The notes under the pieces are model-generated. The model saw only the letters and a list, made by a program, of their open reading frames with translations. It did no database searches and had not been told where the DNA came from. The position numbers and the translations under genes are program-made. Below are positions 1 to 64,000 of a stretch of 64,000 nt of DNA, one piece after another. Each line of letters starts with the position of its first letter. Within the stretch, counting starts at the first letter, position 1. The DNA lies in NCBI GenBank assembly GCA_002840245.1, contig PHAA01000006.1, forward strand, positions 1 through 64,000, given 5' to 3'. Origin of the DNA: Firmicutes bacterium HGW-Firmicutes-15. GTDB lineage: Bacteria; Bacillota; Syntrophomonadia; Syntrophomonadales; Syntrophomonadaceae.

Positions 1-160
1 AACATAATTACCACCATCACAAAAAAACATAGTATATTTGATTTTTCTTGTTATGAATTGCTAGGAATCAAGGTTTTATACACATTTACTCCCTCAAACC
101 GTAGCGAAGCCCCATGAAATGTAGTGTTTTTTAGATTAAATAGCATTCTTGACATAAAAA

Positions 161-224
161 GTGCATCCGCGTTTGGTAAAATGTTATGTGACCAAACAAA
201 ACATTACAAACGGAAAGGATGCAC
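161..224 (+). promoter_or_regulatory. Imperfect hairpin over the transposase start
   Basis: GTGCATCC at 161-168 pairs with GGATGCAC at 217-224, and the inner segments pair partly. The right arm contains the AAAGG ribosome-binding sequence and the first possible start codon at 219. IS elements often hide the transposase start in such structures when transcription enters from outside; that role here is inferred. Confidence 0.45.
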
Positions 225-1589
225 AAGTTAATGCTACAACAAATCGATCCGTCTGAAAAGGTTATAACTGAGGTTTCAAAACTGTTTAAGGCTTTAAGAA
301 TCAATAAATTACTTCATGCTTCCAATGTCCGTAAAGCCTGCGGGGTAAGCGTTTATCAAATATTTGAGTTCATCTTTCTAATTGCTTTTTACGGTAAGAA
401 GATGAACAACATTCTTAGTAGCAAACGCGGTCAGGATATGCCGGGCAAAGATATCTACTATCGTTTTCTGAATAATCCACGATACTCATGGAGAAAATTT
501 CTTCTCCAGCTCTCTTTGAAGGTTACAGATGCCTTTGATCACTTGACCTCAGACAAGCGAGTCCGTGTATTTATTCTAGACGATTCAATCCTTTCAAGGC
601 CTAGAACAAAAAAGGCAGAGCTTCTTGCCCGTGTATTCGACCATACGGGGCAGCGTTTTGTAAAAGGATTTACCATGCTGACCTTGGGATGGTCTGACGG
701 ATATAGCTTCGTTCCTGTGGATTTTGCCATGCTCAGCTCAGCAAAAGCACAAAACAGGTTAAATGATGTAACAGACACCGTAGACAAGCGGACAAACGGT
801 TCAAAGAGACGCGCCGAAGCGATTATTGAAAAACCCAAAAATGTCATTCGCTTAATTGACAACGCCTTGATTACTGGTATTACAGCCGACTACGTCTTAA
901 TGGACAGCTGGTTTACAACCGAGCCAATGATCAAAGCAATTCTTGAAAAGGGTCTTCATTCCATTGGCATGGTCAAACAACTTAAGCAGAGATATAACTT
1001 TAACGGCCAAGCCATGTCGCTTGCAGACTTAAGAGCAACACTGCCGGCAAGAAATCGCAGTGAAATCATCGGATCACGCTTTGTAAAAACCAAACAGGGA
1101 ATTCCCGTTAAGATCGTCTTCATTCAAAACCGCAATAACAAACGGGAGTGGCTTTCAATACTGTCGACCGATGTTGCGCTTGAAGATGCCGAAATTGTCC
1201 GTATCTACGGCATAAGATGGAGCATTGAAGTATTCTTCAAAAGCGCCAAATCTCTTCTAAAACTAGGTTCAGAGTTTCAAGGTAGAAGTTATGACATGCT
1301 TATCGCCCATACGACTATTGTTTTCACGAGATACATTCTGCTTGAATGGGAACGACGGCATAATCAGGATTCACGTAGTTACGGAGAGCTCTTTTATTTG
1401 CTCTGCGATGAAATACAGGATATTGACTACGAAACCGCCATAAGGCAATTGATGTATTTCTTCACTATTTTGCTTGATAATTTATCTAAAGAGTGTTCCC
1501 AAGCAATTTTATGTCAAGTTATGCATTGGATTGCCGCTCAGCCCGCATATATCCGGGATTTAATGCCTGAATTATGCTGCGAAGTTTGA
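219..1589 (+). CDS. IS4-family transposase
   Basis: DDE transposase of about 456 residues, the enzyme that cuts and pastes the surrounding element. The IS4 signature Y-(2)-R-(3)-E-(6)-K is exact in the segment YGIRWSIEVFFKSAK near residue 340; this E is the third catalytic acid. DDS near residue 121 and LMDSWF near residue 227 are the probable first and second acidic residues. The reading frame is intact, so the element may be active. The start may be 219 or the ATG at 231. The AAAGG at 214-218 touches 219 but lies about 12 bases from 231, so 231 is reasonable. The gene shares its frame with the PIN-like gene downstream, separated only by the transposase stop. Confidence 0.93.
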   Translation: MHKLMLQQIDPSEKVITEVSKLFKALRINKLLHASNVRKACGVSVYQIFEFIFLIAFYGKKMNNILSSKRGQDMPGKDIYYRFLNNPRYSWRKFLLQLSLKVTDAFDHLTSDKRVRVFILDDSILSRPRTKKAELLARVFDHTGQRFVKGFTMLTLGWSDGYSFVPVDFAMLSSAKAQNRLNDVTDTVDKRTNGSKRRAEAIIEKPKNVIRLIDNALITGITADYVLMDSWFTTEPMIKAILEKGLHSIGMVKQLKQRYNFNGQAMSLADLRATLPARNRSEIIGSRFVKTKQGIPVKIVFIQNRNNKREWLSILSTDVALEDAEIVRIYGIRWSIEVFFKSAKSLLKLGSEFQGRSYDMLIAHTTIVFTRYILLEWERRHNQDSRSYGELFYLLCDEIQDIDYETAIRQLMYFFTILLDNLSKECSQAILCQVMHWIAAQPAYIRDLMPELCCEV

Positions 1590-1616
1590 GTTAATGAACA
1601 AATATTCAAAAGGCTT

Positions 1617-2915
1617 TTGAGTGAAGCAATTATTTCACTTGATACATCTGCATTGATTTTCCTTCAAGAATGTGATGCTGATCTTGCGAAGCACGTAATG
1701 GATACATTATTGTTTGCTGAGGAACGCATCTGGATTGCACATCATGTTGCCAATGTAGAGATGTTGAAAAATTTTGAACACAAAGGAAGCAAATCTGGAG
1801 CAATTGGACGGCTAAATAAGTTTGATAAAACATTGAACAATAGTGTTAAAAAAATTAGCAGTGTTTTTGAGTCGTTATCCAATGAACTTCGTGAAGAAGG
1901 ACATGACCTACTAGCCGATATCATTTCTGACTTTGACACAAACGAGATGTTTTATGACCTTATTTCTAACTTTAAACAAAAAATGAATCAGTCTACAAAA
2001 GAAAATCGAGAATTATTGCAATCTGGGTTGGTGAGAGTGTTTCAAAATGCAATGTGCGATAAGTCAACTCAAATTCTAACCACAGAAGAGCTTCATCAGA
2101 TTAAATTAGATGGAGTTGCTAGATATACGGATAGAATTCCTCCTGGTTATTGTGATTGGGATAAAGAAAATAATGAGTTTGGTGACCTGATTGTATGGAA
2201 AGAGATATTAAAAAAATCACAAGAAGAGAAAAAGCCATTACTTTTTATTACACGAGATAAAAAAGAAGATTGGTTTAAACTAGAGGGCAATAAGATTGTT
2301 GGGGTTCGAGATGAACTAATTAATGATTCAAAAGAAAATAATGCTGAAGTATTCGTTATTTATTTTAACGACTTTGTTCGTATGAGCTTCCAACTAGTGA
2401 GTAAAAATGTTGAGGAACTAATTGATAGACTTGATCGTGACGATGAGCTGTTTCGACAAATTGAGAATTATATTAGTGAAAATATGTATGGTGAAATACA
2501 AGATAAATTATCGGATATGGCAAATTCAAATTACAACTCTGATTTTGTAATGATAGATACTATCGAGAGTATTAGTATATTAGATACAGCATATGAAGTT
2601 TATGATGATTGTGTTGATATTGATTGTCAAATTGAATTCGAGGCTTCCGTTGACCATAATTATCATTTTGACAGTAGAGAAGATAATATAGAGATAAGTG
2701 GTAGTATGGTTTCTAGGGTAGATGTGAGTATTAGTGTTGAATTACTTTCAGGGCATCATGATGAGAGAAACAAAACTCTTGACATTGAATCAATATCAGT
2801 TGAATTTGGTGAAATTAATATTATCAGTTCCTCAGACCCGCTTGGAGGGGAAGATGATGATGAGGCTTCTGATGAGTTTGATATTGATGATTATGACGAA
2901 CCAGAAGAATACTAG
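1617..2915 (+). CDS. PIN-like (DUF4935-type) nuclease, 5' end probably lost to the IS
   Basis: Probable PIN-like RNase of the DUF4935 group, often found in defence or toxin settings. Metal-binding acids are visible: LDTSAL about 8 residues from the TTG start, WIAHHVANVEM near residue 40, and FGDLIVWKE near residue 190 followed by FITRDKKEDW. The C-terminus is a long acidic tail rich in D and E. Family members usually carry some 20 more residues before the first Asp. The open frame runs back to 1590, the proposed IS end, and reads plausibly as protein (NEQIFKRLLSEA), while the TTG at 1617 has no ribosome-binding site. I infer that the IS removed the start. A fusion transcript from the IS could still express it. 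Confidence 0.65.
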   Translation: MSEAIISLDTSALIFLQECDADLAKHVMDTLLFAEERIWIAHHVANVEMLKNFEHKGSKSGAIGRLNKFDKTLNNSVKKISSVFESLSNELREEGHDLLADIISDFDTNEMFYDLISNFKQKMNQSTKENRELLQSGLVRVFQNAMCDKSTQILTTEELHQIKLDGVARYTDRIPPGYCDWDKENNEFGDLIVWKEILKKSQEEKKPLLFITRDKKEDWFKLEGNKIVGVRDELINDSKENNAEVFVIYFNDFVRMSFQLVSKNVEELIDRLDRDDELFRQIENYISENMYGEIQDKLSDMANSNYNSDFVMIDTIESISILDTAYEVYDDCVDIDCQIEFEASVDHNYHFDSREDNIEISGSMVSRVDVSISVELLSGHHDERNKTLDIESISVEFGEINIISSSDPLGGEDDDEASDEFDIDDYDEPEEY

Positions 2916-2999
2916 CATTTGTGAATCAATTCAATTAGCTCAATGGATTTTGAGTTTTGAGGGTTATTGCGTAAAAGTATAATTCCCAAAAATTCTATG

Positions 3000-3140
3000 C
3001 TCACCCCACTTTAGGGGGGACGGTGTATAACGTCATTGTAAGGGTTTGAATGCTGCTGTAACCGACGCCCGGATTAGATGGAACAAATGGCCGGAACAAC
3101 TGTAACCACTTTCCGGAACAGGTGTGAATTTTGCTCCGGA
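3000..3140. mobile_element. Possible IS21-like terminal relic
   Basis: Related short units occur in a row: GGAACAAATG, CCGGAACAACTGTAA, CCGGAACAGGTGTGAA and TCCGGA between about 3077 and 3145. IS21-family ends in Firmicutes often carry repeated units of this type next to istA. No transposase remains. The rest of 2916-3185 shows nothing else I can assign. Confidence 0.3.
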
Positions 3141-3187
3141 TTATTCATCGTTTTGATAGAAAGATGATGGCTTGTTATAAGAGACAT

Positions 3188-3404
3188 TATGTTCACTCGA
3201 CTAAATTAGAATCCGAACCACACACACAACAGACTAAGGAGAAATATTACGTAGTTACCAACTCTATTTTTATATTTATAACAGGCCTAAGATGGTTTTA
3301 TGTAGTTAGTTACCAACTTTATTTTTGTACCAAATATATAAACGAAACGAAAACCCTCAATATTACTACATGTTCAGTTACTAACTTTATTTTCATTTGA
3401 CAGT
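3188..3404 (+). repeat. Spaced repeats resembling TnsB-binding sites at a Tn7-like end
   Basis: Four related units read in the same direction: TGTTCACTCGACTAAATT near 3190, AGTTACCAACTCTATTTTT from 3253, AGTTACCAACTTTATTTTT from 3308, and CAGTTACTAACTTTATTTT from 3375. Spacing is about 55-70 bases. They lie directly upstream of a tnsA fragment. In Tn7, the right end next to tnsA carries several TnsB sites of about 22 bases and the terminus begins TGT, so these are likely TnsB sites and the terminus may be near 3189. Confidence 0.5.
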
Positions 3405-3542
3405 TTGTTAAAAAATAAAAAAGATGTATCCTTAATAATAAACTTATATAGTAAATAAAAATATTATAAAATATAGAAAAATGTTGTATAATTCCACTTT
3501 TTGGGTATTCTAATATTAAGAATATCAAAAGGTGGTTTTTTT

Positions 3543-3764
3543 ATGCCTACGAACTCGCGTAAATGGAATGAACAGAAGTATCAAAGATACCTTAAAGAAG
3601 GTCGAGGGCAAGGGGAAGGAAGCGATTATAAGCCTTGGTTTAATATCGAAGATTTCTCATCCAAGGGTTTCTCCACGAAAGCACCGGGTTGGAAAACATA
3701 TCGTTCACATGAGTTTGTCTCTAAACCTCAACCTACCCTTGAGAGTACAATAATGATGACATAA
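3543..3764 (+). pseudogene. tnsA: Truncated tnsA (Tn7-like transposon endonuclease)
   Basis: The first 60 or so residues match the start of Tn7-like TnsA: a basic opening, then YLKEGRGQG, DYKPWFNIEDFSS, GFSTKAPGWKT and a YRSHEF segment. These correspond to the family pattern RGQG..YKPWL.I.D..S.GR....GWKT.R.H. Full TnsA is about 270 residues and cuts the 5' ends of the transposon; this frame stops at 73 residues, before the catalytic core. An AAAGGTGG ribosome-binding site sits 6 bases before the ATG, so the 5' end is original and the 3' part was deleted. No tnsB, tnsC or targeting gene remains in the window. Confidence 0.72.
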
Positions 3765-4050
3765 TAATTATGTATAAAATCAGTATATTATAGCTAAATG
3801 AGCCATATTATGCATTTGACAGTGAACAAATATGCATAAATCCGGTTGATATTTTCCCGAGAATGGCGCACGTGGAGACTATAGTAAGGCTATATCGGGG
3901 GTAAAGTGCCGAGAATAGTAAATTTGTAATTCTGGGAATTATGTTTCCACAGACGTAAAATAGGGCGAGGGTCGTATGAGGGAACATGAAGTGTGCAAAT
4001 ATATGGTAATTTAAAAATAGATTAAGTTGTATGAGCAAGGATAACAATTT
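3765..4050. other. Gene-free spacer with a small palindrome
   Basis: I see no coding sequence. TTATGCAT at 3808-3815 is mirrored by ATGCATAA at 3832-3839. The 11-mer CATTTGACAGT at 3813-3823 also occurs at 3394-3404, beside the Tn7-like repeats, so this may be the other edge of the same dead element. Confidence 0.3.
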
Positions 4051-4055
4051 GATAT

Positions 4056-4102
4056 CATAGTCATATTATGATATTATATGACTATGATTTATCATAATAT
4101 GA
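4056..4102 (+). promoter_or_regulatory. Nested palindromic operator of the toxin-antitoxin operon
   Basis: CATAGTCATAT (4056-4066) is mirrored exactly by ATATGACTATG (4076-4086). Overlapping it, TCATATTATGAT (4061-4072) is mirrored exactly by ATCATAATATGA (4091-4102). The site lies 30 bases before the antitoxin start, the usual place for autoregulation by a Phd-type antitoxin. Confidence 0.65.
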
Positions 4103-4131
4103 TTATAAAGCTATTGGAATGAGGTGATATC

Positions 4132-4410
4132 ATGGAAGCAGCAATCAGACCATCGGCAGATTTAAGAAATCATTACAGTGAAATCTCCAAGCAGTGCAAA
4201 GAATCAAGAGATGCTGTTATTATAACTGTAAATGGAAGAGGTGATACAGCAGTTCTTGGTTTACAGAATTACTATCAGATGAAATCGGAACTGGAACTAC
4301 TTAGAACACTTGCAGAGGCAGAAGATGATGTGAAAAATGGGAGATTGGCACCAATGCAGGATTCGTTCGATGATCTTCGTGCATCTTTACTGGAAAGGAA
4401 GAATGGATGA
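4132..4410 (+). CDS. Phd/YefM-type antitoxin
   Basis: Small antitoxin of 92 residues that should bind and neutralise the toxin encoded next and repress the operon. The N-terminal half fits the Phd/YefM fold: a PSADLRNHYSEIS start, a strand VIITVNGRGDTAVL, and a YYQMKSELELL helix; the acidic C-terminal half would wrap the toxin. A GAGGTGAT ribosome-binding site precedes the ATG. Its end overlaps the toxin start by four bases (ATGA), typical of coupled toxin-antitoxin genes. The strong nested palindrome upstream is its likely operator. Confidence 0.85.
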   Translation: MEAAIRPSADLRNHYSEISKQCKESRDAVIITVNGRGDTAVLGLQNYYQMKSELELLRTLAEAEDDVKNGRLAPMQDSFDDLRASLLERKNG

Positions 4411-4718
4411 AGCACAAAATATTACGAACGGATAAAGCGGAGGAACAACTCCGTGAAATCATTTTTTATATTGCCGATGATTCTGGTGATATTGATATTG
4501 CACTTAGATATTTAGACAAGATTGAAACAGTAATTAATCGTCTTCAGGAGTTTCCAGAGTCGGGAAGCATTCCTCGATATTCGATTCTGAAAAAGCAAGG
4601 GTATAGAGTAGTGATTGTTGAAAGGCATCTTGTTTTTTATAAGATAAATGAGGCAGATAAGTTAGTAATTATATATGCCGTTGTAGATGGAAGAAGAGAA
4701 TATCGTAATTTGATATAA
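4407..4718 (+). CDS. RelE/ParE-family toxin
   Basis: Toxin of 103 residues in the RelE/ParE superfamily. Features are the helical AEEQLREIIFYIADD opening, the pattern LQEFPESGS, and the C-terminal strands YRVVIVERHLVFYKI and LVIIYAVVDGRREY with the closing R-x-x-Y-R. The sequence is closer to ParE (gyrase poison) than to RelE (mRNA nuclease), but subtype cannot be settled by eye. It is translationally coupled to the antitoxin by a 4-base overlap. Confidence 0.85.
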   Translation: MKHKILRTDKAEEQLREIIFYIADDSGDIDIALRYLDKIETVINRLQEFPESGSIPRYSILKKQGYRVVIVERHLVFYKINEADKLVIIYAVVDGRREYRNLI

Positions 4719-5103
4719 AAGTTGAACGAAGCATTCGGGTCAAATCTGGATGCAAAGGTTAAATGTGGAATGGAACGTGTCTCCTAAAAATGATATGGGT
4801 ACAGTTTTCGTTATTGGTTTACTAGGTGAAATATTGAATCTTATGATTAGTTAACTCAGTACGCAACTATATTATTTTTTCCACATGTGGCCTTTCGCCA
4901 TTTTCATAATCCGATTTATGATCTTGTTTCTTTATTCACAAATATGTGATATTATTTGTAACAAAGAAATGGTCCACTTGTTTTTGTTGGGCTGAGGACG
5001 CTGAGTTATGAGATTCGATCTTTTGACAAAGTGCTGGTATTTTATCTGACACACGAAGATGTTATCTGAGGTGTAAGGGCAAAAAATAGTTTGTGTAGTT
5101 TTG
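4719..5103. other. Leader region upstream of the hydrogenase maturation operon
   Basis: No coding sequence is apparent. TTGACA occurs at 5023-5028 but no good -10 follows at normal spacing. The sequence GCTGAGGACGCTGAG near 4990-5005 contains a short direct repeat. The region ends in the terminator-like hairpin described next. Confidence 0.4.
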
Positions 5104-5132
5104 TGCGCCTTGCAAGGCGCATTTTTTATTTT
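5104..5132 (+). terminator. Intrinsic terminator or attenuator before the hyd operon
   Basis: TGCGCCTTGCAAGGCGCA is a perfect 18-base palindrome followed by TTTTTTATTTT, a textbook intrinsic terminator on the plus strand. It ends only 18 bases before the start codon at 5151. Because the nearest upstream plus-strand gene ends at 4718, it may act as an attenuator of the operon rather than a plain terminator. Confidence 0.8.
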
Positions 5133-5150
5133 ATGAAAGAGGTGATAGCA

Positions 5151-5435
5151 ATGGAAACAAGATTGGCACTGATTGGAATCGTCGTCGAAGATGTAAATTC
5201 GGTGGAAAAGCTGAACAGCATTCTCCACCAATTCGGGAGTTATATCATAGGCAGAATGGGTATTCCCTACCACAAGAGGCAAATCAGTATCATTAGTGTT
5301 GCTGTGGATGCACCGGCCAATATCATCAGTACGCTGTCGGGCAAACTCGGTATGCTGCCGGGCGTAAGCTCTAAGGTAGTATATTCGAAATATTCTTTAA
5401 AAAGCGGTGATGACAATAATGAAAGCGCTGATTGA
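5151..5435 (+). CDS. Iron-only hydrogenase system regulator (TM1266-like, ACT fold)
   Basis: Protein of 94 residues with a single ACT/NikR-C-like fold, recognisable as the small regulator that accompanies [FeFe]-hydrogenase maturation genes. The pattern LALIGIVVEDVNSVEKLN, then GSYIIGRMGIPYHKRQISIISVAVDAP and LSGKLGMLPGVSSKVVYSK is typical. The ATG at 5151 has an AGAGGTGAT site 7 bases ahead, better than the upstream alternatives. Its 3' end overlaps the start of hydE, indicating coupling. It has no obvious DNA-binding domain, so the regulatory role comes from family naming and gene context. Confidence 0.85.
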   Translation: METRLALIGIVVEDVNSVEKLNSILHQFGSYIIGRMGIPYHKRQISIISVAVDAPANIISTLSGKLGMLPGVSSKVVYSKYSLKSGDDNNESAD

Positions 5436-6462
5436 CAAACTGGAGAAAAAACGTAATCTAACCAATGAGGAATTTGTAGCTCTAATCTCCAACAGAAATC
5501 CAGAACTGGACAAATATCTGTTTGAAAAGGCTGTTGTCATTCGCAACAGGCATTACGAAAGCGATATTTATATCCGCGGTCTTATCGAATTTACAAATTT
5601 CTGCAAAAAAGACTGCCTCTACTGCGGGATACGGAAAAGCAATCAGAATGCCGAACGATACCGACTGACCAAGGAACAGGTACTAGATTGCTGCAAAACA
5701 GGATATGATCTGGGTTTTCGCACATTTGTACTTCAGGGCGGAGAGGACGCATATTTTAACGACGATCGTATATGCGACATGATTAAGACCATTAAAAGCC
5801 AGCATTCTGATTGTGCCCTGACTCTGTCGATTGGTGAAAAAAGCTATGCAAGCTATGAAGCTTATCATAACGCTGGTGCCGACCGCTATTTACTCCGTCA
5901 CGAAACAGCTAATGATGAGCATTATAAAAAGTTGCATCCACTGTCGATGTCGCTGTCGAACCGAAAACAATGCTTATATAACCTGAAGAAAATAGGATTT
6001 CAGGTTGGATGCGGCTTTATGGTCGGTTCACCGTATCAAAATGCAGAATATCTTGCAGAGGATATGTTATTCATCCACTACCTTCAGCCTCAGATGGTTG
6101 GTGTCGGGCCGTTTATTCCGCATCGCGATACGCCGTTTGCATCAGAACCCGCCGGTACACTTGAGATGACACTGTTCATGCTAGGGTTAATACGGCTGAT
6201 GTTGCCGAATGTGCTTATGCCATCGACAACTGCACTCGGTACAATACATCCTAAAGGGAGGGAACTGGGTATCCTCGCTGGAGCAAATGTGGTAATGCCA
6301 AATCTTTCTCCGACAGATGTTCGCAACAAATATTTGCTCTATGACAACAAAATCTGCACGGGAGACGAAGCCGCTGAATGCCAGTATTGTATGCAGCACC
6401 GTATGGAAGAAATCGGTTATAGCATAAAAGTCGACCGCGGAGACTATAAACCTGTCGTTTAG
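5419..6462 (+). CDS. hydE: [FeFe]-hydrogenase maturase HydE (radical SAM)
   Basis: Radical SAM enzyme that builds part of the H-cluster 2Fe subsite, acting after HydG in current models. The SAM-cluster motif C-x3-C-x2-C is seen as CKKDCLYC near residue 63, and the C-terminal second-cluster motif C-x7-C-x2-C is present in CTGDEAAECQYC. Other marks are the LQGGED segment and the MVGVGPFIPHRDTPF segment, the latter shared with biotin synthase-like enzymes. Possible starts are GTG 5407, ATG 5410 and ATG 5419; I chose 5419 because GGTGAT lies at a normal distance. It overlaps the regulator gene. The usual family length (about 350) is matched. Confidence 0.95.
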   Translation: MKALIDKLEKKRNLTNEEFVALISNRNPELDKYLFEKAVVIRNRHYESDIYIRGLIEFTNFCKKDCLYCGIRKSNQNAERYRLTKEQVLDCCKTGYDLGFRTFVLQGGEDAYFNDDRICDMIKTIKSQHSDCALTLSIGEKSYASYEAYHNAGADRYLLRHETANDEHYKKLHPLSMSLSNRKQCLYNLKKIGFQVGCGFMVGSPYQNAEYLAEDMLFIHYLQPQMVGVGPFIPHRDTPFASEPAGTLEMTLFMLGLIRLMLPNVLMPSTTALGTIHPKGRELGILAGANVVMPNLSPTDVRNKYLLYDNKICTGDEAAECQYCMQHRMEEIGYSIKVDRGDYKPVV

Positions 6463-6528
6463 CGACAAAAAACATAGCTGAAGGGAAAGGTCTCATGTCC
6501 TGACCCGATTAAGAAAGGAGAATAAAAT

Positions 6529-7947
6529 ATGTACGATCCCAAATCATCTAAAGCGGAAGAATTCATTTCACACGAAGAGGTTATGGATACCCTTGAGTAT
6601 GCACAGCAAAACAAAAGTAATCTGGCACTGATCGATAGCATTATCGAAAAGGCCAAACTGAGGAAAGGTCTGTCGCACAGAGAAGCCGCCGTTTTGCTTG
6701 ATTGCGATATTGAGGAGAAAAATCAGGAGATCTATAAGCTGGCCGAGCAGATAAAAAAAGATTTTTATGGCAACCGCATTGTAATGTTCGCTCCCTTATA
6801 TCTGTCGAATTACTGTGTGAATGGATGTGTTTACTGCCCATACCATCTAAAAAATAAGCATATCACTCGTAAAAAGCTGACTCAGGAGGAGATTCGCATC
6901 GAGATTGCCGCATTGCAGGATATGGGTCATAAGCGCCTTGCGATAGAGGCGGGCGAAGATCCGATAATGAATCCGATTGAATATATTTTGGAATGTATCA
7001 ATACCATCTACAGCGTCAAGCATAAGAACGGTGCCATCCGCCGTGTTAATGTCAATATAGCCGCAACCACCGTGGAAAATTATAAAAAATTGAAGGATGC
7101 GGAGATCGGCACCTATATCTTGTTCCAGGAAACCTATCATAAGGAAAGCTATGAGAAACTGCATCCAACCGGACCCAAGCATAATTACGCTTATCACACT
7201 GAAGCCATGGACAGAGCCATGCTCGGAGGAATTGAGGATGTAGGGCTGGGGGTATTGTTTGGTTTGGAGCTGTATCGCTACGAAATGGCAGCCCTTTTGA
7301 TGCATGGCGAGCATCTTGAGTCAGTGTTCGGCGTTGGTCCTCATACAATCAGCGTACCGAGAATTCGTCATGCAGATGATATCGATGTGAGTGCGTTTGA
7401 CAACGGAATAGATGATGATATTTTTGCGAAACTTGTGGCTTGTATCCGTATTTCAGTTCCGTATACCGGCATGATCGTCTCGACCAGGGAAAGTCAAAAA
7501 TGCCGTGAACGTGTTTTGCACCTTGGTATTTCACAAGTCAGCGGAGGATCGAGAACCAGTGTAGGCGGATATGCCGAGCCGGAACCCGAAGACGAGAAAT
7601 CCGAACAATTTGATGTAAGTGACACTAGAACTCTGGATGAGATTGTGCTTTGGTTGATGGAACTAGGGTACATCCCCAGTTTTTGCACTGCTTGTTACCG
7701 GGAGGGCAGAACGGGAGACCGGTTTATGAGCCTTTGCAAGAGCGGACAAATCCTAAACTGCTGCCATCCAAATGCACTCATGACCTTAAAGGAATACACT
7801 GAGGATTATGCATCCGAAGAGACAAAAAAAGCCGGCGAACAATTGATCTTAGCGGAGATGAAGAATATCCCCAGCGAAAAAGTGAGACAAATCGCGCTGA
7901 ACAATCTAACCCAAATCCAACAGGGCAGCCGTGATTTCAGATTTTAA
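6529..7947 (+). CDS. hydG: [FeFe]-hydrogenase maturase HydG (tyrosine lyase)
   Basis: Radical SAM tyrosine lyase that makes the CO and CN ligands of the H-cluster from tyrosine. The protein has 472 residues, the usual length. The SAM cluster motif is CVNGCVYC near residue 103. The C-terminal auxiliary cluster region contains CTACYREGRTGDRFMSLC and, after it, CCHPNALMT, matching the HydG C-x2-C-x22-C pattern. An AAAGGAG site precedes the ATG. It follows hydE by 66 bases and precedes hydF by 12, so all are one operon. Confidence 0.96.
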   Translation: MYDPKSSKAEEFISHEEVMDTLEYAQQNKSNLALIDSIIEKAKLRKGLSHREAAVLLDCDIEEKNQEIYKLAEQIKKDFYGNRIVMFAPLYLSNYCVNGCVYCPYHLKNKHITRKKLTQEEIRIEIAALQDMGHKRLAIEAGEDPIMNPIEYILECINTIYSVKHKNGAIRRVNVNIAATTVENYKKLKDAEIGTYILFQETYHKESYEKLHPTGPKHNYAYHTEAMDRAMLGGIEDVGLGVLFGLELYRYEMAALLMHGEHLESVFGVGPHTISVPRIRHADDIDVSAFDNGIDDDIFAKLVACIRISVPYTGMIVSTRESQKCRERVLHLGISQVSGGSRTSVGGYAEPEPEDEKSEQFDVSDTRTLDEIVLWLMELGYIPSFCTACYREGRTGDRFMSLCKSGQILNCCHPNALMTLKEYTEDYASEETKKAGEQLILAEMKNIPSEKVRQIALNNLTQIQQGSRDFRF

Positions 7948-7959
7948 CGGAGGTGTGGC

Positions 7960-9165
7960 ATGAGCTTAAACAACACTCCATCATCCGATCGCGTGCATAT
8001 TGCCTTTTTTGGTAAACGAAATGCTGGAAAATCCAGCGTTGTCAATGCCGTTACTGGTCAAAATATTGCAATCGTTTCGGATGTTAAGGGAACTACCACC
8101 GACCCTGTATATAAGGCCATGGAGCTGCTGCCGCTTGGTCCGGTAATGATTATTGACACCCCAGGAATTGATGATGAGGGTGAACTTGGCAGTTTGCGTG
8201 TAAGAAGGAGCCTGCAGGTATTAAATAAGACCGATGTAGCAGTTCTGGTCATCGATGGAACAGTCGGCAAAACAAATACTGATGATGAGTTGATCGACAG
8301 CTTCAAGCGTAAAAATATAAACTACATTATTGCGTATAACAAGTCAGATTTGCGCAGTGATACCCAGGTTGTAGCGGAGCATGAAATATGGGTGAGTGCA
8401 AAAACACTCTTTCACATCCATGAACTGAAGGAACGTATCGCAAAATTGTCTGTCAGTGAAGAATCGAAGCTCCGTATAGTTGCGGATCTTATTGAACCTT
8501 CAGATTTTGTGGTCTTGGTCGTGCCGATCGACAAGGCGGCGCCGAAAGGAAGACTTATTCTTCCACAGCAGCAAACCATTCGGGATATTCTTGAGGCCGA
8601 CGCAACCGCAATAGTTGTCAAAGAATATGAGCTTCGGCAAACGCTGGATTCGCTGGGTAAAAAGCCGAAGCTTGTCATCACTGATAGTCAAGTGTTTGCC
8701 AAGGTTTCTGCCGACACGCCCAGGGATATTCTTTTGACTTCTTTTTCGATCCTGTTTGCACGCTACAAGGGTAACCTGGAGTTGGCTGTTAAGGGCGCCA
8801 AAGCAATTGATTATCTCGATGATGGTGACGCTGTTCTGATTTCGGAGGGGTGCACCCATCACCGCCAGTGCGATGATATCGGTACAGTCAAGGTTCCTCG
8901 CTGGATAAAGCAGCACACGGGTAAACAGTTGAATTTTGAGTTCAGCTCAGGCACAGAGTTTCCTGTTGATCTGTCGAAATACAAACTGATCGTCCATTGT
9001 GGCGGCTGTATGTTAAACGAGCGGGAAATGAAATACAGACAGCAATGTGCGCAGGATCAAAATATTCCCATTACTAATTACGGTATTCTTATCGCCTATA
9101 TGCAGGGGATATTGAAGCGCAGCATAGAGCCTTTCCCGTATATTGCGATGTCTCTGGAGGATTGA
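7960..9165 (+). CDS. hydF: [FeFe]-hydrogenase maturation GTPase HydF
   Basis: Scaffold GTPase on which the 2Fe subsite is assembled before transfer to the hydrogenase. The N-terminal G domain shows GKRNAGKSS (P-loop), DTPGIDD and NKSD. The C-terminal [4Fe-4S] site shows EGCTHH near residue 300 and HCGGCML near residue 347, the conserved C-x-H and H-C-x2-C ligands. At 401 residues it is full length. The GGAGG ribosome-binding site at 7950-7954 supports the ATG at 7960. The aspartase gene begins four bases after its stop. Confidence 0.96.
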   Translation: MSLNNTPSSDRVHIAFFGKRNAGKSSVVNAVTGQNIAIVSDVKGTTTDPVYKAMELLPLGPVMIIDTPGIDDEGELGSLRVRRSLQVLNKTDVAVLVIDGTVGKTNTDDELIDSFKRKNINYIIAYNKSDLRSDTQVVAEHEIWVSAKTLFHIHELKERIAKLSVSEESKLRIVADLIEPSDFVVLVVPIDKAAPKGRLILPQQQTIRDILEADATAIVVKEYELRQTLDSLGKKPKLVITDSQVFAKVSADTPRDILLTSFSILFARYKGNLELAVKGAKAIDYLDDGDAVLISEGCTHHRQCDDIGTVKVPRWIKQHTGKQLNFEFSSGTEFPVDLSKYKLIVHCGGCMLNEREMKYRQQCAQDQNIPITNYGILIAYMQGILKRSIEPFPYIAMSLED

Positions 9166-9169
9166 TTCT

Positions 9170-10552
9170 ATGCGTACTGAAAGTGATAAAATCGGCACGG
9201 TCATACTTTCTGACGATAAATTATATGGCATACAAACCCAAAGAGCTGTAGATAATTTTGCCGTAGGTGACAAATGTGTCAGCTTAAAATTGATATATGC
9301 GATTGTCATGGTAAAAAAGGCCGCTGCCATCGCCAATCGTGAACTGAACCTTATTGAGAGCCAAAAAGCAGAAGCAATTATCGATGCATGTGATACCATT
9401 CTAAGCGGAAAAGCCGACGCTGCTTTTGTGACCAACGCTTTGCAGGGTGGGGCTGGCACTTCTACTAATATGAATGTCAATGAGGTAATAGCCAACCTTG
9501 CCCTGCTGTCTCAGGGCAGAAAATGCGGTGAGTATGCGGTCATCCATCCGCTTGACGATGTTAACAAAGGACAGTCAACCAACGATGTATATCCAACCGC
9601 TCTGCGCATTGCGGCCATCGAGATGGTTCGCTTATTAAGCGATGAATGTGCAAAGCTGCAGGAAGCACTGCAAAAAAAAGAAAGCGAATTCGCAGATGTT
9701 TACAAGCTTGGGCGCACCGAACTCATGGATGCGATGCCGATCACGCTCGGGCAGGAATTCGGCGCTTATGCGCAGGCGATTGCACGCGACCGCTGGCGGA
9801 TTTATAAGGTTGAGGAACGCCTGCGTCAAGTTAATCTCGGTGGAACGGCGGTCGGAACAGGCAGTAACATAAACCGTAAATATAGCTACAAAGTAATCGA
9901 GGTCTTAAGAGAACTCACTGACATAGGAATTGCCAGAGCGGAGTTTCCGATGGATATTACGCAAAATAATGATGTTTTTGTGGAGGTTTCGGGACTGCTT
10001 AAGGCACTGGCTGTGAATCTTATGAAAATATCTACCGACTTACGACTGATGAATTCAGGACCCTGCGGTGGTTTCGGAGAAATAACGCTTAAAGAATTAC
10101 AAATGGGAAGCACCATTATGCCGGGTAAGGTGAATCCCGTAATACCCGAAATGGTGACCCAGGTAGCAATAAAAGTAATGGCGAATGACACGGCAATCAC
10201 ATTTAGTGCAGCTAACGGGAACTTTGAACTCAACGCGTTTATGCCGCTGATCGCCGATTGTTTGTTAGAAAGCCTTTCACAGCTGACAGAAGCGGTTGCC
10301 TTGTTCAGAACAAGATGCATTGAACCGCTTACCGCCAATCGGGACAAGTGCCTGGAACATCTGGAGCAGTCACTGGTTATCCTAACTGCGCTTACACCCT
10401 ATATCGGATACGACAAAGCAGCGCAGATTGTAACCGAGTGCAAGAATGACTCGAAAAAAATCAAGGAAGTAATTATGGAGAAAGTACTTATAGAGGAAGC
10501 TTTGCTCGATAGCTTGCTCGATTATAAAAAAGCCGCTACTTATAATGGTTGA
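9170..10552 (+). CDS. aspA: Aspartate ammonia-lyase in the hydrogenase maturation operon
   Basis: Enzyme of the fumarase/aspartase superfamily, about 460 residues, converting aspartate to fumarate and ammonia. The signature GSTIMPGKVNPVIPE is present near residue 310, with GTSTNMNVNEVIA and KGQSTNDVYPTA earlier in the fold. The start is the ATG at 9170 behind GGAGGATTGATTCT, four bases after hydF. Aspartase genes are known beside hyd maturation genes in several anaerobes. Recent work indicates that the bridging amine of the H-cluster derives from ammonium and serine, so a dedicated ammonia source would make sense; the link here is inference from position. Confidence 0.9.
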   Translation: MRTESDKIGTVILSDDKLYGIQTQRAVDNFAVGDKCVSLKLIYAIVMVKKAAAIANRELNLIESQKAEAIIDACDTILSGKADAAFVTNALQGGAGTSTNMNVNEVIANLALLSQGRKCGEYAVIHPLDDVNKGQSTNDVYPTALRIAAIEMVRLLSDECAKLQEALQKKESEFADVYKLGRTELMDAMPITLGQEFGAYAQAIARDRWRIYKVEERLRQVNLGGTAVGTGSNINRKYSYKVIEVLRELTDIGIARAEFPMDITQNNDVFVEVSGLLKALAVNLMKISTDLRLMNSGPCGGFGEITLKELQMGSTIMPGKVNPVIPEMVTQVAIKVMANDTAITFSAANGNFELNAFMPLIADCLLESLSQLTEAVALFRTRCIEPLTANRDKCLEHLEQSLVILTALTPYIGYDKAAQIVTECKNDSKKIKEVIMEKVLIEEALLDSLLDYKKAATYNG

Positions 10553-10594
10553 GAATATTTATATGAATTTTTTTCTACATGAATTTTCCATTAA

Positions 10595-10735
10595 AATGTC
10601 TCTATAACTGTTCCTGCAATGAAAGTATCGGCGTTTAGAGCAGAAAAAGCTTTGAAGAAAGCGGTAGTGCCTAAACCAATTGTTAAAGAAGTACCCAATG
10701 CTCCAACGGAAAAGAAAGCAAAAAAGAAGAAATAA
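10595..10735 (+). pseudogene. C-terminal relic of an HU-type DNA-binding protein gene
   Basis: The open frame reads ITVPAMKVSAFRAEKALKKAV and then a lysine-rich tail ending EKKAKKKK. This matches the last strand and helix of HU (I.IPA.KVPAF.AGKALK.AV) with an extended basic C-terminus. Everything before this point of HU is missing: a stop lies at 10592-10594 and the preceding sequence is not HU-like. The start at 10619 has no ribosome-binding site. I treat it as a gene remnant left by a deletion or recombination after the hyd operon. Confidence 0.6.
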
Positions 10736-10764
10736 GGTAGGATAAAGGCTCATAGCCTCAGCTA

Positions 10765-10802
10765 TTGACTCAACTTTCCCTAAAGTGGGAAAATTGAGTC
10801 AA
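10765..10802. terminator. Long hairpin downstream of the HU relic
   Basis: TTGACTCAACTTTCCC (10765-10780) is mirrored, with one mismatch, by GGGAAAATTGAGTCAA (10787-10802). The stem is strong but no T-run follows on either strand, so it may be a terminator with a weak tail or a protein site. Confidence 0.45.
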
Positions 10803-10838
10803 TCAAAACTATATATTAATGCTTGTGAGGATAGATAT

Positions 10839-11279
10839 ATGAGAAAAAATCATTATAAGAGAATGGAACAGATATATTTAATCGCCCCTTATAACGTTGC
10901 TCTGTACGATGAGACAAGCATCGTTATCAGCGAAGGTCGGGCCGAAATTTCCACCCGGGTCTGCCCTCGACACCATCATGGTGCTGGAGCAATGCATGGA
11001 TCAGCATATTTTCGCATGCTGGATGATGCTGCTTTCTTTGCAGTAAACTCGACGATAGAAGACTTAATGGTGTATACTGTTTCCTTTCATACCCAATTCC
11101 TGCGTCCTGTCCAAAAAGGAATAATAAAAGCTATAGGTGAGCTAAAACACAGTTCCCGTAATCTATTTATAGGCGAATCAAGCCTTTACGATGAAAAGGG
11201 AAAGCTTGTCGCTCTGGGTAGAGGAGAGTTTATGAAAAGCAGCATAGATGTAAGAACTATTCCTGGGTATACAGATTAA
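10839..11279 (+). CDS. PaaI-type hotdog thioesterase
   Basis: Hotdog-fold acyl-CoA thioesterase of about 146 residues, PaaI/YdiI group. The core helix is HHGAGAMHGSAYFRMLDDAAFFAVNS, followed by the strands VYTVSFHTQFLRPVQKGIIKAIGE and NLFIGESSLYDEKGKLVALGRGEF. HGSAYFRMLDDA corresponds to the active-site segment HGG....L.D.A of the family; the acid in this helix is the probable catalytic residue. The ATG at 10839 follows a TGTGAGGAT site. The substrate is unknown. It converges on a crotonase gene, which hints at acyl-CoA metabolism. Confidence 0.8.
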   Translation: MRKNHYKRMEQIYLIAPYNVALYDETSIVISEGRAEISTRVCPRHHHGAGAMHGSAYFRMLDDAAFFAVNSTIEDLMVYTVSFHTQFLRPVQKGIIKAIGELKHSSRNLFIGESSLYDEKGKLVALGRGEFMKSSIDVRTIPGYTD

Positions 11280-11339
11280 ATAAAGATGCGTTCGGTTAAC
11301 ATTATTTAGTATGCTATATCTCGCCAACCACTTATATGA

Positions 11340-12131
11340 TTAAAGCCCTTTAAATATGGGAGTTCTTTTTTCTATAAATGCTGATATGGCTTCCTTTAGG
11401 TCTTCTGATGCAAAACAGGCTACGCTTTGAGCCTGTTCAAACAATAATGACGCTTCAGTACTGTTCTCCTGGGCCAGATTAATTCCCCTTTTTGCCCAGC
11501 GCAAGGCTATGGGGGGATAAGTACTCATTTTTTCTACTAGACCCATTGCCCTGGAAATAAGTTCTTCCTCACTTGCCATAATTTCAATTAATCCTATTTT
11601 ATTGGCCTCTTCAGCACCAATTTCTTCACACCCCATAATCATTCTCTTAGCCTGGCCCACCCCAACAAGTTTAGTTAAACGAGTAGTACCTCCCATATCA
11701 GGTGCAAGTCCCAGTGATACTTCCGGGATTTTAAACCTAGTGTTATTAGCTGCAATTCTGATATCACAACCTAGAATCATTTCCATTCCCGAACCGATAC
11801 AATAACCTTGGACAGCTGCAATAACAGGTATAGGCATCTCCTGCCAACGGCTGTAAACATATTGCAGCCAGGCTATTTTATTCAAGATTAATTGATAGTC
11901 GAATGTTTTGAGGATATCTAAATCCATACCTACCGAAAAATGTTTGCCATTGGCTTTTATTAATACAGCTTTTATGGTGCTATCCGCAATAATCTGATCC
12001 TGAATTTTTTCAAGGTTGTAGAGCATATCCAGATTTACGGCATTAAATATTTCTGGACGGTTTAAGGAAAGCACTGCAATTCCGGATTTGGTTAGATAAA
12101 CCTGTATGGTGGTGTTTAAGGCATTAATCAT
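11340..12131 (-). CDS. Enoyl-CoA hydratase/isomerase family protein
   Basis: Crotonase-fold enzyme of 263 residues acting on acyl-CoA esters. The oxyanion-hole segment is FSVGMDLDIL near residue 70 and the second is GYCIGSGMEM near residue 110. Both glutamates typical of hydratases are present, in GSGMEMILGCDIR and IPEVSLGLAPDMGGT. It could therefore be a 2-enoyl-CoA hydratase, though a dienoyl isomerase is also possible; sequence alone does not settle the substrate. AAGGAG lies before the ATG. The adjacent convergent thioesterase also handles acyl groups. Confidence 0.85.
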   Translation of the reverse strand: MINALNTTIQVYLTKSGIAVLSLNRPEIFNAVNLDMLYNLEKIQDQIIADSTIKAVLIKANGKHFSVGMDLDILKTFDYQLILNKIAWLQYVYSRWQEMPIPVIAAVQGYCIGSGMEMILGCDIRIAANNTRFKIPEVSLGLAPDMGGTTRLTKLVGVGQAKRMIMGCEEIGAEEANKIGLIEIMASEEELISRAMGLVEKMSTYPPIALRWAKRGINLAQENSTEASLLFEQAQSVACFASEDLKEAISAFIEKRTPIFKGL

Positions 12132-12275
12132 ATTTGCACACTCCTTTTGACTACTATAATATATCTTATCGTTTTAATCGTCTATCGCAAACAATACTGC
12201 CATGTATATCTCCTCTTATGAGATTTTGGAAGGCTTTCTTACTTTGCCGAGTTGGCTCACAAAAGCAACCATAAG

Positions 12276-13844
12276 CTATCGCGTTATTGCATTTCTCAAA
12301 TAGTATGGATCCTTTATACCCTGCTTAAAAGCTTCTTTCGAACTAGGTTGGGAATCAATGCGGTAGAGCCATTTACCTTCGATCTTGTCAAACCAAACAG
12401 CTATACGAATATTAGGATAGTTTTTCAGGGAACTTAAACACTCTTTGATCCAGGCCGTTTTATCACCCCCAGCTTCATTACATGAAAATTCGGTGATCAT
12501 AAAAGGCTTTCTCGGATATTTTAAGAGATAGTCATTATAAACGGGACGGTACATATCATTGAAGTTCCGCCATATACCATAGGGGTAGCTGGTTCCGTCG
12601 TTATAGCAGGTCAAACCCACCCAGTCCACATATTCCGAACCGGGGTAATAGAGTTCAGGGCTATTCCACTTAAAGTTGGGGTAGGTTCGATCATGTGGAT
12701 TCCATACAAAAAGGACATTGCTAGCCCCTTCCTGTTTGATCATTTGATAAATATGCCGCCAGGCATCTATGTAAAGATCCGCATCCTTGGAATAATACCA
12801 GTTGCACTAGGGAATATAGTCACCATTCATTTCATTGCCGAAACGAAGAAAAACCGGGGCTTGGGTGGCTTTCATACGTTTGACACAATCTTTAATATAA
12901 GCATCATAATCTCCATTGATAATGTCGGGGATTATAACGCTATTGGGATTCAGACCGGTTTTCATTCTAGGCTGCCAGGTGAGCATCATTACCCGCCCTT
13001 CAGAATAGGCACGATCTACGACTTCCTGGGGGAAATCCTGCCAGAAGTCCATATAAGTCATAATGAATTCGAATTTATATCCCAGTGATTCTTCGTATTT
13101 CTTAAAGGGGCCCGTTCCTTCCGGCAGAAAAAAGGTCTGGTTAAAGATACCGAACATCATTTGGTCGCCCGGTATGTTAAGACTCATTTTTTCACCAGCA
13201 AGACGGATATCCTTAAGGATTGCTGTCGGAGGTTTCTTTTCGATTGGTTGCTCAGGAGGCTGGGCTTTAAAGGTTTGAATTATATGATTCATCACTGCAC
13301 TGTATTGGTCCAAATGTTCGGCGTTGGTCTTCAATATGAAAGTATAGACAGTGCCGGGCAATATAAGGTCGATTTCCCGGTAAAGGTTAAGGTCATTGGA
13401 GTGGTTGGCTATTTTAGGCCTTTGCCACATGATATGGTAAGCTTGTAGGTTTTTTATTGGTTCCCAGTTTTGTTCAATGACTTTGAGCCCCTGTTCTTGA
13501 TTAATGATATGCAGGTTGCTATAGTTCAGATATTCGTTGGCATCTATATTTTTCAAGGGTTGAGCGAAGATGTCTATTATAGCCATGCGGTCAGCGGCTG
13601 ACAACCTCGTGACCGTCCCTGTTTTGCTTGAGTCAAGTGCCCAGGCACCTGGTACTTCTATTTGGTAGCCGTCAATTGTATTGATGTATTCCATCCATTC
13701 TGGTACAGGGGTTTTATCAGTGCTTACAGTCATTGCGGCGGCTATCTTTGAATCTGTATTATATTCCTTCCCAAGACTGCAGTTATTGGTGATGAGAGTT
13801 AGACATAAACATAAGATAATACAAAAGTGTATCCGTTTAAACAA
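12276..13844 (-). pseudogene. GH26-like glycoside hydrolase gene interrupted by one amber codon
   Basis: A single reading frame of 522 codons is broken by one TAG (plus-strand 12807-12809). The N-terminus has a signal peptide (hydrophobic IILCLCLTLIT near residue 10) and a PsbP/DUF1795-like domain. The second half is a GH26-like barrel: MFGIFNQTFF, MLTWQPR, FLRFGNEMNGDYIP, then the stop, then CNWYYSKDADLYIDAWRHIY, NVLFVWNPHD and MITEFSCNEAG. The catalytic acid/base would be the E of EMNG and the nucleophile the E of ITEF. Related enzymes carry Trp at the interrupted position (TGG to TAG is one change), so this is most simply a recent nonsense mutation. No frameshift is present and both parts are well conserved. 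Confidence 0.75.
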
Positions 13845-13849
13845 TTAAT

Positions 13850-14142
13850 CCCATTCCTTTCTTTGAAGGATCAATATTTATTCCCTGTAATTTATATCAC
13901 TAAGCCGTATCCACAAATCACGTACCATTAAACGCCTTAATGTGGTAAAATAATCCAATATATTAAGATTACCTCAGCGGTCCTACTAAAGCAACAATAG
14001 ATTATCTATGTACCGAATAGACGATGGTATCTTTGAAGTTTTGTATTTTACTGAGGGAACAGCTATGATTTATTCCTTTACCGGTGAACCGGAAGAAATT
14101 ACTCTTTAAGGCCGTCTATAATCTGGCTTCCAGGAAAAAAAG
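13850..14142. other. Spacer with one short unassigned open frame
   Basis: A 33-codon frame at 14008-14109 on the plus strand (starts MYRIDDGIFEVLYF) looks coding in composition but has no ribosome-binding site and no family I recognise. It may be a gene fragment. The rest of the spacer shows nothing. Confidence 0.3.
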
Positions 14143-14187
14143 AAAAATCAAGCCTTTAGACGTAGAGTTTAAGGGCTTGATCTTTTA
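14143..14187. terminator. Bidirectional intrinsic terminator
   Basis: AAAAATCAAGCC near 14144-14155 pairs with GGCTTGATCTTTT at 14174-14186, with A-rich and T-rich flanks on opposite sides. The hairpin could end transcription on either strand, including the minus-strand arsenic operon that ends at 14388. Confidence 0.65.
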
Positions 14188-14387
14188 TCGGGGCGAACCT
14201 CCAAATAGATGATTGTAAACAAAGTCCTGAACAGATTGAAAGTTCTAAACAAACAAATTAAATACTAAACAAATGTTAAAAAAGATTTTGTAACAGCAGA
14301 GCCGATGGGGTTCTGTGGTTACTACAGTATACTATTTAACAAATTGGGTTTAGCTCGCAATTCATAAATCAGCTTAACTGACTAAAA

Positions 14388-16133
14388 TTAGTTTAATAGA
14401 TCTAAAAGTTTTTCTCCCTTAAGTTCTTCTGCTTTCCATTCTATCACTGCAAAATAGCCATTAGATATTTCATTTACTTTATTAATCCAAGTGATTTCAT
14501 TGCTTGCTTTTGCCTTTAAAACTGCATTGGATGTTTTAGTAGCAAAAAGACTCGAATTAATAACCCACCATTTCGTATTGATACCCGCCCGTTTTAAGTC
14601 TTCTTCCAGTCTCATTGCTTCATGCACAGGGGTAGTTTCAGCTAAAGTAACAATTATAACTGCGGTCTCATCATCATTTCTAAGCTTAGGTAAAAGCTTC
14701 TTAACTGACCCGGGGATATCACCCTGGGAACGCTGTATTTCTCTATGGTAGCTTTGAGTTGAGTCCAATAGTAATAGGGTGTGTCCGGTTGGAGCGGTGT
14801 CAATGACCACCACTTCATGTTCAGACCTTTCAACTATTTGCGCAAAAGCTCTAAATACTGCAATTTCCTGCGTACATGGAGATCTTAAATCTTCTTCAAC
14901 GTAGGCAATATCGTCCTCACTCATAGTTTCTCTGGCCTTACTTAAAACTTCTTCTTGATACTTTTCAAGCTCCTTCTTTTCATCAATACTACTTAGAGTA
15001 ATCCCGTAACTGTCGTCAATCACAAATTTTATATGAGCTGCCGGGTCGGTGGTGGTAAGATGAACTTTTTTACCCCTCTTGGCCAGATCTAAAGCAATGG
15101 CAGCTGCAATAGTAGTTTTACCCACGCCGCCTTTCCCCATTGTGAAAATAACTTTCTTATTAGAGTTACACAAATCATCTACAACATCTTTTAGCGTTAG
15201 TATTGCAGCAACATTCAGTTTTTCATAACTAAACTTGATATTATCTTCATGTAGAAATGATCTAATATTTGCCAGGCCAGTTACGTTATAGGGTCTTAGT
15301 GGGATTTCAAATGTCTTTAAACCTTTTAAATGCTGGGGGATATCTTTAAGAGCATCGTGCTGCTTGTTAAATATGTCTTGGGATAAGCTGTCATCATGCT
15401 GATTAAGCACACCATTTATAACTAGTACTTGATTGTTCACACCAAGATCCTGTAATTCTTGGGACGCTCTTTCCGCTTCCCTTAATGAGCCTATTTCAGG
15501 ACGTGAAACCAGAACCAGAGTGGTCATATCCTTATCAGCCAATGTTTTTACGGCATGCTTATAAATATCTTTTCTGCTTTCAAGTCCGGCTAATTGGCCT
15601 AAACAAGATGCTCCATGGGTACTTTCGCTAATGAAGTTACTCCAAGCCGATGGCAGCTGGAGCATCCTAAGGGTATGCCCGGTAGGTGCTGTATCAAATA
15701 TTATGTGGTCAAACTCAAGTTGAACTTTTTCATCGGTAATAAAGTTTGAAAACTCATTAAAGGCTGCAATTTCGACGGTACAAGAACCTGAAAGCTGTTC
15801 TTCCATATTTCTAATTACTCCTTCAGGAAGCTTGCCGCGATATGCCCCTACCACACTTTCCTTATATTCTTTAGCAGCTTCCTCAGGTTCAAAATTGGCA
15901 ACTATAAGGTTGGGAACTTCTTTAATTTGAACCCCTTTATTATCCAAGCTGGTATTAAATACATCCTGCAAGTTTGAAGCCGGGTCAGTACTTACAAGCA
16001 TTATTTTTTTACCTTGGTCTGCTAAGGTTATAGCAGCAGCACAGGCGATAGAAGTCTTACCAACCCCGCCTTTACCGGTAAAAAACAGATATTTAGTTAA
16101 ATTCATTTCTTTTAAATTAAAACTTTTCATCAT
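14388..16133 (-). CDS. arsA: Arsenite efflux ATPase ArsA
   Basis: Duplicated ATPase of 581 residues that energises arsenite export and takes As(III) from ArsD. Two P-loops are present, FTGKGGVGKTS near residue 19 and MGKGGVGKTT near residue 333, and two DTAPTGHTL signal segments follow them. The metalloid-binding cysteines are seen in SCTVEIAAF and PCTQEIAVF. The start has AAGGGAG in front. It ends the arsR-acr3-arsD-arsA block, 18 bases after arsD. ArsA usually pairs with ArsB, but pairing with ACR3 is well documented in bacteria. Confidence 0.95.
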   Translation of the reverse strand: MMKSFNLKEMNLTKYLFFTGKGGVGKTSIACAAAITLADQGKKIMLVSTDPASNLQDVFNTSLDNKGVQIKEVPNLIVANFEPEEAAKEYKESVVGAYRGKLPEGVIRNMEEQLSGSCTVEIAAFNEFSNFITDEKVQLEFDHIIFDTAPTGHTLRMLQLPSAWSNFISESTHGASCLGQLAGLESRKDIYKHAVKTLADKDMTTLVLVSRPEIGSLREAERASQELQDLGVNNQVLVINGVLNQHDDSLSQDIFNKQHDALKDIPQHLKGLKTFEIPLRPYNVTGLANIRSFLHEDNIKFSYEKLNVAAILTLKDVVDDLCNSNKKVIFTMGKGGVGKTTIAAAIALDLAKRGKKVHLTTTDPAAHIKFVIDDSYGITLSSIDEKKELEKYQEEVLSKARETMSEDDIAYVEEDLRSPCTQEIAVFRAFAQIVERSEHEVVVIDTAPTGHTLLLLDSTQSYHREIQRSQGDIPGSVKKLLPKLRNDDETAVIIVTLAETTPVHEAMRLEEDLKRAGINTKWWVINSSLFATKTSNAVLKAKASNEITWINKVNEISNGYFAVIEWKAEELKGEKLLDLLN

Positions 16134-16151
16134 AAAACTCCCTTGCGATAA

Positions 16152-16523
16152 TTAACAACATCCACCTTTACAGCCGCAATCATTAATCTCAATTTTTGTT
16201 GTAGTCTTGATAAAATCTTCAGGAATATCGAGCATTTCACAAAGCTCAGCATTGGTGGGATATGACTTGGTTTTTACTACTTTATTATCAACAATGGTTA
16301 CGGGTAATATGTCTATTCCATCACTATTTAGTAAATCATTAATAATCTTATTGTCTACAAAAATGCTGGGGTTGCTGGTTAAATTGTATCTCTCTACAAC
16401 TATACCCTTTCTTTGCAGATTATTAAGAACGGTTGATACCCTTAATAATTCGGGGTCGATTCCTGGACCGCAAACCCCAGTAGAACAACACATGGCAGGA
16501 TCAAAAATAATCATTTTATTCAT
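16152..16523 (-). CDS. arsD: Arsenic metallochaperone ArsD
   Basis: Chaperone of 123 residues that delivers As(III) to ArsA. The thioredoxin-like fold opens with IIFDPAMCCSTGVCG, which provides the required Cys12, Cys13 and Cys18 equivalents; additional vicinal cysteines close the protein (CGCKGGCC), as in many ArsD proteins. A weak repressor role is also described for the family. The gene sits between acr3 and arsA in one direction; the AGGAGAT site precedes the ATG. Confidence 0.95.
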   Translation of the reverse strand: MNKMIIFDPAMCCSTGVCGPGIDPELLRVSTVLNNLQRKGIVVERYNLTSNPSIFVDNKIINDLLNSDGIDILPVTIVDNKVVKTKSYPTNAELCEMLDIPEDFIKTTTKIEINDCGCKGGCC

Positions 16524-16663
16524 AATCTAACATCTCCTTTAATTTAGACTTATTTATTACAAGGTTTCCCTTAGTGCTGCCGAAAATACTTCCTGCTCAA
16601 ATGCTAAACTGCTTTTAACAACCGTGACAACGGTGATAAAAGCAGTTTTTACTCAATCAATTT
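16524..16663. other. Short acr3-arsD spacer with a hairpin
   Basis: The sequence GCTTTTAACAACCGTGACAACGGTGATAAAAGC near 16609-16642 contains AAACTGCTTTTA and TAAAAGCAGTTTTT, a stem-loop on the minus strand between acr3 and arsD. It may lower expression of arsD-arsA relative to acr3. Confidence 0.45.
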
Positions 16664-17734
16664 TTAATTATCAATTGCCTTCAATATTTCTTTGCTATAA
16701 TACTTTTTCTTGAAATACAAGGCAACATTAACCAGGGTAATTAGAACCGGCACTTCTACCAAAGGGCCGATTACTGTCGCGAATGCTTGAGTGGAATGAA
16801 TACCGAAAACCGCTACCGCAACAGCTATAGCCAGCTCAAAATCATTACTGGAGGCTGTAAATGCTATAGTAGTATTTCGGGGATAGTCGGCCCCCATCCA
16901 TTTGCCGATGAAAAAGGTGACAAACCACATAAATAAAAAGTAAATTGTCAGGGGTATTACCACTCGCACCACATCCATAGGCAGGCTTACAATTACGTTT
17001 CCTTTTAGGGAGAACATTACCAGGATGGTGAACAACAGAGCAATAAGGGTTATCTTACCAATACGGGGGATGAAGTTAGCCTCATACCAGTCACGTCCCC
17101 TTGATTTAACCATGATTGTCCGGGTGATAATAGCAGCTATAAAAGGAATGCCCAAGTAAACGAAAACACTTTTGGCTATGTCCAACATAGATACATTAAC
17201 CGCCATGCTGGGCATACCTAACCACCGGGGAATGACGGTAAGAAAAATATAGGCGTAAATTGAGTAAGTTAAGACCTGAAATATAGCGTTAAAGGCCACC
17301 AATCCGGCTACGTATTCCGGGCTGCCCTCTGCCAAGTCATTCCAAACCAAAACCATGGCGATACAGCGAGCCAACCCCACCAATATTACTCCCGCCATTA
17401 ATTCAGGCTTGTCAGGTAATAGCCAAACAGCCAGGGCAAACATGACGATAGGTCCTACTATCCAGTTCTGAACCAGAGACAGAAGCAGCAATTTCCAGTC
17501 TTTAAAGACTGTAGGGAGTTCTTCATAACGAACCTTGGCGAGCGGGGGATACATCATTAGAATTAAGCCTATAGCAATGGGAATATTAGTGGTCCCTACC
17601 TGTAATTGACCCCAGAATGCGGATATCTGGGGGTAAAAGTACCCTGTACCAACTCCCACGACCATGGCCAGAACAATCCATAGGGTGAGATAACGATCTA
17701 GGAAAGATAACTTTTTGGTGATAGATTCACTCAT
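16664..17734 (-). CDS. acr3: Arsenite efflux transporter ACR3
   Basis: Membrane exporter of 356 residues with about ten hydrophobic segments, ACR3 (bile acid:Na symporter) family. Diagnostic segments are [17 protein letters not shown], containing the conserved cysteine that handles As(III), and [21 protein letters not shown] near residue 295. It exports arsenite or arsenite/antimonite from the cytoplasm, either alone or boosted by ArsA. A TTAGGAGG-like site (AGGAGGTTAATGT) precedes the ATG. It lies 104 bases after arsR. Confidence 0.96.
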
Positions 17735-17838
17735 TACATTAACCTCCTATCAATTTATATTAATAATAAGCCGGCCAATTAATTCCTCGATTTGGCTCCT
17801 TTCTCTAAATATTTTGTCTTTAGTACGTGTTAACCTCG

Positions 17839-18183
17839 CTAGCAGGATGCACCACTAGCTTTATGTTTAATCAAACGCTCCATATCGTCCTTACAGATAT
17901 TGATTTTCAACAGTTCATCATTAATAATATCTTGAATAAAGGGGTATTTTATGATGATTTCGTTATTCATCCTATAATAAACCCATTGAGATTTTTTGTT
18001 AGAAACAATAAGTCTTGCCCACTTTAGTTTATTCAAGTGTCTTGAAGCATTGGATTGTTGTATATTGAGAACTTCCTCAATATCGCATACACACAATTCA
18101 CCGTTTTTTAAAAGATTAAGCATTCGTATCCTTGTTTCATCTGCCAGTGCTTTGAACAAATGTATAATCTCCACCAAATACAC
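17839..18183 (-). CDS. arsR: ArsR-family repressor
   Basis: Winged-helix repressor of 114 residues. The fold opens with FKALADETRIRMLNLL, then the metal-binding ELCVCDIEE (CVC motif in the alpha-3 helix) and recognition helix QQSNASRHLNKLK. The C-terminus carries an additional Cys pair (KASGASC and NICKDD). It should release DNA on binding As(III) and so open the acr3-arsD-arsA operon that follows it. A TATATATA-rich region directly upstream of its GGAGGT site is a likely operator. Confidence 0.93.
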   Translation of the reverse strand: MYLVEIIHLFKALADETRIRMLNLLKNGELCVCDIEEVLNIQQSNASRHLNKLKWARLIVSNKKSQWVYYRMNNEIIIKYPFIQDIINDELLKINICKDDMERLIKHKASGASC

Positions 18184-18340
18184 CTCCTTATATATGAATA
18201 ATATATATATACCAAGGCAACGGGCGAATGACCGTTGCCCTGAATGTAAGGGGGATTATTCTGCTTTAAAAGTCCTGTGATAAGTTGGTTAGCTTGGAGG
18301 TGCCTTAAGTTTATAACGCTTTCGGTCAGTCTCTTGTTTA

Positions 18341-18385
18341 ATTATATGAGTATAGTATGATTATATTCAACTATACTCATATAAT
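18341..18385 (-). promoter_or_regulatory. Sixteen-base inverted repeat upstream of arsR
   Basis: ATTATATGAGTATAGT (18341-18356) is mirrored perfectly by ACTATACTCATATAAT (18370-18385) across a 13-base spacer. It lies in the control region of the ars operon, 160 bases upstream of the arsR start. ArsR-type repressors bind AT-rich inverted repeats of this kind, and TATAAT-like -10 hexamers lie within it on the minus strand. Confidence 0.55.
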
Positions 18386-18484
18386 ATACCAGCAACAATA
18401 TTTGTCAAATCAATTCTACTGATAGAGGTCCTGCCTTAGCAGCAGGACCCCTCAATACGACTTATGTGTTAAAACATTGGGCTC

Positions 18485-18793
18485 TTAATCAGTTTCTATT
18501 TTGAGTTCTTTGATAATCTCAATTATGGCATCTGTAGATATTGACCCTGCCAGACGTGGGGTGCCATTGATCACAGTTACAGGGAAGGAATACCCCGCAC
18601 GAATCACCTTTTCAAGCTCCGGATAAGCAGTTAGATTCACTCCGCCTGTATCTAAAAATGCAAGACTTAGCGCTTCTGCTCCGTACTTTTCAAGTAAGGC
18701 CTTTTCCATGACCGTATATTCAGCTTTAGTGTCGGCAGGGTTGCTGGTACTGCAACACCGAAAACAACACCAGTTATCTTGATTTATTTCGAT
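18485..18793 (-). CDS. Thioredoxin-fold redox protein without a canonical start
   Basis: Small thioredoxin-like protein next to the selenoprotein gene. The segment from the ATG at 18709 (MEKALLEKYG, LAFLDTGGVNL, YSFPVTVINGTPRLAGSIS, with the cis-Pro region) lacks the first strand and active site of the fold. The same frame continues upstream and supplies them: NWCCFRCCSTSNPADTKAEY, a cysteine-rich motif where a redox site is expected. This upstream part is open to a stop at 18803-18805 but contains no ATG, GTG or TTG, and ATG 18709 has no ribosome-binding site. Start could be AUC at 18793 or AUA at 18787, coupled to the gene that ends at 18807. A damaged start codon is the alternative. Confidence 0.6.
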   Translation of the reverse strand: MEINQDNWCCFRCCSTSNPADTKAEYTVMEKALLEKYGAEALSLAFLDTGGVNLTAYPELEKVIRAGYSFPVTVINGTPRLAGSISTDAIIEIIKELKIETD

Positions 18794-18806
18794 AGCCGTG
18801 TTTTAA

Positions 18807-19283
18807 TTATTCATTTCCCAGGTTGCCCCGAGTTTGGAGTGCCTGTTCAATCACCGATTGAACCATTGGTTTACATCACTTGCCCGAGGGGCTTCTCAAA
18901 TTACACTGGCATCCGGTATTTGCACCTGTATGAGCCTGAATATCTTCGAGGTTATTACAGCAACGATTTAGCGATACATGTTCCCATATTTGTTCATCAG
19001 TGACTTCTTGACAATAACATATAGGAACCGGTGATTTCTCCTTAAACCATATCGGGACAGATAATGCATTTTTGTGTATTACCTGACCTATTATGGAAAA
19101 ATATCCGGCAGGACAGTTTGGAGAAAGGCACAAATAGTAGTCAGCTTCTTCATTAGTATTACTGTTTTCACATAAGCTTTTTACAGTTTGAATAATTACC
19201 ACCTGCCCTGGGGTAGAACACCAAGGACATAAGGGCTCGATTTTGCTAATGTTATCGTTTAGTTCTTTAAGCAATATATGCAA
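18807..19283 (-). CDS. CopZ-like [2Fe-2S] protein, probable selenoprotein (in-frame UGA)
   Basis: Protein with a CopZ-N-terminal-like zinc/[2Fe-2S] fold: CPWC near residue 19, YLCLSPNCPAGYFS near residue 50, then a BFD-like segment ICYCQEVTDEQIW near residue 88 and NTGCQCNLRSPSGK. A TGA at 18876-18878 interrupts the frame exactly where, in related CopZ proteins as I recall them, SG is followed by a Cys pair. The frame then continues CKPMVQSVIEQALQ to TAA at 18807, giving 158 residues with Sec at 136. A perfect hairpin lies about 12 bases after the UGA. Reading stopped at UGA would lose two cluster ligands. The ATG overlaps the CcdA gene end by 17 bases. Confidence 0.75.
18845..18863 (-). promoter_or_regulatory. 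Candidate bacterial SECIS element
   Basis: On the minus strand GTTCAATC (18863-18856) and GATTGAAC (18852-18845) form a perfect 8-bp stem with a GGT loop. The loop begins about 20 bases after the UGA codon. Bacterial SECIS hairpins lie just downstream of the UGA, with a short loop that contains G and U, so position, stem and loop all fit. Confidence 0.65.
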
Positions 19284-19953
19284 AATAGCCTCCCACTACA
19301 ATAATGATAACACCTGCTATCTTCTCCATTATATTATTCCACTTCGCAAAGCTGTTCATGCGGGTAATAAGTCCGGTAAAGGTCCCAACTAAAATAATGG
19401 GAATGCCCCTGCCTAAAGCATAAACGAATAAGAGGGTAGCACCATATAACCACTTGCCGCTAGCCATTGCCAGGGAAAGAATAACCAGCAGAATGGGGGT
19501 ACCACACTGTGAACCAACCAAGCCCATAACCAGACCCAGAAGATAACTTCCTCCTAGGCCCCTGGCTTCACCTACCCGGTTAAGAAGATTTCCGCCGAAA
19601 TTGATGTTTAGCTTGAGGAATCCTAATAGGTTTAAACCCAATGAGATACATACTGCTGCTACCAGATAATACAGGATGCTCTTACTGGTACCGAATATCC
19701 CGCCTACTGCAGCGATAAACAAGCCCAGGAGCATGAAGGTGGTAGCCGTTCCCAGCGTAAAGGCCACTGACAAAGCCAGACTTCTTTTACGTCCAGCATC
19801 GATACCTCCAACATACGCAATAATTATGGGGGCCATACTGAGATTACAGGGTCCGATGCTGGTTACCAGTCCCGCCAGGAATACCAGCGCATATCCAAAC
19901 AGGGAAAAGCTCGTGAGGAACTGAGGTGCAATTTGATTTATCCAGGCTTCCAA
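19267..19953 (-). CDS. CcdA/DsbD-type transmembrane thiol-redox transporter
   Basis: Membrane protein of 228 residues with six hydrophobic segments and the two buried cysteines typical of CcdA: GLVTSIGPCNLSMAP near residue 35 and GLVGSQCGTPIL near residue 148. Such proteins pass electrons from cytoplasmic thioredoxin to thiol proteins outside the membrane. The neighbours fit: an extracytoplasmic thioredoxin lies one base upstream and a CopZ-like protein overlaps its 3' end. No cytochrome c gene is close, so the client is likely the local thioredoxin or an arsenic/selenium-related protein. Confidence 0.88.
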   Translation of the reverse strand: MEAWINQIAPQFLTSFSLFGYALVFLAGLVTSIGPCNLSMAPIIIAYVGGIDAGRKRSLALSVAFTLGTATTFMLLGLFIAAVGGIFGTSKSILYYLVAAVCISLGLNLLGFLKLNINFGGNLLNRVGEARGLGGSYLLGLVMGLVGSQCGTPILLVILSLAMASGKWLYGATLLFVYALGRGIPIILVGTFTGLITRMNSFAKWNNIMEKIAGVIIIVVGGYFAYIA

Positions 19954-19954
19954 C

Positions 19955-20569
19955 TTATTTCACCACCTTGTTGAGTTCCTTTTTAAAATTCTCAACCGGA
20001 ATGATGCCCACGTTTTGATAGTTAAGTTTGCCTGCACCGTCGATTATAAAGGTGGTGGGGATATACTGGATTTTCCATGTTTTTATAAGTTCGATATTAT
20101 TTCTATCATTAACATCAATGCTAATGAAACGAACCTTGCCTTTATAGTCTGACTCCAGTTGAGCGAATATTTTTTGCATCTCAACACAGGGGGCGCAGGT
20201 GGTGGAACGGAAGAGAAGCCACATGCTCTCTCCATTTTTCTTAGCCTCTTCAATTGTTGCGGCGGAGCTAAGCGGTATTTTGCTTTCAGTTGGTGTAGCA
20301 GAAGTGGCGGGTGCTTTCTTCTCTGCCGTTCCAGCAGAGCTAATTGGTACTTTGTCCTCATCTGGTACAGTAGAGCTAACTGGTGCTTTGTTCTCAGTTG
20401 GTGCAGTAGAACTGACCGGTGCTTTGTTATCACCTGGTACAGCAGAGCTAACTGGTGTTTGATTATCTGCCAATGGTGGTGACGGTACTTTTTCACCATA
20501 ATAGGAAAAGCCAAACAGTGCCAAAATGATTAAAAAGCCAGCGATCACTACGATACGTCCATCCTTCAT
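19955..20569 (-). CDS. Membrane-anchored thioredoxin with repetitive linker
   Basis: Secreted, probably anchored thioredoxin of 204 residues. The N-terminal helix VVIAGFLIILALFGFSYYG (residues 7-25) is an uncleaved anchor or signal. Residues 35-106 are six 12-residue units of the type ENKAPVSSTVPD. The thioredoxin domain follows with the CAPC active site at residues 125-128 and the cis-Pro segment YIPTTFII. AAAGGGG seven bases before the ATG at 20569 makes it a better start than 20590. One base separates it from the CcdA gene; together they form a membrane thiol relay. Confidence 0.88.
   Translation of the reverse strand: MKDGRIVVIAGFLIILALFGFSYYGEKVPSPPLADNQTPVSSAVPGDNKAPVSSTAPTENKAPVSSTVPDEDKVPISSAGTAEKKAPATSATPTESKIPLSSAATIEEAKKNGESMWLLFRSTTCAPCVEMQKIFAQLESDYKGKVRFISIDVNDRNNIELIKTWKIQYIPTTFIIDGAGKLNYQNVGIIPVENFKKELNKVVK
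20252..20467 (-). repeat. Six tandem 36-base units encoding a thioredoxin linker
   Basis: Six in-frame units of 36 bases encode DNQTPVSSAVPG-like 12-mers rich in Pro, Ser, Ala and Lys. The middle units are closest to each other, the outer ones more diverged, which suggests growth by slippage or unequal recombination. The number of units may vary between strains. Confidence 0.8.
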
Positions 20570-20746
20570 AAAAATACCCCTTTCATGCATGCGAAAATAT
20601 CTTCACAAGTACCATAATAAGTATTATCAGTAAGTTTGACTAATGCTTTTCGGACAAAAGCCATTAACTATTCAATAATAATATAATTATATATTAAATA
20701 CTGCGCAATGAAATATAATAAAATAAATTGAGAAGGAGACGAGACA

Positions 20747-20818
20747 ATGAATGGTATGATGTTAAAACTACAATGGCTGAGCACAGTCATGATATTCAAG
20801 AAAAGCTATCTCTATTGA
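20747..20818 (+). CDS. Possible 23-residue peptide with a strong ribosome-binding site
   Basis: ATG at 20747 follows AGAAGGAGACGAGACA, an excellent ribosome-binding site, and TATAAT at 20714-20719. The frame is 23 codons (MNGMMLKLQWL, then a hydrophobic and basic end) and stops inside the loop of a terminator-like hairpin. It could be a genuine small protein, a leader peptide, or the stub of a deleted gene. Expression data would be needed to choose. Confidence 0.35.
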   Translation: MNGMMLKLQWLSTVMIFKKSYLY

Positions 20819-20833
20819 TTCGGGATAGCTTTT
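20801..20833. terminator. Terminator hairpin between the DGC gene and the short frame
   Basis: AAAAGCTATC (20801-20810) is mirrored by GATAGCTTTT (20824-20833) with a 13-base loop. T-runs end the stem on both strands, so it can serve the minus-strand gene that ends at 20904 and the short plus-strand frame. Confidence 0.6.
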
Positions 20834-20903
20834 AGCACATAGATGAGTACGTGATAGAAAGTTTATTGTCTGCATACATTACTGTAGTATGAACCATTTT
20901 AAA

Positions 20904-21278
20904 TTATTTGATCTGTTCCATTATTATTTCCAGGGCTTTTTCGGATTCAAATTCCACCTGGTCATACTTTTTGCCTTTTACTACATCGGGTAATACGCCA
21001 GAGATATCAAAGTAACGAAAATCAGATATCCCAACGTGCTCTATAGTCCTCTTGGCACAGGCTACAGCACAACCATCGATTACAATTAGATCAGCATCTA
21101 TGGCCGATTTAATATAAGAGTCTACATGAGCACCGATAGCAGCGAGGCAAGTCATCTGACCGATGCCCTGTTGTTGGATTCTCACTGCAATGCCATTGGA
21201 AATTTGGCCTAGATTAGAAGCTCCTGAGCATGCAACCACCACCATATTAGTTGAATTTGAACAACATGTTTCATTCAT
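20904..21278 (-). CDS. DGC-domain (putative zinc-binding) protein
   Basis: Protein of 124 residues with the DGC signature IDGCAVACAKRTIEH near residue 68 and conserved cysteines in NETCCSNS, VVACSGASNLGQ and MTCLAAIG. The family is thought to bind zinc or react with thiols, but its function is unproven. GGAGAGG lies before the ATG. It has its own promoter and precedes the thiol-redox genes in the same direction, so I place it in the same arsenic/redox island. Confidence 0.75.
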   Translation of the reverse strand: MNETCCSNSTNMVVVACSGASNLGQISNGIAVRIQQQGIGQMTCLAAIGAHVDSYIKSAIDADLIVIDGCAVACAKRTIEHVGISDFRYFDISGVLPDVVKGKKYDQVEFESEKALEIIMEQIK

Positions 21279-21322
21279 TATTATTCCTCTCCTTCAAATA
21301 ATTTCCCTTAAATATGTTGTTA

Positions 21323-21351
21323 ATAATATTATTATATGCTTATATAGTCAA
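21323..21351 (-). promoter_or_regulatory. SigmaA-type promoter for the DGC gene
   Basis: On the minus strand TTGACT (21351-21346) and TATTAT (21328-21323) are separated by exactly 17 bases. The -10 lies 45 bases before the start codon. The AT-rich spacer resembles the inverted repeat near arsR, so arsenic control is possible. Confidence 0.6.
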
Positions 21352-21441
21352 GATATATTTAATTCAGCTAATTTATTATTTAAAGAGGGCTAAAATATCC
21401 AATAATAAATCGTAAATTAAAAACAACTCATAAAGGACAGT

Positions 21442-21999
21442 TTAGGGATGCACGTTTTCAGATTGACGGTAGCCGTCAATTCTCACTAATGCTAAATCAC
21501 CTGTTTTCTCGGTTGATATTTGAAGAAGATATGTGCTGGTTTTATCGTTCTTTTTGACTTCTAGTGAACTTGCCACACCTTTAAAAGAATCACCACTGTT
21601 AAAAGTCCCAACAATTGCGGCCTTAATTTTACATTCCTCACAGTTTATATCTTTACCACAGCCTAATTTTGTGAACGATTGAAGACAATCAAAAACCTGT
21701 CCGCCCCTATATCCTTCCATTTGGGACAATTCTTTGCCAAACAATTCGAGGGCCTTTTTATTTGCTGTATATACCTGCCGCGGTTCAGGTTGCATAACCA
21801 GGATCGGGGCATCGATAGTATCGATAAATTCCCTGAGGGTTAATGTATCGTTTGATAAAGAAAAATTTTCGGTACAAGAAATACATATACCTCCTGTTAC
21901 AATAAAACCTGACGACTGTTCGGGAGTCATACTAAATTCTGTTTCGCACCAGCTACATCTCTGCCTCATGTCCCTAGTGTGAGTTTCATCAAATGTCAT
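21442..21999 (-). CDS. PAS-domain protein with N-terminal zinc-ribbon
   Basis: Protein of 185 residues. The N-terminus carries two CxxC pairs (CSWCETEF and GICISCTENF), a small zinc-ribbon. A PAS fold follows (ILVMQPEPRQVYTANKKALELFG) with inserted cysteines, FTKLGCGKDINCEECKIKAAI, a pattern seen in PAS proteins of anaerobes that may hold a redox centre. There is no kinase or output domain, so it likely senses or adapts signals for a partner. It is transcribed away from the MocR gene at 22200. Confidence 0.65.
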   Translation of the reverse strand: MTFDETHTRDMRQRCSWCETEFSMTPEQSSGFIVTGGICISCTENFSLSNDTLTLREFIDTIDAPILVMQPEPRQVYTANKKALELFGKELSQMEGYRGGQVFDCLQSFTKLGCGKDINCEECKIKAAIVGTFNSGDSFKGVASSLEVKKNDKTSTYLLQISTEKTGDLALVRIDGYRQSENVHP

Positions 22000-22145
22000 A
22001 AGTAATACCTCCTCGTAAAATTACTGGTCAAGAGTTTTTGCCACTTTTGGGATACAAATTTTATTCTGGTAACCCTCACCTTTTTATCTCGAATTGATCG
22101 AGTGATTGGTTATGTTATAATTTATCATAGTGAAATGGTCTGATG

Positions 22146-22185
22146 TAGTGCCAATAAAGGATAATAAAATAGTGCCAATTTGGCA
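22146..22185 (+). promoter_or_regulatory. Direct-repeat operator of the first MocR regulator
   Basis: TAGTGCCAAT occurs at 22146-22155 and 22170-22179, 24 bases apart. The second copy is part of the palindrome TGCCAATTTGGCA (22173-22185). MocR regulators such as GabR and PdxR bind direct repeats near their own promoter, so this is a likely autoregulatory site. Confidence 0.6.
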
Positions 22186-22199
22186 TAAGGGGTGTGGTT

Positions 22200-23594
22200 A
22201 TGTATTGGCTTTCAATTGATAGGAGTCAAAAAGTACCCTTAATAAGGCAGGTCTATGAACAAATGCGGCTCCGAATATTAAGCGGCGAACTTCGCCAAGG
22301 AGAGAAGCTCCCTTCAACCCGAGAACTGGCTCAAAATTTACGAGTTTCCCGCAATGTGATTTTGGAGGCTTATGATCAGCTTTTAGCCGAAGGTTATATG
22401 AACAGTTTGAGGGGTTCGGGGAGCTATGTGGCCCAGGGTGCCTACCTGAAACAGTTTGAAATGGAACCACTCGCACCGGCTAAGCCAGTCAACATCGCTA
22501 AATCGGAAGCAAAAGACATCATAGATTTTCGCAACGGCATTCCGGCCTTGGATATGTTTCCTCGAAAAAAATGGGGCCAGCTGTTTCAGAATATCTGTAC
22601 CAATGCTCCATCTTCAGTTTTTGGATATCATGCCGCACAAGGGCGTATGGAATTAAGGCAGGTGCTTGCTCATTACCTGATCAGAAGCAGGGGCGTAAGG
22701 TGTGATCCGAACCAGGTGATTATTACTACCGGGGCCATTCAAGGCATATGCATTGCTTCCCAATTATTGCTTTCTGAAAATGAGGTGGTAGTCACGGAAG
22801 ATCCCATGGCCAGCAGCATCAGAAATATATTTATAAAGACAGGAGCTGCACACTATCCGGTGCCGGTGGACGAACAAGGGATACAGGTAAGTCGCATTCC
22901 GGTTGATAAAAAACCACGGCTCATCTATATAACTCCAGCGCACCAGTATCCCTTGGGAGCGACCTTGACCGTGCAAAGACGGGTTGAACTCGTGCAAATA
23001 GCTAGAGATACGGGATGTTATATCGTTGAGGATAACTACGACAACGAGTTTCGATTTGAGGGTACCGCAGTAAGTTCACTGCAAGGGTTGGAACCGGAAA
23101 GGGTTATTTACATCGGCACCTTCAGTAAAATACTCTCGCCAGCCCTACGCATCGGCTATATGGTAGTCCCACCATTGCTGATTAAGCCAAGTCGTGTGAT
23201 TAAAGATCTTCTTGACCATCACTCGCCATCTCTCAACCAACTAGTTCTGGCTCGCTTTATCGAAGAAGGCCATTTTGAGCGGCATATATTTAAAATGAAG
23301 AAAATATATAGGAAACGCCAGGAATGTCTGATAGAAAGTCTCAATGCACACTTTCCGCAAAGATGTACAGTGAAGGGCTATTCAACTGGGTTACATATCG
23401 TTGCGGAATTTGATGATGTAGTGTTTACTGATCTGGTGGCAGCTGATTTGGTAAAAGCCGGAGTTCGCATATATCCTGCGGAAATGTATGCAGTTAATAA
23501 GGGCTGTCATAGAAACAAAATAATCTTGGGTTATGGTAATGTTAATGAAGAAGAAATAAAAGAGGGAATAATAAGAATAGCAAGCGTTATTTAG
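22200..23594 (+). CDS. MocR-type regulator (GntR helix-turn-helix plus aminotransferase fold)
   Basis: Transcription factor of about 464 residues. Residues 1-75 form a GntR winged helix (YEQMRLRILSGELRQGEKLPSTRELAQNL). The rest is a fold-type I aminotransferase domain that usually binds PLP as sensor; GTFSKILSPALRIGY near residue 310 contains the PLP lysine. The ATG at 22200 has AAGGGG seven bases ahead; GTG 22194 is too close to it. The target is unknown since the flanking genes are a PAS protein and a dead transporter fragment. A second MocR lies at 35533-36924 with similarly arranged sites. Confidence 0.92.
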   Translation: MYWLSIDRSQKVPLIRQVYEQMRLRILSGELRQGEKLPSTRELAQNLRVSRNVILEAYDQLLAEGYMNSLRGSGSYVAQGAYLKQFEMEPLAPAKPVNIAKSEAKDIIDFRNGIPALDMFPRKKWGQLFQNICTNAPSSVFGYHAAQGRMELRQVLAHYLIRSRGVRCDPNQVIITTGAIQGICIASQLLLSENEVVVTEDPMASSIRNIFIKTGAAHYPVPVDEQGIQVSRIPVDKKPRLIYITPAHQYPLGATLTVQRRVELVQIARDTGCYIVEDNYDNEFRFEGTAVSSLQGLEPERVIYIGTFSKILSPALRIGYMVVPPLLIKPSRVIKDLLDHHSPSLNQLVLARFIEEGHFERHIFKMKKIYRKRQECLIESLNAHFPQRCTVKGYSTGLHIVAEFDDVVFTDLVAADLVKAGVRIYPAEMYAVNKGCHRNKIILGYGNVNEEEIKEGIIRIASVI

Positions 23595-23706
23595 AGGCTT
23601 TTATGAGGTGCAAAGCTTAGAACTGTACTGACCGTATTTTATGAAATGGCTTGCATTACGAGCATATTATCTTTATTCGGTATTTGCAAAAAGGTTATGA
23701 TCGCAA

Positions 23707-23946
23707 TTAGTGGGCAGTTTCTTCTTTTAGTCTCCATATTGCCAGCGCAAAGCTGCCACAGCACATCACTGCAAATAGCAGAATGACGGGCAGGATGTCC
23801 CCCAACAAGATCGTTTCTCTAAATATCAAGCTGCGCAGAGCGTTAATAATATGTGTAAATGGATTAACCATCACAGCTACCGCCAATCCTCCGGACAAAT
23901 TTTCGGGGGGAAAAGAGCTGTGCTCAAAAAAGATGGGCAGAATTAT
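23707..23946 (-). pseudogene. C-terminal relic of an ABC-2 type permease gene
   Basis: The frame reads LPIFFEHSSFPPENLSGG, AVMVNPFTHIINALRSLI and two closing hydrophobic segments, the normal C-terminal portion of ABC-2 drug or lipid exporters. It is open back to 23946, where a stop (TAA) meets unrelated sequence. The ATG at 23898 is internal to the conserved region. The ATPase gene and the first four membrane segments are missing. Confidence 0.7.
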
Positions 23947-24129
23947 TTATTGTTCTTGTCGTCAGGTCGTGTCGATTAACTGCAAATATGCGTAGAAGAA
24001 CGCGAAAGAATACAGGAGGAATTCAGCGAAATGAGAAGAAATATAGATAATACAATGTTTATTAATCTCAGGTAGTTATTCCCACGTAAAACAACAGATT
24101 GTTTTTGGAGGTGAATTAATATCGGTAGT

Positions 24130-24999
24130 TTGATTATCCTTGTAGTAATTATGATATTATCTGGCATCGTAGGTGGATTTATTAACTATTATTTAAATAG
24201 TCCCCCGGAAGATGAGTCAGTGCATAAATCTATTTTATTGGGAATTGGTGCGTCTTTACTTGTCCCATTATTTCTGAACATCATATCCAGCAATCTTATT
24301 GAACAATGTAAAAGTGACATGTATAAGTTATTGGTTTTTGCTGGTTTTTGTTTGGTTGCAGCAATATTTTCGAAATCATTTATTAATACTGTTTCAGAAA
24401 GTGCGTTAAAGGTTTTGAAAAAGGAAGTAAACGAACTTCAAAAAGAAGTGAAACCGATCATAGACAATTTAACAGAAAACGATACCAACGAATCTATCGA
24501 AATAAATGGCGTACCGCGATCTGATATTGATTTGGAATCTGAGCCTGTTAATAGATTAAGTGGACCTGCTGAGGATAATATTAAGAAAAGATTTTTATTG
24601 CTATTTTCAAATCAAGACTATGTTTACCGGTCAAAAAGCTTTATACAAAAACAATTAAACTTAGATACCCGGAAATTAAACGCTTTAATCGAAGAATTAG
24701 GGGACTTTATATCTGTTATTGGGGAAAAGTATGCATTAACGAGAAAAGGTATTGAAGAATTAAAACAAATAACAGTTGTTACAGGAATCATTAATACAAT
24801 AGCTGATCCTATTCCCTCGGGACGTAAATCTATATATCATGTAATATTGAAAAATGGTTCCAAACTTAGGGTATATTCTGATAATAAGGATATTGACATT
24901 AAAGAGAATGACCATATTATCGCTAGAACTGTTGATGGCGAACGGGTTGATATTAAATATATTGAGATTTCAAGGTCGAAAACTAACGAAGGTCCTTAA
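24130..24999 (+). CDS. YEATS-associated helix-containing membrane protein
   Basis: Protein of about 290 residues resembling the family named for its association with YEATS-like proteins. The N-terminus has three membrane segments (IILVVIMILSGIVGGFINYY, ILLGIGASLLVPLFLNIIS, LLVFAGFCLVAAIFS), then a coiled region and a cytoplasmic winged-helix-like domain (RKLNALIEELGDFIS). A GGAGGTG site lies at 24107-24113. TTG 24130 is rather far from it, while AUC at 24121 is at ideal spacing, so a non-AUG start is possible. No YEATS gene is adjacent. Such proteins are suspected to act in signalling or defence, but this is unproven. Confidence 0.65.
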   Translation: MIILVVIMILSGIVGGFINYYLNSPPEDESVHKSILLGIGASLLVPLFLNIISSNLIEQCKSDMYKLLVFAGFCLVAAIFSKSFINTVSESALKVLKKEVNELQKEVKPIIDNLTENDTNESIEINGVPRSDIDLESEPVNRLSGPAEDNIKKRFLLLFSNQDYVYRSKSFIQKQLNLDTRKLNALIEELGDFISVIGEKYALTRKGIEELKQITVVTGIINTIADPIPSGRKSIYHVILKNGSKLRVYSDNKDIDIKENDHIIARTVDGERVDIKYIEISRSKTNEGP

Positions 25000-25040
25000 G
25001 AGCTTTTTAGATTCCTGAAGCAAATCAAAAAGCAGAAGCT

Positions 25041-25586
25041 TTATAGCTTTTCAAATCGAGTCGCTACAGAAAATTTATAGGCTATTAAATATATTACAAT
25101 GTATATTGGGAATGAGTAATAATACTCCCAATGTTTTGGATTGTAATAACCCATCCATACCAAAATAGGTTCAGCAATAAAGGATGTGATTGCTGAAAAA
25201 ATCACTGCTTTTAAATAGGGGCTGATTTGGGGTTTATATTGTAGAAAGGCCATAGTGGAAACGGGTAATAGAGAGAAATCCCAAGGGAAGAATGCAGGCG
25301 AAAACGGAATAACTAGATAATAATAGGACCATAAGCCAAACAGAATGCCTAACAAATCTAACCATGAGGATATTATTATGACAATAAAACTGGCATAGAT
25401 TAGTCGATCTTTACTATCCTTTTTCTTAAACTTGAACCATAGGATCCAAGGTATAATTGATAAAAATACTTGTAGCCACCATCTCCAGCTAAAAAGCACG
25501 TACTTCAACCATAGCAGGATTATAAGTTGGTTGTATTGTTGAATTAAGCTGTAAGCCGCTTCCATTTGTTGGGGATAATAAGCCAT
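25041..25586 (-). CDS. CBO0543-like integral membrane protein
   Basis: Hydrophobic protein of 181 residues with five likely membrane segments, many aromatic residues and the pattern WWLQVFLSIIPWILWF plus IISSWLDLLGILFGLW. It matches the CBO0543-type family seen in spore-forming Firmicutes; no function is known to me. TTGAGG lies six bases before the ATG at 25586, so I prefer that to an upstream start at 25598. Confidence 0.65.
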   Translation of the reverse strand: MAYYPQQMEAAYSLIQQYNQLIILLWLKYVLFSWRWWLQVFLSIIPWILWFKFKKKDSKDRLIYASFIVIIISSWLDLLGILFGLWSYYYLVIPFSPAFFPWDFSLLPVSTMAFLQYKPQISPYLKAVIFSAITSFIAEPILVWMGYYNPKHWEYYYSFPIYIVIYLIAYKFSVATRFEKL

Positions 25587-25598
25587 AGTCAACCTCAA

Positions 25599-25958
25599 TT
25601 CTCAATATTTTTACGCCTCATAAAATACCTTCTGCCATTTTCATCTGGTCTTGTCTTCACCTCACTTAATGATAAGCACTACCTTGGGTATTCTGCTACC
25701 TTTATTATTGGTAACATACCCTTTGTTCCTCTGCATTTATTCTATTGTCTCTAAATACATAACGTACTATACAAGAAGAGTTAAAGAGGAAGTTCAACTC
25801 TCAGCAGACTTGTCAATGTAAACCGCGCTTACTAGTGAAAATATTAAAGGACACTGAAAATATTTATTACAAATAAAGGGATAATGACATATTCTGTAGA
25901 ACTGTAATACAGCCCAAGGCTTGAACCCCTTATAATCCAAATTTAGATTAATAATGTA
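25599..25958. other. Intergenic stretch upstream of the histidine kinase
   Basis: I see no convincing gene. A short plus-strand hydrophobic frame in 25566-25754 overlaps the start of the membrane-protein gene and lacks a ribosome-binding site. Confidence 0.4.
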
Positions 25959-25976
25959 TTGATGGGAGAATATGAA

Positions 25977-27452
25977 ATGGACAAAGCGCTTCGTATATTA
26001 GTCGTTGAGGAATCAGGAACAGATTCAATGATAGCTTTAAAAGCTCTTCATAGTAATGGCTATCACCAAATGTACAAGAGGGTAGATACATCTGCAGATC
26101 TGATTATTGCCTTAAAGGATGGACCCTGGGATATTGTAATCGTCGATGTTAGTATCTGTCAATTTGACGAACAATCAGTGTTGAAAATGATTAAGGAAAG
26201 CGGTATCGACCTACCTTGTCTTATATTATCAGAAATAATTGACGGAGAACGCCAGGTGAGAACGATTAAGAGTGGTGTGAGCGATTGTATTAATAATCAG
26301 GGCAGTATGAATCAATTTATACCCTCTGTAAGGATTGAGGTTCATGATACTCTATTGCACAACTTACATAAACATGCAGATAAGGATATAAGGGATCAAA
26401 AAGAATGGTTCCGTGTTACCCTTTCCAGTATAGGAGACGCAGTTATTACAACGGATATTTACAGTACCGTAACCTTTATGAACCCTGTTGCTGAAGAGAT
26501 AACCGGTTATACCGAAGAAGAGGCAATTGGCAAGCCGATAAGCCATGTATTCAGAATCTTTAATGAGGTAAATCTTGGACCCGCTGAGATTCCTGTAGAT
26601 AGGGTAATTAAAGAAGGTTTTATTATTGGTTTAGCCAACCACACCGGGCTGGTGACTAAGAATGGGGAAACACGTTCCATTGCTGATTCTGCAGCCCCTA
26701 TTCGGAACGATGAAGGCATCATTATAGGTGTGGTTATGGTATTTCGCGATATTACAGAAGCAAAACGAATTGAGGATCAAATGGCGCGCCTCGATAAATT
26801 AAACGTAGTTGGGCAAATGGCAGCAGGGATTGCTCATGAGATAAGGAACCCCATGACCACCGTACGTGGGTTTATACAGTTGCTTAATATCAACAACGAA
26901 TTTAAAGAGTACTCTGAATATTTCAGTACAATGATTAGTGAACTGGATAGGGCTAATTCCATTATCACCGGGTTCCTGTCTATGGCTAAAGATACAGTCG
27001 CAGAAGTTGGTGAAGAAAACCTAAATAGGATCATTGGTAGTATTGCCCCCTTAGTACAAGCTGAAGCCATAATGAGCAATAAGTATGTGAAACTGGAATT
27101 GGGTGATATTCCAAATTTGATTTTGAGTGAAAATGACATTCGCCAACTAATCTTAAATCTGGTCCGTAATGGATTGGATGCGTCAACAGAAGGTGGTGGT
27201 CTAACCATTCGAACCTTGAAAGTAAAAGATAAGGTGGTTTTATCGGTGCAGGACAATGGAATTGGGATAGACCAGCAAATGCTAAAAAAGCTGGGTACTC
27301 CCTTTCTGACTACCAAGGAAAACGGTACCGGCTTAGGTTTATTCATCTGCTACCAAATAGCTGAAAAGCATGGTGCGTCTATAGAGGTAGAAACTGGCAA
27401 CGGAACAACCTTTTCAGTGTGCTTTAAAGAAATGATGGAGCTAGCCGTTTAA
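25977..27452 (+). CDS. Receiver-like/PAS histidine kinase
   Basis: Soluble sensor kinase of 491 residues. Residues 1-125 are receiver-like (LRILVVEESGTDS, IVIVDVSICQFD with the Asp at the phosphorylation position, but the C-terminal Lys region is poorly preserved). A PAS domain follows (GDAVITTDIYSTVTFMNPVAEEITGY). The kinase core has H-box GIAHEIRNPMTTVRGF, N-box LVRNGLDAS, and G-boxes DNGIGID and GTGLGLF. It has no membrane segment. The ATG at 25977 has GGGAGAA ahead. A DUF1232 gene follows after four bases. Its partner regulator is not in the window. Confidence 0.88.
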   Translation: MDKALRILVVEESGTDSMIALKALHSNGYHQMYKRVDTSADLIIALKDGPWDIVIVDVSICQFDEQSVLKMIKESGIDLPCLILSEIIDGERQVRTIKSGVSDCINNQGSMNQFIPSVRIEVHDTLLHNLHKHADKDIRDQKEWFRVTLSSIGDAVITTDIYSTVTFMNPVAEEITGYTEEEAIGKPISHVFRIFNEVNLGPAEIPVDRVIKEGFIIGLANHTGLVTKNGETRSIADSAAPIRNDEGIIIGVVMVFRDITEAKRIEDQMARLDKLNVVGQMAAGIAHEIRNPMTTVRGFIQLLNINNEFKEYSEYFSTMISELDRANSIITGFLSMAKDTVAEVGEENLNRIIGSIAPLVQAEAIMSNKYVKLELGDIPNLILSENDIRQLILNLVRNGLDASTEGGGLTIRTLKVKDKVVLSVQDNGIGIDQQMLKKLGTPFLTTKENGTGLGLFICYQIAEKHGASIEVETGNGTTFSVCFKEMMELAV

Positions 27453-27456
27453 TATA

Positions 27457-27825
27457 ATGAACATTCAATATCTGAAGGCCAAATCTCGAGAAATGAAAGC
27501 CAACTTAGGTGTATTATATTTGGTTTTTAAACATAATCGTACCCCTTGGTATGCGAAAGCATTGATTGGTATAGTCATTTCATATGCTTTAAGTCCAATT
27601 GATTTGATACCAGATTTTATCCCTATCCTGGGATATCTTGATGATTTAATTCTTGTTCCTGGGGGTATTGCTTTGGCAATAAAACTTATACCTGATGACG
27701 TAATTGCAGAATGCAGAGAAAAACAGAAAATACAACCTGCTTTTAAAATGAATGGAATATATGCCGGGATTGTTATCATTGCAATATGGTTGATACTTCT
27801 TTATTTAATAGTGAAACAAATATAA
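27457..27825 (+). CDS. DUF1232 (YkvA-like) membrane protein
   Basis: Protein of 122 residues with the DUF1232 core YALSPIDLIPDFIPILGYLDDLILV near residue 47, usually membrane-associated, and a C-terminal hydrophobic helix. Function of the family is unknown. It begins four bases after the histidine kinase stop and is probably cotranscribed. Confidence 0.85.
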   Translation: MNIQYLKAKSREMKANLGVLYLVFKHNRTPWYAKALIGIVISYALSPIDLIPDFIPILGYLDDLILVPGGIALAIKLIPDDVIAECREKQKIQPAFKMNGIYAGIVIIAIWLILLYLIVKQI

Positions 27826-27849
27826 TTATCGCTTAGCCGATGGAAAAGA

Positions 27850-28572
27850 TCATTTTAACTGAGTAGCCAGTAGGTTCCACATATCTTGATATGCTATTTC
27901 GCTTGGATGAATCCCATCATTTGAATAATCGCTTTTTAACATTCCCGTATTTTGGTCAACTACAATGGACCAGAAATCAACGTAAATCAGTCCTTCCACT
28001 TTTGTCATTGATTCCAGATTTTCGTTCAATTTTATAACTATATTGTTAATATCCTGGGGTGGTAAACGATACTTGTCATTTACGGGGAGAACAGAGCAAA
28101 CTATTGGCGTAATTTCTTTTCCTTTAGCGATATCAGCCATTAATCTGATATTGCTGACGGTTTGTTGAATTTGTAAATCTACACCATTAGGGTCTGCTTC
28201 ATACATGGTTGCGGCATCATTGATTCCAGCAAGAATAACTACATATTGGGGTTTGAGTTTAACTGCATCCTTAGTGAATCTGCTAATCACGTCGTCAGTT
28301 GTTTCGCCATCAATGCCACGATTAATCAAGATATATCCGTTAATCTTGTTAGGGAAATTCCAACGATAAATAATGGAATCCCCAATCACAACTACCTCCT
28401 TATATTTTTGGTCTAATACATCCGTAATTACCCCTGTATATTGTTTCGGATGATATCGGTTATTCTGAACAAATGCGAGAGAAGACCTATATTGGTATCC
28501 TTTATACCCTGAAAATGCCAATGCTAACATCAGCAATATGATTATTGCTGATGTTTTTTTAGAATTATCCAA
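27850..28572 (-). CDS. SGNH/GDSL hydrolase, membrane-anchored
   Basis: Hydrolase of about 240 residues. An N-terminal helix (IIILLMLALAFSGYKGY) anchors or exports it. The four SGNH blocks are visible: VVVIGDSIIYRW with the nucleophile Ser, NRGIDGET with Gly, LAGINDAAT with Asn, and DGIHPSEIAY with the Asp-His pair. This supports an extracellular esterase or lipase, substrate unknown. TTG at 28572 follows GGAGTGAG at good spacing; longer starts read through that site. Confidence 0.82.
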   Translation of the reverse strand: MDNSKKTSAIIILLMLALAFSGYKGYQYRSSLAFVQNNRYHPKQYTGVITDVLDQKYKEVVVIGDSIIYRWNFPNKINGYILINRGIDGETTDDVISRFTKDAVKLKPQYVVILAGINDAATMYEADPNGVDLQIQQTVSNIRLMADIAKGKEITPIVCSVLPVNDKYRLPPQDINNIVIKLNENLESMTKVEGLIYVDFWSIVVDQNTGMLKSDYSNDGIHPSEIAYQDMWNLLATQLK

Positions 28573-28649
28573 AAGACTCACTCCATTTAGTTTCTCTACT
28601 AAATTAGAATTAGCCAATTTATGCGTACTAATACATTGGAATACCAAAG

Positions 28650-28805
28650 TTGAAAAAATCAGTGGTCAGGGTGGAATCGAAGGAGCTGGAGGGCAGTGAG
28701 TTGAAGGAGCGGGTCACCGAAGGTTACATTATTATTCAAAATATTATGGGCGATTTCAAGCCGTATAATGACAGTTGGGATTATTGCAGCCATCATCTCA
28801 ACTAA
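28650..28805 (+). other. Short unassigned open frame in an intergenic gap
   Basis: A 51-codon frame (starts LKKSVVRVESKELEGSEL) reads like protein but has no ribosome-binding site and no recognised family. It may be a gene remnant. No other feature is seen between 28573 and 28891. Confidence 0.25.
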
Positions 28806-28891
28806 GATCCATTTGCGTAAGTATTTTAAGAATGATGGTAACATAAAATAGGAAGGTTTTTTATTCGGTTATATTTACTCATAGACCTTGT

Positions 28892-30046
28892 CTACTTATA
28901 ATTTTTAAAGAAAACCTCCAGGCGATCCAGGCCTTCTTTTATATTGATTAATGAATTGGCATAGGAAAAACGAATATAGCCTTCGCAGTTGGCTCCAAAA
29001 TCTATACCGGGAGTTACTGCTACTTTGGCCTTCTCCAATATTTCAAAGGCTAGGTGATAGGAGTCACCGGTATATTCCTTGACATTAGCCAGGGCATAGA
29101 AGGCTCCGCTGGGATCGTGGCGGGTGGCAATACCCATTTGTTTTAGCCGCCCTAATAAATACAGTCGCCGCTCGTTATAGATGCCTACCATTTCTTTCAC
29201 TTCCTGCTCACAGTCACGCAGGGCGGCTATGCCACCCTCCTGAGCAAAGGAAGATGCGCAAATAAAGAAGTTTTGCTGCATTATCTGCATGGCCCGGATA
29301 TACTCCCGAGGAGCAATAATATATCCTAGGCGCCAGCCGGTCATGGCATATAGCTTGGAGAAGCCATTGATGACAAAGGCCCGGTCAGTAAACTCCAGAA
29401 TACTGTGCTCTTCACCTTCGTAAATCAATCCATTATATATCTCATCTGATATAATCATTTGATCTAAACCCGCCAGGGCTTTAAGATTCCCAGAGCTGAA
29501 TACTGAACCGGTAGGATTGCTGGGGGAGTTGACCATGATGGCCCGGGTCAGCGGGCTCATGTGTTTTTTTATATCCTCCGGGCGGTACTTAAAACCATCA
29601 TCCTCGCTCACTGGCACGAAGACCGGCTGTCCATCCACATAACGAATAAAATTAGGATAACATGCATAATAGGGGTCGGGCAGGATAATCTCTTCTCCTT
29701 TTTCTAGGAGTGCTGAGAAAACCAGGAGCATACCCGGCGACGTACCAGAAGTTATCATGACCTGCTCGGGAGAAATTTCTACCTGGTACTTTCTCCAGTA
29801 GTAGCGGGCTATTTCTTCTCTCAGGGTAATTTTGCCCAGGCTGTGTGTGTAATGGGTATCATCCTGTTTAATAGCCCTTAGTGCCGCTTCTTTTACCGGT
29901 TCTGGGGTGGCAAAATCGGGTTCACCCACCTCCATGTGGATAATATCCTCGCCCTGGGCCATCATGGCCTGCGCTTTTTCCAGCACCTCCATGACAATAA
30001 AGGGTGATAATTGCGTGGCTCTAGAAGATAATGAAAACTTATTCAT
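28892..30046 (-). CDS. Class I/II PLP aminotransferase
   Basis: Aminotransferase of 384 residues, fold type I, close to aspartate/aromatic aminotransferases. Motifs: MEVGEPDFATPE near residue 38, TSGTSPGMLLVF, MVNSPSNPTGSVFS near residue 170, and INGFSKLYAMTGWRLGY with the PLP lysine near residue 231. The arginine that binds the substrate carboxylate is in YIRFSYANS. The amino acid substrate cannot be told by eye. It lies in line with an SDR gene and a MarR gene on the same strand. Confidence 0.92.
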   Translation of the reverse strand: MNKFSLSSRATQLSPFIVMEVLEKAQAMMAQGEDIIHMEVGEPDFATPEPVKEAALRAIKQDDTHYTHSLGKITLREEIARYYWRKYQVEISPEQVMITSGTSPGMLLVFSALLEKGEEIILPDPYYACYPNFIRYVDGQPVFVPVSEDDGFKYRPEDIKKHMSPLTRAIMVNSPSNPTGSVFSSGNLKALAGLDQMIISDEIYNGLIYEGEEHSILEFTDRAFVINGFSKLYAMTGWRLGYIIAPREYIRAMQIMQQNFFICASSFAQEGGIAALRDCEQEVKEMVGIYNERRLYLLGRLKQMGIATRHDPSGAFYALANVKEYTGDSYHLAFEILEKAKVAVTPGIDFGANCEGYIRFSYANSLINIKEGLDRLEVFFKNYK

Positions 30047-30195
30047 AATTAGCTCCTCGATTTTAATTCTTTTATAATTCTATATAAGGGCAATGCTAAA
30101 GTCCACCCGTTGTTAAAGCAGCATATTAACAGCAATGGCACCTATAAATAACGTGAAAAACAGGGGAATCCTTTCGCATACTAAATCAATCGGTG

Positions 30196-30954
30196 CTATA
30201 CATAACAGGATAGGCCGCCATCAACCATGAAAATATTGCCGGTTAACCACTGGGAATCGTCAGAGGCAAAGAAGATAATGCTGCCGACCATGTCATCTGG
30301 ATAACCCACTCTTTTCATGGGGAATAGCTTATTAAGTTTATCCATTTTACCGGCTACCTCAAGACGGTCAATTTCATCCTGCATCATCGGCGTTACTACG
30401 TGGGAAGGGCACAGGCAATTAACTCGGATATCTGGTCCCAGCCCTGCTGCCATGGCTCGGGTGAGGTTAACAACCCCGCCTTTCATAGCGCAGTAGGCGG
30501 TTGCGTTTCCATTTCCCAATACTCCTAATATGGAAGCAATATTTATAATACTTCCCCCACCTGCTTCGTTCAGCATGGGTACCATTACCTGCGAAACTGC
30601 AAAAACACTGCGTAAATCCACCCTGTATATTTCGTCAAATTCATCTAGAGTAGTTTGCAGAAAAGGTTTAAAAAGGGCTGAACCAGCATTGTTTATAAGT
30701 ATATCCAAGCGCCCCCAGCGTTCTTTAAGCAGTTGAGCAGCTTTTTCGATCTGGGTAACTTGAGTAACATCAGTAGGACAAGCCAAAGCTTCTCCACCAG
30801 CCTGCTCTATTTTCGCAACTGTTTCCTGCAGAGGTTCGAGACGCCGCCCCAAGACCATAATTTTGGCACCTTCTGCCGCAAGAGCAATTGCCGCTCCCTG
30901 GCCTATCCCAGTACCTCCACCTGTAACAATAGCCACTTTGCCCATAAGTTTCAT
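30196..30954 (-). CDS. Short-chain dehydrogenase/reductase
   Basis: Classical SDR of 252 residues. The nucleotide site is VTGGGTGIGQGAA and NNAGS; an Arg after the second strand (LGRRLEP) suggests NADP preference. The catalytic tetrad includes N of NIASILGVLG and the YCAMKGG motif (Tyr and Lys). The end NIFMVDGGLS is typical. The substrate is unknown; related proteins are 3-oxoacyl or sugar/alcohol dehydrogenases. TTGGAGG precedes the ATG. The adjacent MarR regulator may control it. Confidence 0.92.
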   Translation of the reverse strand: MKLMGKVAIVTGGGTGIGQGAAIALAAEGAKIMVLGRRLEPLQETVAKIEQAGGEALACPTDVTQVTQIEKAAQLLKERWGRLDILINNAGSALFKPFLQTTLDEFDEIYRVDLRSVFAVSQVMVPMLNEAGGGSIINIASILGVLGNGNATAYCAMKGGVVNLTRAMAAGLGPDIRVNCLCPSHVVTPMMQDEIDRLEVAGKMDKLNKLFPMKRVGYPDDMVGSIIFFASDDSQWLTGNIFMVDGGLSCYV

Positions 30955-31095
30955 ATCGTATTACCTCCAACAACTTATTATTAGTTATACAATACAACAA
31001 ATGGGTTAATTATACCTGCTGAATTAGAAGTGGATGATGATTGAAGAAGAAATCGATATGTACAATAAACCCTTGACCGGTGGTATTCTTGCCGC

Positions 31096-31515
31096 CTATT
31101 CTAACATGTTGTCAAGTTCCACTAAAATATTATCTATAAAACCCTGGTCGCTTCCATCTGTTCTGGATCTTAGTATAGCATCAGTTTGCATTGCTATTGG
31201 AAATATAGAATCTGCAATTTCTTTACCTTTCTCGGTTAGAAATATCTGAAAAGATCGTCTATCTTGAGCATCGACAACCCTTATAACCAGTTGTTCCTTT
31301 TCCAATCGATCAATTAATCCTGTAACAGAGCTATCAATGCTTAACTTCTGAGCAAGGTTTCTAATGTTTTGCCCATCTTCTTCAAGCAGGGACAAAAGAA
31401 CAAGTGATTGTACCGCTGTTATTCCAAATTCACAATAGCGGTTGTTGTAATACTTCTGAATCTTTCGGGATGCTACTCCCAGTTTATAACACATCAAATC
31501 TGAAAATTGGCGCAA
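31096..31515 (-). CDS. MarR-family regulator
   Basis: Winged-helix regulator of 139 residues. The recognition area is IRNLAQKLSIDSSVTGLIDRLEKEQLV followed by the wing VDAQDRRSFQIFLTEKG, the MarR DR-R pattern. It probably represses its own gene and the divergent Fe-S protein gene through the long inverted repeat between them. TTAGGAGGCAACC is its ribosome-binding site. Confidence 0.9.
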   Translation of the reverse strand: MRQFSDLMCYKLGVASRKIQKYYNNRYCEFGITAVQSLVLLSLLEEDGQNIRNLAQKLSIDSSVTGLIDRLEKEQLVIRVVDAQDRRSFQIFLTEKGKEIADSIFPIAMQTDAILRSRTDGSDQGFIDNILVELDNMLE

Positions 31516-31541
31516 ATGGGTTGCCTCCTAAAAAATGCAAT

Positions 31542-31604
31542 TATAATACACGCAAGTATATTACACATAGTATAATTGCATGTGTTATAATTACGTGTAT
31601 TATA
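31542..31604. promoter_or_regulatory. Nested inverted repeats between the MarR gene and the Fe-S gene
   Basis: TATAATACACG (31542-31552) is mirrored perfectly by CGTGTATTATA (31594-31604). Inside, TTACACAT (31561-31568) faces ATGTGTTA (31580-31587) with one mismatch. Two nested sites fit a MarR dimer pair covering the divergent promoters. Confidence 0.6.
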
Positions 31605-31798
31605 GTGAAGCTAGTATATATGTAGAATACGCGGTTGTCAATCCAGTAAAGCTTAGCAATATTTTAAAATGGGTTGAGTAAAAAGTGAGTTATGAACATA
31701 GTAATTCTAGCCAAACAGTTGTAAGAAGAAATTGAAAACAAATCTAGTTGAAAGCCAGTTATATCTGGTGGTGGAGAAATGGAAGGAGGAGAAAAGGC

Positions 31799-32581
31799 AT
31801 GGTGACTGAAGATACCAAGAAGAAGATTCGTCAATATGTACTGGACTTAGGGGTTGATGATGTTGGGTTTGCTAATGTTAACGACTACTCCAGTCCCCGA
31901 TCCCCAAAGATTGAAAGCATATTTCCCCAGGCTAGATCTATGGTAGTAATGGCTTTCAAAGAGCCATCTAACTGTGAAAGTTCCAGCAGTGCCATAGCTA
32001 TGGGCGGTCGGTTGGATCTTATGGAGTTTACTCGTTCCTGCAATTATAAGGTTACGCGCTTTTTGGAAAAGGAATTTCATATTAAATCTATGTCGGTACC
32101 GGTTTCCTATCCGTTAGATATGAGTTCCAAAACTGGTGGTCTGATAGGTGAGGTATCCCTCCGTCATGCGGCTCTAGCAGCAGGTCTAGGTGCTTTTGGC
32201 CGCCACAATCTGATAATTCATCCTCGCTTAGGGACCCGGGTGATTTATTCAGCTATACTCAACGAGTTGGACCTACCCTCTGATCCGCAGGTCACCGGAG
32301 ATTTGTGCATCGATTGCGACATTTGTGTAGAAAGCTGCCCAGCGGGAGCACTTAATGAAGAGGGAAAGACTCATTTGATGAAATGCCTGCGTAATTCTCA
32401 GCCCCATGGTCTGGGAGGAGATATAAGCTTTTGGAGGAAATTCGTCGATAGTACTCCAGAGGTACAAAAAAAGATGTTCTTAACTGAGGAATACATGAGA
32501 AATTATCAGGCTCAACTGATTGGCTTTCAGTATTTCTGTTTTAATTGCTACACATCGTGTCCCCTGGGTAATGATCTTTAA
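31799..32581 (+). CDS. Double [4Fe-4S] cluster protein related to epoxyqueuosine reductase
   Basis: Iron-sulfur protein of 260 residues. The middle part (GEVSLRHAALAAGLGAFGRHNLIIHP) resembles the cobalamin-binding region of QueG-like and reductive-dehalogenase-like proteins. The ferredoxin part has CIDCDICVESCP near residue 170 and CFNCYTSCP at the end. It is shorter than QueG and lacks its HEAT repeats, so it is better called an uncharacterised relative. Such stand-alone proteins are common in anaerobes. GGAAGGAGG precedes ATG 31799. It is divergent from a MarR gene. Confidence 0.75.
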   Translation: MVTEDTKKKIRQYVLDLGVDDVGFANVNDYSSPRSPKIESIFPQARSMVVMAFKEPSNCESSSSAIAMGGRLDLMEFTRSCNYKVTRFLEKEFHIKSMSVPVSYPLDMSSKTGGLIGEVSLRHAALAAGLGAFGRHNLIIHPRLGTRVIYSAILNELDLPSDPQVTGDLCIDCDICVESCPAGALNEEGKTHLMKCLRNSQPHGLGGDISFWRKFVDSTPEVQKKMFLTEEYMRNYQAQLIGFQYFCFNCYTSCPLGNDL

Positions 32582-32650
32582 TTAGTGGATAATTCCGTGA
32601 TTCGTATGGGTACTCCGAACTTCAAATGAAGCTCTGTTATAAATAGTCAG

Positions 32651-32681
32651 AAAAAAGAAACGCCGCAAATTGCGGCGTTTC
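32651..32681 (-). terminator. Intrinsic terminator for the 3D-domain gene
   Basis: GAAACGCCGC (32657-32666) pairs perfectly with GCGGCGTTTC (32672-32681). On the minus strand the stem is followed by TTTTTT, immediately after the 3D-domain gene that ends at 32691. Confidence 0.85.
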
Positions 32682-32690
32682 TAGCACTTC

Positions 32691-33329
32691 TTAGAGAATT
32701 GTAACTGTGACTGTTTTCATTCCATAATCCAATGCCTGCTGATGAGTATCAAAGAAAAGATCAAGTCTATTACCCTTGATGGCGTTACCCTGATCTGCTG
32801 CTATTCCTTCTCCATAACCTTCAACATAAAGTCTGGTTCCCATAGGAATAACATTAGGATCTACGGCGATGATTCCTCTAGCCAATGGAAGGCCAATATA
32901 TGATGGTAGTCCATAGTATGGTTTATTACACTCATAACAACCGTCATATGCAGTCGCTACCATGGTTAGAACCTTACCAGCACGGGTAGTAGCAGTACCA
33001 GATCTGGATACGGTTGAACCTGACGCTATGTTACTTGATAAACCTAGGGCTTGTCTTGTTTGAGGTCCAACTATACCGTCAACAATCAGCTGGGCATCTT
33101 TTTGGAAACTAGTTACTCCTTGGTATGTATTAGGACCAAAAATTCCATCTGCTGATCCACACCAGTACCCCTTTGTATTCAAGGTGTTCTGTAATTGTAC
33201 TACCTCGGCTCCGCGTGAGCCCCAGGAAAGGTTGGAAGCTGCCATAGCGGTGTCACTTCTGGCAAATAACAAACCCGTAAAGAATAATGACAATATGAAA
33301 ATTGGAACTATGATCTTTTTACCGAACAT
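32691..33329 (-). CDS. Secreted peptidoglycan-binding protein with 3D domain
   Basis: Exported protein of 212 residues. A signal peptide (IIVPIFILSLFFTGLLFA, cleavage near AMAA) is followed by a peptidoglycan-binding PG_binding_1 domain (GSRGAEVVQLQNTLNTKGYW, DGIFGPNTYQGVTSFQ, DGIVGPQTRQALG) and a C-terminal 3D domain (ATAYDGC, GIIAVDPNVIPMGTRLYVEGYG, AADQGNAIKGNRLDLFF) with the three conserved Asp residues. This architecture is shared with YocH/SleB-type wall hydrolases; it probably remodels peptidoglycan during growth or germination. Confidence 0.92.
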   Translation of the reverse strand: MFGKKIIVPIFILSLFFTGLLFARSDTAMAASNLSWGSRGAEVVQLQNTLNTKGYWCGSADGIFGPNTYQGVTSFQKDAQLIVDGIVGPQTRQALGLSSNIASGSTVSRSGTATTRAGKVLTMVATAYDGCYECNKPYYGLPSYIGLPLARGIIAVDPNVIPMGTRLYVEGYGEGIAADQGNAIKGNRLDLFFDTHQQALDYGMKTVTVTIL

Positions 33330-33643
33330 TAAAAAACTCCTCTCTCAACTGTTGTGTTGTCAAAGAACATTCCACTGCTCCTATGCTTAACGAAGCAGTC
33401 TATGAGTAGAATTATTAATAGTCTAAGGTAATGACCATAATTGTTCAAACAGGCTATAAGCTCTCTGAAATGGACAAGTCCAGCTATGATTGGAAGTTCT
33501 CTGGCATTTTACCTAATTCTAAGATCTCTTATGATATCCTGTGCGATGGGATATCATGTAAAGATAGACATCTAAAAATACTTGGGGAAAAGTTGAAGTG
33601 GAATGGCAGGTAGAAGCGGGGAGATGTTATTTTTGGTTAGCTG
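33330..33643. other. Spacer between the 3D-domain and PanE-like genes
   Basis: A 60-codon plus-strand frame at 33431-33613 lacks a good ribosome-binding site and has no recognisable domain. I see nothing else of note. Confidence 0.35.
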
Positions 33644-34594
33644 TCACGCTAAAGGGTGGAGATCTTCGATCCGCTGGATCATTTTTTCCGTGATAGGGGT
33701 GGGTACGCCTAACTCTTTTCCCATACGAATAATAGTTGCTCCGAATATATCTCCTTCGTTTTTACCCCGGCCCTGTTCTAGATCCCTCTGATAGGAACTG
33801 CGGGCATCATAGGGAAAACGACTCATAAATGTAAATGTGTTTTCGATAAGATCCATTTTTAGATCAATTCCTTGTTTTTGCCCTAGTTCGATGATTTCCT
33901 TCATAATACCTGTTAGATTTGCTTTGCCTTCCGAATCGTTTAAGGCTTCACCAAAACTCATGCCGCTGGCTGCTGTTACTAGAGCAAAAGACCCCACCAG
34001 GAGATACTTTTCCCAGATTGAGGGATAGGGATTCGGGCTCCAATTGAGATCTAGACCCATCTCCTGGCTGAATGCCAGCAAATTGCAGGGGTCGAAGCTT
34101 GGGAACTGCGGATCCCAGCCTAACACTACCCGTCCATCGGGTCCATTTTGTACTACCTTACCCGGTTTCTCGACATAACTTGTTATGTAAACACAGGCCG
34201 GTAGAACCATGCCTTTGTCCATAATTTTACGAACTCGCTGGTAGATATCCAGCCCATTTAATAGGGGTATAATAATAGTGTTGTCACTAATATATTTACT
34301 GAGGCTTTGTACAGCATCCTCCAAATCATAGCTTTTTACGCATAACAGGCAGAGGTCCGGTGCTGGAAATCCGGCCATATTTTCGGATGCTAGGGCAGGG
34401 GGGCAGATAAATGTTTCATCATTGCGCTGCAATGAAAGCCCGGTCTCTTGAATTTTCTGCAAATGTTGGCCGCGGGCAATAAAATAGATCTGCCTGCCGT
34501 CATTAATATCATTTAAAGCATAAGCTATCCGCCCGCCAAAATAGCCACCTACGCCACCTATTCCTAATACCCATATGGATTTGATATTTTGCAT
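33644..34594 (-). CDS. Ketopantoate reductase family protein (PanE/ApbA-like)
   Basis: Oxidoreductase of 316 residues with the NADP fold start VLGIGGVGGYFGGRIAY, the segment CVKSYDLEDAVQ, LLNGLD and the C-terminal SSYQRDLEQGRGKNEGDIFGATIIRMG, where S and D/E match the pantoate-binding residues of PanE. It may be the pantothenate pathway enzyme or a paralogue acting on another 2-keto acid; no other pan gene is nearby. It is followed in the opposite sense of the window by an unknown gene 80 bases upstream. Confidence 0.82.
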   Translation of the reverse strand: MQNIKSIWVLGIGGVGGYFGGRIAYALNDINDGRQIYFIARGQHLQKIQETGLSLQRNDETFICPPALASENMAGFPAPDLCLLCVKSYDLEDAVQSLSKYISDNTIIIPLLNGLDIYQRVRKIMDKGMVLPACVYITSYVEKPGKVVQNGPDGRVVLGWDPQFPSFDPCNLLAFSQEMGLDLNWSPNPYPSIWEKYLLVGSFALVTAASGMSFGEALNDSEGKANLTGIMKEIIELGQKQGIDLKMDLIENTFTFMSRFPYDARSSYQRDLEQGRGKNEGDIFGATIIRMGKELGVPTPITEKMIQRIEDLHPLA

Positions 34595-34674
34595 ATGCTA
34601 CCATCTTTTCAATTAAGTCTATTAAAATCTGGTAATCGCTGCAAATTACAGCTTATTGGCGCAGCGATTTCTAT

Positions 34675-35112
34675 TTAGTAAAGTAGATCTAGAAGCTTAT
34701 CAAAGCCTTCTGCATTTCCCATTTCCGCAGGAAGGGGACGTTTAAGAACCACAAAGTCGCGAGTGCGGCCGTCCTTCATACCCTTAAAAGTAATCGTTGC
34801 CTCTGAAAGAACCAGTTTTTGCAGCGTTTTGTCTTCGAAGGCATAGGCGCGTTCAATTTTAGCGATCTCATTCAGATCAAAGGAGTAGATTGTCATTCTG
34901 CCGTTTTCTGAGATTTGGTTCCAGATAAGAACGTGGCTCATTAGGAAAACGTTCTCCTCAGTATAATGCTTCCCCACCCATTGATTGTAACCACGGTAAT
35001 ATTTGTACCATGCTCTAAGTTCTCCCGAGCGCAAAAGGAGATCCCGCAGGGGAGGGAAGGTAAGCTCACTTTTGTAGAGTTGAGATTCGATCAGCTGTAA
35101 TTGTTCTTGCAT
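34675..35112 (-). CDS. Conserved hypothetical protein (145 aa)
   Basis: I do not recognise this protein. It is a soluble alpha/beta protein with no cysteines, opening with a helical region (LQLIESQLYKSELTFPPL) and followed by strands YTEENVFLMSHVLIWNQIS, MTIYSFDLNEIAKIERAY and LSEATITFKGM, which looks like a PH-like beta fold. AAGGAGG lies six bases before the ATG, so it is a real gene. It may be cotranscribed with the PanE-like gene downstream. Confidence 0.6.
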   Translation of the reverse strand: MQEQLQLIESQLYKSELTFPPLRDLLLRSGELRAWYKYYRGYNQWVGKHYTEENVFLMSHVLIWNQISENGRMTIYSFDLNEIAKIERAYAFEDKTLQKLVLSEATITFKGMKDGRTRDFVVLKRPLPAEMGNAEGFDKLLDLLY

Positions 35113-35279
35113 AAAAACCTCCTTGGATATTTTTTTAATAAATTCCTCTAGTCATACTTCGGCTAGACATCAGTAAATACCACTATCGCGTATTAGTCTA
35201 GCACAAACTCATCCAGAAGGCAATTACTGGAAAAATAAGACTAAACCTTTAATAAGCGAATTTATAAATATTTTAAAAA

Positions 35280-35522
35280 AGTTTATCAAAGGTTCAGTTT
35301 ACTCACAAGGAATATGAGCTGTTACTCTTCTTCGCCACCAATCCCAACACCGTTTTTACCAAAGAACATATTTTCACCACTATATGGGAGGATGAGTATG
35401 GCGGAGAAACAGCAACCGTAGCTGTTCACATTCAAAAGCTGCGTAAAAAGATTGAAAAAGACCCATCAACTCCGGAGTATATTGAGACCATATGGGGAAC
35501 CGGATACCGGTTTAACCCGTAG
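35280..35522 (+). pseudogene. C-terminal relic of an OmpR-type response regulator
   Basis: The frame encodes the DNA-binding winged helix of OmpR/PhoB regulators: FTHKEYELLLFFATNPN, VFTKEHIFTTIWEDEYGGE, VAVHIQKLRKKIEKDP, YIETIWGTGYRFNP and a stop. There is no receiver domain, start codon or ribosome-binding site, and a stop precedes 35280. It overlaps nothing and lies tail to tail with the second MocR gene. No cognate kinase gene remains. Confidence 0.85.
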
Positions 35523-35532
35523 AAAGTACTGG

Positions 35533-36924
35533 CTAATTGCTATGTATAAAGTCATATAAAAGACGAATACCTTGACGTATCTCCTCGGCTTCCAAATGAC
35601 CATAGCCCAGCAGCAGCTTATCCTGATGCAGGCCTTTATTGAGGCTGTGATATTCTGCCGGAGTAACCAAGATGCCTGCCTCTTTGGCCTGACGTACAAA
35701 TTCCATATCAAAGCTCATTCCTGGAAATTCTACAGCCAGGTGCAAACCAGCCGCGTCTCCCCAGGGGATCCATTTACTGCCCCACACTTCTGCCAGGGTT
35801 TCTAGAAGTATTTTCCGTCTTTGCCCGTAAAGCTTCCTCATTTGTTGTACATGGCGGTCAAACTTGCGACTTTGCAGGTATTGGGCCAAGGCGGCCTGTT
35901 CGAAAAGCGGATTCTGAACATCGGCATGGGTGCGAAGATAACGCCATTGTGCCTGTAGTTGGTGCGGTAGTATTACATAGCCTATACGCAAGGCTGGAAA
36001 GAGTGTTTTACTAAAAGTTCCAACATATATTACCCGCTCCGGGTCCATTGAGTAGAGGGGAGCTATGGGACCTCCACTATAACGGAACTCGCTATCATAA
36101 TCATCTTCAATAATATATTGCTCATATTCACGTACTTGCCGTACCAGTGCAGTCCGGCGCAGGGCCGGAAGGATTCCTCCCAGGGGGAATTGGTGGGAAG
36201 GGGTGACATATATTGCAGCAGCTCCTTGACCATTCAGATGCTCAGTTTGCAGTCCGTGCTTATCCACGGGTACGGGACGGATGGGGATGCCTTTACCCTG
36301 TAAAGCGTGAATCATACCGGTGTGTCCGGGGTCTTCTACCAATATTTCCTGCCCATCATTGCATAGGAGATCGGCCAGCAAGTGCAAAGCTTGCGTAGCC
36401 CCTGCAGTAATATATATATCCTGGGGATGAACCTTGATACCTCGGCTTCGCAAGAGCCAGGCGGCAATTTCCTCGCGCAGCTGTAGTAGTCCCTGGGGGC
36501 CACTGTAGCCCCATTGAGACAAGGGAATTTCTGGGGCGCTCTGGTGCAGCAATTGAAGCCATTGGTGCTGGGGAAAACGTCGCAAATCGGGTTGGCCGGT
36601 GCGAAAGTCTGCTCGAAAGGCAGCTTGGGGTGGCTCAACCCGATTTAATTTTGGCAGGGCTGGTGTTGTTGGTTCTAGTTGCAGGCCCTCTGCAACCCGG
36701 GTGGGCGAGCCCTGACGGCTTTCAGTAAAAGCTTCGGCCAAGAGCATATCATAGGCTTCGCAAGCGGTATTGCGGGATATGCCCAAAATTCTGGATAGTT
36801 CACGAGTAGAAGGAAGTGATTCACCTGGCTTTAAATATCCTTCCAGAATCTTAGTCCGTAAGTTCAGGTATATCTGGCGTGATAGAGTAATATCACTGTT
36901 GCGTTTTAATTCAATACCCCACAT
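35533..36924 (-). CDS. MocR-type regulator, second copy
   Basis: GntR-aminotransferase chimera of about 463 residues. The N-terminus has the winged helix (SRQIYLNLRTKILEGYLKPGESLPSTRELSRIL). The PLP lysine is in GTFSKTLFPALRIGY near residue 305. It is clearly homologous to the gene at 22200. The ATG at 36924 is preferred over 36972 because the winged helix begins at once. It is divergent from an EamA exporter gene, which is the probable target, with direct-repeat sites in between. MocR/EamA pairs are common. Confidence 0.92.
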   Translation of the reverse strand: MWGIELKRNSDITLSRQIYLNLRTKILEGYLKPGESLPSTRELSRILGISRNTACEAYDMLLAEAFTESRQGSPTRVAEGLQLEPTTPALPKLNRVEPPQAAFRADFRTGQPDLRRFPQHQWLQLLHQSAPEIPLSQWGYSGPQGLLQLREEIAAWLLRSRGIKVHPQDIYITAGATQALHLLADLLCNDGQEILVEDPGHTGMIHALQGKGIPIRPVPVDKHGLQTEHLNGQGAAAIYVTPSHQFPLGGILPALRRTALVRQVREYEQYIIEDDYDSEFRYSGGPIAPLYSMDPERVIYVGTFSKTLFPALRIGYVILPHQLQAQWRYLRTHADVQNPLFEQAALAQYLQSRKFDRHVQQMRKLYGQRRKILLETLAEVWGSKWIPWGDAAGLHLAVEFPGMSFDMEFVRQAKEAGILVTPAEYHSLNKGLHQDKLLLGYGHLEAEEIRQGIRLLYDFIHSN

Positions 36925-36929
36925 AAGCT

Positions 36930-36981
36930 TAACTGGCCCCCTAATATTTAGCCATAACTGGCTCTTTAACAATACCAGTTA
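36930..36981. promoter_or_regulatory. Direct-repeat operator of the second MocR regulator
   Basis: TAACTGGC occurs at 36930-36937 and 36955-36962, 25 bases apart, and an inverted copy ACCAGTTA lies at 36974-36981. The first repeat is 5 bases from the MocR start, so binding should block its own translation start region. The spacing matches the first MocR site (24 bases) although the sequence differs. Confidence 0.6.
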
Positions 36982-37053
36982 GTTTTGTATTACTATAACA
37001 TGAGCGTTTATGGCCTGGCAATTACCAGCCCAATCTCAAGAGGTGAATTATGA

Positions 37054-38010
37054 ATGCAAAGTTATATTGGCAAGCTTTATCTGGCAGGTGCCTTTATCCT
37101 GGCTGGATCTTCCGTTATTGCCGCCCGGGTGTTGTCTGGAAAGTTAGGGATATTCACTATTACTTCCAGCAGCCTGGTTTTATCCCTGTTGGTCTTGCTC
37201 CCGTTCTGCGGCTATCGCCTTAAGTCGAATTTAGAGAAGATGGCCATAGTTGATTGGAAAATTATATTCTTGCAGGCTCTGTGCGGGATGTTTTTATTTC
37301 GCATGTTTCTATTAACGGGCTTGAAATATACTAGCGCTGGGGAAGCTGGGATACTTACCGGAGCAAGTCCGGCTCTAACTGCCTTGATGGCCAGGTTTTG
37401 GCTGTCAGAACCTCTTTATAAAAATCGTATCATGGGTGTTGTCAGTACAGTGAGCGGAATTTTGCTGATTCAAACAGCGGTAGGGCAGGGAAATGGATTT
37501 ACTAAAGAGCATTTTATAGGAAATATGTTGGTGCTGTCGGCAGCCCTATGTGAGTCACTGTTCAACGTAATTTCCCGCCGAGCCAACCTTAAAATGGAGA
37601 CTCAGCAATTGCAGAAATTAGACCCTATTGTGCAAAGCATACTGGTAAGCGCAATTGCCGGGCTGCTTTGTCTGTGGCCAGCCGCCCTGGAATATCCGCT
37701 AGAATCACTGTTATCACTTGGCCTTATTGAATGGCTGGCTTTACTTTGGTACGGTTTGATGGTTACAGCCCTGGGCTATATTTTCTGGTACGCAGGTATT
37801 AAACGCTGTGATGCCTCAATAGCAGCAGCTTTTTCCGGATTAATGCCCTTTACTTCATTGCTTGTGTCCATTGCGTTATTAGGAGAGCAGCCGGGCTGGC
37901 AGAGCTGTTTGGGAGGCTTTATGATAGTGCTGGGAATGCTGATGACTGGCTGGAAAGTATTCCCTCATCTGCAAATAATCAGCTCCAGTAAGACACTAAA
38001 CAATCGCTAA
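37054..38010 (+). CDS. EamA/DMT-family exporter
   Basis: Membrane protein of 318 residues with ten hydrophobic segments and the duplicated EamA architecture (LAGAFILAGSSVIAARVL at the start; LVLSAALCESLFNVISRRA opening the second half). Such proteins export amino acids or metabolites. Substrate is unknown. GAGGTG at 37041-37046 supports ATG 37054. Its position opposite a MocR regulator suggests the exported compound or a PLP-linked amine is the signal. Confidence 0.9.
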   Translation: MQSYIGKLYLAGAFILAGSSVIAARVLSGKLGIFTITSSSLVLSLLVLLPFCGYRLKSNLEKMAIVDWKIIFLQALCGMFLFRMFLLTGLKYTSAGEAGILTGASPALTALMARFWLSEPLYKNRIMGVVSTVSGILLIQTAVGQGNGFTKEHFIGNMLVLSAALCESLFNVISRRANLKMETQQLQKLDPIVQSILVSAIAGLLCLWPAALEYPLESLLSLGLIEWLALLWYGLMVTALGYIFWYAGIKRCDASIAAAFSGLMPFTSLLVSIALLGEQPGWQSCLGGFMIVLGMLMTGWKVFPHLQIISSSKTLNNR

Positions 38011-38198
38011 TAAATGTTTTGTCCTTGCTATGGATAATTACCGGGCAATCAATTAGTATATAATATATTGGTATTAGTAGGAAAATATGAACCGCTATTC
38101 CACCCAACTATGCTGTTTATTGTCCTGCTGGTGCGATACTAAGTGGGATGCTTATGGCATTGATTGGGTCAACTATCGGGGAGGGGAGCCAAAATATT

Positions 38199-38837
38199 TT
38201 GAAACTGGTATGCATAGATTTTGAAACTGCCAATCGCTTTATTGGCAGTATATGTGCTGTAGGGGTAGCAGTGATTGAAGAGGGCCATATTATTCAAACC
38301 AAGTATTGGCTGGTTAAACCGCATACTGCCCATAATTTCTTTGACCCTTTTAATATTATGATTCATGGAATACAGCCCAGGGATGTGCAAGGTGCTCTGG
38401 AATTCAACACAATCTACAATGAGTTAAGACCTTTGCTGAGTGATTCTGTATTAGTTGCACATAACGCTGCATTTGACATGTCGGCTTTACGTCATGTCCT
38501 GGATTTGTATAATATCGAATATCCTACAGTTGATTATTTGTGTACATATAAGCTATCCCGAAGAATTTGGAGCGGGTTAGATAATTACAAACTTGATACG
38601 GTCAGTAGAAGTGTGGGCCACCAATTCAATCATCATAATGCCCTGGAAGATGCAGTTGCTTGTGGGAAGGTATTATTAGCGGCATTAGCGGCCAAAGGAG
38701 TAAGCGATATAAATGAAATAAGCTCCCTAATCGGAATGAAAATGGGTAGCCTGTACTCCCAGGGTTATTCTCCCTGTAGCATACGCAATTCTAAAAAGAC
38801 TCATTCCCGTCAGGTGATGACCGCCATAGACTATTAA
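38199..38837 (+). CDS. DEDD-type 3'-5' exonuclease (PolC/epsilon-like)
   Basis: Exonuclease domain protein of 212 residues. The DEDD motifs are LVCIDFETAN (Asp, Glu), VLVAHNAAFDMSALR (Asp) and HHNALEDAVACGKVL (His, Asp), so it is a DEDDh enzyme of the DnaQ/PolC-epsilon type. It would trim DNA or RNA 3' ends in repair or editing. TTG at 38199 has GGGGAGGGGAG about 9 bases ahead and places the first motif at residue 7, as usual for the family; the ATG at 38148 is less likely. Confidence 0.85.
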   Translation: MKLVCIDFETANRFIGSICAVGVAVIEEGHIIQTKYWLVKPHTAHNFFDPFNIMIHGIQPRDVQGALEFNTIYNELRPLLSDSVLVAHNAAFDMSALRHVLDLYNIEYPTVDYLCTYKLSRRIWSGLDNYKLDTVSRSVGHQFNHHNALEDAVACGKVLLAALAAKGVSDINEISSLIGMKMGSLYSQGYSPCSIRNSKKTHSRQVMTAIDY

Positions 38838-38850
38838 TTGGCGTCTATAG

Positions 38851-38876
38851 ACCATGGATTCAACTCCCATTCCCGC
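38851..38876 (+). other. T-arm-like fragment of a tRNA or tmRNA
   Basis: ATGG-ATTCAACT-CCCAT near 38854-38870 resembles a T-arm with its TTCAA loop, followed by a C-rich stretch as in an acceptor end. No matching 5' half precedes it. Such tails can mark attachment sites of integrated elements. Confidence 0.25.
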
Positions 38877-39074
38877 CTCTGCAAGCATCCTGATCGGTAT
38901 GGGTTATCATTAGGGTTATATACCATATATGCGATTAACAATGATGTGCTTACGGTACATGTTGATCTGAAACGAAACCGCAACTCAACCCGAGATAATG
39001 AATGTCATCATATCAGCACTCGCCATAAAATCATCCCAGCCAATGTTTCCGAGAGATTTCCAAAGAAATAAAAC

Positions 39075-39256
39075 CCATGACATGAGCATGGGCTCAGACC
39101 GTCAAAAAAGCCCAATAGCAGCGTTATTAACAAATGCCCGTTCAATCAACGTACCTATGTACGCCTCAATCACGGGCTTTTATTTATGCCTTGCTCTTGA
39201 ACTTTTTTGCTCGGCCTGACTTTATCGACACTTTGAATCCATGACATGAGCATGGG
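39075..39256. repeat. Two copies of an 18-base hairpin-forming repeat
   Basis: CCATGACATGAGCATGGG occurs at 39075-39092 and again at 39239-39256. Each copy is itself a small hairpin (CCATG/CATGG). They bracket a 146-base segment with a terminator-like stem, which could be a miniature mobile or regulatory cassette. Confidence 0.55.
39131..39186 (+). terminator. Terminator-like hairpin in the 38.8-39.4 kb gap
   Basis: GCCCGT (39136-39141) pairs with ACGGGC (39172-39177) and CGTAC pairs with GTACG inside, followed by TTTTATTT. The internal part does not pair, so the structure is only moderately convincing. It may end transcription from the exonuclease gene. Confidence 0.4.
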
Positions 39257-39389
39257 ACTATGTTTGACCAGTACTACCATGTTCTGAGTAATGCTGGTTA
39301 TCTATCCTATTCATGGAACCTTATGGTAGTTTCCCGTATATCATATTACGAGAGCATAACTACTACAGAACGTTAGAGAAGGTGAGAAA

Positions 39390-40523
39390 GTGGAAATTCA
39401 AGGGGTTGATCGATCTTATAGATTACTCAGCGAATGCAATCAAGTTCTACTGTTAGCCCATGACGAAAACCAACTGTTTCAAGAAATATGTAGAGTTGTT
39501 GTTGATATAGGTTACCGTTTTGCTTGGGTCGGATTTATTGAAAATGATGAAGTTCAGACCGTCATTCCAGTAGCTCAAGGTGGACATGGGGAAGGATACT
39601 TAGAAGATCTTAGAATCGAATTAACAGACCCTGAACGCTGGAGAGGTCCCACTGGTATGGCTATCCATTCGGGGAAGCCCCAAATTGTAAGAAATATTGC
39701 CTCAGATCCAAATTATACCCCATGGCGTAATAGTGCTAATCAACGGGCTTATGCCTCGAGTATCGCTCTTCCCTTGAAAATAGAGGGCGGGGCGTCGGGC
39801 GCATTAAATATTTATGCAGACGAAATCGATGCGTTTGACAATTGTGAATTAGCTCTTTTGACTAAACTTGCAGACAATTTATCCTATGGTATTATGTCGT
39901 TGCGTGCACGTGCTGACCAAAAGAAAGTTCGGGAGGAACTGGAAGAGAGCGTGAAAAATCTTCGAAATTCCCTGGATGGGGCAGTAAAAGCACTTTCAGC
40001 AGCAGGCGAAAAACGCGATCCTTATACTGCTGATCACCAAAAACGTGTTTCTGAGATTGCCCAAGGGATAGCTACAATAATGGGCCTTACTCAAAAGGAA
40101 ATAAAATCAATTGTTATTGCAGGCTTACTGCACGATATTGGAAAGATGTCTATACCCTTAGATATATTAAATAAGCCCAGAGCTCTAACGGAAATAGAAA
40201 TGGCCTTAGTCAAAACCCATTCCCAAAACGGTTTTGAAATAGTACAGTTGATTCCCTTTAAAGAACCTGTTGCAGAAATAGTGCTTCAACACCATGAACG
40301 AATTGATGGATCTGGCTACCCGTTTGGACTTACTATAAATGATATAATTCCTGCCGCAAGAATACTTGCAGTAGCAGATGTAGTTGAAGCAATATCGTCA
40401 TTAAGGCCATATCGTCAATCTTTAGGAGTTGATAAAGCATTAGTAGAAATACTTCAGAATAAGGGAATACTTTATGATGAGGAGGTAGTTAATGCCTGTC
40501 TAAAATTTTTTGATAAGAAGTAA
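39390..40523 (+). CDS. GAF-HD-GYP domain protein (c-di-GMP phosphodiesterase-like)
   Basis: Cytoplasmic protein of 377 residues. Residues 20-165 form a GAF domain. Residues 185-375 are an HD-GYP domain: DPYTADHQKRVSEIAQ, LLHDIGKMSIP, HHERIDGSGYPFG and DVVEAISSLRPYR. HHERIDGSGYP carries the GYP signature; the metal-binding HD residues are intact, so c-di-GMP hydrolysis is likely. GTG start at 39390 follows GAGAAGGTGAGAAA. No cyclase gene is nearby. Confidence 0.9.
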   Translation: MEIQGVDRSYRLLSECNQVLLLAHDENQLFQEICRVVVDIGYRFAWVGFIENDEVQTVIPVAQGGHGEGYLEDLRIELTDPERWRGPTGMAIHSGKPQIVRNIASDPNYTPWRNSANQRAYASSIALPLKIEGGASGALNIYADEIDAFDNCELALLTKLADNLSYGIMSLRARADQKKVREELEESVKNLRNSLDGAVKALSAAGEKRDPYTADHQKRVSEIAQGIATIMGLTQKEIKSIVIAGLLHDIGKMSIPLDILNKPRALTEIEMALVKTHSQNGFEIVQLIPFKEPVAEIVLQHHERIDGSGYPFGLTINDIIPAARILAVADVVEAISSLRPYRQSLGVDKALVEILQNKGILYDEEVVNACLKFFDKK

Positions 40524-40636
40524 TGGGTAGGTAACATGTGAGGTCCGCCTCATACAGCAGACTCCAAAAACGGTTGGTGGGATTAGCAAAATGATACTTG
40601 CAATTAGTATTTTTTTTATATAATATAAAAGAATAA

Positions 40637-40728
40637 GCAAAGGGGAGTAACTACTTAGGATAGAATCAACATCATGGCGGAAACGTCTGGTTCTATCGGT
40701 CAGATTATTGACTAAGTGAGACCTTTGT
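40637..40728 (+). ncRNA. yybP-ykoY manganese riboswitch
   Basis: The conserved opening AAAGGGGAGTAACT at 40639, the internal CGGAAACGTCTGG box and the closing TGAGACCTTTGTC form the yybP-ykoY pattern, with GCAAAGG pairing with CCTTTGT as P1. The two boxes GGGGAGTA and GAAACG are the loops that meet to bind Mn2+. Its target is an operon ending in a TerC/YjbE exporter, the classic class of gene under this switch. Mn2+ should favour antitermination. Confidence 0.85.
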
Positions 40729-40757
40729 CTCTTGATTGAGACAAAGGTCTTTTTATT
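40719..40757 (+). terminator. Expression-platform terminator of the riboswitch
   Basis: AGACCTTTGTCTC (40719-40731) pairs perfectly with GAGACAAAGGTCT (40738-40750), followed by a run of T. The left arm is also the 3' strand of riboswitch P1, so Mn2+ binding and termination exclude each other. Confidence 0.9.
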
Positions 40758-40788
40758 TAACTAAAATATAGGGAAGAAGAGTGAATTC

Positions 40789-41073
40789 ATGAATAAATGG
40801 AAACAGATATTTAGAATAACGATAACATGCTGTCTTTTGTTGCCCGCTATTTTGGGATGTGTAGATATGGAGGTTGCGCACAGGTTAGGACAGCTCCAAA
40901 CACAGATCGAAACTTTGACACTTGCAGTTGGTACAGTCGGAATGATCAAAATAATTGAAAATGAATTCGATCAATATGAGAATTATAAGCAAAGGAATAG
41001 CTTGGGATTTGTGAAATGCGTGCATGATATTTTACTTGGACCTCTTTATTATCAGGCTTCTTTTCTTGGCTGA
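40789..41073 (+). CDS. Small lipoprotein under the manganese riboswitch
   Basis: Protein of 94 residues with a lipoprotein signal (ITITCCLLLPAILGC, lipobox ILGC with the Cys at residue 24), followed by a helical heptad-rich segment (LGQLQTQIETLTLAVGTVGMI) and a short C-terminal part. It matches no family I know. It lies between the riboswitch terminator and the TerC/YjbE gene, 70 bases upstream of the latter, so it is probably Mn-controlled. An accessory role in Mn export or sensing is inferred only from position. Confidence 0.65.
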   Translation: MNKWKQIFRITITCCLLLPAILGCVDMEVAHRLGQLQTQIETLTLAVGTVGMIKIIENEFDQYENYKQRNSLGFVKCVHDILLGPLYYQASFLG

Positions 41074-41143
41074 GCTAAGGTGTTAGGTAGAAATATTGAA
41101 TCAAATGAAGATTAATTTATAAAGGTATGCGGAGGTAGATAAA

Positions 41144-41806
41144 GTGACTGGATTAGAAACAATCACAGCAATTAGCAGCATTGTAGTAATTGATATAGTA
41201 CTTGGCGGAGACAATGCTATATTGATAGCCCTAGCTAGTAAAGATCTCCTGCCCGAGCAACGTAGAAAGGCTATGTTTTGGGGAGTAGTAGGTGCAATTC
41301 TTATCAGGACTCTATTTACTGCGGTAGCATTATATTTACTGAAAGTACCGCTATTACAATTTGCAGGAGGAGTATTGTTGGTATGGATTGCTTTAAAATT
41401 ATTAGTAGAGGAGAAAAAAATTGAGTGTAAAACCGGTAATAGCCTAGTCGAAGCCATTAAGATAATCATCGTAGCTGATGTTGTTATGGGTATAGATAAT
41501 GTGATAGCAATTGCGGGTGCTGCTCACGGAAGTATAGCGATGGTGATTGCTGGGCTTATAATAAGTGTTCCTATAATTGTATGGGGGAGCACTATTATTC
41601 TTAAGCTTATCGAAAAACATCCGCTTATCGTTTACGTCGGAGCAGCTGTACTAGCCTGGACAGCGGGGCAGATGATGGTAAGTGACACCTTGATCATCAA
41701 GTATGCTGGAAGCTCTATTCCATATTTTTCGATGCTGATTCCTTTCTTAACCATAGTTGCGGTTCTTGGGATAGGTTATTATAAAAACTCAAAGAAATGC
41801 ACGTAG
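41144..41806 (+). CDS. TerC/YjbE-family metal exporter
   Basis: Integral membrane protein of 220 residues with seven hydrophobic segments. Both halves carry the acidic metal site typical of the family: DIVLGGDNAI near residue 16 and DVVMGIDNVIAIAGAAHG near residue 116. Family members export Mn2+ and protect from its excess; the upstream Mn riboswitch supports this. GCGGAGG precedes the GTG start at 41144. Confidence 0.9.
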   Translation: MTGLETITAISSIVVIDIVLGGDNAILIALASKDLLPEQRRKAMFWGVVGAILIRTLFTAVALYLLKVPLLQFAGGVLLVWIALKLLVEEKKIECKTGNSLVEAIKIIIVADVVMGIDNVIAIAGAAHGSIAMVIAGLIISVPIIVWGSTIILKLIEKHPLIVYVGAAVLAWTAGQMMVSDTLIIKYAGSSIPYFSMLIPFLTIVAVLGIGYYKNSKKCT

Positions 41807-42105
41807 CGAGGAACTGGGCACTATGCAGGAATGCTTTTATGCCCTCCTTGATAACAGGCTTTACGACCACGAAGAAGATATGATTCGAACCGTTAACAAA
41901 ATATGATGATTAAATAATCGATTTTTACGATATTCGGAATAGTTGTCTTTGAAATACAATTGCGTTTATGATATATTTAATTCGCATGTAACTGGTGGAA
42001 ATGGAGTTTGCCATAGGGAGCATGAGTCACTTGGATTATCGACTGCCTGGGTAGATTATGTATTTGCTCAGGTTTTTTGTATTGATTTTTAAGGAGGTTG
42101 TAATA
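41807..42105. other. Spacer before the AICAR transformylase gene
   Basis: A 27-codon frame at 41823-41906 (MQECFYALLDNRLYDHEED) is the only coding-like feature and cannot be assigned. I see no promoter pair that stands out. Confidence 0.3.
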
Positions 42106-43281
42106 ATGGGAAATTCGGAAATTGTACTTAAGTATGGGTGTAATCCACAACAAAAACCAGCCAGAATTTATAGCAAGAACCAACCTTTGCCTATTAAGAT
42201 TCTCAATGGCACTCCTGGTTATATCAATTTTATGGATGCTTTTAATTCCTGGCAGCTGGTGAAGGAACTAAAACAAGCCACTGGCTTACCGGCAGCAGCT
42301 TCCTTTAAACACGTGAGTCCAGCTGGTGCTGCAGTGGGTTTGCCGCTAAGTGAGGTATTGAAAAAGTCTTATTTTGTTGAGGGATTGGAATTATCTCCCA
42401 TAGCTGTTGCTTATGCGCGAGCTAGAGGTGCCGATAGAATGTCATCCTACGGCGATTGGGCGGCTGTAAGTGATATAGTTGATTTGCCTACGGCTACTAT
42501 TCTTAAGGGAGCAGTTTCCGATGGAATAATTGCCCCAGGCTATACTGACGAAGCCCTGGAAGTTTTGAAAAGAAAGAAGAAAGGCAGCTATTGCATTATA
42601 GAAATGGATTGGGATTATGAGCCGGAAGAGCTTGAGAATCGAGAGATATATGGCATTAGCTTTGAGCAAAAAAGAAATGATGTAATAATAAAAGAGGAAC
42701 TGCTTACCAATATAGTAAGCAACAATAAGAATATCCCTCCTCAGGCCCAACGGGACTTACTTATCTCTATGATTACACTAAAATACACCCAGTCCAACTC
42801 CGTCTGTTTTGTTTTAGACGGCCAGGTAATTGGCGTCGGCGCCGGGCAACAATCTCGAATCCACTGTACCAGACTAGCTGGCGCGAAAGCAGATATTTGG
42901 TATTTAAGGCAACATCCTACGGTACTAGCATTACCCTTTAAGAAGGGCGCAGCCCAACCTGAACGCGATAATGTTATAGATCAATACTTGAGAGATGATG
43001 TTACCCCCATGGAAATTAGTGGCTGGAGTAATGCACTAGAAAGTATACCGCAGCGATTAACGGCCGAAGAGAAAGCATCCTGGTTAAAGAGCTTAACCGG
43101 AGTCTCTCTGGGTTCAGATGCGTTTTTCCCTTTCCGGGATAATATTGATCGAGCCGCCCAGAGTGGGGTAAAATTCATTGTTCAACCCGGAGGTTCAATT
43201 AGAGATGATATAGTGATTGATGCTTGTAATGAATATGACATGGCTATGGCTTGCTCTAGTCCCAGGCTATTTCACCACTAG
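42106..43281 (+). CDS. Single-domain AICAR transformylase (PurH C-terminal-like)
   Basis: Protein of 391 residues corresponding to the formyltransferase half of PurH, which adds the last carbon of the purine ring using 10-formyl-THF. The catalytic K-H pair is in ASFKHVSPAGAAVG near residue 67, and IGVGAGQQSRIHCTRLAG and KFIVQPGGSIRDD are typical. The IMP cyclohydrolase domain is absent from the start: the Met follows AAGGAGG directly. A separate cyclohydrolase must exist elsewhere. No other purine gene is adjacent. Confidence 0.88.
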   Translation: MGNSEIVLKYGCNPQQKPARIYSKNQPLPIKILNGTPGYINFMDAFNSWQLVKELKQATGLPAAASFKHVSPAGAAVGLPLSEVLKKSYFVEGLELSPIAVAYARARGADRMSSYGDWAAVSDIVDLPTATILKGAVSDGIIAPGYTDEALEVLKRKKKGSYCIIEMDWDYEPEELENREIYGISFEQKRNDVIIKEELLTNIVSNNKNIPPQAQRDLLISMITLKYTQSNSVCFVLDGQVIGVGAGQQSRIHCTRLAGAKADIWYLRQHPTVLALPFKKGAAQPERDNVIDQYLRDDVTPMEISGWSNALESIPQRLTAEEKASWLKSLTGVSLGSDAFFPFRDNIDRAAQSGVKFIVQPGGSIRDDIVIDACNEYDMAMACSSPRLFHH

Positions 43282-43544
43282 AAATCAAGGGTAGGGTCAC
43301 CTTGATATGCAGGAGGGTGCTTAGGGAATACTCTAAAACCAATAAGATATGGGTCCGGACGTTTTTAGAAAGTAATGCCCTTCACTTCCTGAGTTTGCGT
43401 GAAGCCAGCAAATATTTATAATTACTGCGAATCAAAAAGGCCCCTCTACCCCCGATTTAATTTCTCTCATTCAGAGAGTAAGAAGCGGGGTTTTTTAGCT
43501 TTTACTTCATTCTTGCTTTTTTCCAAAAATATTTTTTGCATAAT

Positions 43545-43571
43545 TGAAACTTTTCTTAATAAACCCCTGTA
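43545..43571 (+). promoter_or_regulatory. Candidate ECF-sigma promoter
   Basis: TGAAAC (43545-43550) and TGTA (43568-43571) are separated by 17 bases, close to the SigW-type TGAAAC-N16-CGTA. It lies just ahead of the sigma factor gene and would allow autoregulation. Confidence 0.4.
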
Positions 43572-43602
43572 TAGAGTAGTGATAGGGAGAGGGGGAGCCC
43601 CG

Positions 43603-44178
43603 TTGGCTGAGGACGATCGCCAGCTGGTACTCAAGTGCCGGGAAATGCAGGAACAAGCATACCAGGACTTAATGCGCCGCTATGAGGGTTATATATACCG
43701 TCTTTGCCAAAGTTTTATCAACAATCGCGAGGACGCCCTGGATTTAACCCAGGAAACCTTCATCAGGGTTTTTCAGGGACTGGAGACTTATCAACTAAAC
43801 CGCCCTTTTAAACCATGGCTGCGTCAGGTTGCCGTCAATACCTGTGTCAATTTCCTGCAAAGGCACTCATCCGCTCCCCTGTTTTTAGATCAACCTGTAG
43901 CGGATGGCAATCTGACTCTGGCCGACACTTTAGCATCCAGGGAAGATCCTGCTCAAGAAATTGAGTGGCAGGAAACTGGTCGTTTTCTTCAGGAGGCCAT
44001 AAACAGGCTGCCTCAGGTGTACCGGTTATTAGTTGTCCTTCGGCATCAGGAAGGAATGAGCTACAAGGAAATAGCCGAAGAAACCGGAGTGCCGTTGGGC
44101 ACGGTCAAAACCCATTTATTCCGTGCTCGTGCCGCTTTACGCAAAGGATTATCCACATACTACGCTTGGGAGGAATGA
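43603..44178 (+). CDS. ECF-type RNA polymerase sigma factor
   Basis: Sigma-70 family factor of about 191 residues. Region 2 is YEGYIYRLCQSFINNREDALDLTQETFIRVFQ, and region 4 is INRLPQVYRLLVVLRHQEGMSYKEIAEETGVPLGTVKTHLFRAR. The TTG at 43603 has AGGGGGAG seven bases ahead; the long in-frame extension back to 43399 reads through a ribosome-binding site and is not protein-like. It is followed three bases later by its anti-sigma factor and then by a sporulation-linked pair. Confidence 0.9.
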   Translation: MAEDDRQLVLKCREMQEQAYQDLMRRYEGYIYRLCQSFINNREDALDLTQETFIRVFQGLETYQLNRPFKPWLRQVAVNTCVNFLQRHSSAPLFLDQPVADGNLTLADTLASREDPAQEIEWQETGRFLQEAINRLPQVYRLLVVLRHQEGMSYKEIAEETGVPLGTVKTHLFRARAALRKGLSTYYAWEE

Positions 44179-44181
44179 TCG

Positions 44182-44622
44182 ATGCAGTGCAATCAGGAAA
44201 GTTTGCAAATGTATCTGGACGGGGAGATGGATGCAGAGGCCCGGAAAACAGTGGAACTGCATTTAGGCCAATGCCGTTCGTGCCGCCAGGAAATAGCACG
44301 CTTACAGCTTCTGTGGTTGGAGTTGGGCCAAACCAATGAAGTGGAACTGCCGGCAGAGCTGCCGTATCTTCGCCAGCAAATTATTCACCAGGCCATGCGC
44401 AGTAGGCAAGATAACAAAAGTTCCGAAGCTAGTTATTGGGATACCCAAAAATTAGCCTGGCAGCCTGCCATTCTTGGAGCGAGCTATTTCCCTGGTGTAG
44501 CCCTGCTTTCCACGGTGAGCCGAGCTACCGGTCGTCAAATTCCCAGGTTGATGTCGGGTACCATAGCTCTAGCCCGGCGATTTGTCTTCCCGCCCCAGGA
44601 CAAGAAGGGAGGGAATCAGTGA
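44182..44622 (+). CDS. Zinc-finger anti-sigma factor
   Basis: Protein of 146 residues with the ZAS motif EARKTVELHLGQCRSCRQEI (H-x3-C-x2-C) at its N-terminus, which binds the sigma factor. A weak hydrophobic stretch near residue 100 (AILGASYFPGVALL) may be a membrane segment. It starts three bases after the sigma gene and overlaps the next gene's start by four bases. Confidence 0.85.
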   Translation: MQCNQESLQMYLDGEMDAEARKTVELHLGQCRSCRQEIARLQLLWLELGQTNEVELPAELPYLRQQIIHQAMRSRQDNKSSEASYWDTQKLAWQPAILGASYFPGVALLSTVSRATGRQIPRLMSGTIALARRFVFPPQDKKGGNQ

Positions 44623-45272
44623 GTGAGGTTCTAATCTATATCCTTTTAACCCTTGGCGTCCTGTTAGGAATAATATTGCTGGCTCCGATTCACTTGGATA
44701 TTTTGGGAGAATATGCAGAGAGCTTGAGCTTTCAGGGGCGGGTTAGATGGGCCTGGGGATTGTTCAGCTTTGAAGTAATCCGCAGCGAAGGAAGATTTCA
44801 CTGGTCATTGGGCTTCCTAGGATTGAAAAAAGCGAAACCTAAAAGTATAAGAAAAACCCCTGGCAGAAAAAAGCTCCGCACCGAAAAAAAGCCAGGTGGC
44901 TCAAGTGGTAATATATCGTCTTTCATCAACCTACAGCTATTTACTGCATTGAAGGTTGTATTCCGCAAGCTAGTGCGGGCACTGCATTTGGAACTGAACC
45001 TAACCGGCACGTATGGCTTTGAGGATCCGTCCTTGACTGGAGTTACGGTGGGTGTGATAGCAGCCCTTAATAGGGGCAGCAGTTCTATAGATCTCAACCC
45101 TGATTTTACCAGGGCGCTGGTTGACATTCGGGGAAGTGTTCGGGGATGGTTTATTCCCTTTCAGATTCTGACAATATGTGTAGTGTTTTCATTAAAGAAG
45201 CCGGTCAGAGCCATTTGGTGGCCGAAAATAAAATACAGAAAAAAACAAAAGGAGGCTGTTCAATATGCTTAA
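44619..45272 (+). CDS. DUF2953 membrane-associated protein (YtfI-like)
   Basis: Protein of 217 residues with an N-terminal membrane helix (LIYILLTLGVLLGIILLAPIHL), a basic middle region and the C-terminal pattern YGFEDPSLTGVTVGVIAAL and IDLNPDF typical of DUF2953. In Bacillus the related ytfI precedes the germination gene ytfJ (gerW), as here. The GTG at 44619 follows AAGGGAGGG and overlaps the anti-sigma stop. Confidence 0.82.
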   Translation: MSEVLIYILLTLGVLLGIILLAPIHLDILGEYAESLSFQGRVRWAWGLFSFEVIRSEGRFHWSLGFLGLKKAKPKSIRKTPGRKKLRTEKKPGGSSGNISSFINLQLFTALKVVFRKLVRALHLELNLTGTYGFEDPSLTGVTVGVIAALNRGSSSIDLNPDFTRALVDIRGSVRGWFIPFQILTICVVFSLKKPVRAIWWPKIKYRKKQKEAVQYA

Positions 45273-45618
45273 AGAAGGTATCGAAGCGATCGTTTCCCAT
45301 CTGGAAAACATGGTTCAGGCCAAAACAGTCATCGGTGAACCTATCGTGAGTAATGGCAAGACAATCATTCCTTTAATATCCGTCCGTGTAGGCTTTGGAG
45401 CTGGCGGAGGAGAGGGCAACGCGCCGCAGCAGGGAGTAGGCACAGGTGAGGCAGGCGGGGCTGGTCTGAATGTTTCACCGACCGCTTTGATTATTGTCGA
45501 TGAAAGTGGGGTGCAGGTCTATTCGCTCAGTCAAAAGGGAGGGTTGGCTAAATTAGTAGAACTAGTCCCGGAAATCATGGCTAAAATGGGCAAGGAAGGC
45601 GGCTGCTGCTGCTCCTAA
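45265..45618 (+). CDS. gerW: GerW-family sporulation protein (YtfJ)
   Basis: Protein of 117 residues, GerW/YtfJ family, needed for lysozyme-type or germinant-related spore properties in Bacillus. Features are VIGEPIVSNGKTIIPLISVRVGFGAGGGE, the glycine-rich middle, and the C-terminal LIIVDESGVQVYSL. A cysteine cluster CCC closes the protein. It overlaps the DUF2953 gene by eight bases. Its presence strongly suggests the host forms spores. Confidence 0.92.
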   Translation: MLKEGIEAIVSHLENMVQAKTVIGEPIVSNGKTIIPLISVRVGFGAGGGEGNAPQQGVGTGEAGGAGLNVSPTALIIVDESGVQVYSLSQKGGLAKLVELVPEIMAKMGKEGGCCCS

Positions 45619-45657
45619 ACTTTCGTTTCGTAGTTTCACTTAGCGCCGGTCAGGTTA

Positions 45658-45707
45658 AATGGCCGTTATCTGGTCTATGGGTAGTCATGGAACAGATAAC
45701 GGCCATT
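45658..45707. terminator. Terminator after the sigma-gerW operon
   Basis: AATGGCCGTTATCTG (45658-45672) pairs perfectly with CAGATAACGGCCATT (45693-45707), a 15-bp stem. The following sequence is T-rich (ATTATTTACC) rather than a clean T-run. Confidence 0.7.
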
Positions 45708-45750
45708 ATTATTTACCATTTTTGACTGTTTGCACATTTACAGGTCAGCT

Positions 45751-46161
45751 TTATACTTGTTTTGGGTTATTTTCTTTTAGCCAATATTGACTTCCATCAG
45801 TCTTTCTGTCCATAAAACCAAAATCTATTAAATACCTTCTCAAAGTTACATAATCCTCATAGACCTCTTTTATTATCGCATTTACCTCTTTTTCCGAATA
45901 GATTCGGCTGATCTCAAAACGGCAGATTACCTGCTTCATATTATCCAAATGGATCAAGTATTCAAACTTAGACCCATGGGAGCTTGAGACATGCACCTGC
46001 ATGCAATTCTCCCCTGCATATGATGAAGTTTCGACGTTGTAATTATCGACTTTTTCAATTATCTTTCCACAGAGCAAACATATATATTGATCATCGACTT
46101 CAACATATCCATTTTTCAGTTCTACGGGCGAAGCATTTCTGAAGAGCTCATAAATATCCAT
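45751..46161 (-). CDS. DUF2087-domain protein
   Basis: Protein of about 136 residues. A CLLCGK segment near residue 27 may be part of a small metal site. The C-terminal pattern VNAIIKEVYEDYVTLRRYLIDFGFMDRKTDGSQYWL is the DUF2087 signature, usually found as a DNA-binding-like helical domain in transcription regulators. It lacks the usual helix-turn-helix partner. The ATG at 46161 is preferred to 46182 on the basis of the GGGAG upstream. Confidence 0.75.
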   Translation of the reverse strand: MDIYELFRNASPVELKNGYVEVDDQYICLLCGKIIEKVDNYNVETSSYAGENCMQVHVSSSHGSKFEYLIHLDNMKQVICRFEISRIYSEKEVNAIIKEVYEDYVTLRRYLIDFGFMDRKTDGSQYWLKENNPKQV

Positions 46162-46182
46162 TCTAAAACACGCTCCCTGCAA

Positions 46183-46505
46183 ATTATTTTCATCCTAGGC
46201 TTAATAGTCTTGAGTACATAAGGATTTTGGTTCCTCTGGTCAGAACAAGGCCATCGTCCATTGATAGATAATAATCGAAGATGTTGGCAATTATACAAAC
46301 ATATTATCACGATGTTTGATAAATAACAACGCAAAACCTATTTGCCAATTATGATATAGCCAAATAAAATAATAGAAACAGGTTCGGAAAATAAAGACAA
46401 AAGGAGCACCAGAATAACCTATGAAAGGAGTTGCCTTCTACAACCTTGGAGATAATAATGGGATGGAGGCAGTGGTGAAATATGATTTAAGGAGGAAATA
46501 TTCTT
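46183..46505. other. Intergenic gap
   Basis: No gene or clear regulatory signal is seen. The only notable sequence is the AGGAGG ribosome-binding site of the next gene at 46491-46496. Confidence 0.4.
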
Positions 46506-47141
46506 ATGTCAAAACGGCTCATGTTTATAATAGCTTTATTATTGTTTAGCTTGGTCTTATTCGTGGGTTGCGCATCAAATAAACAAGGTACATTAGAGCA
46601 ACCTGACCCACAAGCGGCTAAAAATCCAACGGAATCCAGCAATTCTAATCCGGTGCAAATACCAGATGTACAAGCAGCGTTGTTGAATGAGATTAAGCAG
46701 TTAGCCCCGCAAGGAAAGATTATAAACTGCGAATTTCCCATTGAAACCACTGTTATAGAAACCGTGAAGCAAAAATGGGGAGATCCTGACAAGGAAGAAT
46801 ATATCGCTGCTGCTAAAGGTAGGTATGCCACCTATTCAATACACAATGTAGCTTTTGGGATTAATAAGGGATCACAGATTTTCGATGTGAGGTCATTCGA
46901 TAATAGATTAAAAGAACTTAAAATGTCAAAAGTTAAGGAGGTTCTAGGAACACCTGAAAATACTCATCATTACGATACTGAAGACATGTTGGTATATAAA
47001 GCTGGAGAAAAATATCAGCTACTGTTCATATTTCCTAAAGCCACTCAGCAGAATCCCGATCCCCAGCTAGATCATTATAATGTTTTTTACCCTCAGGGTA
47101 CGGTTAACTCCATGGCAGGTGATCCAGGGATAAAATACTAG
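46506..47141 (+). CDS. DUF4309 (YjgB-like) lipoprotein
   Basis: Lipoprotein of 211 residues: signal LMFIIALLLFSLVLFVGC with lipobox FVGC, a low-complexity Ser/Asn/Pro linker, then the DUF4309 repeat-like pattern KQKWGDPDKEEYIAAAKGRYATYS, VAFGINKGSQIFDVRS and VKEVLGTPENTHHYDTEDMLVYKAGEKYQLLFIF. The family is extracellular and of unknown function. Its start follows AAGGAGG by nine bases. Confidence 0.8.
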   Translation: MSKRLMFIIALLLFSLVLFVGCASNKQGTLEQPDPQAAKNPTESSNSNPVQIPDVQAALLNEIKQLAPQGKIINCEFPIETTVIETVKQKWGDPDKEEYIAAAKGRYATYSIHNVAFGINKGSQIFDVRSFDNRLKELKMSKVKEVLGTPENTHHYDTEDMLVYKAGEKYQLLFIFPKATQQNPDPQLDHYNVFYPQGTVNSMAGDPGIKY

Positions 47142-47157
47142 GATTATATTAAACAAA

Positions 47158-47179
47158 CCAGGGCTTATTGAAGCCCTGG
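47158..47179. terminator. Perfect hairpin after the DUF4309 gene
   Basis: CCAGGGCTT (47158-47166) and AAGCCCTGG (47171-47179) form a perfect stem with a 4-base loop, 17 bases after the stop codon. The T-run is missing, so termination efficiency is uncertain. Confidence 0.5.
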
Positions 47180-47467
47180 AGATAAGTAGTATGGCTGAAC
47201 ATAAGAATAGTTTCTCGCTAGGTAAATTAGAAAAATATGTTTACTATTCTGATAATGATCTGGGTCATTGCTTTGTATGACCTTGCTTTGACAGACTTGT
47301 TATTGCAGGCAAAAGAACAATTCCCATGCCTCCCCCAAGATACTAATGAAATATTGCAAGGAGATGTGAATATGCCTTATAGATTTGATCCTCTTGTTTT
47401 GGCAACCAGAGCTGTTCAGGTGAATTTGCAGGCTACCGGGATAAAAGCGGTCCCCATTTTGTTTTAT

Positions 47468-47878
47468 TTAGGAAACAGCAATGACCAAAATTTCCGATTC
47501 CCAATGCACCATCAGCCAATCCGCAAATTCATCCCAATCCTTCACCCAACCGATCTCTTTGCGCTTTAACACCACCGGCATATGCTCAGGAGAAGTGAGC
47601 ATCACACAGTCGGCATCTTGTTTATACAGATAATCGGCCATTTCATCCGGGGTACGCAAAATACGTATACTATTTCCCGTTTTAATGTTGCTATCATGGG
47701 CCATCCGGTAAATTAATCCAGCTAAAAAACGTATTTGAAAATCAATCTGTTCGAGCTTGTCGGAGAACTCATTCAGAGATGCGTCATATCTACGGCATTC
47801 TCTTTTAAGGGCGACTTGTTTTTGGCTAAATTGCTTGGAGTTGAATTCTTTTACTATTGCCCGATATGTAATCCTCAT
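47468..47878 (-). CDS. Conserved hypothetical protein next to an XRE regulator
   Basis: Protein of about 136 residues of unknown family. It has a basic N-terminus and a helical middle (YDASLNEFSDKLEQIDFQIRFLAG) and a C-terminal alpha/beta part ending VHWESEILVIAVS. Its ATG lies inside the 3' end of the XRE gene (53-base overlap), so the two are translated together. Such overlap is common in phage-type regulators and toxin-antitoxin-like pairs, but no toxin motif is visible. Confidence 0.55.
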   Translation of the reverse strand: MRITYRAIVKEFNSKQFSQKQVALKRECRRYDASLNEFSDKLEQIDFQIRFLAGLIYRMAHDSNIKTGNSIRILRTPDEMADYLYKQDADCVMLTSPEHMPVVLKRKEIGWVKDWDEFADWLMVHWESEILVIAVS

Positions 47879-48080
47879 CATCCCCCTCGTATTCATCATC
47901 CAGGAGAGCAGAAACAGGAACTCCCAGGGCAGAGGCAAGCTTACGCAGGATCGACAGGTTTGGGGTCCACTTCCCAGCCTCCAACTCCGATATATATGTC
48001 TGCGACACCCCGGACTTCCGGGCCAGACAGCTTTGGCTCCAGCCCTTGAGCTCGCGGTATCTCTTTATTGCTCGGACCAT
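47826..48080 (-). CDS. XRE-family helix-turn-helix regulator
   Basis: DNA-binding protein of 84 residues: IKRYRELKGWSQSCLARKSGVSQTYISELEAGKWTPNLSILRKLASALGV is a full Cro/CI-type helix-turn-helix, followed by an acidic tail. GAGGGGG lies before the ATG. It faces another XRE gene across a region rich in inverted repeats. Confidence 0.9.
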   Translation of the reverse strand: MVRAIKRYRELKGWSQSCLARKSGVSQTYISELEAGKWTPNLSILRKLASALGVPVSALLDDEYEGDDEDYISGNSKRIQLQAI

Positions 48081-48231
48081 ATTTATCCCCCTCTCCCATA
48101 ATTAACCACGTGGCGTTAATGGAATTATACTTCCAATTTTCGCCACGGTCAACGTCAGGTGGTTAATTAATTTTAATAGTTTTTGGTAAGATATCTCTAA
48201 CGATATATCGTTAGCTTATGAGGTGAGATGA
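48081..48231. promoter_or_regulatory. Divergent operator region of the two XRE genes
   Basis: CTAACGATATATCGTTAG (48197-48214) is a perfect 18-base palindrome 18 bases before the second XRE start. Nearer the first gene, TTAACCACGTGGCGTTAA and GGTGGTTAATTAA repeat the motif TTAAC-CAC. These look like separate operator sets for the two regulators. Confidence 0.65.
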
Positions 48232-48468
48232 GTGAACCTGGGAGAAGCAATAGCTCAAAGAATTGAAGAACTCTGTAAAGAGCGGGGAATTAGTATTAAT
48301 AGACTAGCTGTTTTATCTGGACTAACCCAGTCAACGGTGGACGGCATTCTGAAAGGCCGAAGTAAAAATCCCCAACTGGTTACTTTATTAAGGATCTCGA
48401 AGGGTCTTGGTATGTCCATATCCGAATTCCTGGATGATGTCAGGATTACTGATGCGGATATTGAGTAG
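48232..48468 (+). CDS. XRE-family helix-turn-helix regulator, divergent
   Basis: Protein of 78 residues with a compact Cro/CI-type domain (IEELCKERGISINRLAVLSGLTQSTVDGILKGRSKNPQLVTLLRISKGLG). GAGGTGAG precedes the GTG at 48232. The 18-base palindrome just upstream is its probable autoregulatory site. Confidence 0.9.
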   Translation: MNLGEAIAQRIEELCKERGISINRLAVLSGLTQSTVDGILKGRSKNPQLVTLLRISKGLGMSISEFLDDVRITDADIE

Positions 48469-48710
48469 TAAGGTGTAAATAGTATTGTGCTTTACCCTTT
48501 TCCGAATTCAAAAGGCATACCAATATATGTGTGGTGAGGCCAATTAAAAACACGGAAAATAGAACTGCTTGTGAGAGTGAAAATAATGAGCGACATTCTG
48601 CGATTTTACTATTCATTAGCTTCGCCCCATTTCTTTGATCTTATAGTGCAATATATCACTGTTGTGACTCTCAATCGATAAGATAGCCAATTATTAAGTT
48701 GGTTTAGCAT
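48469..48710. other. Gap with one very short frame
   Basis: A 31-codon frame at 48586-48681 (MSDILRFYYSLASP) follows a weak GAGAGTGA site. I cannot assign it; nothing else is visible. Confidence 0.3.
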
Positions 48711-49070
48711 TTATTCTTCGCGCAGGGCTTTTGCCAGTTCCTCTATTTCCTTACGGGCTAAATCGTCTCTGCCTGCTAGGGCTTCCAGGTGATGCTGCAG
48801 TTCGTGCAGTACTGTATCCATAATCTCTGCTTCCCAGGTTTCCATGGGCTCATCCCCCAGCACTCCCACGAAAGAGCCATAATAAAACACGATGAAACAG
48901 CCCAGATGGCCGCCCTCAACGTACTCTCCCAGTATGTAATATTCGCCCTCGCTTTTTTTCCTTTTCTGTACATTAAAGCCACCGGTCAAGTCCTTACAGA
49001 ACTGTGGCGGAATGCGATTTACTGCTTTATCCAGCATATCCGTGAACTCATCAAATGAAGGTTTAGCCAT
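48711..49070 (-). CDS. Small zincin-type metallopeptidase family protein
   Basis: Protein of 119 residues with the zinc motif VLHELQHHLEAL (HExxH) near residue 88. This is the small metallopeptidase family found widely in Clostridia and Actinobacteria, possibly a cytoplasmic zincin; substrate is unknown. The segment GHLGCFIVFYYGSFVGVLGDEP is typical. GGAGGAA precedes the start. Confidence 0.82.
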   Translation of the reverse strand: MAKPSFDEFTDMLDKAVNRIPPQFCKDLTGGFNVQKRKKSEGEYYILGEYVEGGHLGCFIVFYYGSFVGVLGDEPMETWEAEIMDTVLHELQHHLEALAGRDDLARKEIEELAKALREE

Positions 49071-49308
49071 TCCATATTCCTCCCGTTTTTATTTTGGACT
49101 AAACAGATTTGAGTTAAATCCGGGGATGTTCACTTTTCTTGCATTTACTTACCTGCTTGGTTTGATTTCGGGCGCTGGAGCCCGGTGTGTTAAGGGTGGG
49201 GGGGAAGCTGACGGCAGAAGGCACCATGTTTCTTTTCTCCGCTCCTTTAGAGACTGCCCCTTCCAAGGAAATATCGGAAGGAGGGCTCCTTGGTTTCGTA
49301 GAGAAAAC
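49071..49308. other. Gap between metallopeptidase and MerR genes
   Basis: A plus-strand frame at 49187-49393 covers much of this gap and runs into the MerR gene's 3' end; it has no ribosome-binding site and unusual composition. I see no other feature. Confidence 0.35.
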
Positions 49309-49824
49309 TCAATCCTGGGGTTTTGCTAATAAATTTTTAGGGTTTCTATCCAAGGGAGAAAAAATTTTCAGGAGTTCTTTGGTCTGGCAGTGAGTAGCCA
49401 GGCCAATAAGGATATAGTCCTGGCCGTCTATGTTGTATGACTTTCCAATCATTTCTACATTAGATTTTTTGTTGTTGGGATCTTTATCACAGGCATCATT
49501 ATAATTTGGATAGAATAGATCTTGCAGTTTGACAATGACACCATTGACCTGCTGTATGCGTTCCTCAAGTCTCTTAGCTGCAGCTTCTAGAGTGTAGCCC
49601 TGATCAAGAAAATCTTTGATCAAGACTATTTTTTCGATGTTGGCGTAGTCATATCTGCGATTTGTACAGTTGCATAAAGAGCTAATTATGCCCTTGCACT
49701 CCCAATAACGAAGCTGTCTAGCAGACACGCCCGTGATTTCGCATACTTCACCGATGCCCACAATAATACGCGACAGAATAGGTTCATCCAATACGATCGA
49801 AGGAGATAGTTTATCATTTGACAT
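49309..49824 (-). CDS. MerR-family regulator
   Basis: Protein of 171 residues with a MerR helix-turn-helix (VGIGEVCEITGVSARQLRYWECKGII, then CTNRRYDYANIEKIVLIKDFLDQGYTLEAAAKRLEE) and a C-terminal effector part carrying a few cysteines. AGAGGA at nine bases supports ATG 49824. It is divergent from the aldo/keto reductase gene and probably controls it, with a perfect palindrome in between. Confidence 0.85.
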   Translation of the reverse strand: MSNDKLSPSIVLDEPILSRIIVGIGEVCEITGVSARQLRYWECKGIISSLCNCTNRRYDYANIEKIVLIKDFLDQGYTLEAAAKRLEERIQQVNGVIVKLQDLFYPNYNDACDKDPNNKKSNVEMIGKSYNIDGQDYILIGLATHCQTKELLKIFSPLDRNPKNLLAKPQD

Positions 49825-49900
49825 TATATCAGTCCTCTTATAGTAAAATTCATTTAAATTATATACTTTGTAAGTATGTTTTTCAATTTTGTAAGATATA

Positions 49901-49936
49901 TTGACAAGAATAATATGTTGTATTACATTAATGTAA
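49901..49936 (+). promoter_or_regulatory. Promoter/operator of the aldo-keto reductase gene
   Basis: TTGACA at 49901-49906 is followed by the perfect palindrome TTACATTAATGTAA (49923-49936). MerR proteins bind such palindromes between -35 and -10; here the palindrome covers the expected -10 position, so its exact role is open. Confidence 0.45.
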
Positions 49937-49995
49937 AGATATATTACGCTGTCTTGGGGGAGTACCTTCATTAATTTAATGGGGAGATGAATCTT

Positions 49996-50982
49996 TTGAA
50001 GAAAAGGAAGCTGGGCAAAAACGGGCCGGAAGTATCAGCAATTGGATTGGGCTGCATGGGTATGAGTGAGTTCTACGGGGAGAGTGATGACGCAGAATCG
50101 AAGCAAACGATTTTAACGGCCCTCGAGAACGGTATTAACATGCTGGATACCGCAGATCAATATGGGGCGGGACATAATGAAGAATTAGTCGCTTCTGCAT
50201 TGAAAGACTGGCATGGTGATGTATTTGTTGCCACGAAGTTTGGAATAGTCAGGGAGAAGGGGAAATATGAACGGACCATAAACGGACGTCCGGAATATGT
50301 TAAACAAGCCTGTGAAGCAAGCCTGCAAAGGCTAAAGCGGGAAGTGATAGATTTATACTACCTGCATAGGGTTGATCTTAATGTCCCTATTGAAGATACC
50401 ATAGGGGCCATGTCAGAGTTGGTAGCGCAAGGAAAGGTCCGATACATAGGAATCTCAGAAGCTTCCGCTCCTACCATAAAAAGAGCTCATGCCATTCATC
50501 CGCTGATTGCTGTCCAGAGCGAATACTCTCTATGGACCAGAGAAGTGGAAAATGAAGTGCTTCCCACATTGAAGGAATTAGGTATTGCTTTAGTAGCATA
50601 TAGTCCCCTGGGCCGTGGATTCTTAACGGGCAAACTGGATAAATCAGTAATATCACAAAATGGTGACTTTCGAGGAGGGCTTCCCAGAATGACGGGAGAA
50701 AATTATGTTCATAATCAAGCCCTGGTAAAAAAACTTAAAGAGCTGGCAAGTCTAAAAAATATTTCCCTCTCCAAGCTGGCATTAGCCTGGGTTTTGTCCA
50801 AGGATGATAATATAATACCCATCCCCGGAACAAGGCGAATTAAAAACCTGCTGGAAAATATCAGCGCCACGGAAATAACCTTGGGCAATCAGGAAATTGC
50901 AGAAATTGAATCGGTGTTTCCCATTCACGAAGTCCGTGGGGAACGTTATACTGAAGAAGGTATGAAGAGCATTAATGCATAA
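49996..50982 (+). CDS. Aldo/keto reductase
   Basis: NADPH-dependent reductase of about 328 residues in the AKR superfamily (AKR13-like). The catalytic tetrad is visible: MLDTADQYG (Asp, Tyr), ATKFG (Lys) and YYLHRVD (His). The C-terminal [18 protein letters not shown] binds NADPH. The TTG at 49996 gives the usual family start ([19 protein letters not shown]) and has GGGGAG at good spacing; the ATG at 49987 is too close. It is regulated in all likelihood by the divergent MerR gene. Confidence 0.92.
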
Positions 50983-51021
50983 AGTGAACGCGCTTAAGAC
51001 TAATATATAGGGGGAGAGTAA

Positions 51022-51846
51022 ATGGGCTTTTTGACTGTCGATCATGATAAATGCAAACGCGACCGTGTTTGCGCCGCCGAATGCCCTATGAAACTAATTA
51101 CATTTAAGGAACCTGATTCATTTCCTGGCTCAGTAAAAGGAGCCGAAGAGATTTGCGTAAGCTGCGGACACTGTGTGGCCGTTTGTCCCAACAAAGCTAT
51201 ATCTGTAAGTACTGTGAATACAGTGGAATGTTTGCCGATTAATCCAGATCTGCTTCCTAAACCTGAACAGGTTGAGCATTTTCTAAAGTCACGGCGCTCT
51301 ATTCGCAGCTTCAAAAATAAAACCGTTGATCGTACCATATTGGCAAAACTAATTGATATTGCCTCTTATGCGCCTTCCGGGCACAACATCCAGCCTGTTC
51401 ATTGGCTCGTAATTGAAGATAAGAACGAAGTTCACCGCATTGCTGGCCTGGTCGTGGATTGGACGCACTACATGATTGAAAATATGCCTGAGTATGCTGC
51501 CTTGATGCACTTGGAGGCCATTTGTTCCGCCTGGGATCAGGGAAGTGATAGAATCTGCCGCGATGCTCCTCACATTATAATAGCTCATGCTCCTGAAGAT
51601 CTGAGCATGTCGCAGGGCTCTTGCACGATAGCGTTAAGCTATTTGGAATTGGCTGCTTACTCTATGGGAATAGGCGCTTGCTGGGCTGGATACGTGGGGG
51701 CGGCTGCCGGGCTCTACCCCCCGCTGATTCAGGAACTGGCACTGCCGGAAGGTCATAAGGCATTTGGGGCTATGATGATAGGGCATCCGAAATACCGTTA
51801 TCACAAGATACCACCTCGCACCGCGCCGCGGATAATTTGGCGATAA
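51022..51846 (+). CDS. Ferredoxin-nitroreductase fusion
   Basis: Protein of 274 residues. The N-terminus holds two [4Fe-4S] motifs (CKRDRVCAAECP and CVSCGHCVAVCP). The rest is an FMN-binding nitroreductase domain (LKSRRSIRSFKNK near residue 90, IASYAPSGHNIQPVHW, LAAYSMGIGACWAGY). Electrons from ferredoxin could reach FMN directly. Substrates of such fusions in anaerobes are unknown. It follows the aldo/keto reductase by 39 bases and may be cotranscribed. GGGGGAGAG precedes the ATG. Confidence 0.9.
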   Translation: MGFLTVDHDKCKRDRVCAAECPMKLITFKEPDSFPGSVKGAEEICVSCGHCVAVCPNKAISVSTVNTVECLPINPDLLPKPEQVEHFLKSRRSIRSFKNKTVDRTILAKLIDIASYAPSGHNIQPVHWLVIEDKNEVHRIAGLVVDWTHYMIENMPEYAALMHLEAICSAWDQGSDRICRDAPHIIIAHAPEDLSMSQGSCTIALSYLELAAYSMGIGACWAGYVGAAAGLYPPLIQELALPEGHKAFGAMMIGHPKYRYHKIPPRTAPRIIWR

Positions 51847-51852
51847 ATAGCA

Positions 51853-51888
51853 CACCGGGCAGCCGTAACAGCCCGGTGCACAGTTTTG
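51853..51888. terminator. Terminator between nitroreductase and superoxide dismutase genes
   Basis: CACCGGGC (51853-51860) pairs with GCCCGGTG (51871-51878), followed by CAGTTTTG. It lies between the two convergent genes and may serve both. Confidence 0.6.
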
Positions 51889-52485
51889 CTATTTTTGCAT
51901 TAAAGCTACACGCCGGTTAACGTCATCCCAGTTGATCAGGTTCCACCAGGCTTCGATCCAGGCAGCGCGCTTGTTTTGGTACTTAAGGTAATAGGCATGC
52001 TCCCATACATCCACGATCAGCAGGGGAACTGCGCCCCACTGGGTTAGATCCTGGTGCTTTTCCGTCTGCAGTACGACCAGCTTTTCAAAGATCGGATTGC
52101 AAGCTAGTATCGCCCATCCAGAACCCTCTACCGCAATAGCAGAAGCGGAGAAGAGCTTTTTAAAGTTGTCAAAGGAACCGAAATCACGGTCGATTAGCGT
52201 GGCTACTGCACCATTGGCCGGGCCGCCGCCACCCGGTTTCATATTTTCCCAGAACATAGTGTGCAGGATGTGCCCTGATCCGTGGAAAGCCAGCTCCCGC
52301 TCGACGTGTTTAATCAAAGCGAAATCGCCCTTTTCCAGTGCTTCGGCCAGCTTGCCTTCTGCATTATTTAGACCATCAACATAGGCTTTGTGGTGCATAT
52401 CATGGTGCAACCTTACTGTCTCTTCATCATAAAAGGGTTTCAGCGCATCGTAGGCATACGGTAAATCCGGTAAAATATGAGCCAT
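51889..52485 (-). CDS. Fe/Mn superoxide dismutase
   Basis: Enzyme of 198 residues that removes superoxide. Metal ligands are in VRLHHDMHHKAYV (His), FHGSGHILHTMFWENM (His) and DVWEHAYYLKYQNKRAAWIEAWWNLINW (Asp, His). The metal (Fe or Mn) cannot be settled by eye. AAGGGG precedes the ATG at 52485. In an anaerobe it suggests exposure to oxygen; the nearby oxidoreductases may be part of a stress cluster. Confidence 0.95.
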   Translation of the reverse strand: MAHILPDLPYAYDALKPFYDEETVRLHHDMHHKAYVDGLNNAEGKLAEALEKGDFALIKHVERELAFHGSGHILHTMFWENMKPGGGGPANGAVATLIDRDFGSFDNFKKLFSASAIAVEGSGWAILACNPIFEKLVVLQTEKHQDLTQWGAVPLLIVDVWEHAYYLKYQNKRAAWIEAWWNLINWDDVNRRVALMQK

Positions 52486-52664
52486 TACAAACACCCCTTG
52501 CTTTCTTAATATTCAGAATATATTGGTAATACACTAAGTCTAGCGTATTATAAGTTTTCTTGCCGAGAATTCTTTCCAGTTCATATGGCTAAGTGATATG
52601 GCCCGTTTTAAGCATTGAAGGTGATCGCCTTATATAGTCAGAAACTGTTGGTTCTGCACCCAAT

Positions 52665-53417
52665 TTATTTAGGTAGGATATGGCGGAGCTCCATAGGTAA
52701 GGGGAATAGAATCGTTGTGTTCTGGGTGTTGGATAGCTCGGAGAGGGAACGCAGCATTCGAACCGTCAGCCCTCCGGGACTCTTGACCAGAATATCCGCC
52801 GCATTAGCCAACTCCACGGCAGCCTGGCGCTCACCTTCAGCCTGAATGACAGCTGCACGGCGATTGCGCTCCGCCTCGGCCTGGCGGGCGATAGCCCGGT
52901 GCATTTCCTGGGGCAGGGTTACATCCTTTATCTCCACTGCCGTTACCTTGATTCCCCAGGGTTCGGTAGATTCATCTACAATATGTTGGATGGTCTCATT
53001 CAGCTTTTCTCTTTGGGACAGGATGGTATCAAGATCGGCAGTACCTGTGACACTGCGCAGGGTAGTCTGGGCCAGCTGGCTGGTCGCTTCATGAAAGCGC
53101 TCCACATTCACTACCGCTTTTTCAGGTTCCACCACTCGGTAATAGAGCACTGCCGTCACCGTGCAAGTGACATTATCACGGGTAATGACCTCCTGGGGCG
53201 GTACGTCGAATACGATAGTTCGCAAGGACATCCGGGTAATCTGGTCAATAAATGGAATAATCAGAATTAGGCCAGGGCCCCGAACACCGACCAATCTGCC
53301 CAGGCGAAAGAGTACTGCTCGTTCGTATTCCTGTAGAATCTTCACTGACATACTTAGTAGAATAACCAAAACGACAATAACCACAACTACGTTTAATAAC
53401 GGGCCCAGCATTGACAT
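52665..53417 (-). CDS. Slipin/stomatin-like SPFH protein
   Basis: Membrane protein of about 250 residues. An N-terminal hydrophobic segment ([16 protein letters not shown]) is followed by an SPFH domain ([27 protein letters not shown] and [13 protein letters not shown]) and an EA-rich helix ([26 protein letters not shown]). It would form a membrane microdomain scaffold. GGAGG precedes the ATG at 53417. It follows the NfeD-type protease gene, the usual paired arrangement. Confidence 0.93.
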
Positions 53418-53439
53418 GATATTTCCTCCAATCATTTAA

Positions 53440-54774
53440 TCAATCTATTGAATCAGCAAGCGGTTCCACCAGCAGGACCAGTCCCACCTTTTCGAGAATC
53501 TGCACCTTGGTGTCCTTCTCAATCTTCTGCTCATCCCGAGATCGAGCCTGCCATATCTCACCCTGCACCCGCACCAGACCCAGGGGGTCCAGAGACTTCA
53601 TCACCAGCCCCACCCGACCGGTAAATTCCATTTCCCCATGACTCGGCTGCAGCCGCCGCAGTCGCCAAATCCCTCTTACTATCACGGCCAGAAGACCCGC
53701 CCCCACTACACCAATTCCAATAGCCATAGCCCGAAAGGAAGCCCACCAGGTCACCGGCAGGAGGGGCTCAACCGGGAAGAAAAGAATACCTAAGACGATG
53801 CTCGCAATTCCCCCTACCCCCAGAATGCCGAGAGTGGGAGTAAAGGCTTCGGCAGTGAGGAGGCCTACCCCTAATACAATCAAAAGGCCGGCGGTCAGGT
53901 TCACCTCGAAGAGACCCATTCCGTAAAGGCCCAGAATTAGACAGATGGACCCCAGAATTTCTGGCAGGAAAAAGCCCGGTGCTGTAGCAGCGATAATTAG
54001 GCCATAGATACCGATCATTACCAGCAGCATAGCTAACATGGGATTGCTGATTACATGAACCAGGCGTTCGCTAATATTCATTCCCAGGTTGTCCACCCTG
54101 GCCCCGGCAGTATGCAAAATGTGCTGCCCATCCCCGGTTTTTACCGTTCTACCTTCCACTTTCTGCAGCAGTTCCTCCAGAGTAACAGCCTCAAAATCGA
54201 CCACACCTTGCGCCAAGGCGTCCCGGTTATTAAGGGTCAGGTTCTCCTTCACAAAGCGCTCCGCCAGATCGGTGGGACGTCCCCGTAACCCAGCCAGGCT
54301 CTTCATATGTTCCGCCATAAAAATAATCGTCTTCTGGTCGACCGCCCCGGTTCTTCCTGTGCTGCTCACCTTCATCGGCATGGCCGCACCGCATGTAGTT
54401 CCAGGCGACATGGCAGCCAAGTTCCCACTCAAGAGAATATACGTCCCTGCCGATGCAGCAATGGCCCCACGCGGAGTTACAAAAGTAATCACCGGCACCT
54501 TTGAGGCTGACACCGCCTCAATAATCTCCAGAGTGGCGGAAACCAGCCCTCCCTGCGTATCCAGGGTAATAACCACCGCCTCCGCACCGTTCTGCTCAGC
54601 GGCCTTAATTACCCGAATGATATGCGAAGCCGTCCCAGCCGTCACTGTATTATCCACATTAATGCTGTAAATCAGAGGCTGTGCAGCTGCCATAGCCTTC
54701 TGCAGACAAAGCCCTGGAATAGAAAGATATATAATAAAGAAAAAAGCCGCCAGCCATCTTATCCGCTTATGCAC
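53440..54774 (-). CDS. NfeD-family membrane serine protease
   Basis: Protein of 444 residues: signal peptide, a ClpP-like serine protease domain (IRVIKAAEQNGAEAVVITLDTQGG, PVITFVTPRGAIAASAGTYILLSGN with the catalytic Ser, MSPGTTCGAAMP), four membrane segments (LAMLLVMIGIYGLIIAAT, then LGSICLILGLYGMGLF and others) and a C-terminal OB-fold NfeD domain (GRVGLVMKSLDPLGLVRVQGEIWQAR). It processes the slipin partner in related systems. The gene precedes the slipin gene by 22 bases. Confidence 0.93.
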   Translation of the reverse strand: MHKRIRWLAAFFFIIYLSIPGLCLQKAMAAAQPLIYSINVDNTVTAGTASHIIRVIKAAEQNGAEAVVITLDTQGGLVSATLEIIEAVSASKVPVITFVTPRGAIAASAGTYILLSGNLAAMSPGTTCGAAMPMKVSSTGRTGAVDQKTIIFMAEHMKSLAGLRGRPTDLAERFVKENLTLNNRDALAQGVVDFEAVTLEELLQKVEGRTVKTGDGQHILHTAGARVDNLGMNISERLVHVISNPMLAMLLVMIGIYGLIIAATAPGFFLPEILGSICLILGLYGMGLFEVNLTAGLLIVLGVGLLTAEAFTPTLGILGVGGIASIVLGILFFPVEPLLPVTWWASFRAMAIGIGVVGAGLLAVIVRGIWRLRRLQPSHGEMEFTGRVGLVMKSLDPLGLVRVQGEIWQARSRDEQKIEKDTKVQILEKVGLVLLVEPLADSID

Positions 54775-54828
54775 CTCCGATCACCTCCGTTCCTATTATT
54801 TATGTGCCAATACGGAGAGATTTATAAC

Positions 54829-54851
54829 AAAAAAAAAGACCCGAAGGTCTT
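54829..54851 (-). terminator. UUCG-loop terminator
   Basis: On the minus strand AAGACC-TTCG-GGTCTT followed by a run of ten T forms a textbook terminator. It lies 68 bases beyond the stop of the DUF3795 fusion gene. Confidence 0.85.
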
Positions 54852-54919
54852 CTAGTATCATATATACAACCTTTTTAAACGCGCTACTTGCATCTTATAC
54901 CTTAAAACTGCTATTAGAA

Positions 54920-56260
54920 TCAAAGAGCAGTTAAATGCCTCTTCAAAAATTCCAGGGTCTTCTCTATTATTTCATGGGTCCTAGGATTATCATTCATTAT
55001 TTCGAAAGCGTGCACTCCAGTGGGATGATTATAGATATCAATATGAATATTATTTTCAATTGCTGCCCTGATAAAATTATCAAGCGAGTTGAGAATTGTA
55101 GGAATCTGATCCATACCGGCCCGAGCAACGAGCATCGGGGCTATTTTATCCGGGTGTTGACTTAATAGCTGAACCGGTGAATATTCCTCAGCTTGCTCAT
55201 CCGTTCTGCCGAACAAATTACATATAGATGTAAAATCGCCAAAACCGTAGTATGCCACCATGCATTTTATATAAGCGGGGCTGTTATGCATACCCGCATA
55301 TAGACCGAAAGGGGCACCCATGGAAAATGACCAGATGGCTATTTGGTTCTTATCTATACCATACTCATCAGCATTATCAATCAGAAACGCTAAAAGATTC
55401 TCTATATCGCTAATTACGTCTTTTATCCCAGCGCCCTGCATCAGCACGCGATGATTAAAGGCAGCTGCAGCAAACCCTGAAGCCGCTATTATCCGGCCCA
55501 GAGAGGTGAATGATCCCGAGTCTTTTATATTTGGAACTGGAGCTTCACCATGTACCAGCACCACCAGCGGAAGTTTTTTGTCCGGCAACTGATTGGGCGG
55601 GAAGTATAAATCCAAAAGCAGCTCGCTTCCTTGTTCAACACTATAAGCGATGTCTTTTTGGATGCTGACCAAATCCATTCCCTCCAGCTTAAAAACAACC
55701 TTCTTTTTGAAAAGTTCATCCGGGTCAGGCATTTTCATCATTTGGAAGACGCTTGTGTCAAAAGTGTTTTTATAGGGTTTTAGGTCTCCCAAGTCTTTGC
55801 CGCAGTTGGAGCAGTGGGTGGCATACCAGGTATAGTCGGTCTGACAATCAGGACATTTCCATTGTGCTTCCTGTTCTTCCAACCAACTGTTTGCCCCCTT
55901 ACTCAGAATCGTTTGTAGATTAGTCGCAATCGTGCTCATATGGGGTAGTTTATCGAACAAGAATTTCGTGATTTCCGTATCCGGGTTAAAATTCTGGCAA
56001 GGAAAATCAGGGCAACTGAGGCAGCGTTCAACCCCCTTTTCCCTGGCACAGGCTCTAATAGCGCACTTGGCACAACCTCCAAACTCGGCAGCGCCTCCAA
56101 ACACCGTATCCGTTTTACAACCGTGGCATTTCAGTTCCGCACCCGCTTCATCACTCCAAAAGCAGGCGAAAGGGTCCTTGATACCTGACTGGTAAGCTTT
56201 TATGATGGAGCATCCTCCACAATATAATCCGCAGTATGAATCATAATTAAAATCACTCAT
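54920..56260 (-). CDS. DUF3795-zinc ribbon-alpha/beta hydrolase fusion
   Basis: Protein of 446 residues in three parts. Residues 1-95 are a DUF3795 cysteine cluster (YCGLYCGGCSI, CHGCKTDT, GGCAKCAIRAC, CLSCPDFPC). Residues 133-160 are a zinc ribbon (CPDCQTDYTWYATHCSNCGKDL). Residues 185-446 are an alpha/beta hydrolase (LPLVVLVHGEAP, IAIWSFSMGAPFGLYAG with the Ser nucleophile, VARAGMDQIP with the Asp region and GVHAFEIMND with the His). The hydrolase resembles dienelactone hydrolase/acyl-peptidase types. The combination is unusual. No signal peptide, so it is cytoplasmic. Confidence 0.8.
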   Translation of the reverse strand: MSDFNYDSYCGLYCGGCSIIKAYQSGIKDPFACFWSDEAGAELKCHGCKTDTVFGGAAEFGGCAKCAIRACAREKGVERCLSCPDFPCQNFNPDTEITKFLFDKLPHMSTIATNLQTILSKGANSWLEEQEAQWKCPDCQTDYTWYATHCSNCGKDLGDLKPYKNTFDTSVFQMMKMPDPDELFKKKVVFKLEGMDLVSIQKDIAYSVEQGSELLLDLYFPPNQLPDKKLPLVVLVHGEAPVPNIKDSGSFTSLGRIIAASGFAAAAFNHRVLMQGAGIKDVISDIENLLAFLIDNADEYGIDKNQIAIWSFSMGAPFGLYAGMHNSPAYIKCMVAYYGFGDFTSICNLFGRTDEQAEEYSPVQLLSQHPDKIAPMLVARAGMDQIPTILNSLDNFIRAAIENNIHIDIYNHPTGVHAFEIMNDNPRTHEIIEKTLEFLKRHLTAL

Positions 56261-56305
56261 TAATATAGCTCCTTTCCAATATTTATATTAATTGCCATAT
56301 TCGTT

Positions 56306-56980
56306 CTACCAAATTGATGGAATCAACCGATAATGTATCTTCAGACAATAATCTTTGTACCCTGGAAGCTCTCTTAACAGCAGTTCCTCTTCGTTTTTTA
56401 TCCTGATGACCGTCCATGGTATATAAAGAAGACCAGGTATGATAGCCCAATAGGAACCCAAGGCCAGGGGAGCAAATAATATCATCACCAACAGTCCTGT
56501 GTACATGGGATGACGTATTATGGCGTAGGGGCCGGTTGATACAATCTGCTGTTCTTCCTCAACCTTTATATTGGCCGAAGCGTAGCTGTTTTCCTTAAAA
56601 ACTATAATGATAAAAACGTAGCCCAGGAAAACCATAAGATTAGCCGCAATAACCGCCCAAACCGGCACTGTTGACCAGTGAAAGCGAAAATCAAAGCCAG
56701 GAACCAAATAGGCCAGAAAATAAAGGTTTAAGAAAGCAGGAATTTTTTTCACCGTTTCCTGGTCTTTAACCCGCGTTCGCCCGGCCAATAATTGGGGGCT
56801 TCTTTTGAAGAAATAGACTGTAATGAAAAGGGTGAGGGACGAAAATATCGTCCAATAAATCCAGGCCTGCCAGTACTTCAGGGAGCCGGCGGAAACAAAA
56901 AAGACCAAGCCCAACACAATAATACCGGCGATTGGTGCCCTAAATGCTTTTGACTTTGATAGTTCAGTGTTGCCTTCCAT
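56306..56980 (-). CDS. Isoprenylcysteine methyltransferase-like membrane protein
   Basis: Integral membrane methyltransferase-like protein of 224 residues with five to six hydrophobic segments. The C-terminal ICMT/PEMT core is IVSTGPYAIIRHPMYTGLLVMILFAPLALGS (RHPMY motif), EEELLLRELPGYKDYC. It likely uses SAM to methylate a lipid or thiol; the true substrate in bacteria is unknown. GGAGGTGG at five bases supports the ATG at 56980. It lies beside a MerR gene. Confidence 0.85.
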   Translation of the reverse strand: MEGNTELSKSKAFRAPIAGIIVLGLVFFVSAGSLKYWQAWIYWTIFSSLTLFITVYFFKRSPQLLAGRTRVKDQETVKKIPAFLNLYFLAYLVPGFDFRFHWSTVPVWAVIAANLMVFLGYVFIIIVFKENSYASANIKVEEEQQIVSTGPYAIIRHPMYTGLLVMILFAPLALGSYWAIIPGLLYIPWTVIRIKNEEELLLRELPGYKDYCLKIHYRLIPSIW

Positions 56981-57070
56981 AGAACCCACCTCCTGATTCT
57001 TGCAATAATTCCCCAATAGTGATGGTTAATTTAGCGATAAAATTTATCCTCCTTCCCAGAGCATCGTCAG

Positions 57071-57910
57071 TCATCTACCTTTTGTCTTCGTCTTACCACC
57101 CATTTGTTTGCTAATCTCAGGATAGAGATACTGTTGGTGCAGCTGCTCATACTTTATCCGGGCGGGTGGTAGAACGCCGATAATCATTTCATTACGTAAG
57201 CTGTAAAGAGGTTGAGTTAGTCCGAATTGTTGGGCGAGCTCCTCTAATAAAGGTATACTTTTGATAAATTCGGCAGTTTCCCGGGCGAGATGTTCAATCT
57301 GAGAATCATCCTCCGAAAGATGGTCTAGCCTGACAATACGTGCCCCATAGTCCAAAGCTATTTGGTACTCCCCGGGGTGTGTGTTCCAAAACTCGGCCAG
57401 GGTCCGAAAACAGTCCTGGTAATACTCGCCCCATTGGGAATCATCCAGAATGCCGCATAATCTTCGCTGCTGGTTATAAATTTCTGGACAGGTTCGAGCA
57501 TATTTTTCAAATTGATCCGCTCCCAGGATCTCAGCGCCCATTTGAAAAGAAGGGGATTCAAAAGAGTCCTCATCCAGGTGTACAATGTCTTCGCCCAGCA
57601 ATTTCTCAATCTTTGCTATTCGTACTTCAATGCTTTTCTTGTCGCTTAGGAGCTCATATAGCAAGGACTGCAAGACTTCCGGCCAGGCTCTATGGTTGGA
57701 TACATCCCCCGATATTTCCTTTATGCGGTTGAGATCCAGCCCCAGGGATTTTAAGTGTTTGATTAACCGCATGCGATTCAGCTCTGCCGGTCCGTATAAA
57801 CGGTATCCACCCGAAGAACGCTCCGGCTCTTGAAGTAAACCGATTTTATGGTAATAGATAATAGTTTTTAGGGTAGTACCAGTCAACTTAACAAAATCGC
57901 TGATTTTCAT
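57071..57910 (-). CDS. MerR-family regulator with long effector domain
   Basis: Protein of about 280 residues. The MerR helix-turn-helix is ISDFVKLTGTTLKTIIYYHKIGLLQEPERSSGGYRLYGPAELNRMRLIKHLKSLGLDL. The C-terminal 200 residues are helical and contain a few cysteines; I do not recognise the effector domain. The ATG at 57910 has GGAG six bases ahead; the upstream GTG at 57922 overlaps that site. It may regulate the methyltransferase gene downstream. Confidence 0.87.
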   Translation of the reverse strand: MKISDFVKLTGTTLKTIIYYHKIGLLQEPERSSGGYRLYGPAELNRMRLIKHLKSLGLDLNRIKEISGDVSNHRAWPEVLQSLLYELLSDKKSIEVRIAKIEKLLGEDIVHLDEDSFESPSFQMGAEILGADQFEKYARTCPEIYNQQRRLCGILDDSQWGEYYQDCFRTLAEFWNTHPGEYQIALDYGARIVRLDHLSEDDSQIEHLARETAEFIKSIPLLEELAQQFGLTQPLYSLRNEMIIGVLPPARIKYEQLHQQYLYPEISKQMGGKTKTKGR

Positions 57911-58108
57911 CCGCTTCTCCACCGTTATCCCACCTTCGTAGCCAGTATAAACCCAGCCCCAAGGGTTGGGTCAACATGATCTTTCGAGAATATATCTCAA
58001 AGTAATGAACAACTAGTCAAGCCATTTTAAAATGTCACTCGGGTTATTAACAGTATGACTCCGATAAACAATTTTCTTATGGTAGACCTCATACGAGTGC
58101 AGGCCGAG

Positions 58109-59026
58109 CTATTCCACCACTGCACATGCAAAGTGGGCGTTTTCACAGGCGTAATAGTTATCGGAGCGCCCATTAAAGTAGTGTTCCTGAATCTCCGGCG
58201 GACTCAAGTTTTCCACGAGACGAAACCCTGCACCGGCCAGATCATTGGTCAGCGCAGCAGGATCAAAAACTGCTTTTATCGGCTCTCCTATTTGCTCACC
58301 TAACAACAGGATTTGTTGCGCACGTGGAGCCGCTTTTTCTGGAATAAGTAAATCAGAATCCAAAAAATCGAATACAATCCTGCTGCCTGGAGGAGACGCT
58401 TCGGCAATAGTCTGCAAGGTGGCGAATACCACATCACGAGGCAAGTAGTAGGTTACTCCCAGCCAATTGAAGAAGCTAAGGGAATTTGGATTGTACATTG
58501 AACGCTTAAGCACTGTAGCTACGCTCTCTTTTGTAAAGTCGATCGGAACGAAGTGCAACTGTGATGGGCATTCCCAGCCTAACTGATTCAAGCGTAGACG
58601 ATTGAACTCCTGCGTGGCAGGATGGTCTACTTCAAACACCTGGAGGTTTTCCATCAGCTCTGGCCGACGAAAAGCAAATGTGTCCATACCGGCTCCGAGT
58701 ATAACGTATTGCTGAACCCCATACTTTAGAGACTCCATTAGAGTATCTTCTGCATAGCGAGCACGACTAACAGTTAGAGCCGGAGGTGCCATGGCCTGCA
58801 TCATAAAAGCCAGAATAGCCGCTTCATCGGGAAAGGATGCAGCCAACTCTGGGGCTGCAGTTTTAAAGCCTGTTAGCATTTGTGATCTAAAGGATGCGAA
58901 TTCCATTTCTCCTACAAAATCATAGGCTAGAAAATCATCAAATATTTTCGGGTTATCGCAACCGGCATGATAAGCACGGTAGCAGGCCGTCTTTAACGCT
59001 GTTTGGCTGAAGTTATGCTCTTTCAT
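58109..59026 (-). CDS. SAM-dependent methyltransferase (leucine carboxyl methyltransferase-like)
   Basis: Class I methyltransferase of 305 residues in the LCM/TIGR00027 group. The SAM site is QQYVILGAGMDTFAFRRPE and VFEVDHPATQEFN; FFNWLGVTYYLPRDVV and IVFDFLDSDLL follow. Bacterial members often methylate polyketide or other secondary-metabolite acids; the target here is unknown. GGAGGAAAG precedes the ATG at 59026. Confidence 0.88.
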   Translation of the reverse strand: MKEHNFSQTALKTACYRAYHAGCDNPKIFDDFLAYDFVGEMEFASFRSQMLTGFKTAAPELAASFPDEAAILAFMMQAMAPPALTVSRARYAEDTLMESLKYGVQQYVILGAGMDTFAFRRPELMENLQVFEVDHPATQEFNRLRLNQLGWECPSQLHFVPIDFTKESVATVLKRSMYNPNSLSFFNWLGVTYYLPRDVVFATLQTIAEASPPGSRIVFDFLDSDLLIPEKAAPRAQQILLLGEQIGEPIKAVFDPAALTNDLAGAGFRLVENLSPPEIQEHYFNGRSDNYYACENAHFACAVVE

Positions 59027-59106
59027 CCATCTTTCCTCCTGTCCCACATTGTGGCGAACCTACCTCTTTAATGATCTGATCCCTTATATACGCCATCGCG
59101 CAAGTA

Positions 59107-59319
59107 TCAAAGTCTGCCATATTTAGAAAGAACTGCATCCCAAATGTCTATCATCTCTGGAGTAAGTCCCGTAATTTTCTGGCATTCTTCCTGAACCATT
59201 TTGTTGCATTTATCGCAGCAATGATGTTTATCCCGTTTATATTTAATATCCTTATACCGAAAATCTGAAAAAGGAATCTCAAATTCCTTTTTGCAGATTA
59301 AACATTGGGTGGTGTACAA
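59107..59319 (-). CDS. Small zinc-ribbon protein (DUF2197-like)
   Basis: Protein of 70 residues. Two CxxC pairs (CLICKKEF and CCDKCNKM) form a zinc ribbon; the pattern resembles DUF2197. TTG at 59319 follows AAAGGAGGG by six bases. Function unknown. Confidence 0.65.
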   Translation of the reverse strand: MYTTQCLICKKEFEIPFSDFRYKDIKYKRDKHHCCDKCNKMVQEECQKITGLTPEMIDIWDAVLSKYGRL

Positions 59320-59390
59320 GGTAATCCCTCCTTTATAACACAAGACCTCCGATAGAAGATAATTGGTATATTTATTAAAACCTTCTCCGA

Positions 59391-60062
59391 TTAAAATTGC
59401 CCACTTGTAATTATATGGACACCATCTTGTTTATATTTTTTCATCTGTTCATCCCATTTATCTTTGTTAGCCATAGAAATAGCGTCTGTTATAAGATTTA
59501 CCTTATATCCACGGTTAAGGGCTCCCTTTGCCGTGGAATATACACAATATTGGGCATCTATCCCGACGAGATAAACTTCATCCACTTGATGTTCAGTTAA
59601 ATATGCCTCAAACTCCGGGTTGGAGAAGGCATCAGAAATATTCTTGGGAAAAATATTGTTTGAAACAATGGAGACTCGTTTATCGATCTCAGTTCCCGGC
59701 TGGCCTTTGATATCTACCCCATCAGAAGTGACTCGGGATATAATCTTACCTCTCAGACCATCAAATTCCTGTCTGACATATAATACAGCGATGTTCTTCT
59801 TGGATGCTTCATCAATTATTTGATTAACTGACGCAATTAACTTTTCAGAATCATTTTTAAATGGGGATGAATCCTTGGCCGTGATTCCTGTAGAGTCTTC
59901 CTGAATATCTATCACCAATAATGCCTTATGTGGATTCGCATATTGCGGAATCTGCATACCCTTTGTTGGAGTTTCCAGCATGACCATACCTATAAACAGC
60001 CAGCCTGCTATGCCAACAATCAAAACCGTTAATCCAATCAATGCTTTTGCAGTCCTACTCAT
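59391..60062 (-). CDS. Isochorismatase-family cysteine hydrolase with membrane anchor
   Basis: Hydrolase of 223 residues. An N-terminal helix (ALIGLTVLIVGIAGWLFIGMVML) anchors or exports it. The catalytic triad is visible: LLVIDIQEDS (Asp), SNNIFPKNISDAF region with Lys, and VGIDAQYCVYSTAKGALNRG with the nucleophile Cys. It could be an amidase such as a nicotinamidase relative; the extracytoplasmic location is unusual for the family. AGGGAAAG precedes the start. Confidence 0.85.
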   Translation of the reverse strand: MSRTAKALIGLTVLIVGIAGWLFIGMVMLETPTKGMQIPQYANPHKALLVIDIQEDSTGITAKDSSPFKNDSEKLIASVNQIIDEASKKNIAVLYVRQEFDGLRGKIISRVTSDGVDIKGQPGTEIDKRVSIVSNNIFPKNISDAFSNPEFEAYLTEHQVDEVYLVGIDAQYCVYSTAKGALNRGYKVNLITDAISMANKDKWDEQMKKYKQDGVHIITSGQF

Positions 60063-60088
60063 AAGCTTTCCCTCCTAATTCAGTATCT

Positions 60089-61393
60089 TTACAGAGACCG
60101 CAATTCCTTCTCCATCAAATCCATAAATGCTTCGACCTCTTCTCTTCTATGTGCGGGTTCGCAGTAACTCACTTCCAGGGTCAAGGTTTTATTATAGGTA
60201 CTGACCGCCAGCAAAAAGCCGGGCGCACAAATTTTTGGGGTAACAAGATAAGCATCATTGGCTGCGAACTGTCCAAACTGCAAAGGACTAATAACACCCA
60301 TATTGGATAAAGTCGGATCAGATTTACCGGTTGCAATCATTTGCTGCCAGACTGCCTGAATAATACCGATAAATTGTGAATACTCAATACCACTTAATAC
60401 TTCAATTCCCACCGCACCGCGTAAATCTGCGCGATCATTCTTTAAATCCGCCACAGACTCGGACACCCTTGTTAATGTTTCACTAAAAGACTCTTCGTCT
60501 ACCCTTGGTATTCTAGTTTCCATAGTTATCGAAAGATTGCAAATAGCTTGATTCGGGCTGTCTCTAAAAGCCTGACGCAAATCCACGGTTACACCGATTC
60601 CCATCTCCTCTCCAACGGGAGGTTTGATGAGCTCAAACAAACTTCTATACAATGCAGTTAGAATTATAGTATTGATGGTCACTTCATGAGCTTTGCCAAA
60701 TGTTATAATCCTTTCGAAAGCCTCATCCCTGATATGGCGTATAGATATACGCATTTCCTTATACTCAAGATCATGATAGGGAAATGCCCAGGTGGGAGGC
60801 GGAACCTTAGCATGGGGATCAAATAGGGCCAGTGGTTCCTCAATACCCAGGGCCTCAAAATAATGTTTCTGGTCCCGCCGGCCTTGAATATTCGGCTCAG
60901 GTTTATAATCAGGGTTCTTCTGCAGCCTTGAATAAATTCCAGCCAGCAACTGCAAATATTCCTTAAGACCTCCGGCGTCAGAACAAGCGTGACAAATTTT
61001 GACACAAAGGTTATCCCCGGCTGGGGTTCTAATTAACCGGACATTGAGCTGCTGCCCTTCGCCAATAAACGGGCCTGTCAAGAACTGCTCCACGGCCTCT
61101 TGCTTATTATCCTTGATTACAAACTCAAACCATTGCATCTCGTCGGGCTGTTCAAAAAGCTGCCAATAGGGTTGCTTTTCATCTTCAATAAATCGACAGC
61201 CCAGGACCGGTTCGGCATCCAAAGATAACCTGACGGCCCTTTTTAAGATATCGGCATCCAGGCATTGATCAAATGCAATGACCGCTTGTATTTGTATATT
61301 TGAGCTAAAGTGCTTAAGGCTATAATTAAAACGATCATGACCGTTAACCGGTAATATGCTGGGAATACCATTTTCCAATATGCTCGCTCCCAT
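60089..61393 (-). CDS. Condensation-like acyltransferase, paralogue 1
   Basis: Protein of 434 residues in the chloramphenicol acetyltransferase/condensation superfamily (NRPS condensation, PapA, wax synthase). The active-site HxxxD is HACSDAGG at residues 135-139. A structural motif comparable to the second conserved region is GVTVDLRQAFR near residue 270, and the C-terminus has SNMGVISPLQFGQ. It shares most residues with two neighbours. Substrate unknown; wax-ester, lipid or peptide acyl transfer are all possible. AGGGGG lies ten bases before ATG. Confidence 0.75.
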   Translation of the reverse strand: MGASILENGIPSILPVNGHDRFNYSLKHFSSNIQIQAVIAFDQCLDADILKRAVRLSLDAEPVLGCRFIEDEKQPYWQLFEQPDEMQWFEFVIKDNKQEAVEQFLTGPFIGEGQQLNVRLIRTPAGDNLCVKICHACSDAGGLKEYLQLLAGIYSRLQKNPDYKPEPNIQGRRDQKHYFEALGIEEPLALFDPHAKVPPPTWAFPYHDLEYKEMRISIRHIRDEAFERIITFGKAHEVTINTIILTALYRSLFELIKPPVGEEMGIGVTVDLRQAFRDSPNQAICNLSITMETRIPRVDEESFSETLTRVSESVADLKNDRADLRGAVGIEVLSGIEYSQFIGIIQAVWQQMIATGKSDPTLSNMGVISPLQFGQFAANDAYLVTPKICAPGFLLAVSTYNKTLTLEVSYCEPAHRREEVEAFMDLMEKELRSL

Positions 61394-61476
61394 TTTCTAA
61401 TAACCCCCTTCTCATCTAAGGCCCAACGTAATCAGAATTTTCTAAAAGCACATTAATTCCTCCTCATTTTATATCT

Positions 61477-62784
61477 TTACAGAGAGCTTAATTCCTTCTC
61501 CATTAAATCCATAAATGCTTCGACATCTTCTGTCTTATGAGAAGGTTCACAAAAACTGGTTGACAGGGTCAGGGTTCGATTGTAGGTACTGACCGCCAGC
61601 ATGAAGCCAGGTACATTAGTAGTTGGGGGAACTAGATAAGCATCATTGGCAGTGATTTGTCCAAACTGCAATGGATTGATTATCCCCGTATTACCTAAGG
61701 TTGGAGAACACTTGCCGGTTTCTATAATCATAGGCCTGGCTGCTTGAAAAAGAGCATGTAGTTGTGAAAACTCTATGGCCTCTTGTGCTTCAGTTTTCAC
61801 GGCTTCAGACAATTCTACTTGAGCATGCTTTAATTCATCCATAGTTTTAGACACCCTTTTTAACGTCTCAAGAATTGATTCTTGCTCCACCCGGCAGGTT
61901 CTTGCGACTATTATTACCGCCAGGTTGCAAATATCCTGTGACGGATTGGTTTTAAAAAACCTTCGCAAATCCATGGTTACACAGATCTCCCGGTCATCTC
62001 CGGCCGGTGGGTTTAAAAGCTGAAACATACTTCTAAAATATGATGTTAAAATTATAGTATTGATGGTTACTGAATGAGCTTTACCAAATGCTCTAATTCT
62101 ATCGAAGGATTCACCAGCAAAACGCCGCATGGAAATATTTATCTCCTTTGATTCAGTACCATAAAAGGGAAAGGCCCAAGTTGCAGGCAGAGGCTGGTCA
62201 TTTGGATCCAGTAATGCCAGTGGATCCTTAATACCCAGTGCCTCGAAATAACTCTTCTGGTCCAACCGGCGCTTTGTATTCGGCTCAGGTTTATAGCGGG
62301 AGTCCTTTAGCAAGTGTGAATATATTTCGGCCAGCAACTGCAAATATTGTTTAAGACCTGCCGCGTCAGAACAGGCATGAGCGATTTTCACACAGAGGAT
62401 ATCATTATCATTGACCCGAATTATCCTCACACAGAGCATCTGCTCTTCATAATAAAATGGGCTTTTTAAGAACTGTTCAATTGCCGCTTGTTTACTATCA
62501 GTTTGTACAAGTACAAACTCAAACCACTGGATTTCGTCAGGATTATCAAAAGGCTGCCAATAAGGTTGTTTATCATTTTCAATAAACTGGCATCGCAATA
62601 TCGGTTCAGCATCCAAAGATAATCTAACCGCTTTTTTCAGAACATCTGTATCCAGGTGTTGAGCGAATGTAATGACCATCTGGATTTGCATATTGTAGTA
62701 TCCGTACTTGAGTAAATAACCGATCCGATCAACTACAGTTGCCGGTATGGTGGTAAGCCCATCTTCCCATATGCTTGCTTCCAT
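61477..62784 (-). CDS. Condensation-like acyltransferase, paralogue 2
   Basis: Second member of the array, 435 residues, with HACSDAAG at residues 136-140, CVTMDLRRFFK and GNTGIINPLQFGQI. It is the most diverged of the three (for example AARPMIIETGKCSPT in the late region), so it may take another substrate. The spacer to paralogue 1 is 83 bases and is itself homologous to the spacer before paralogue 3, showing duplication of gene plus leader. Confidence 0.75.
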   Translation of the reverse strand: MEASIWEDGLTTIPATVVDRIGYLLKYGYYNMQIQMVITFAQHLDTDVLKKAVRLSLDAEPILRCQFIENDKQPYWQPFDNPDEIQWFEFVLVQTDSKQAAIEQFLKSPFYYEEQMLCVRIIRVNDNDILCVKIAHACSDAAGLKQYLQLLAEIYSHLLKDSRYKPEPNTKRRLDQKSYFEALGIKDPLALLDPNDQPLPATWAFPFYGTESKEINISMRRFAGESFDRIRAFGKAHSVTINTIILTSYFRSMFQLLNPPAGDDREICVTMDLRRFFKTNPSQDICNLAVIIVARTCRVEQESILETLKRVSKTMDELKHAQVELSEAVKTEAQEAIEFSQLHALFQAARPMIIETGKCSPTLGNTGIINPLQFGQITANDAYLVPPTTNVPGFMLAVSTYNRTLTLSTSFCEPSHKTEDVEAFMDLMEKELSSL

Positions 62785-62865
62785 TTTCTAATAACCCCCT
62801 TCTTATTTAAGGCCAACGTAATCAGGATTTCCTTAAGCACATAAAACCCTTACCATTTCATATCC

Positions 62866-64000
62866 TTACAGAGAGCTCAATTCCTTCTCCATTAAATCCA
62901 TAAATGCTTCGACATCTTCTGTCCTATGAGAAGGTTCACAAAAACTCACTTCCAAGGTCAAGGTTTTATTGTAGGTGCTGACACCCAGCATAAAACCAGG
63001 TGGAACAACTATTGGGGTGACAATATACGCGTCAGTGGCAACGATCTGGCCAAACTGTAAAGGATTAATAACCCCCACGTTAGATAAAAGAGGATGGCTT
63101 TTATCTGTTTCAACAGTCCACTGTATGATTGCCTGCATTTGGCTAAGCGTTTGAGAATAATCAATAGTACCCCATACTTCTAACCCAATCGCATTCAATA
63201 ATCCAGCTCGATCATTCTTTAATACTTCAATCGAACTAGATACTCTCTGCAGGGTTTCTGTAAAAGATTCTTCTTCCACCCTGGTTATTCTGGGGTAAAT
63301 GCCTACCGATAGGTTGCATATGGCTTGATCCGGGCTGCCAATAAAAGCCTTGCGTAAATCAACAGTTACGCAAATCCCCATTTCCTCTCCAATTGGCGGT
63401 TTGAGCAGTTCAAACATACTTCTATACAGCGCGGTCAAAATTACACTAGTGATGGTCACCTTGCGATTTTCACCAAAGTTTACGATCCTATCGAAAGCCC
63501 CATCCCTAAAACGGCGCATGGCTATATGCATCTCCTTTTTCTCAACACCATGATGGGGAAAGGCCCAGGTGGGTGGTAAAACTTGAGCCTGGGGGTCAAA
63601 TAGCGCCAATGGCTCCTTAACACCCAGGGCATCAAAATAATGCTTCTGATCTCTGCGGCCCTGATTGGGATTAGGCTTAAAAATAGAGTTCTTCTGCAGG
63701 TTCGAATAGATCCCCGCCAGCAAGTCCAAATATTCTTTCAGACCGGCTGCGTCTGAACAGGCATGACTTATCTTTATACAAAGGGTGTCGCCATCTTCAG
63801 TTCGGATTAACCTGACATTGACCTGCTGCCCGTCGTGGGTGAAAGGGCTTTTTAAAAACTGCTGGGTGGCCTCTTTTTTATTATCCTTGGTTACAAACTC
63901 AAACCATTGCATTTCGTCCGGTCTTTCAAAACGCTGCCAATAGGGTTGCTTCTCATCTTCAATAAATCGGCAGCCTAACACCGGTTCGGCATCCAAAGAT
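62866..64000 (-). CDS. Condensation-like acyltransferase, paralogue 3 (runs off the window)
   Basis: Third member, incomplete: the frame is open to the window edge and lacks about 58 N-terminal residues that paralogues 1 and 2 have. HACSDAAG, CVTVDLRKAFI and SNVGVINPLQFGQIV are all present. It resembles paralogue 1 more than paralogue 2. Its start and any further copies lie beyond 64000. Confidence 0.75.
   Translation of the reverse strand, partial: SLDAEPVLGCRFIEDEKQPYWQRFERPDEMQWFEFVTKDNKKEATQQFLKSPFTHDGQQVNVRLIRTEDGDTLCIKISHACSDAAGLKEYLDLLAGIYSNLQKNSIFKPNPNQGRRDQKHYFDALGVKEPLALFDPQAQVLPPTWAFPHHGVEKKEMHIAMRRFRDGAFDRIVNFGENRKVTITSVILTALYRSMFELLKPPIGEEMGICVTVDLRKAFIGSPDQAICNLSVGIYPRITRVEEESFTETLQRVSSSIEVLKNDRAGLLNAIGLEVWGTIDYSQTLSQMQAIIQWTVETDKSHPLLSNVGVINPLQFGQIVATDAYIVTPIVVPPGFMLGVSTYNKTLTLEVSFCEPSHRTEDVEAFMDLMEKELSSL

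Follow-up and report, generated by a model that had tools for sequence, protein, structure and literature searches.

Within the 64,000-nucleotide stretch of contig PHAA01000006.1 from Firmicutes bacterium HGW-Firmicutes-15 that we analyzed (the window), a gene for a CopZ-like [2Fe-2S] protein lies beside arsenic-resistance genes and carries a TGA inside its reading frame. Is this UGA a stop, an error, or a codon for selenocysteine (Sec), and what would a selenoprotein do in such a place? A first-pass annotation of the DNA had proposed a Sec-encoding UGA in a CopZ-like [2Fe-2S] protein, and that reading is supported by the sequence comparisons reported below, from which we regard the decoding of UGA136 as Sec as very highly probable.

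The predicted selenoprotein gene occupies positions 18807–19283 on the reverse strand, from a TTG start at 19283 to a TAA stop at 18807–18809, and specifies 158 residues with Sec at position 136. The TTG start is supported by its context, because a Shine-Dalgarno-like GGGAGG (positions 19289–19294, reverse strand; read from the sequence) sits 5 nt ahead of it. The 5' end of the gene overlaps the 3' end of an upstream gene for a DsbD-like protein by 17 nt. The window translation contains every element of the frame that had been described: the 158-codon frame is open across the TGA at 18876–18878 (reverse strand), with 22 sense codons beyond it and then the TAA. The residues around the UGA are CQCNLRSPSGK-U-CKPMVQSVIEQALQTRGNLGNE, and the next codon is TGT (Cys137); the Sec motif is thus GKUC, which is of the GxUC type. 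Standard annotation ends the gene at the UGA, and the last 23 residues, the Sec-Cys pair among them, are then lost.

The protein matches both Pfam zf_CopZ (PF18423) and Fer2_BFD (PF04324) above their gathering scores. In the subfamily alignment, the zinc cysteines C19, C22, C52, and C57 are invariant, as are C89, C91, C127, U136, and C137; the candidate Fer2_BFD cluster ligands are thus conserved as three Cys plus the U-C pair. The same pattern of zinc and [2Fe-2S] cysteines, together with an NPxGxCC motif, is found in the N-terminal domain of Archaeoglobus fulgidus CopZ (PDB 2hu9), which the subfamily profile detects with an E-value of 9.4e-19. Opposite the UGA, 2hu9 has the first Cys of its NPSGRCC, and thus Cys in place of Sec; it also lacks an additional Cys108-Cys109 pair that is invariant in the subfamily. 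Full-length A. fulgidus CopZ has a C-terminal copper-binding domain, which is absent from the window protein: the latter stops 22 residues past the Sec, and a Pfam search of the whole protein gave no match to an HMA (Atx1-like) copper-binding domain. Because it is without an HMA domain, we rejected the possibility that it is a copper chaperone proper, that is, a CopZ in the usual sense.

The neighboring genes that bear on function are all on the reverse strand. Upstream are genes for a DsbD/CcdA-like membrane protein (19267–19953; DsbD_TM, Pfam PF02683, 5.4e-22; distantly ArsG/TsoB-like) and for a thioredoxin-like protein with an N-terminal hydrophobic segment (19955–20590; Pfam PF00085). On the downstream side are genes for an ArsR/SmtB regulator (17839–18183; NF033788, above cut-off), the arsenite efflux permease Acr3 (16664–17734; TIGR00832, 443 bits, above cut-off), the arsenite metallochaperone ArsD (16152–16523; NF033727, above cut-off, with Pfam ArsD matched at full length), and an ArsA-type ATPase with two P-loop halves (14388–16133; two GKGGVGKT motifs). 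Parts of this arrangement recur elsewhere. In Thermosyntropha the DsbD-like gene (71–74 per cent identity) is also directly upstream, and in two Thermosyntropha genomes a thioredoxin and DsbD-like pair precedes the selenoprotein gene; the genes after it are Acr3 plus ArsC in one case and ArsC only in the other. An ArsA homolog adjoins the gene at locus L060, and in genome G184 the gene lies beside ArsD, ArsR, ArsA, and Acr3. In Desulfotruncus arcticus, Acr3 begins approximately 400 nt downstream, and a Desulfallas sp. is another named example of the Acr3 linkage. The Tso selenoprotein operon is comparable in having both kinds of neighbor, DsbD-like (TsoB, a rhodanese/DsbD fusion) and ArsR-type (the regulator TsoR), but the window proteins score far below the respective models (70 versus a cut-off of 805 for TsoB and 46 versus 115 for TsoR), and no match to TsoA or TsoC was found among the neighbors searched.

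An order-level search identified a second copy in the host genome and, across three other genomes, four more loci; every one of these genes contains a single TGA. A search of a phylum sample with the NF045877 model gave more. All 22 UGA loci that could be read have the TGA at this codon, and they align gap-free from it through the following Cys and the tail. A single-sequence query of the genome contigs gave no matches, but an alignment-based query did find loci: the scan of named genomes recovered 40, and the TGA is present in every one of the 39 that are readable across the site (this set and the set of 22 overlap). Named hosts of the UGA form include Thermosyntropha (T. lipolytica bears the same gene), Desulfosporosinus, Desulfallas, Desulfofundulus, and a Syntrophomonas MAG. 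None of these homologs, whose alignment across the UGA had been suggested as a check, ends at this point; the UGA and the tail are common to them. The two search patterns of the named-genome scan (39 readable loci) turned up no member of the close subfamily with Cys in place of Sec. This absence is a real, if limited, observation, because one of the two patterns lies upstream of the UGA and is independent of that codon. The second copy in the host (L018; contig C37 of genome G000, 4860–5276) is approximately 50 per cent identical to the first and has both the UGA and the hairpin described below, with no arsenic genes beside it. Separately, the gene of Peptococcaceae bacterium BRH_c4a (L100, near 6001–6402) has a second in-frame TGA, which replaces the second Cys of the Cys108-Cys109 pair (CURDIKDIQ), and a close relative (L093) has Cys at that position; L100 may encode a double selenoprotein or contain an error.

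The candidate bacterial SECIS element (bSECIS) is a hairpin at 18845–18863 (reverse strand), with a perfect 8-bp stem (GUUCAAUC/GAUUGAAC; arms at 18856–18863 and 18845–18852) and a GGU loop at 18853–18855. Its stem and loop had been placed about 12 and about 20 bases past the UGA, and the spacings are exactly 12 nt and 20 nt, respectively. The bSECIS limits given in a 2026 review are a loop of 3–9 nt, a stem of 4–16 bp, a G within the first two loop bases, a spacing of 16–37 nt, and a minimum free energy of at most -7.5 kcal/mol (PMC13188914). The window hairpin falls within them, with its 3-nt GGU loop, 8 bp, 20 nt, and -8.0 kcal/mol. Its folding energy, however, does not differ significantly from that of shuffled sequences (z = -0.55), and we therefore rejected minimum free energy as evidence for the hairpin. 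What decides the case is conservation in relatives. The loop lies 20 nt beyond the UGA in all UGA loci of both overlapping sets (22 and 39 loci) and reads GGU, with one GGC, and the inner six pairs of the stem are kept in every UGA locus. Codons 5–9 after the UGA (GTG CAA TCG GTG ATT) hardly vary, wobble positions included, with TCG in 22 of 22 loci, whereas in 15 Cys homologs with the same tail these codons vary freely and form no hairpin. Compensatory changes are found both in the window, where a G-C pair became U-A with an Ala to Glu replacement, and in three relatives (L087, L089, and L102), where an A-U pair became G-C with a Gln to Arg replacement. Such pairing, held at the cost of the protein, points to selection acting on the hairpin RNA. 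Because the constancy of the encoded VQSVI reflects the RNA, it cannot be counted as protein conservation.

The host genome also has the machinery for Sec incorporation, the presence of which the first-pass annotation had singled out for checking. Genes for selA (574.6 bits), selB (372.3 bits), and selD (365.6 bits) are all above cut-off, and a tRNA-Sec gene (selC), also above cut-off, adjoins selB. In each of the 22 sampled genomes with the UGA form, tRNA-Sec is matched with 64.9 bits or more; the converse is uninformative, because many genomes with the Cys form also have tRNA-Sec. The host selD (L010; contig C79 of G000, 30910–31833) itself holds an in-frame TGA, and the host selenophosphate synthetase probably contains Sec as well, a situation known from other bacteria.

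How do the alternatives to Sec fare against these observations? If the UGA were an ordinary stop, the protein would end at residue 135 and the open stretch behind it would be due to chance. The length of that stretch is compatible with such a reading, since at least 22 open codons follow the TGA in 11 of 30 long TGA-ended frames of the window and extensions of this kind are thus common by themselves. The content of the tail is not: it is homologous to the tails of Cys homologs, adding 21.9 bits to a profile of 15 of them, a gain that was reached by none of 1,000 shuffled tails, with or without the Cys pair kept. All 22 UGA loci show tail gains of 17–23 bits against the same profile, and the earlier impression that the downstream residues look like protein and not chance is therefore borne out. 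Moreover, the combination of TGA and hairpin is found once in the window and in 0 of 100 shuffles, and the UGA, the tail, and the hairpin are retained in all relatives. On this comparative evidence we rejected the ordinary stop, which we consider very improbable. Even less credible is a sequencing error or mutation that made TGA from a Cys codon. TGT and TGC are each one base from TGA, and homologs of the sister family have Cys at this codon; as the first-pass annotation had proposed, the UGA takes the place of the leading Cys in the C-terminal Cys-Cys pair of CopZ/BFD homologs, 2hu9 included. The same TGA, however, is carried by dozens of genomes and by the second host copy, always accompanied by a hairpin that the Cys homologs lack, and we rejected error because the relatives share the codon.

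The function of the putative selenoprotein is harder to assign. We give about even odds to the possibility that its role has nothing to do with arsenic but concerns general redox chemistry, iron-sulfur clusters, or the handling of other metals, its place in this operon being incidental. Most UGA-form loci, the second host copy included, are away from arsenic genes, and in one group the gene lies between conserved non-arsenic genes; this local synteny is confined to that group, and no recurrent non-arsenic partner gene near the UGA-form loci is common across families. A. fulgidus CopZ, the nearest solved relative, is linked to copper. Yet 5 of 22 Sec genomes, from four taxonomic families, have Acr3 no more than 10 kb from the gene, versus 1 of 23 genomes with other forms (some contigs do not extend far enough for this to be assessed). 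The estimated chance expectation is approximately 1 per cent per genome, if a genome of 3 Mb holds about one copy of Acr3. The block of DsbD-like and thioredoxin genes is, moreover, kept in Thermosyntropha along with ArsC or Acr3. The placement in an arsenic island, to which attention had been drawn, is therefore real and recurrent but holds for a minority of relatives only, and its recurrence hints at a metalloid-handling role. A redox role toward a metal or metalloid is favored by the conserved Cys columns, the match to 2hu9, the operon content, and the Acr3 linkage, and we see about an even chance that it is correct. A role specific to arsenic, suggested by the gene neighborhood, is a more doubtful proposition.

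We propose the following model. The product would be a stand-alone protein of the CopZ N-terminal type, with a four-Cys zinc site (C19, C22, C52, and C57) and, C-terminal to it, a BFD-like [2Fe-2S] domain (C89, C91, C127, and U136-C137). Sec-tRNA would be produced via SelA and SelD, and SelB would read UGA136 as Sec, guided by the hairpin 20 nt downstream. Judging from the BFD fold, the U136-C137 pair is predicted to supply the fourth cluster ligand; under selenium shortage, translation would presumably stop at the UGA and yield a 135-residue form without the pair for that ligand. Most likely, the full-length protein would act on soft metals or metalloids, as a redox or transfer protein whose selenol-thiol pair next to the cluster binds or reduces a thiophilic substrate, perhaps with the participation of Cys108-Cys109. 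In the window operon that substrate may be arsenic, with reducing power coming from the neighboring DsbD-like and thioredoxin-like proteins and export proceeding via Acr3/ArsA/ArsD. That an obligate-looking selenol next to or ligating the [2Fe-2S] cluster binds or reduces arsenic or another metalloid, within a thioredoxin/DsbD-driven module coupled to Acr3/ArsA/ArsD, is offered tentatively. If the Sec pair does touch the cluster or arsenic, the presence of a selenol-thiol site in a [2Fe-2S] protein, and how that site is linked to metalloid resistance, would become open to direct testing.

The gene is confirmed as a new member of a known selenoprotein family. A (2Fe-2S)-binding protein of the copper chaperone CopZ family, form 1, with the motif GxUC, is listed in the 2026 review tables (PMC13188914), and forms 1 and 2 (form 2 being CU, the Csac_0668 family) also appear in PMC9312934. 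Form 1 (cd10141) has the same domain, the same Sec motif (GKUC here), and the same reading as a predicted selenoprotein; the match is by description, the reference protein is WP_245779778.1, and no excluding feature was found. The passages on form 1 in PMC13188914 and PMC9312934 make no mention of an arsenic linkage, and in the literature consulted we came across no experiments that support either form. Zhang and Gladyshev (2008; PMC2398784), the source that the review gives for the family, do not use the word CopZ in the main text. The first-pass annotation mentioned a similar family labeled '(seleno)protein'; the family model, NF045877 (Csac_0668, form 2), describes a sister group. The window protein is homologous to it over nearly the full length (E-value 2.8e-29), but scores 102 versus a cut-off of 190 and its gene has no N-terminal UGA, whereas NF045877 members have Sec in an N-terminal Cys-Sec motif and retain Cys-Cys as the C-terminal pair (L022, L027, and L032–L034). 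One form 2 relative (L021, genome G145) has its TGA in an N-terminal CCCSDU, and the best tRNA-Sec match of that genome is 45.5 bits (gathering score, 47 bits). No NCBIfam model passes its cut-off for the form 1 protein of the window, and the set of loci collected here would support a proper one.

Two further features of the window were observed. At the Rfam gathering threshold, the only match in the window is a ZMP/ZTP riboswitch located elsewhere, at 41978–42059 on the forward strand (39.5 bits; gathering score, 39). Downstream of the selenoprotein gene, a small protein is encoded at 18485–18709 (reverse strand) with 50 per cent identity to a Thermosyntropha homolog (L049, 5291–5533), which has a normal start and a CCxCC stretch of its own. 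A longer frame of the small protein (18485–18790, reverse strand) has a Cys-rich start, NWCCFRCCSTS, in frame with the body, and a start at ATG AAT AAT TAA meets TAA at the fourth codon; the gene may be disrupted, have an unusual start, or reflect an assembly error.
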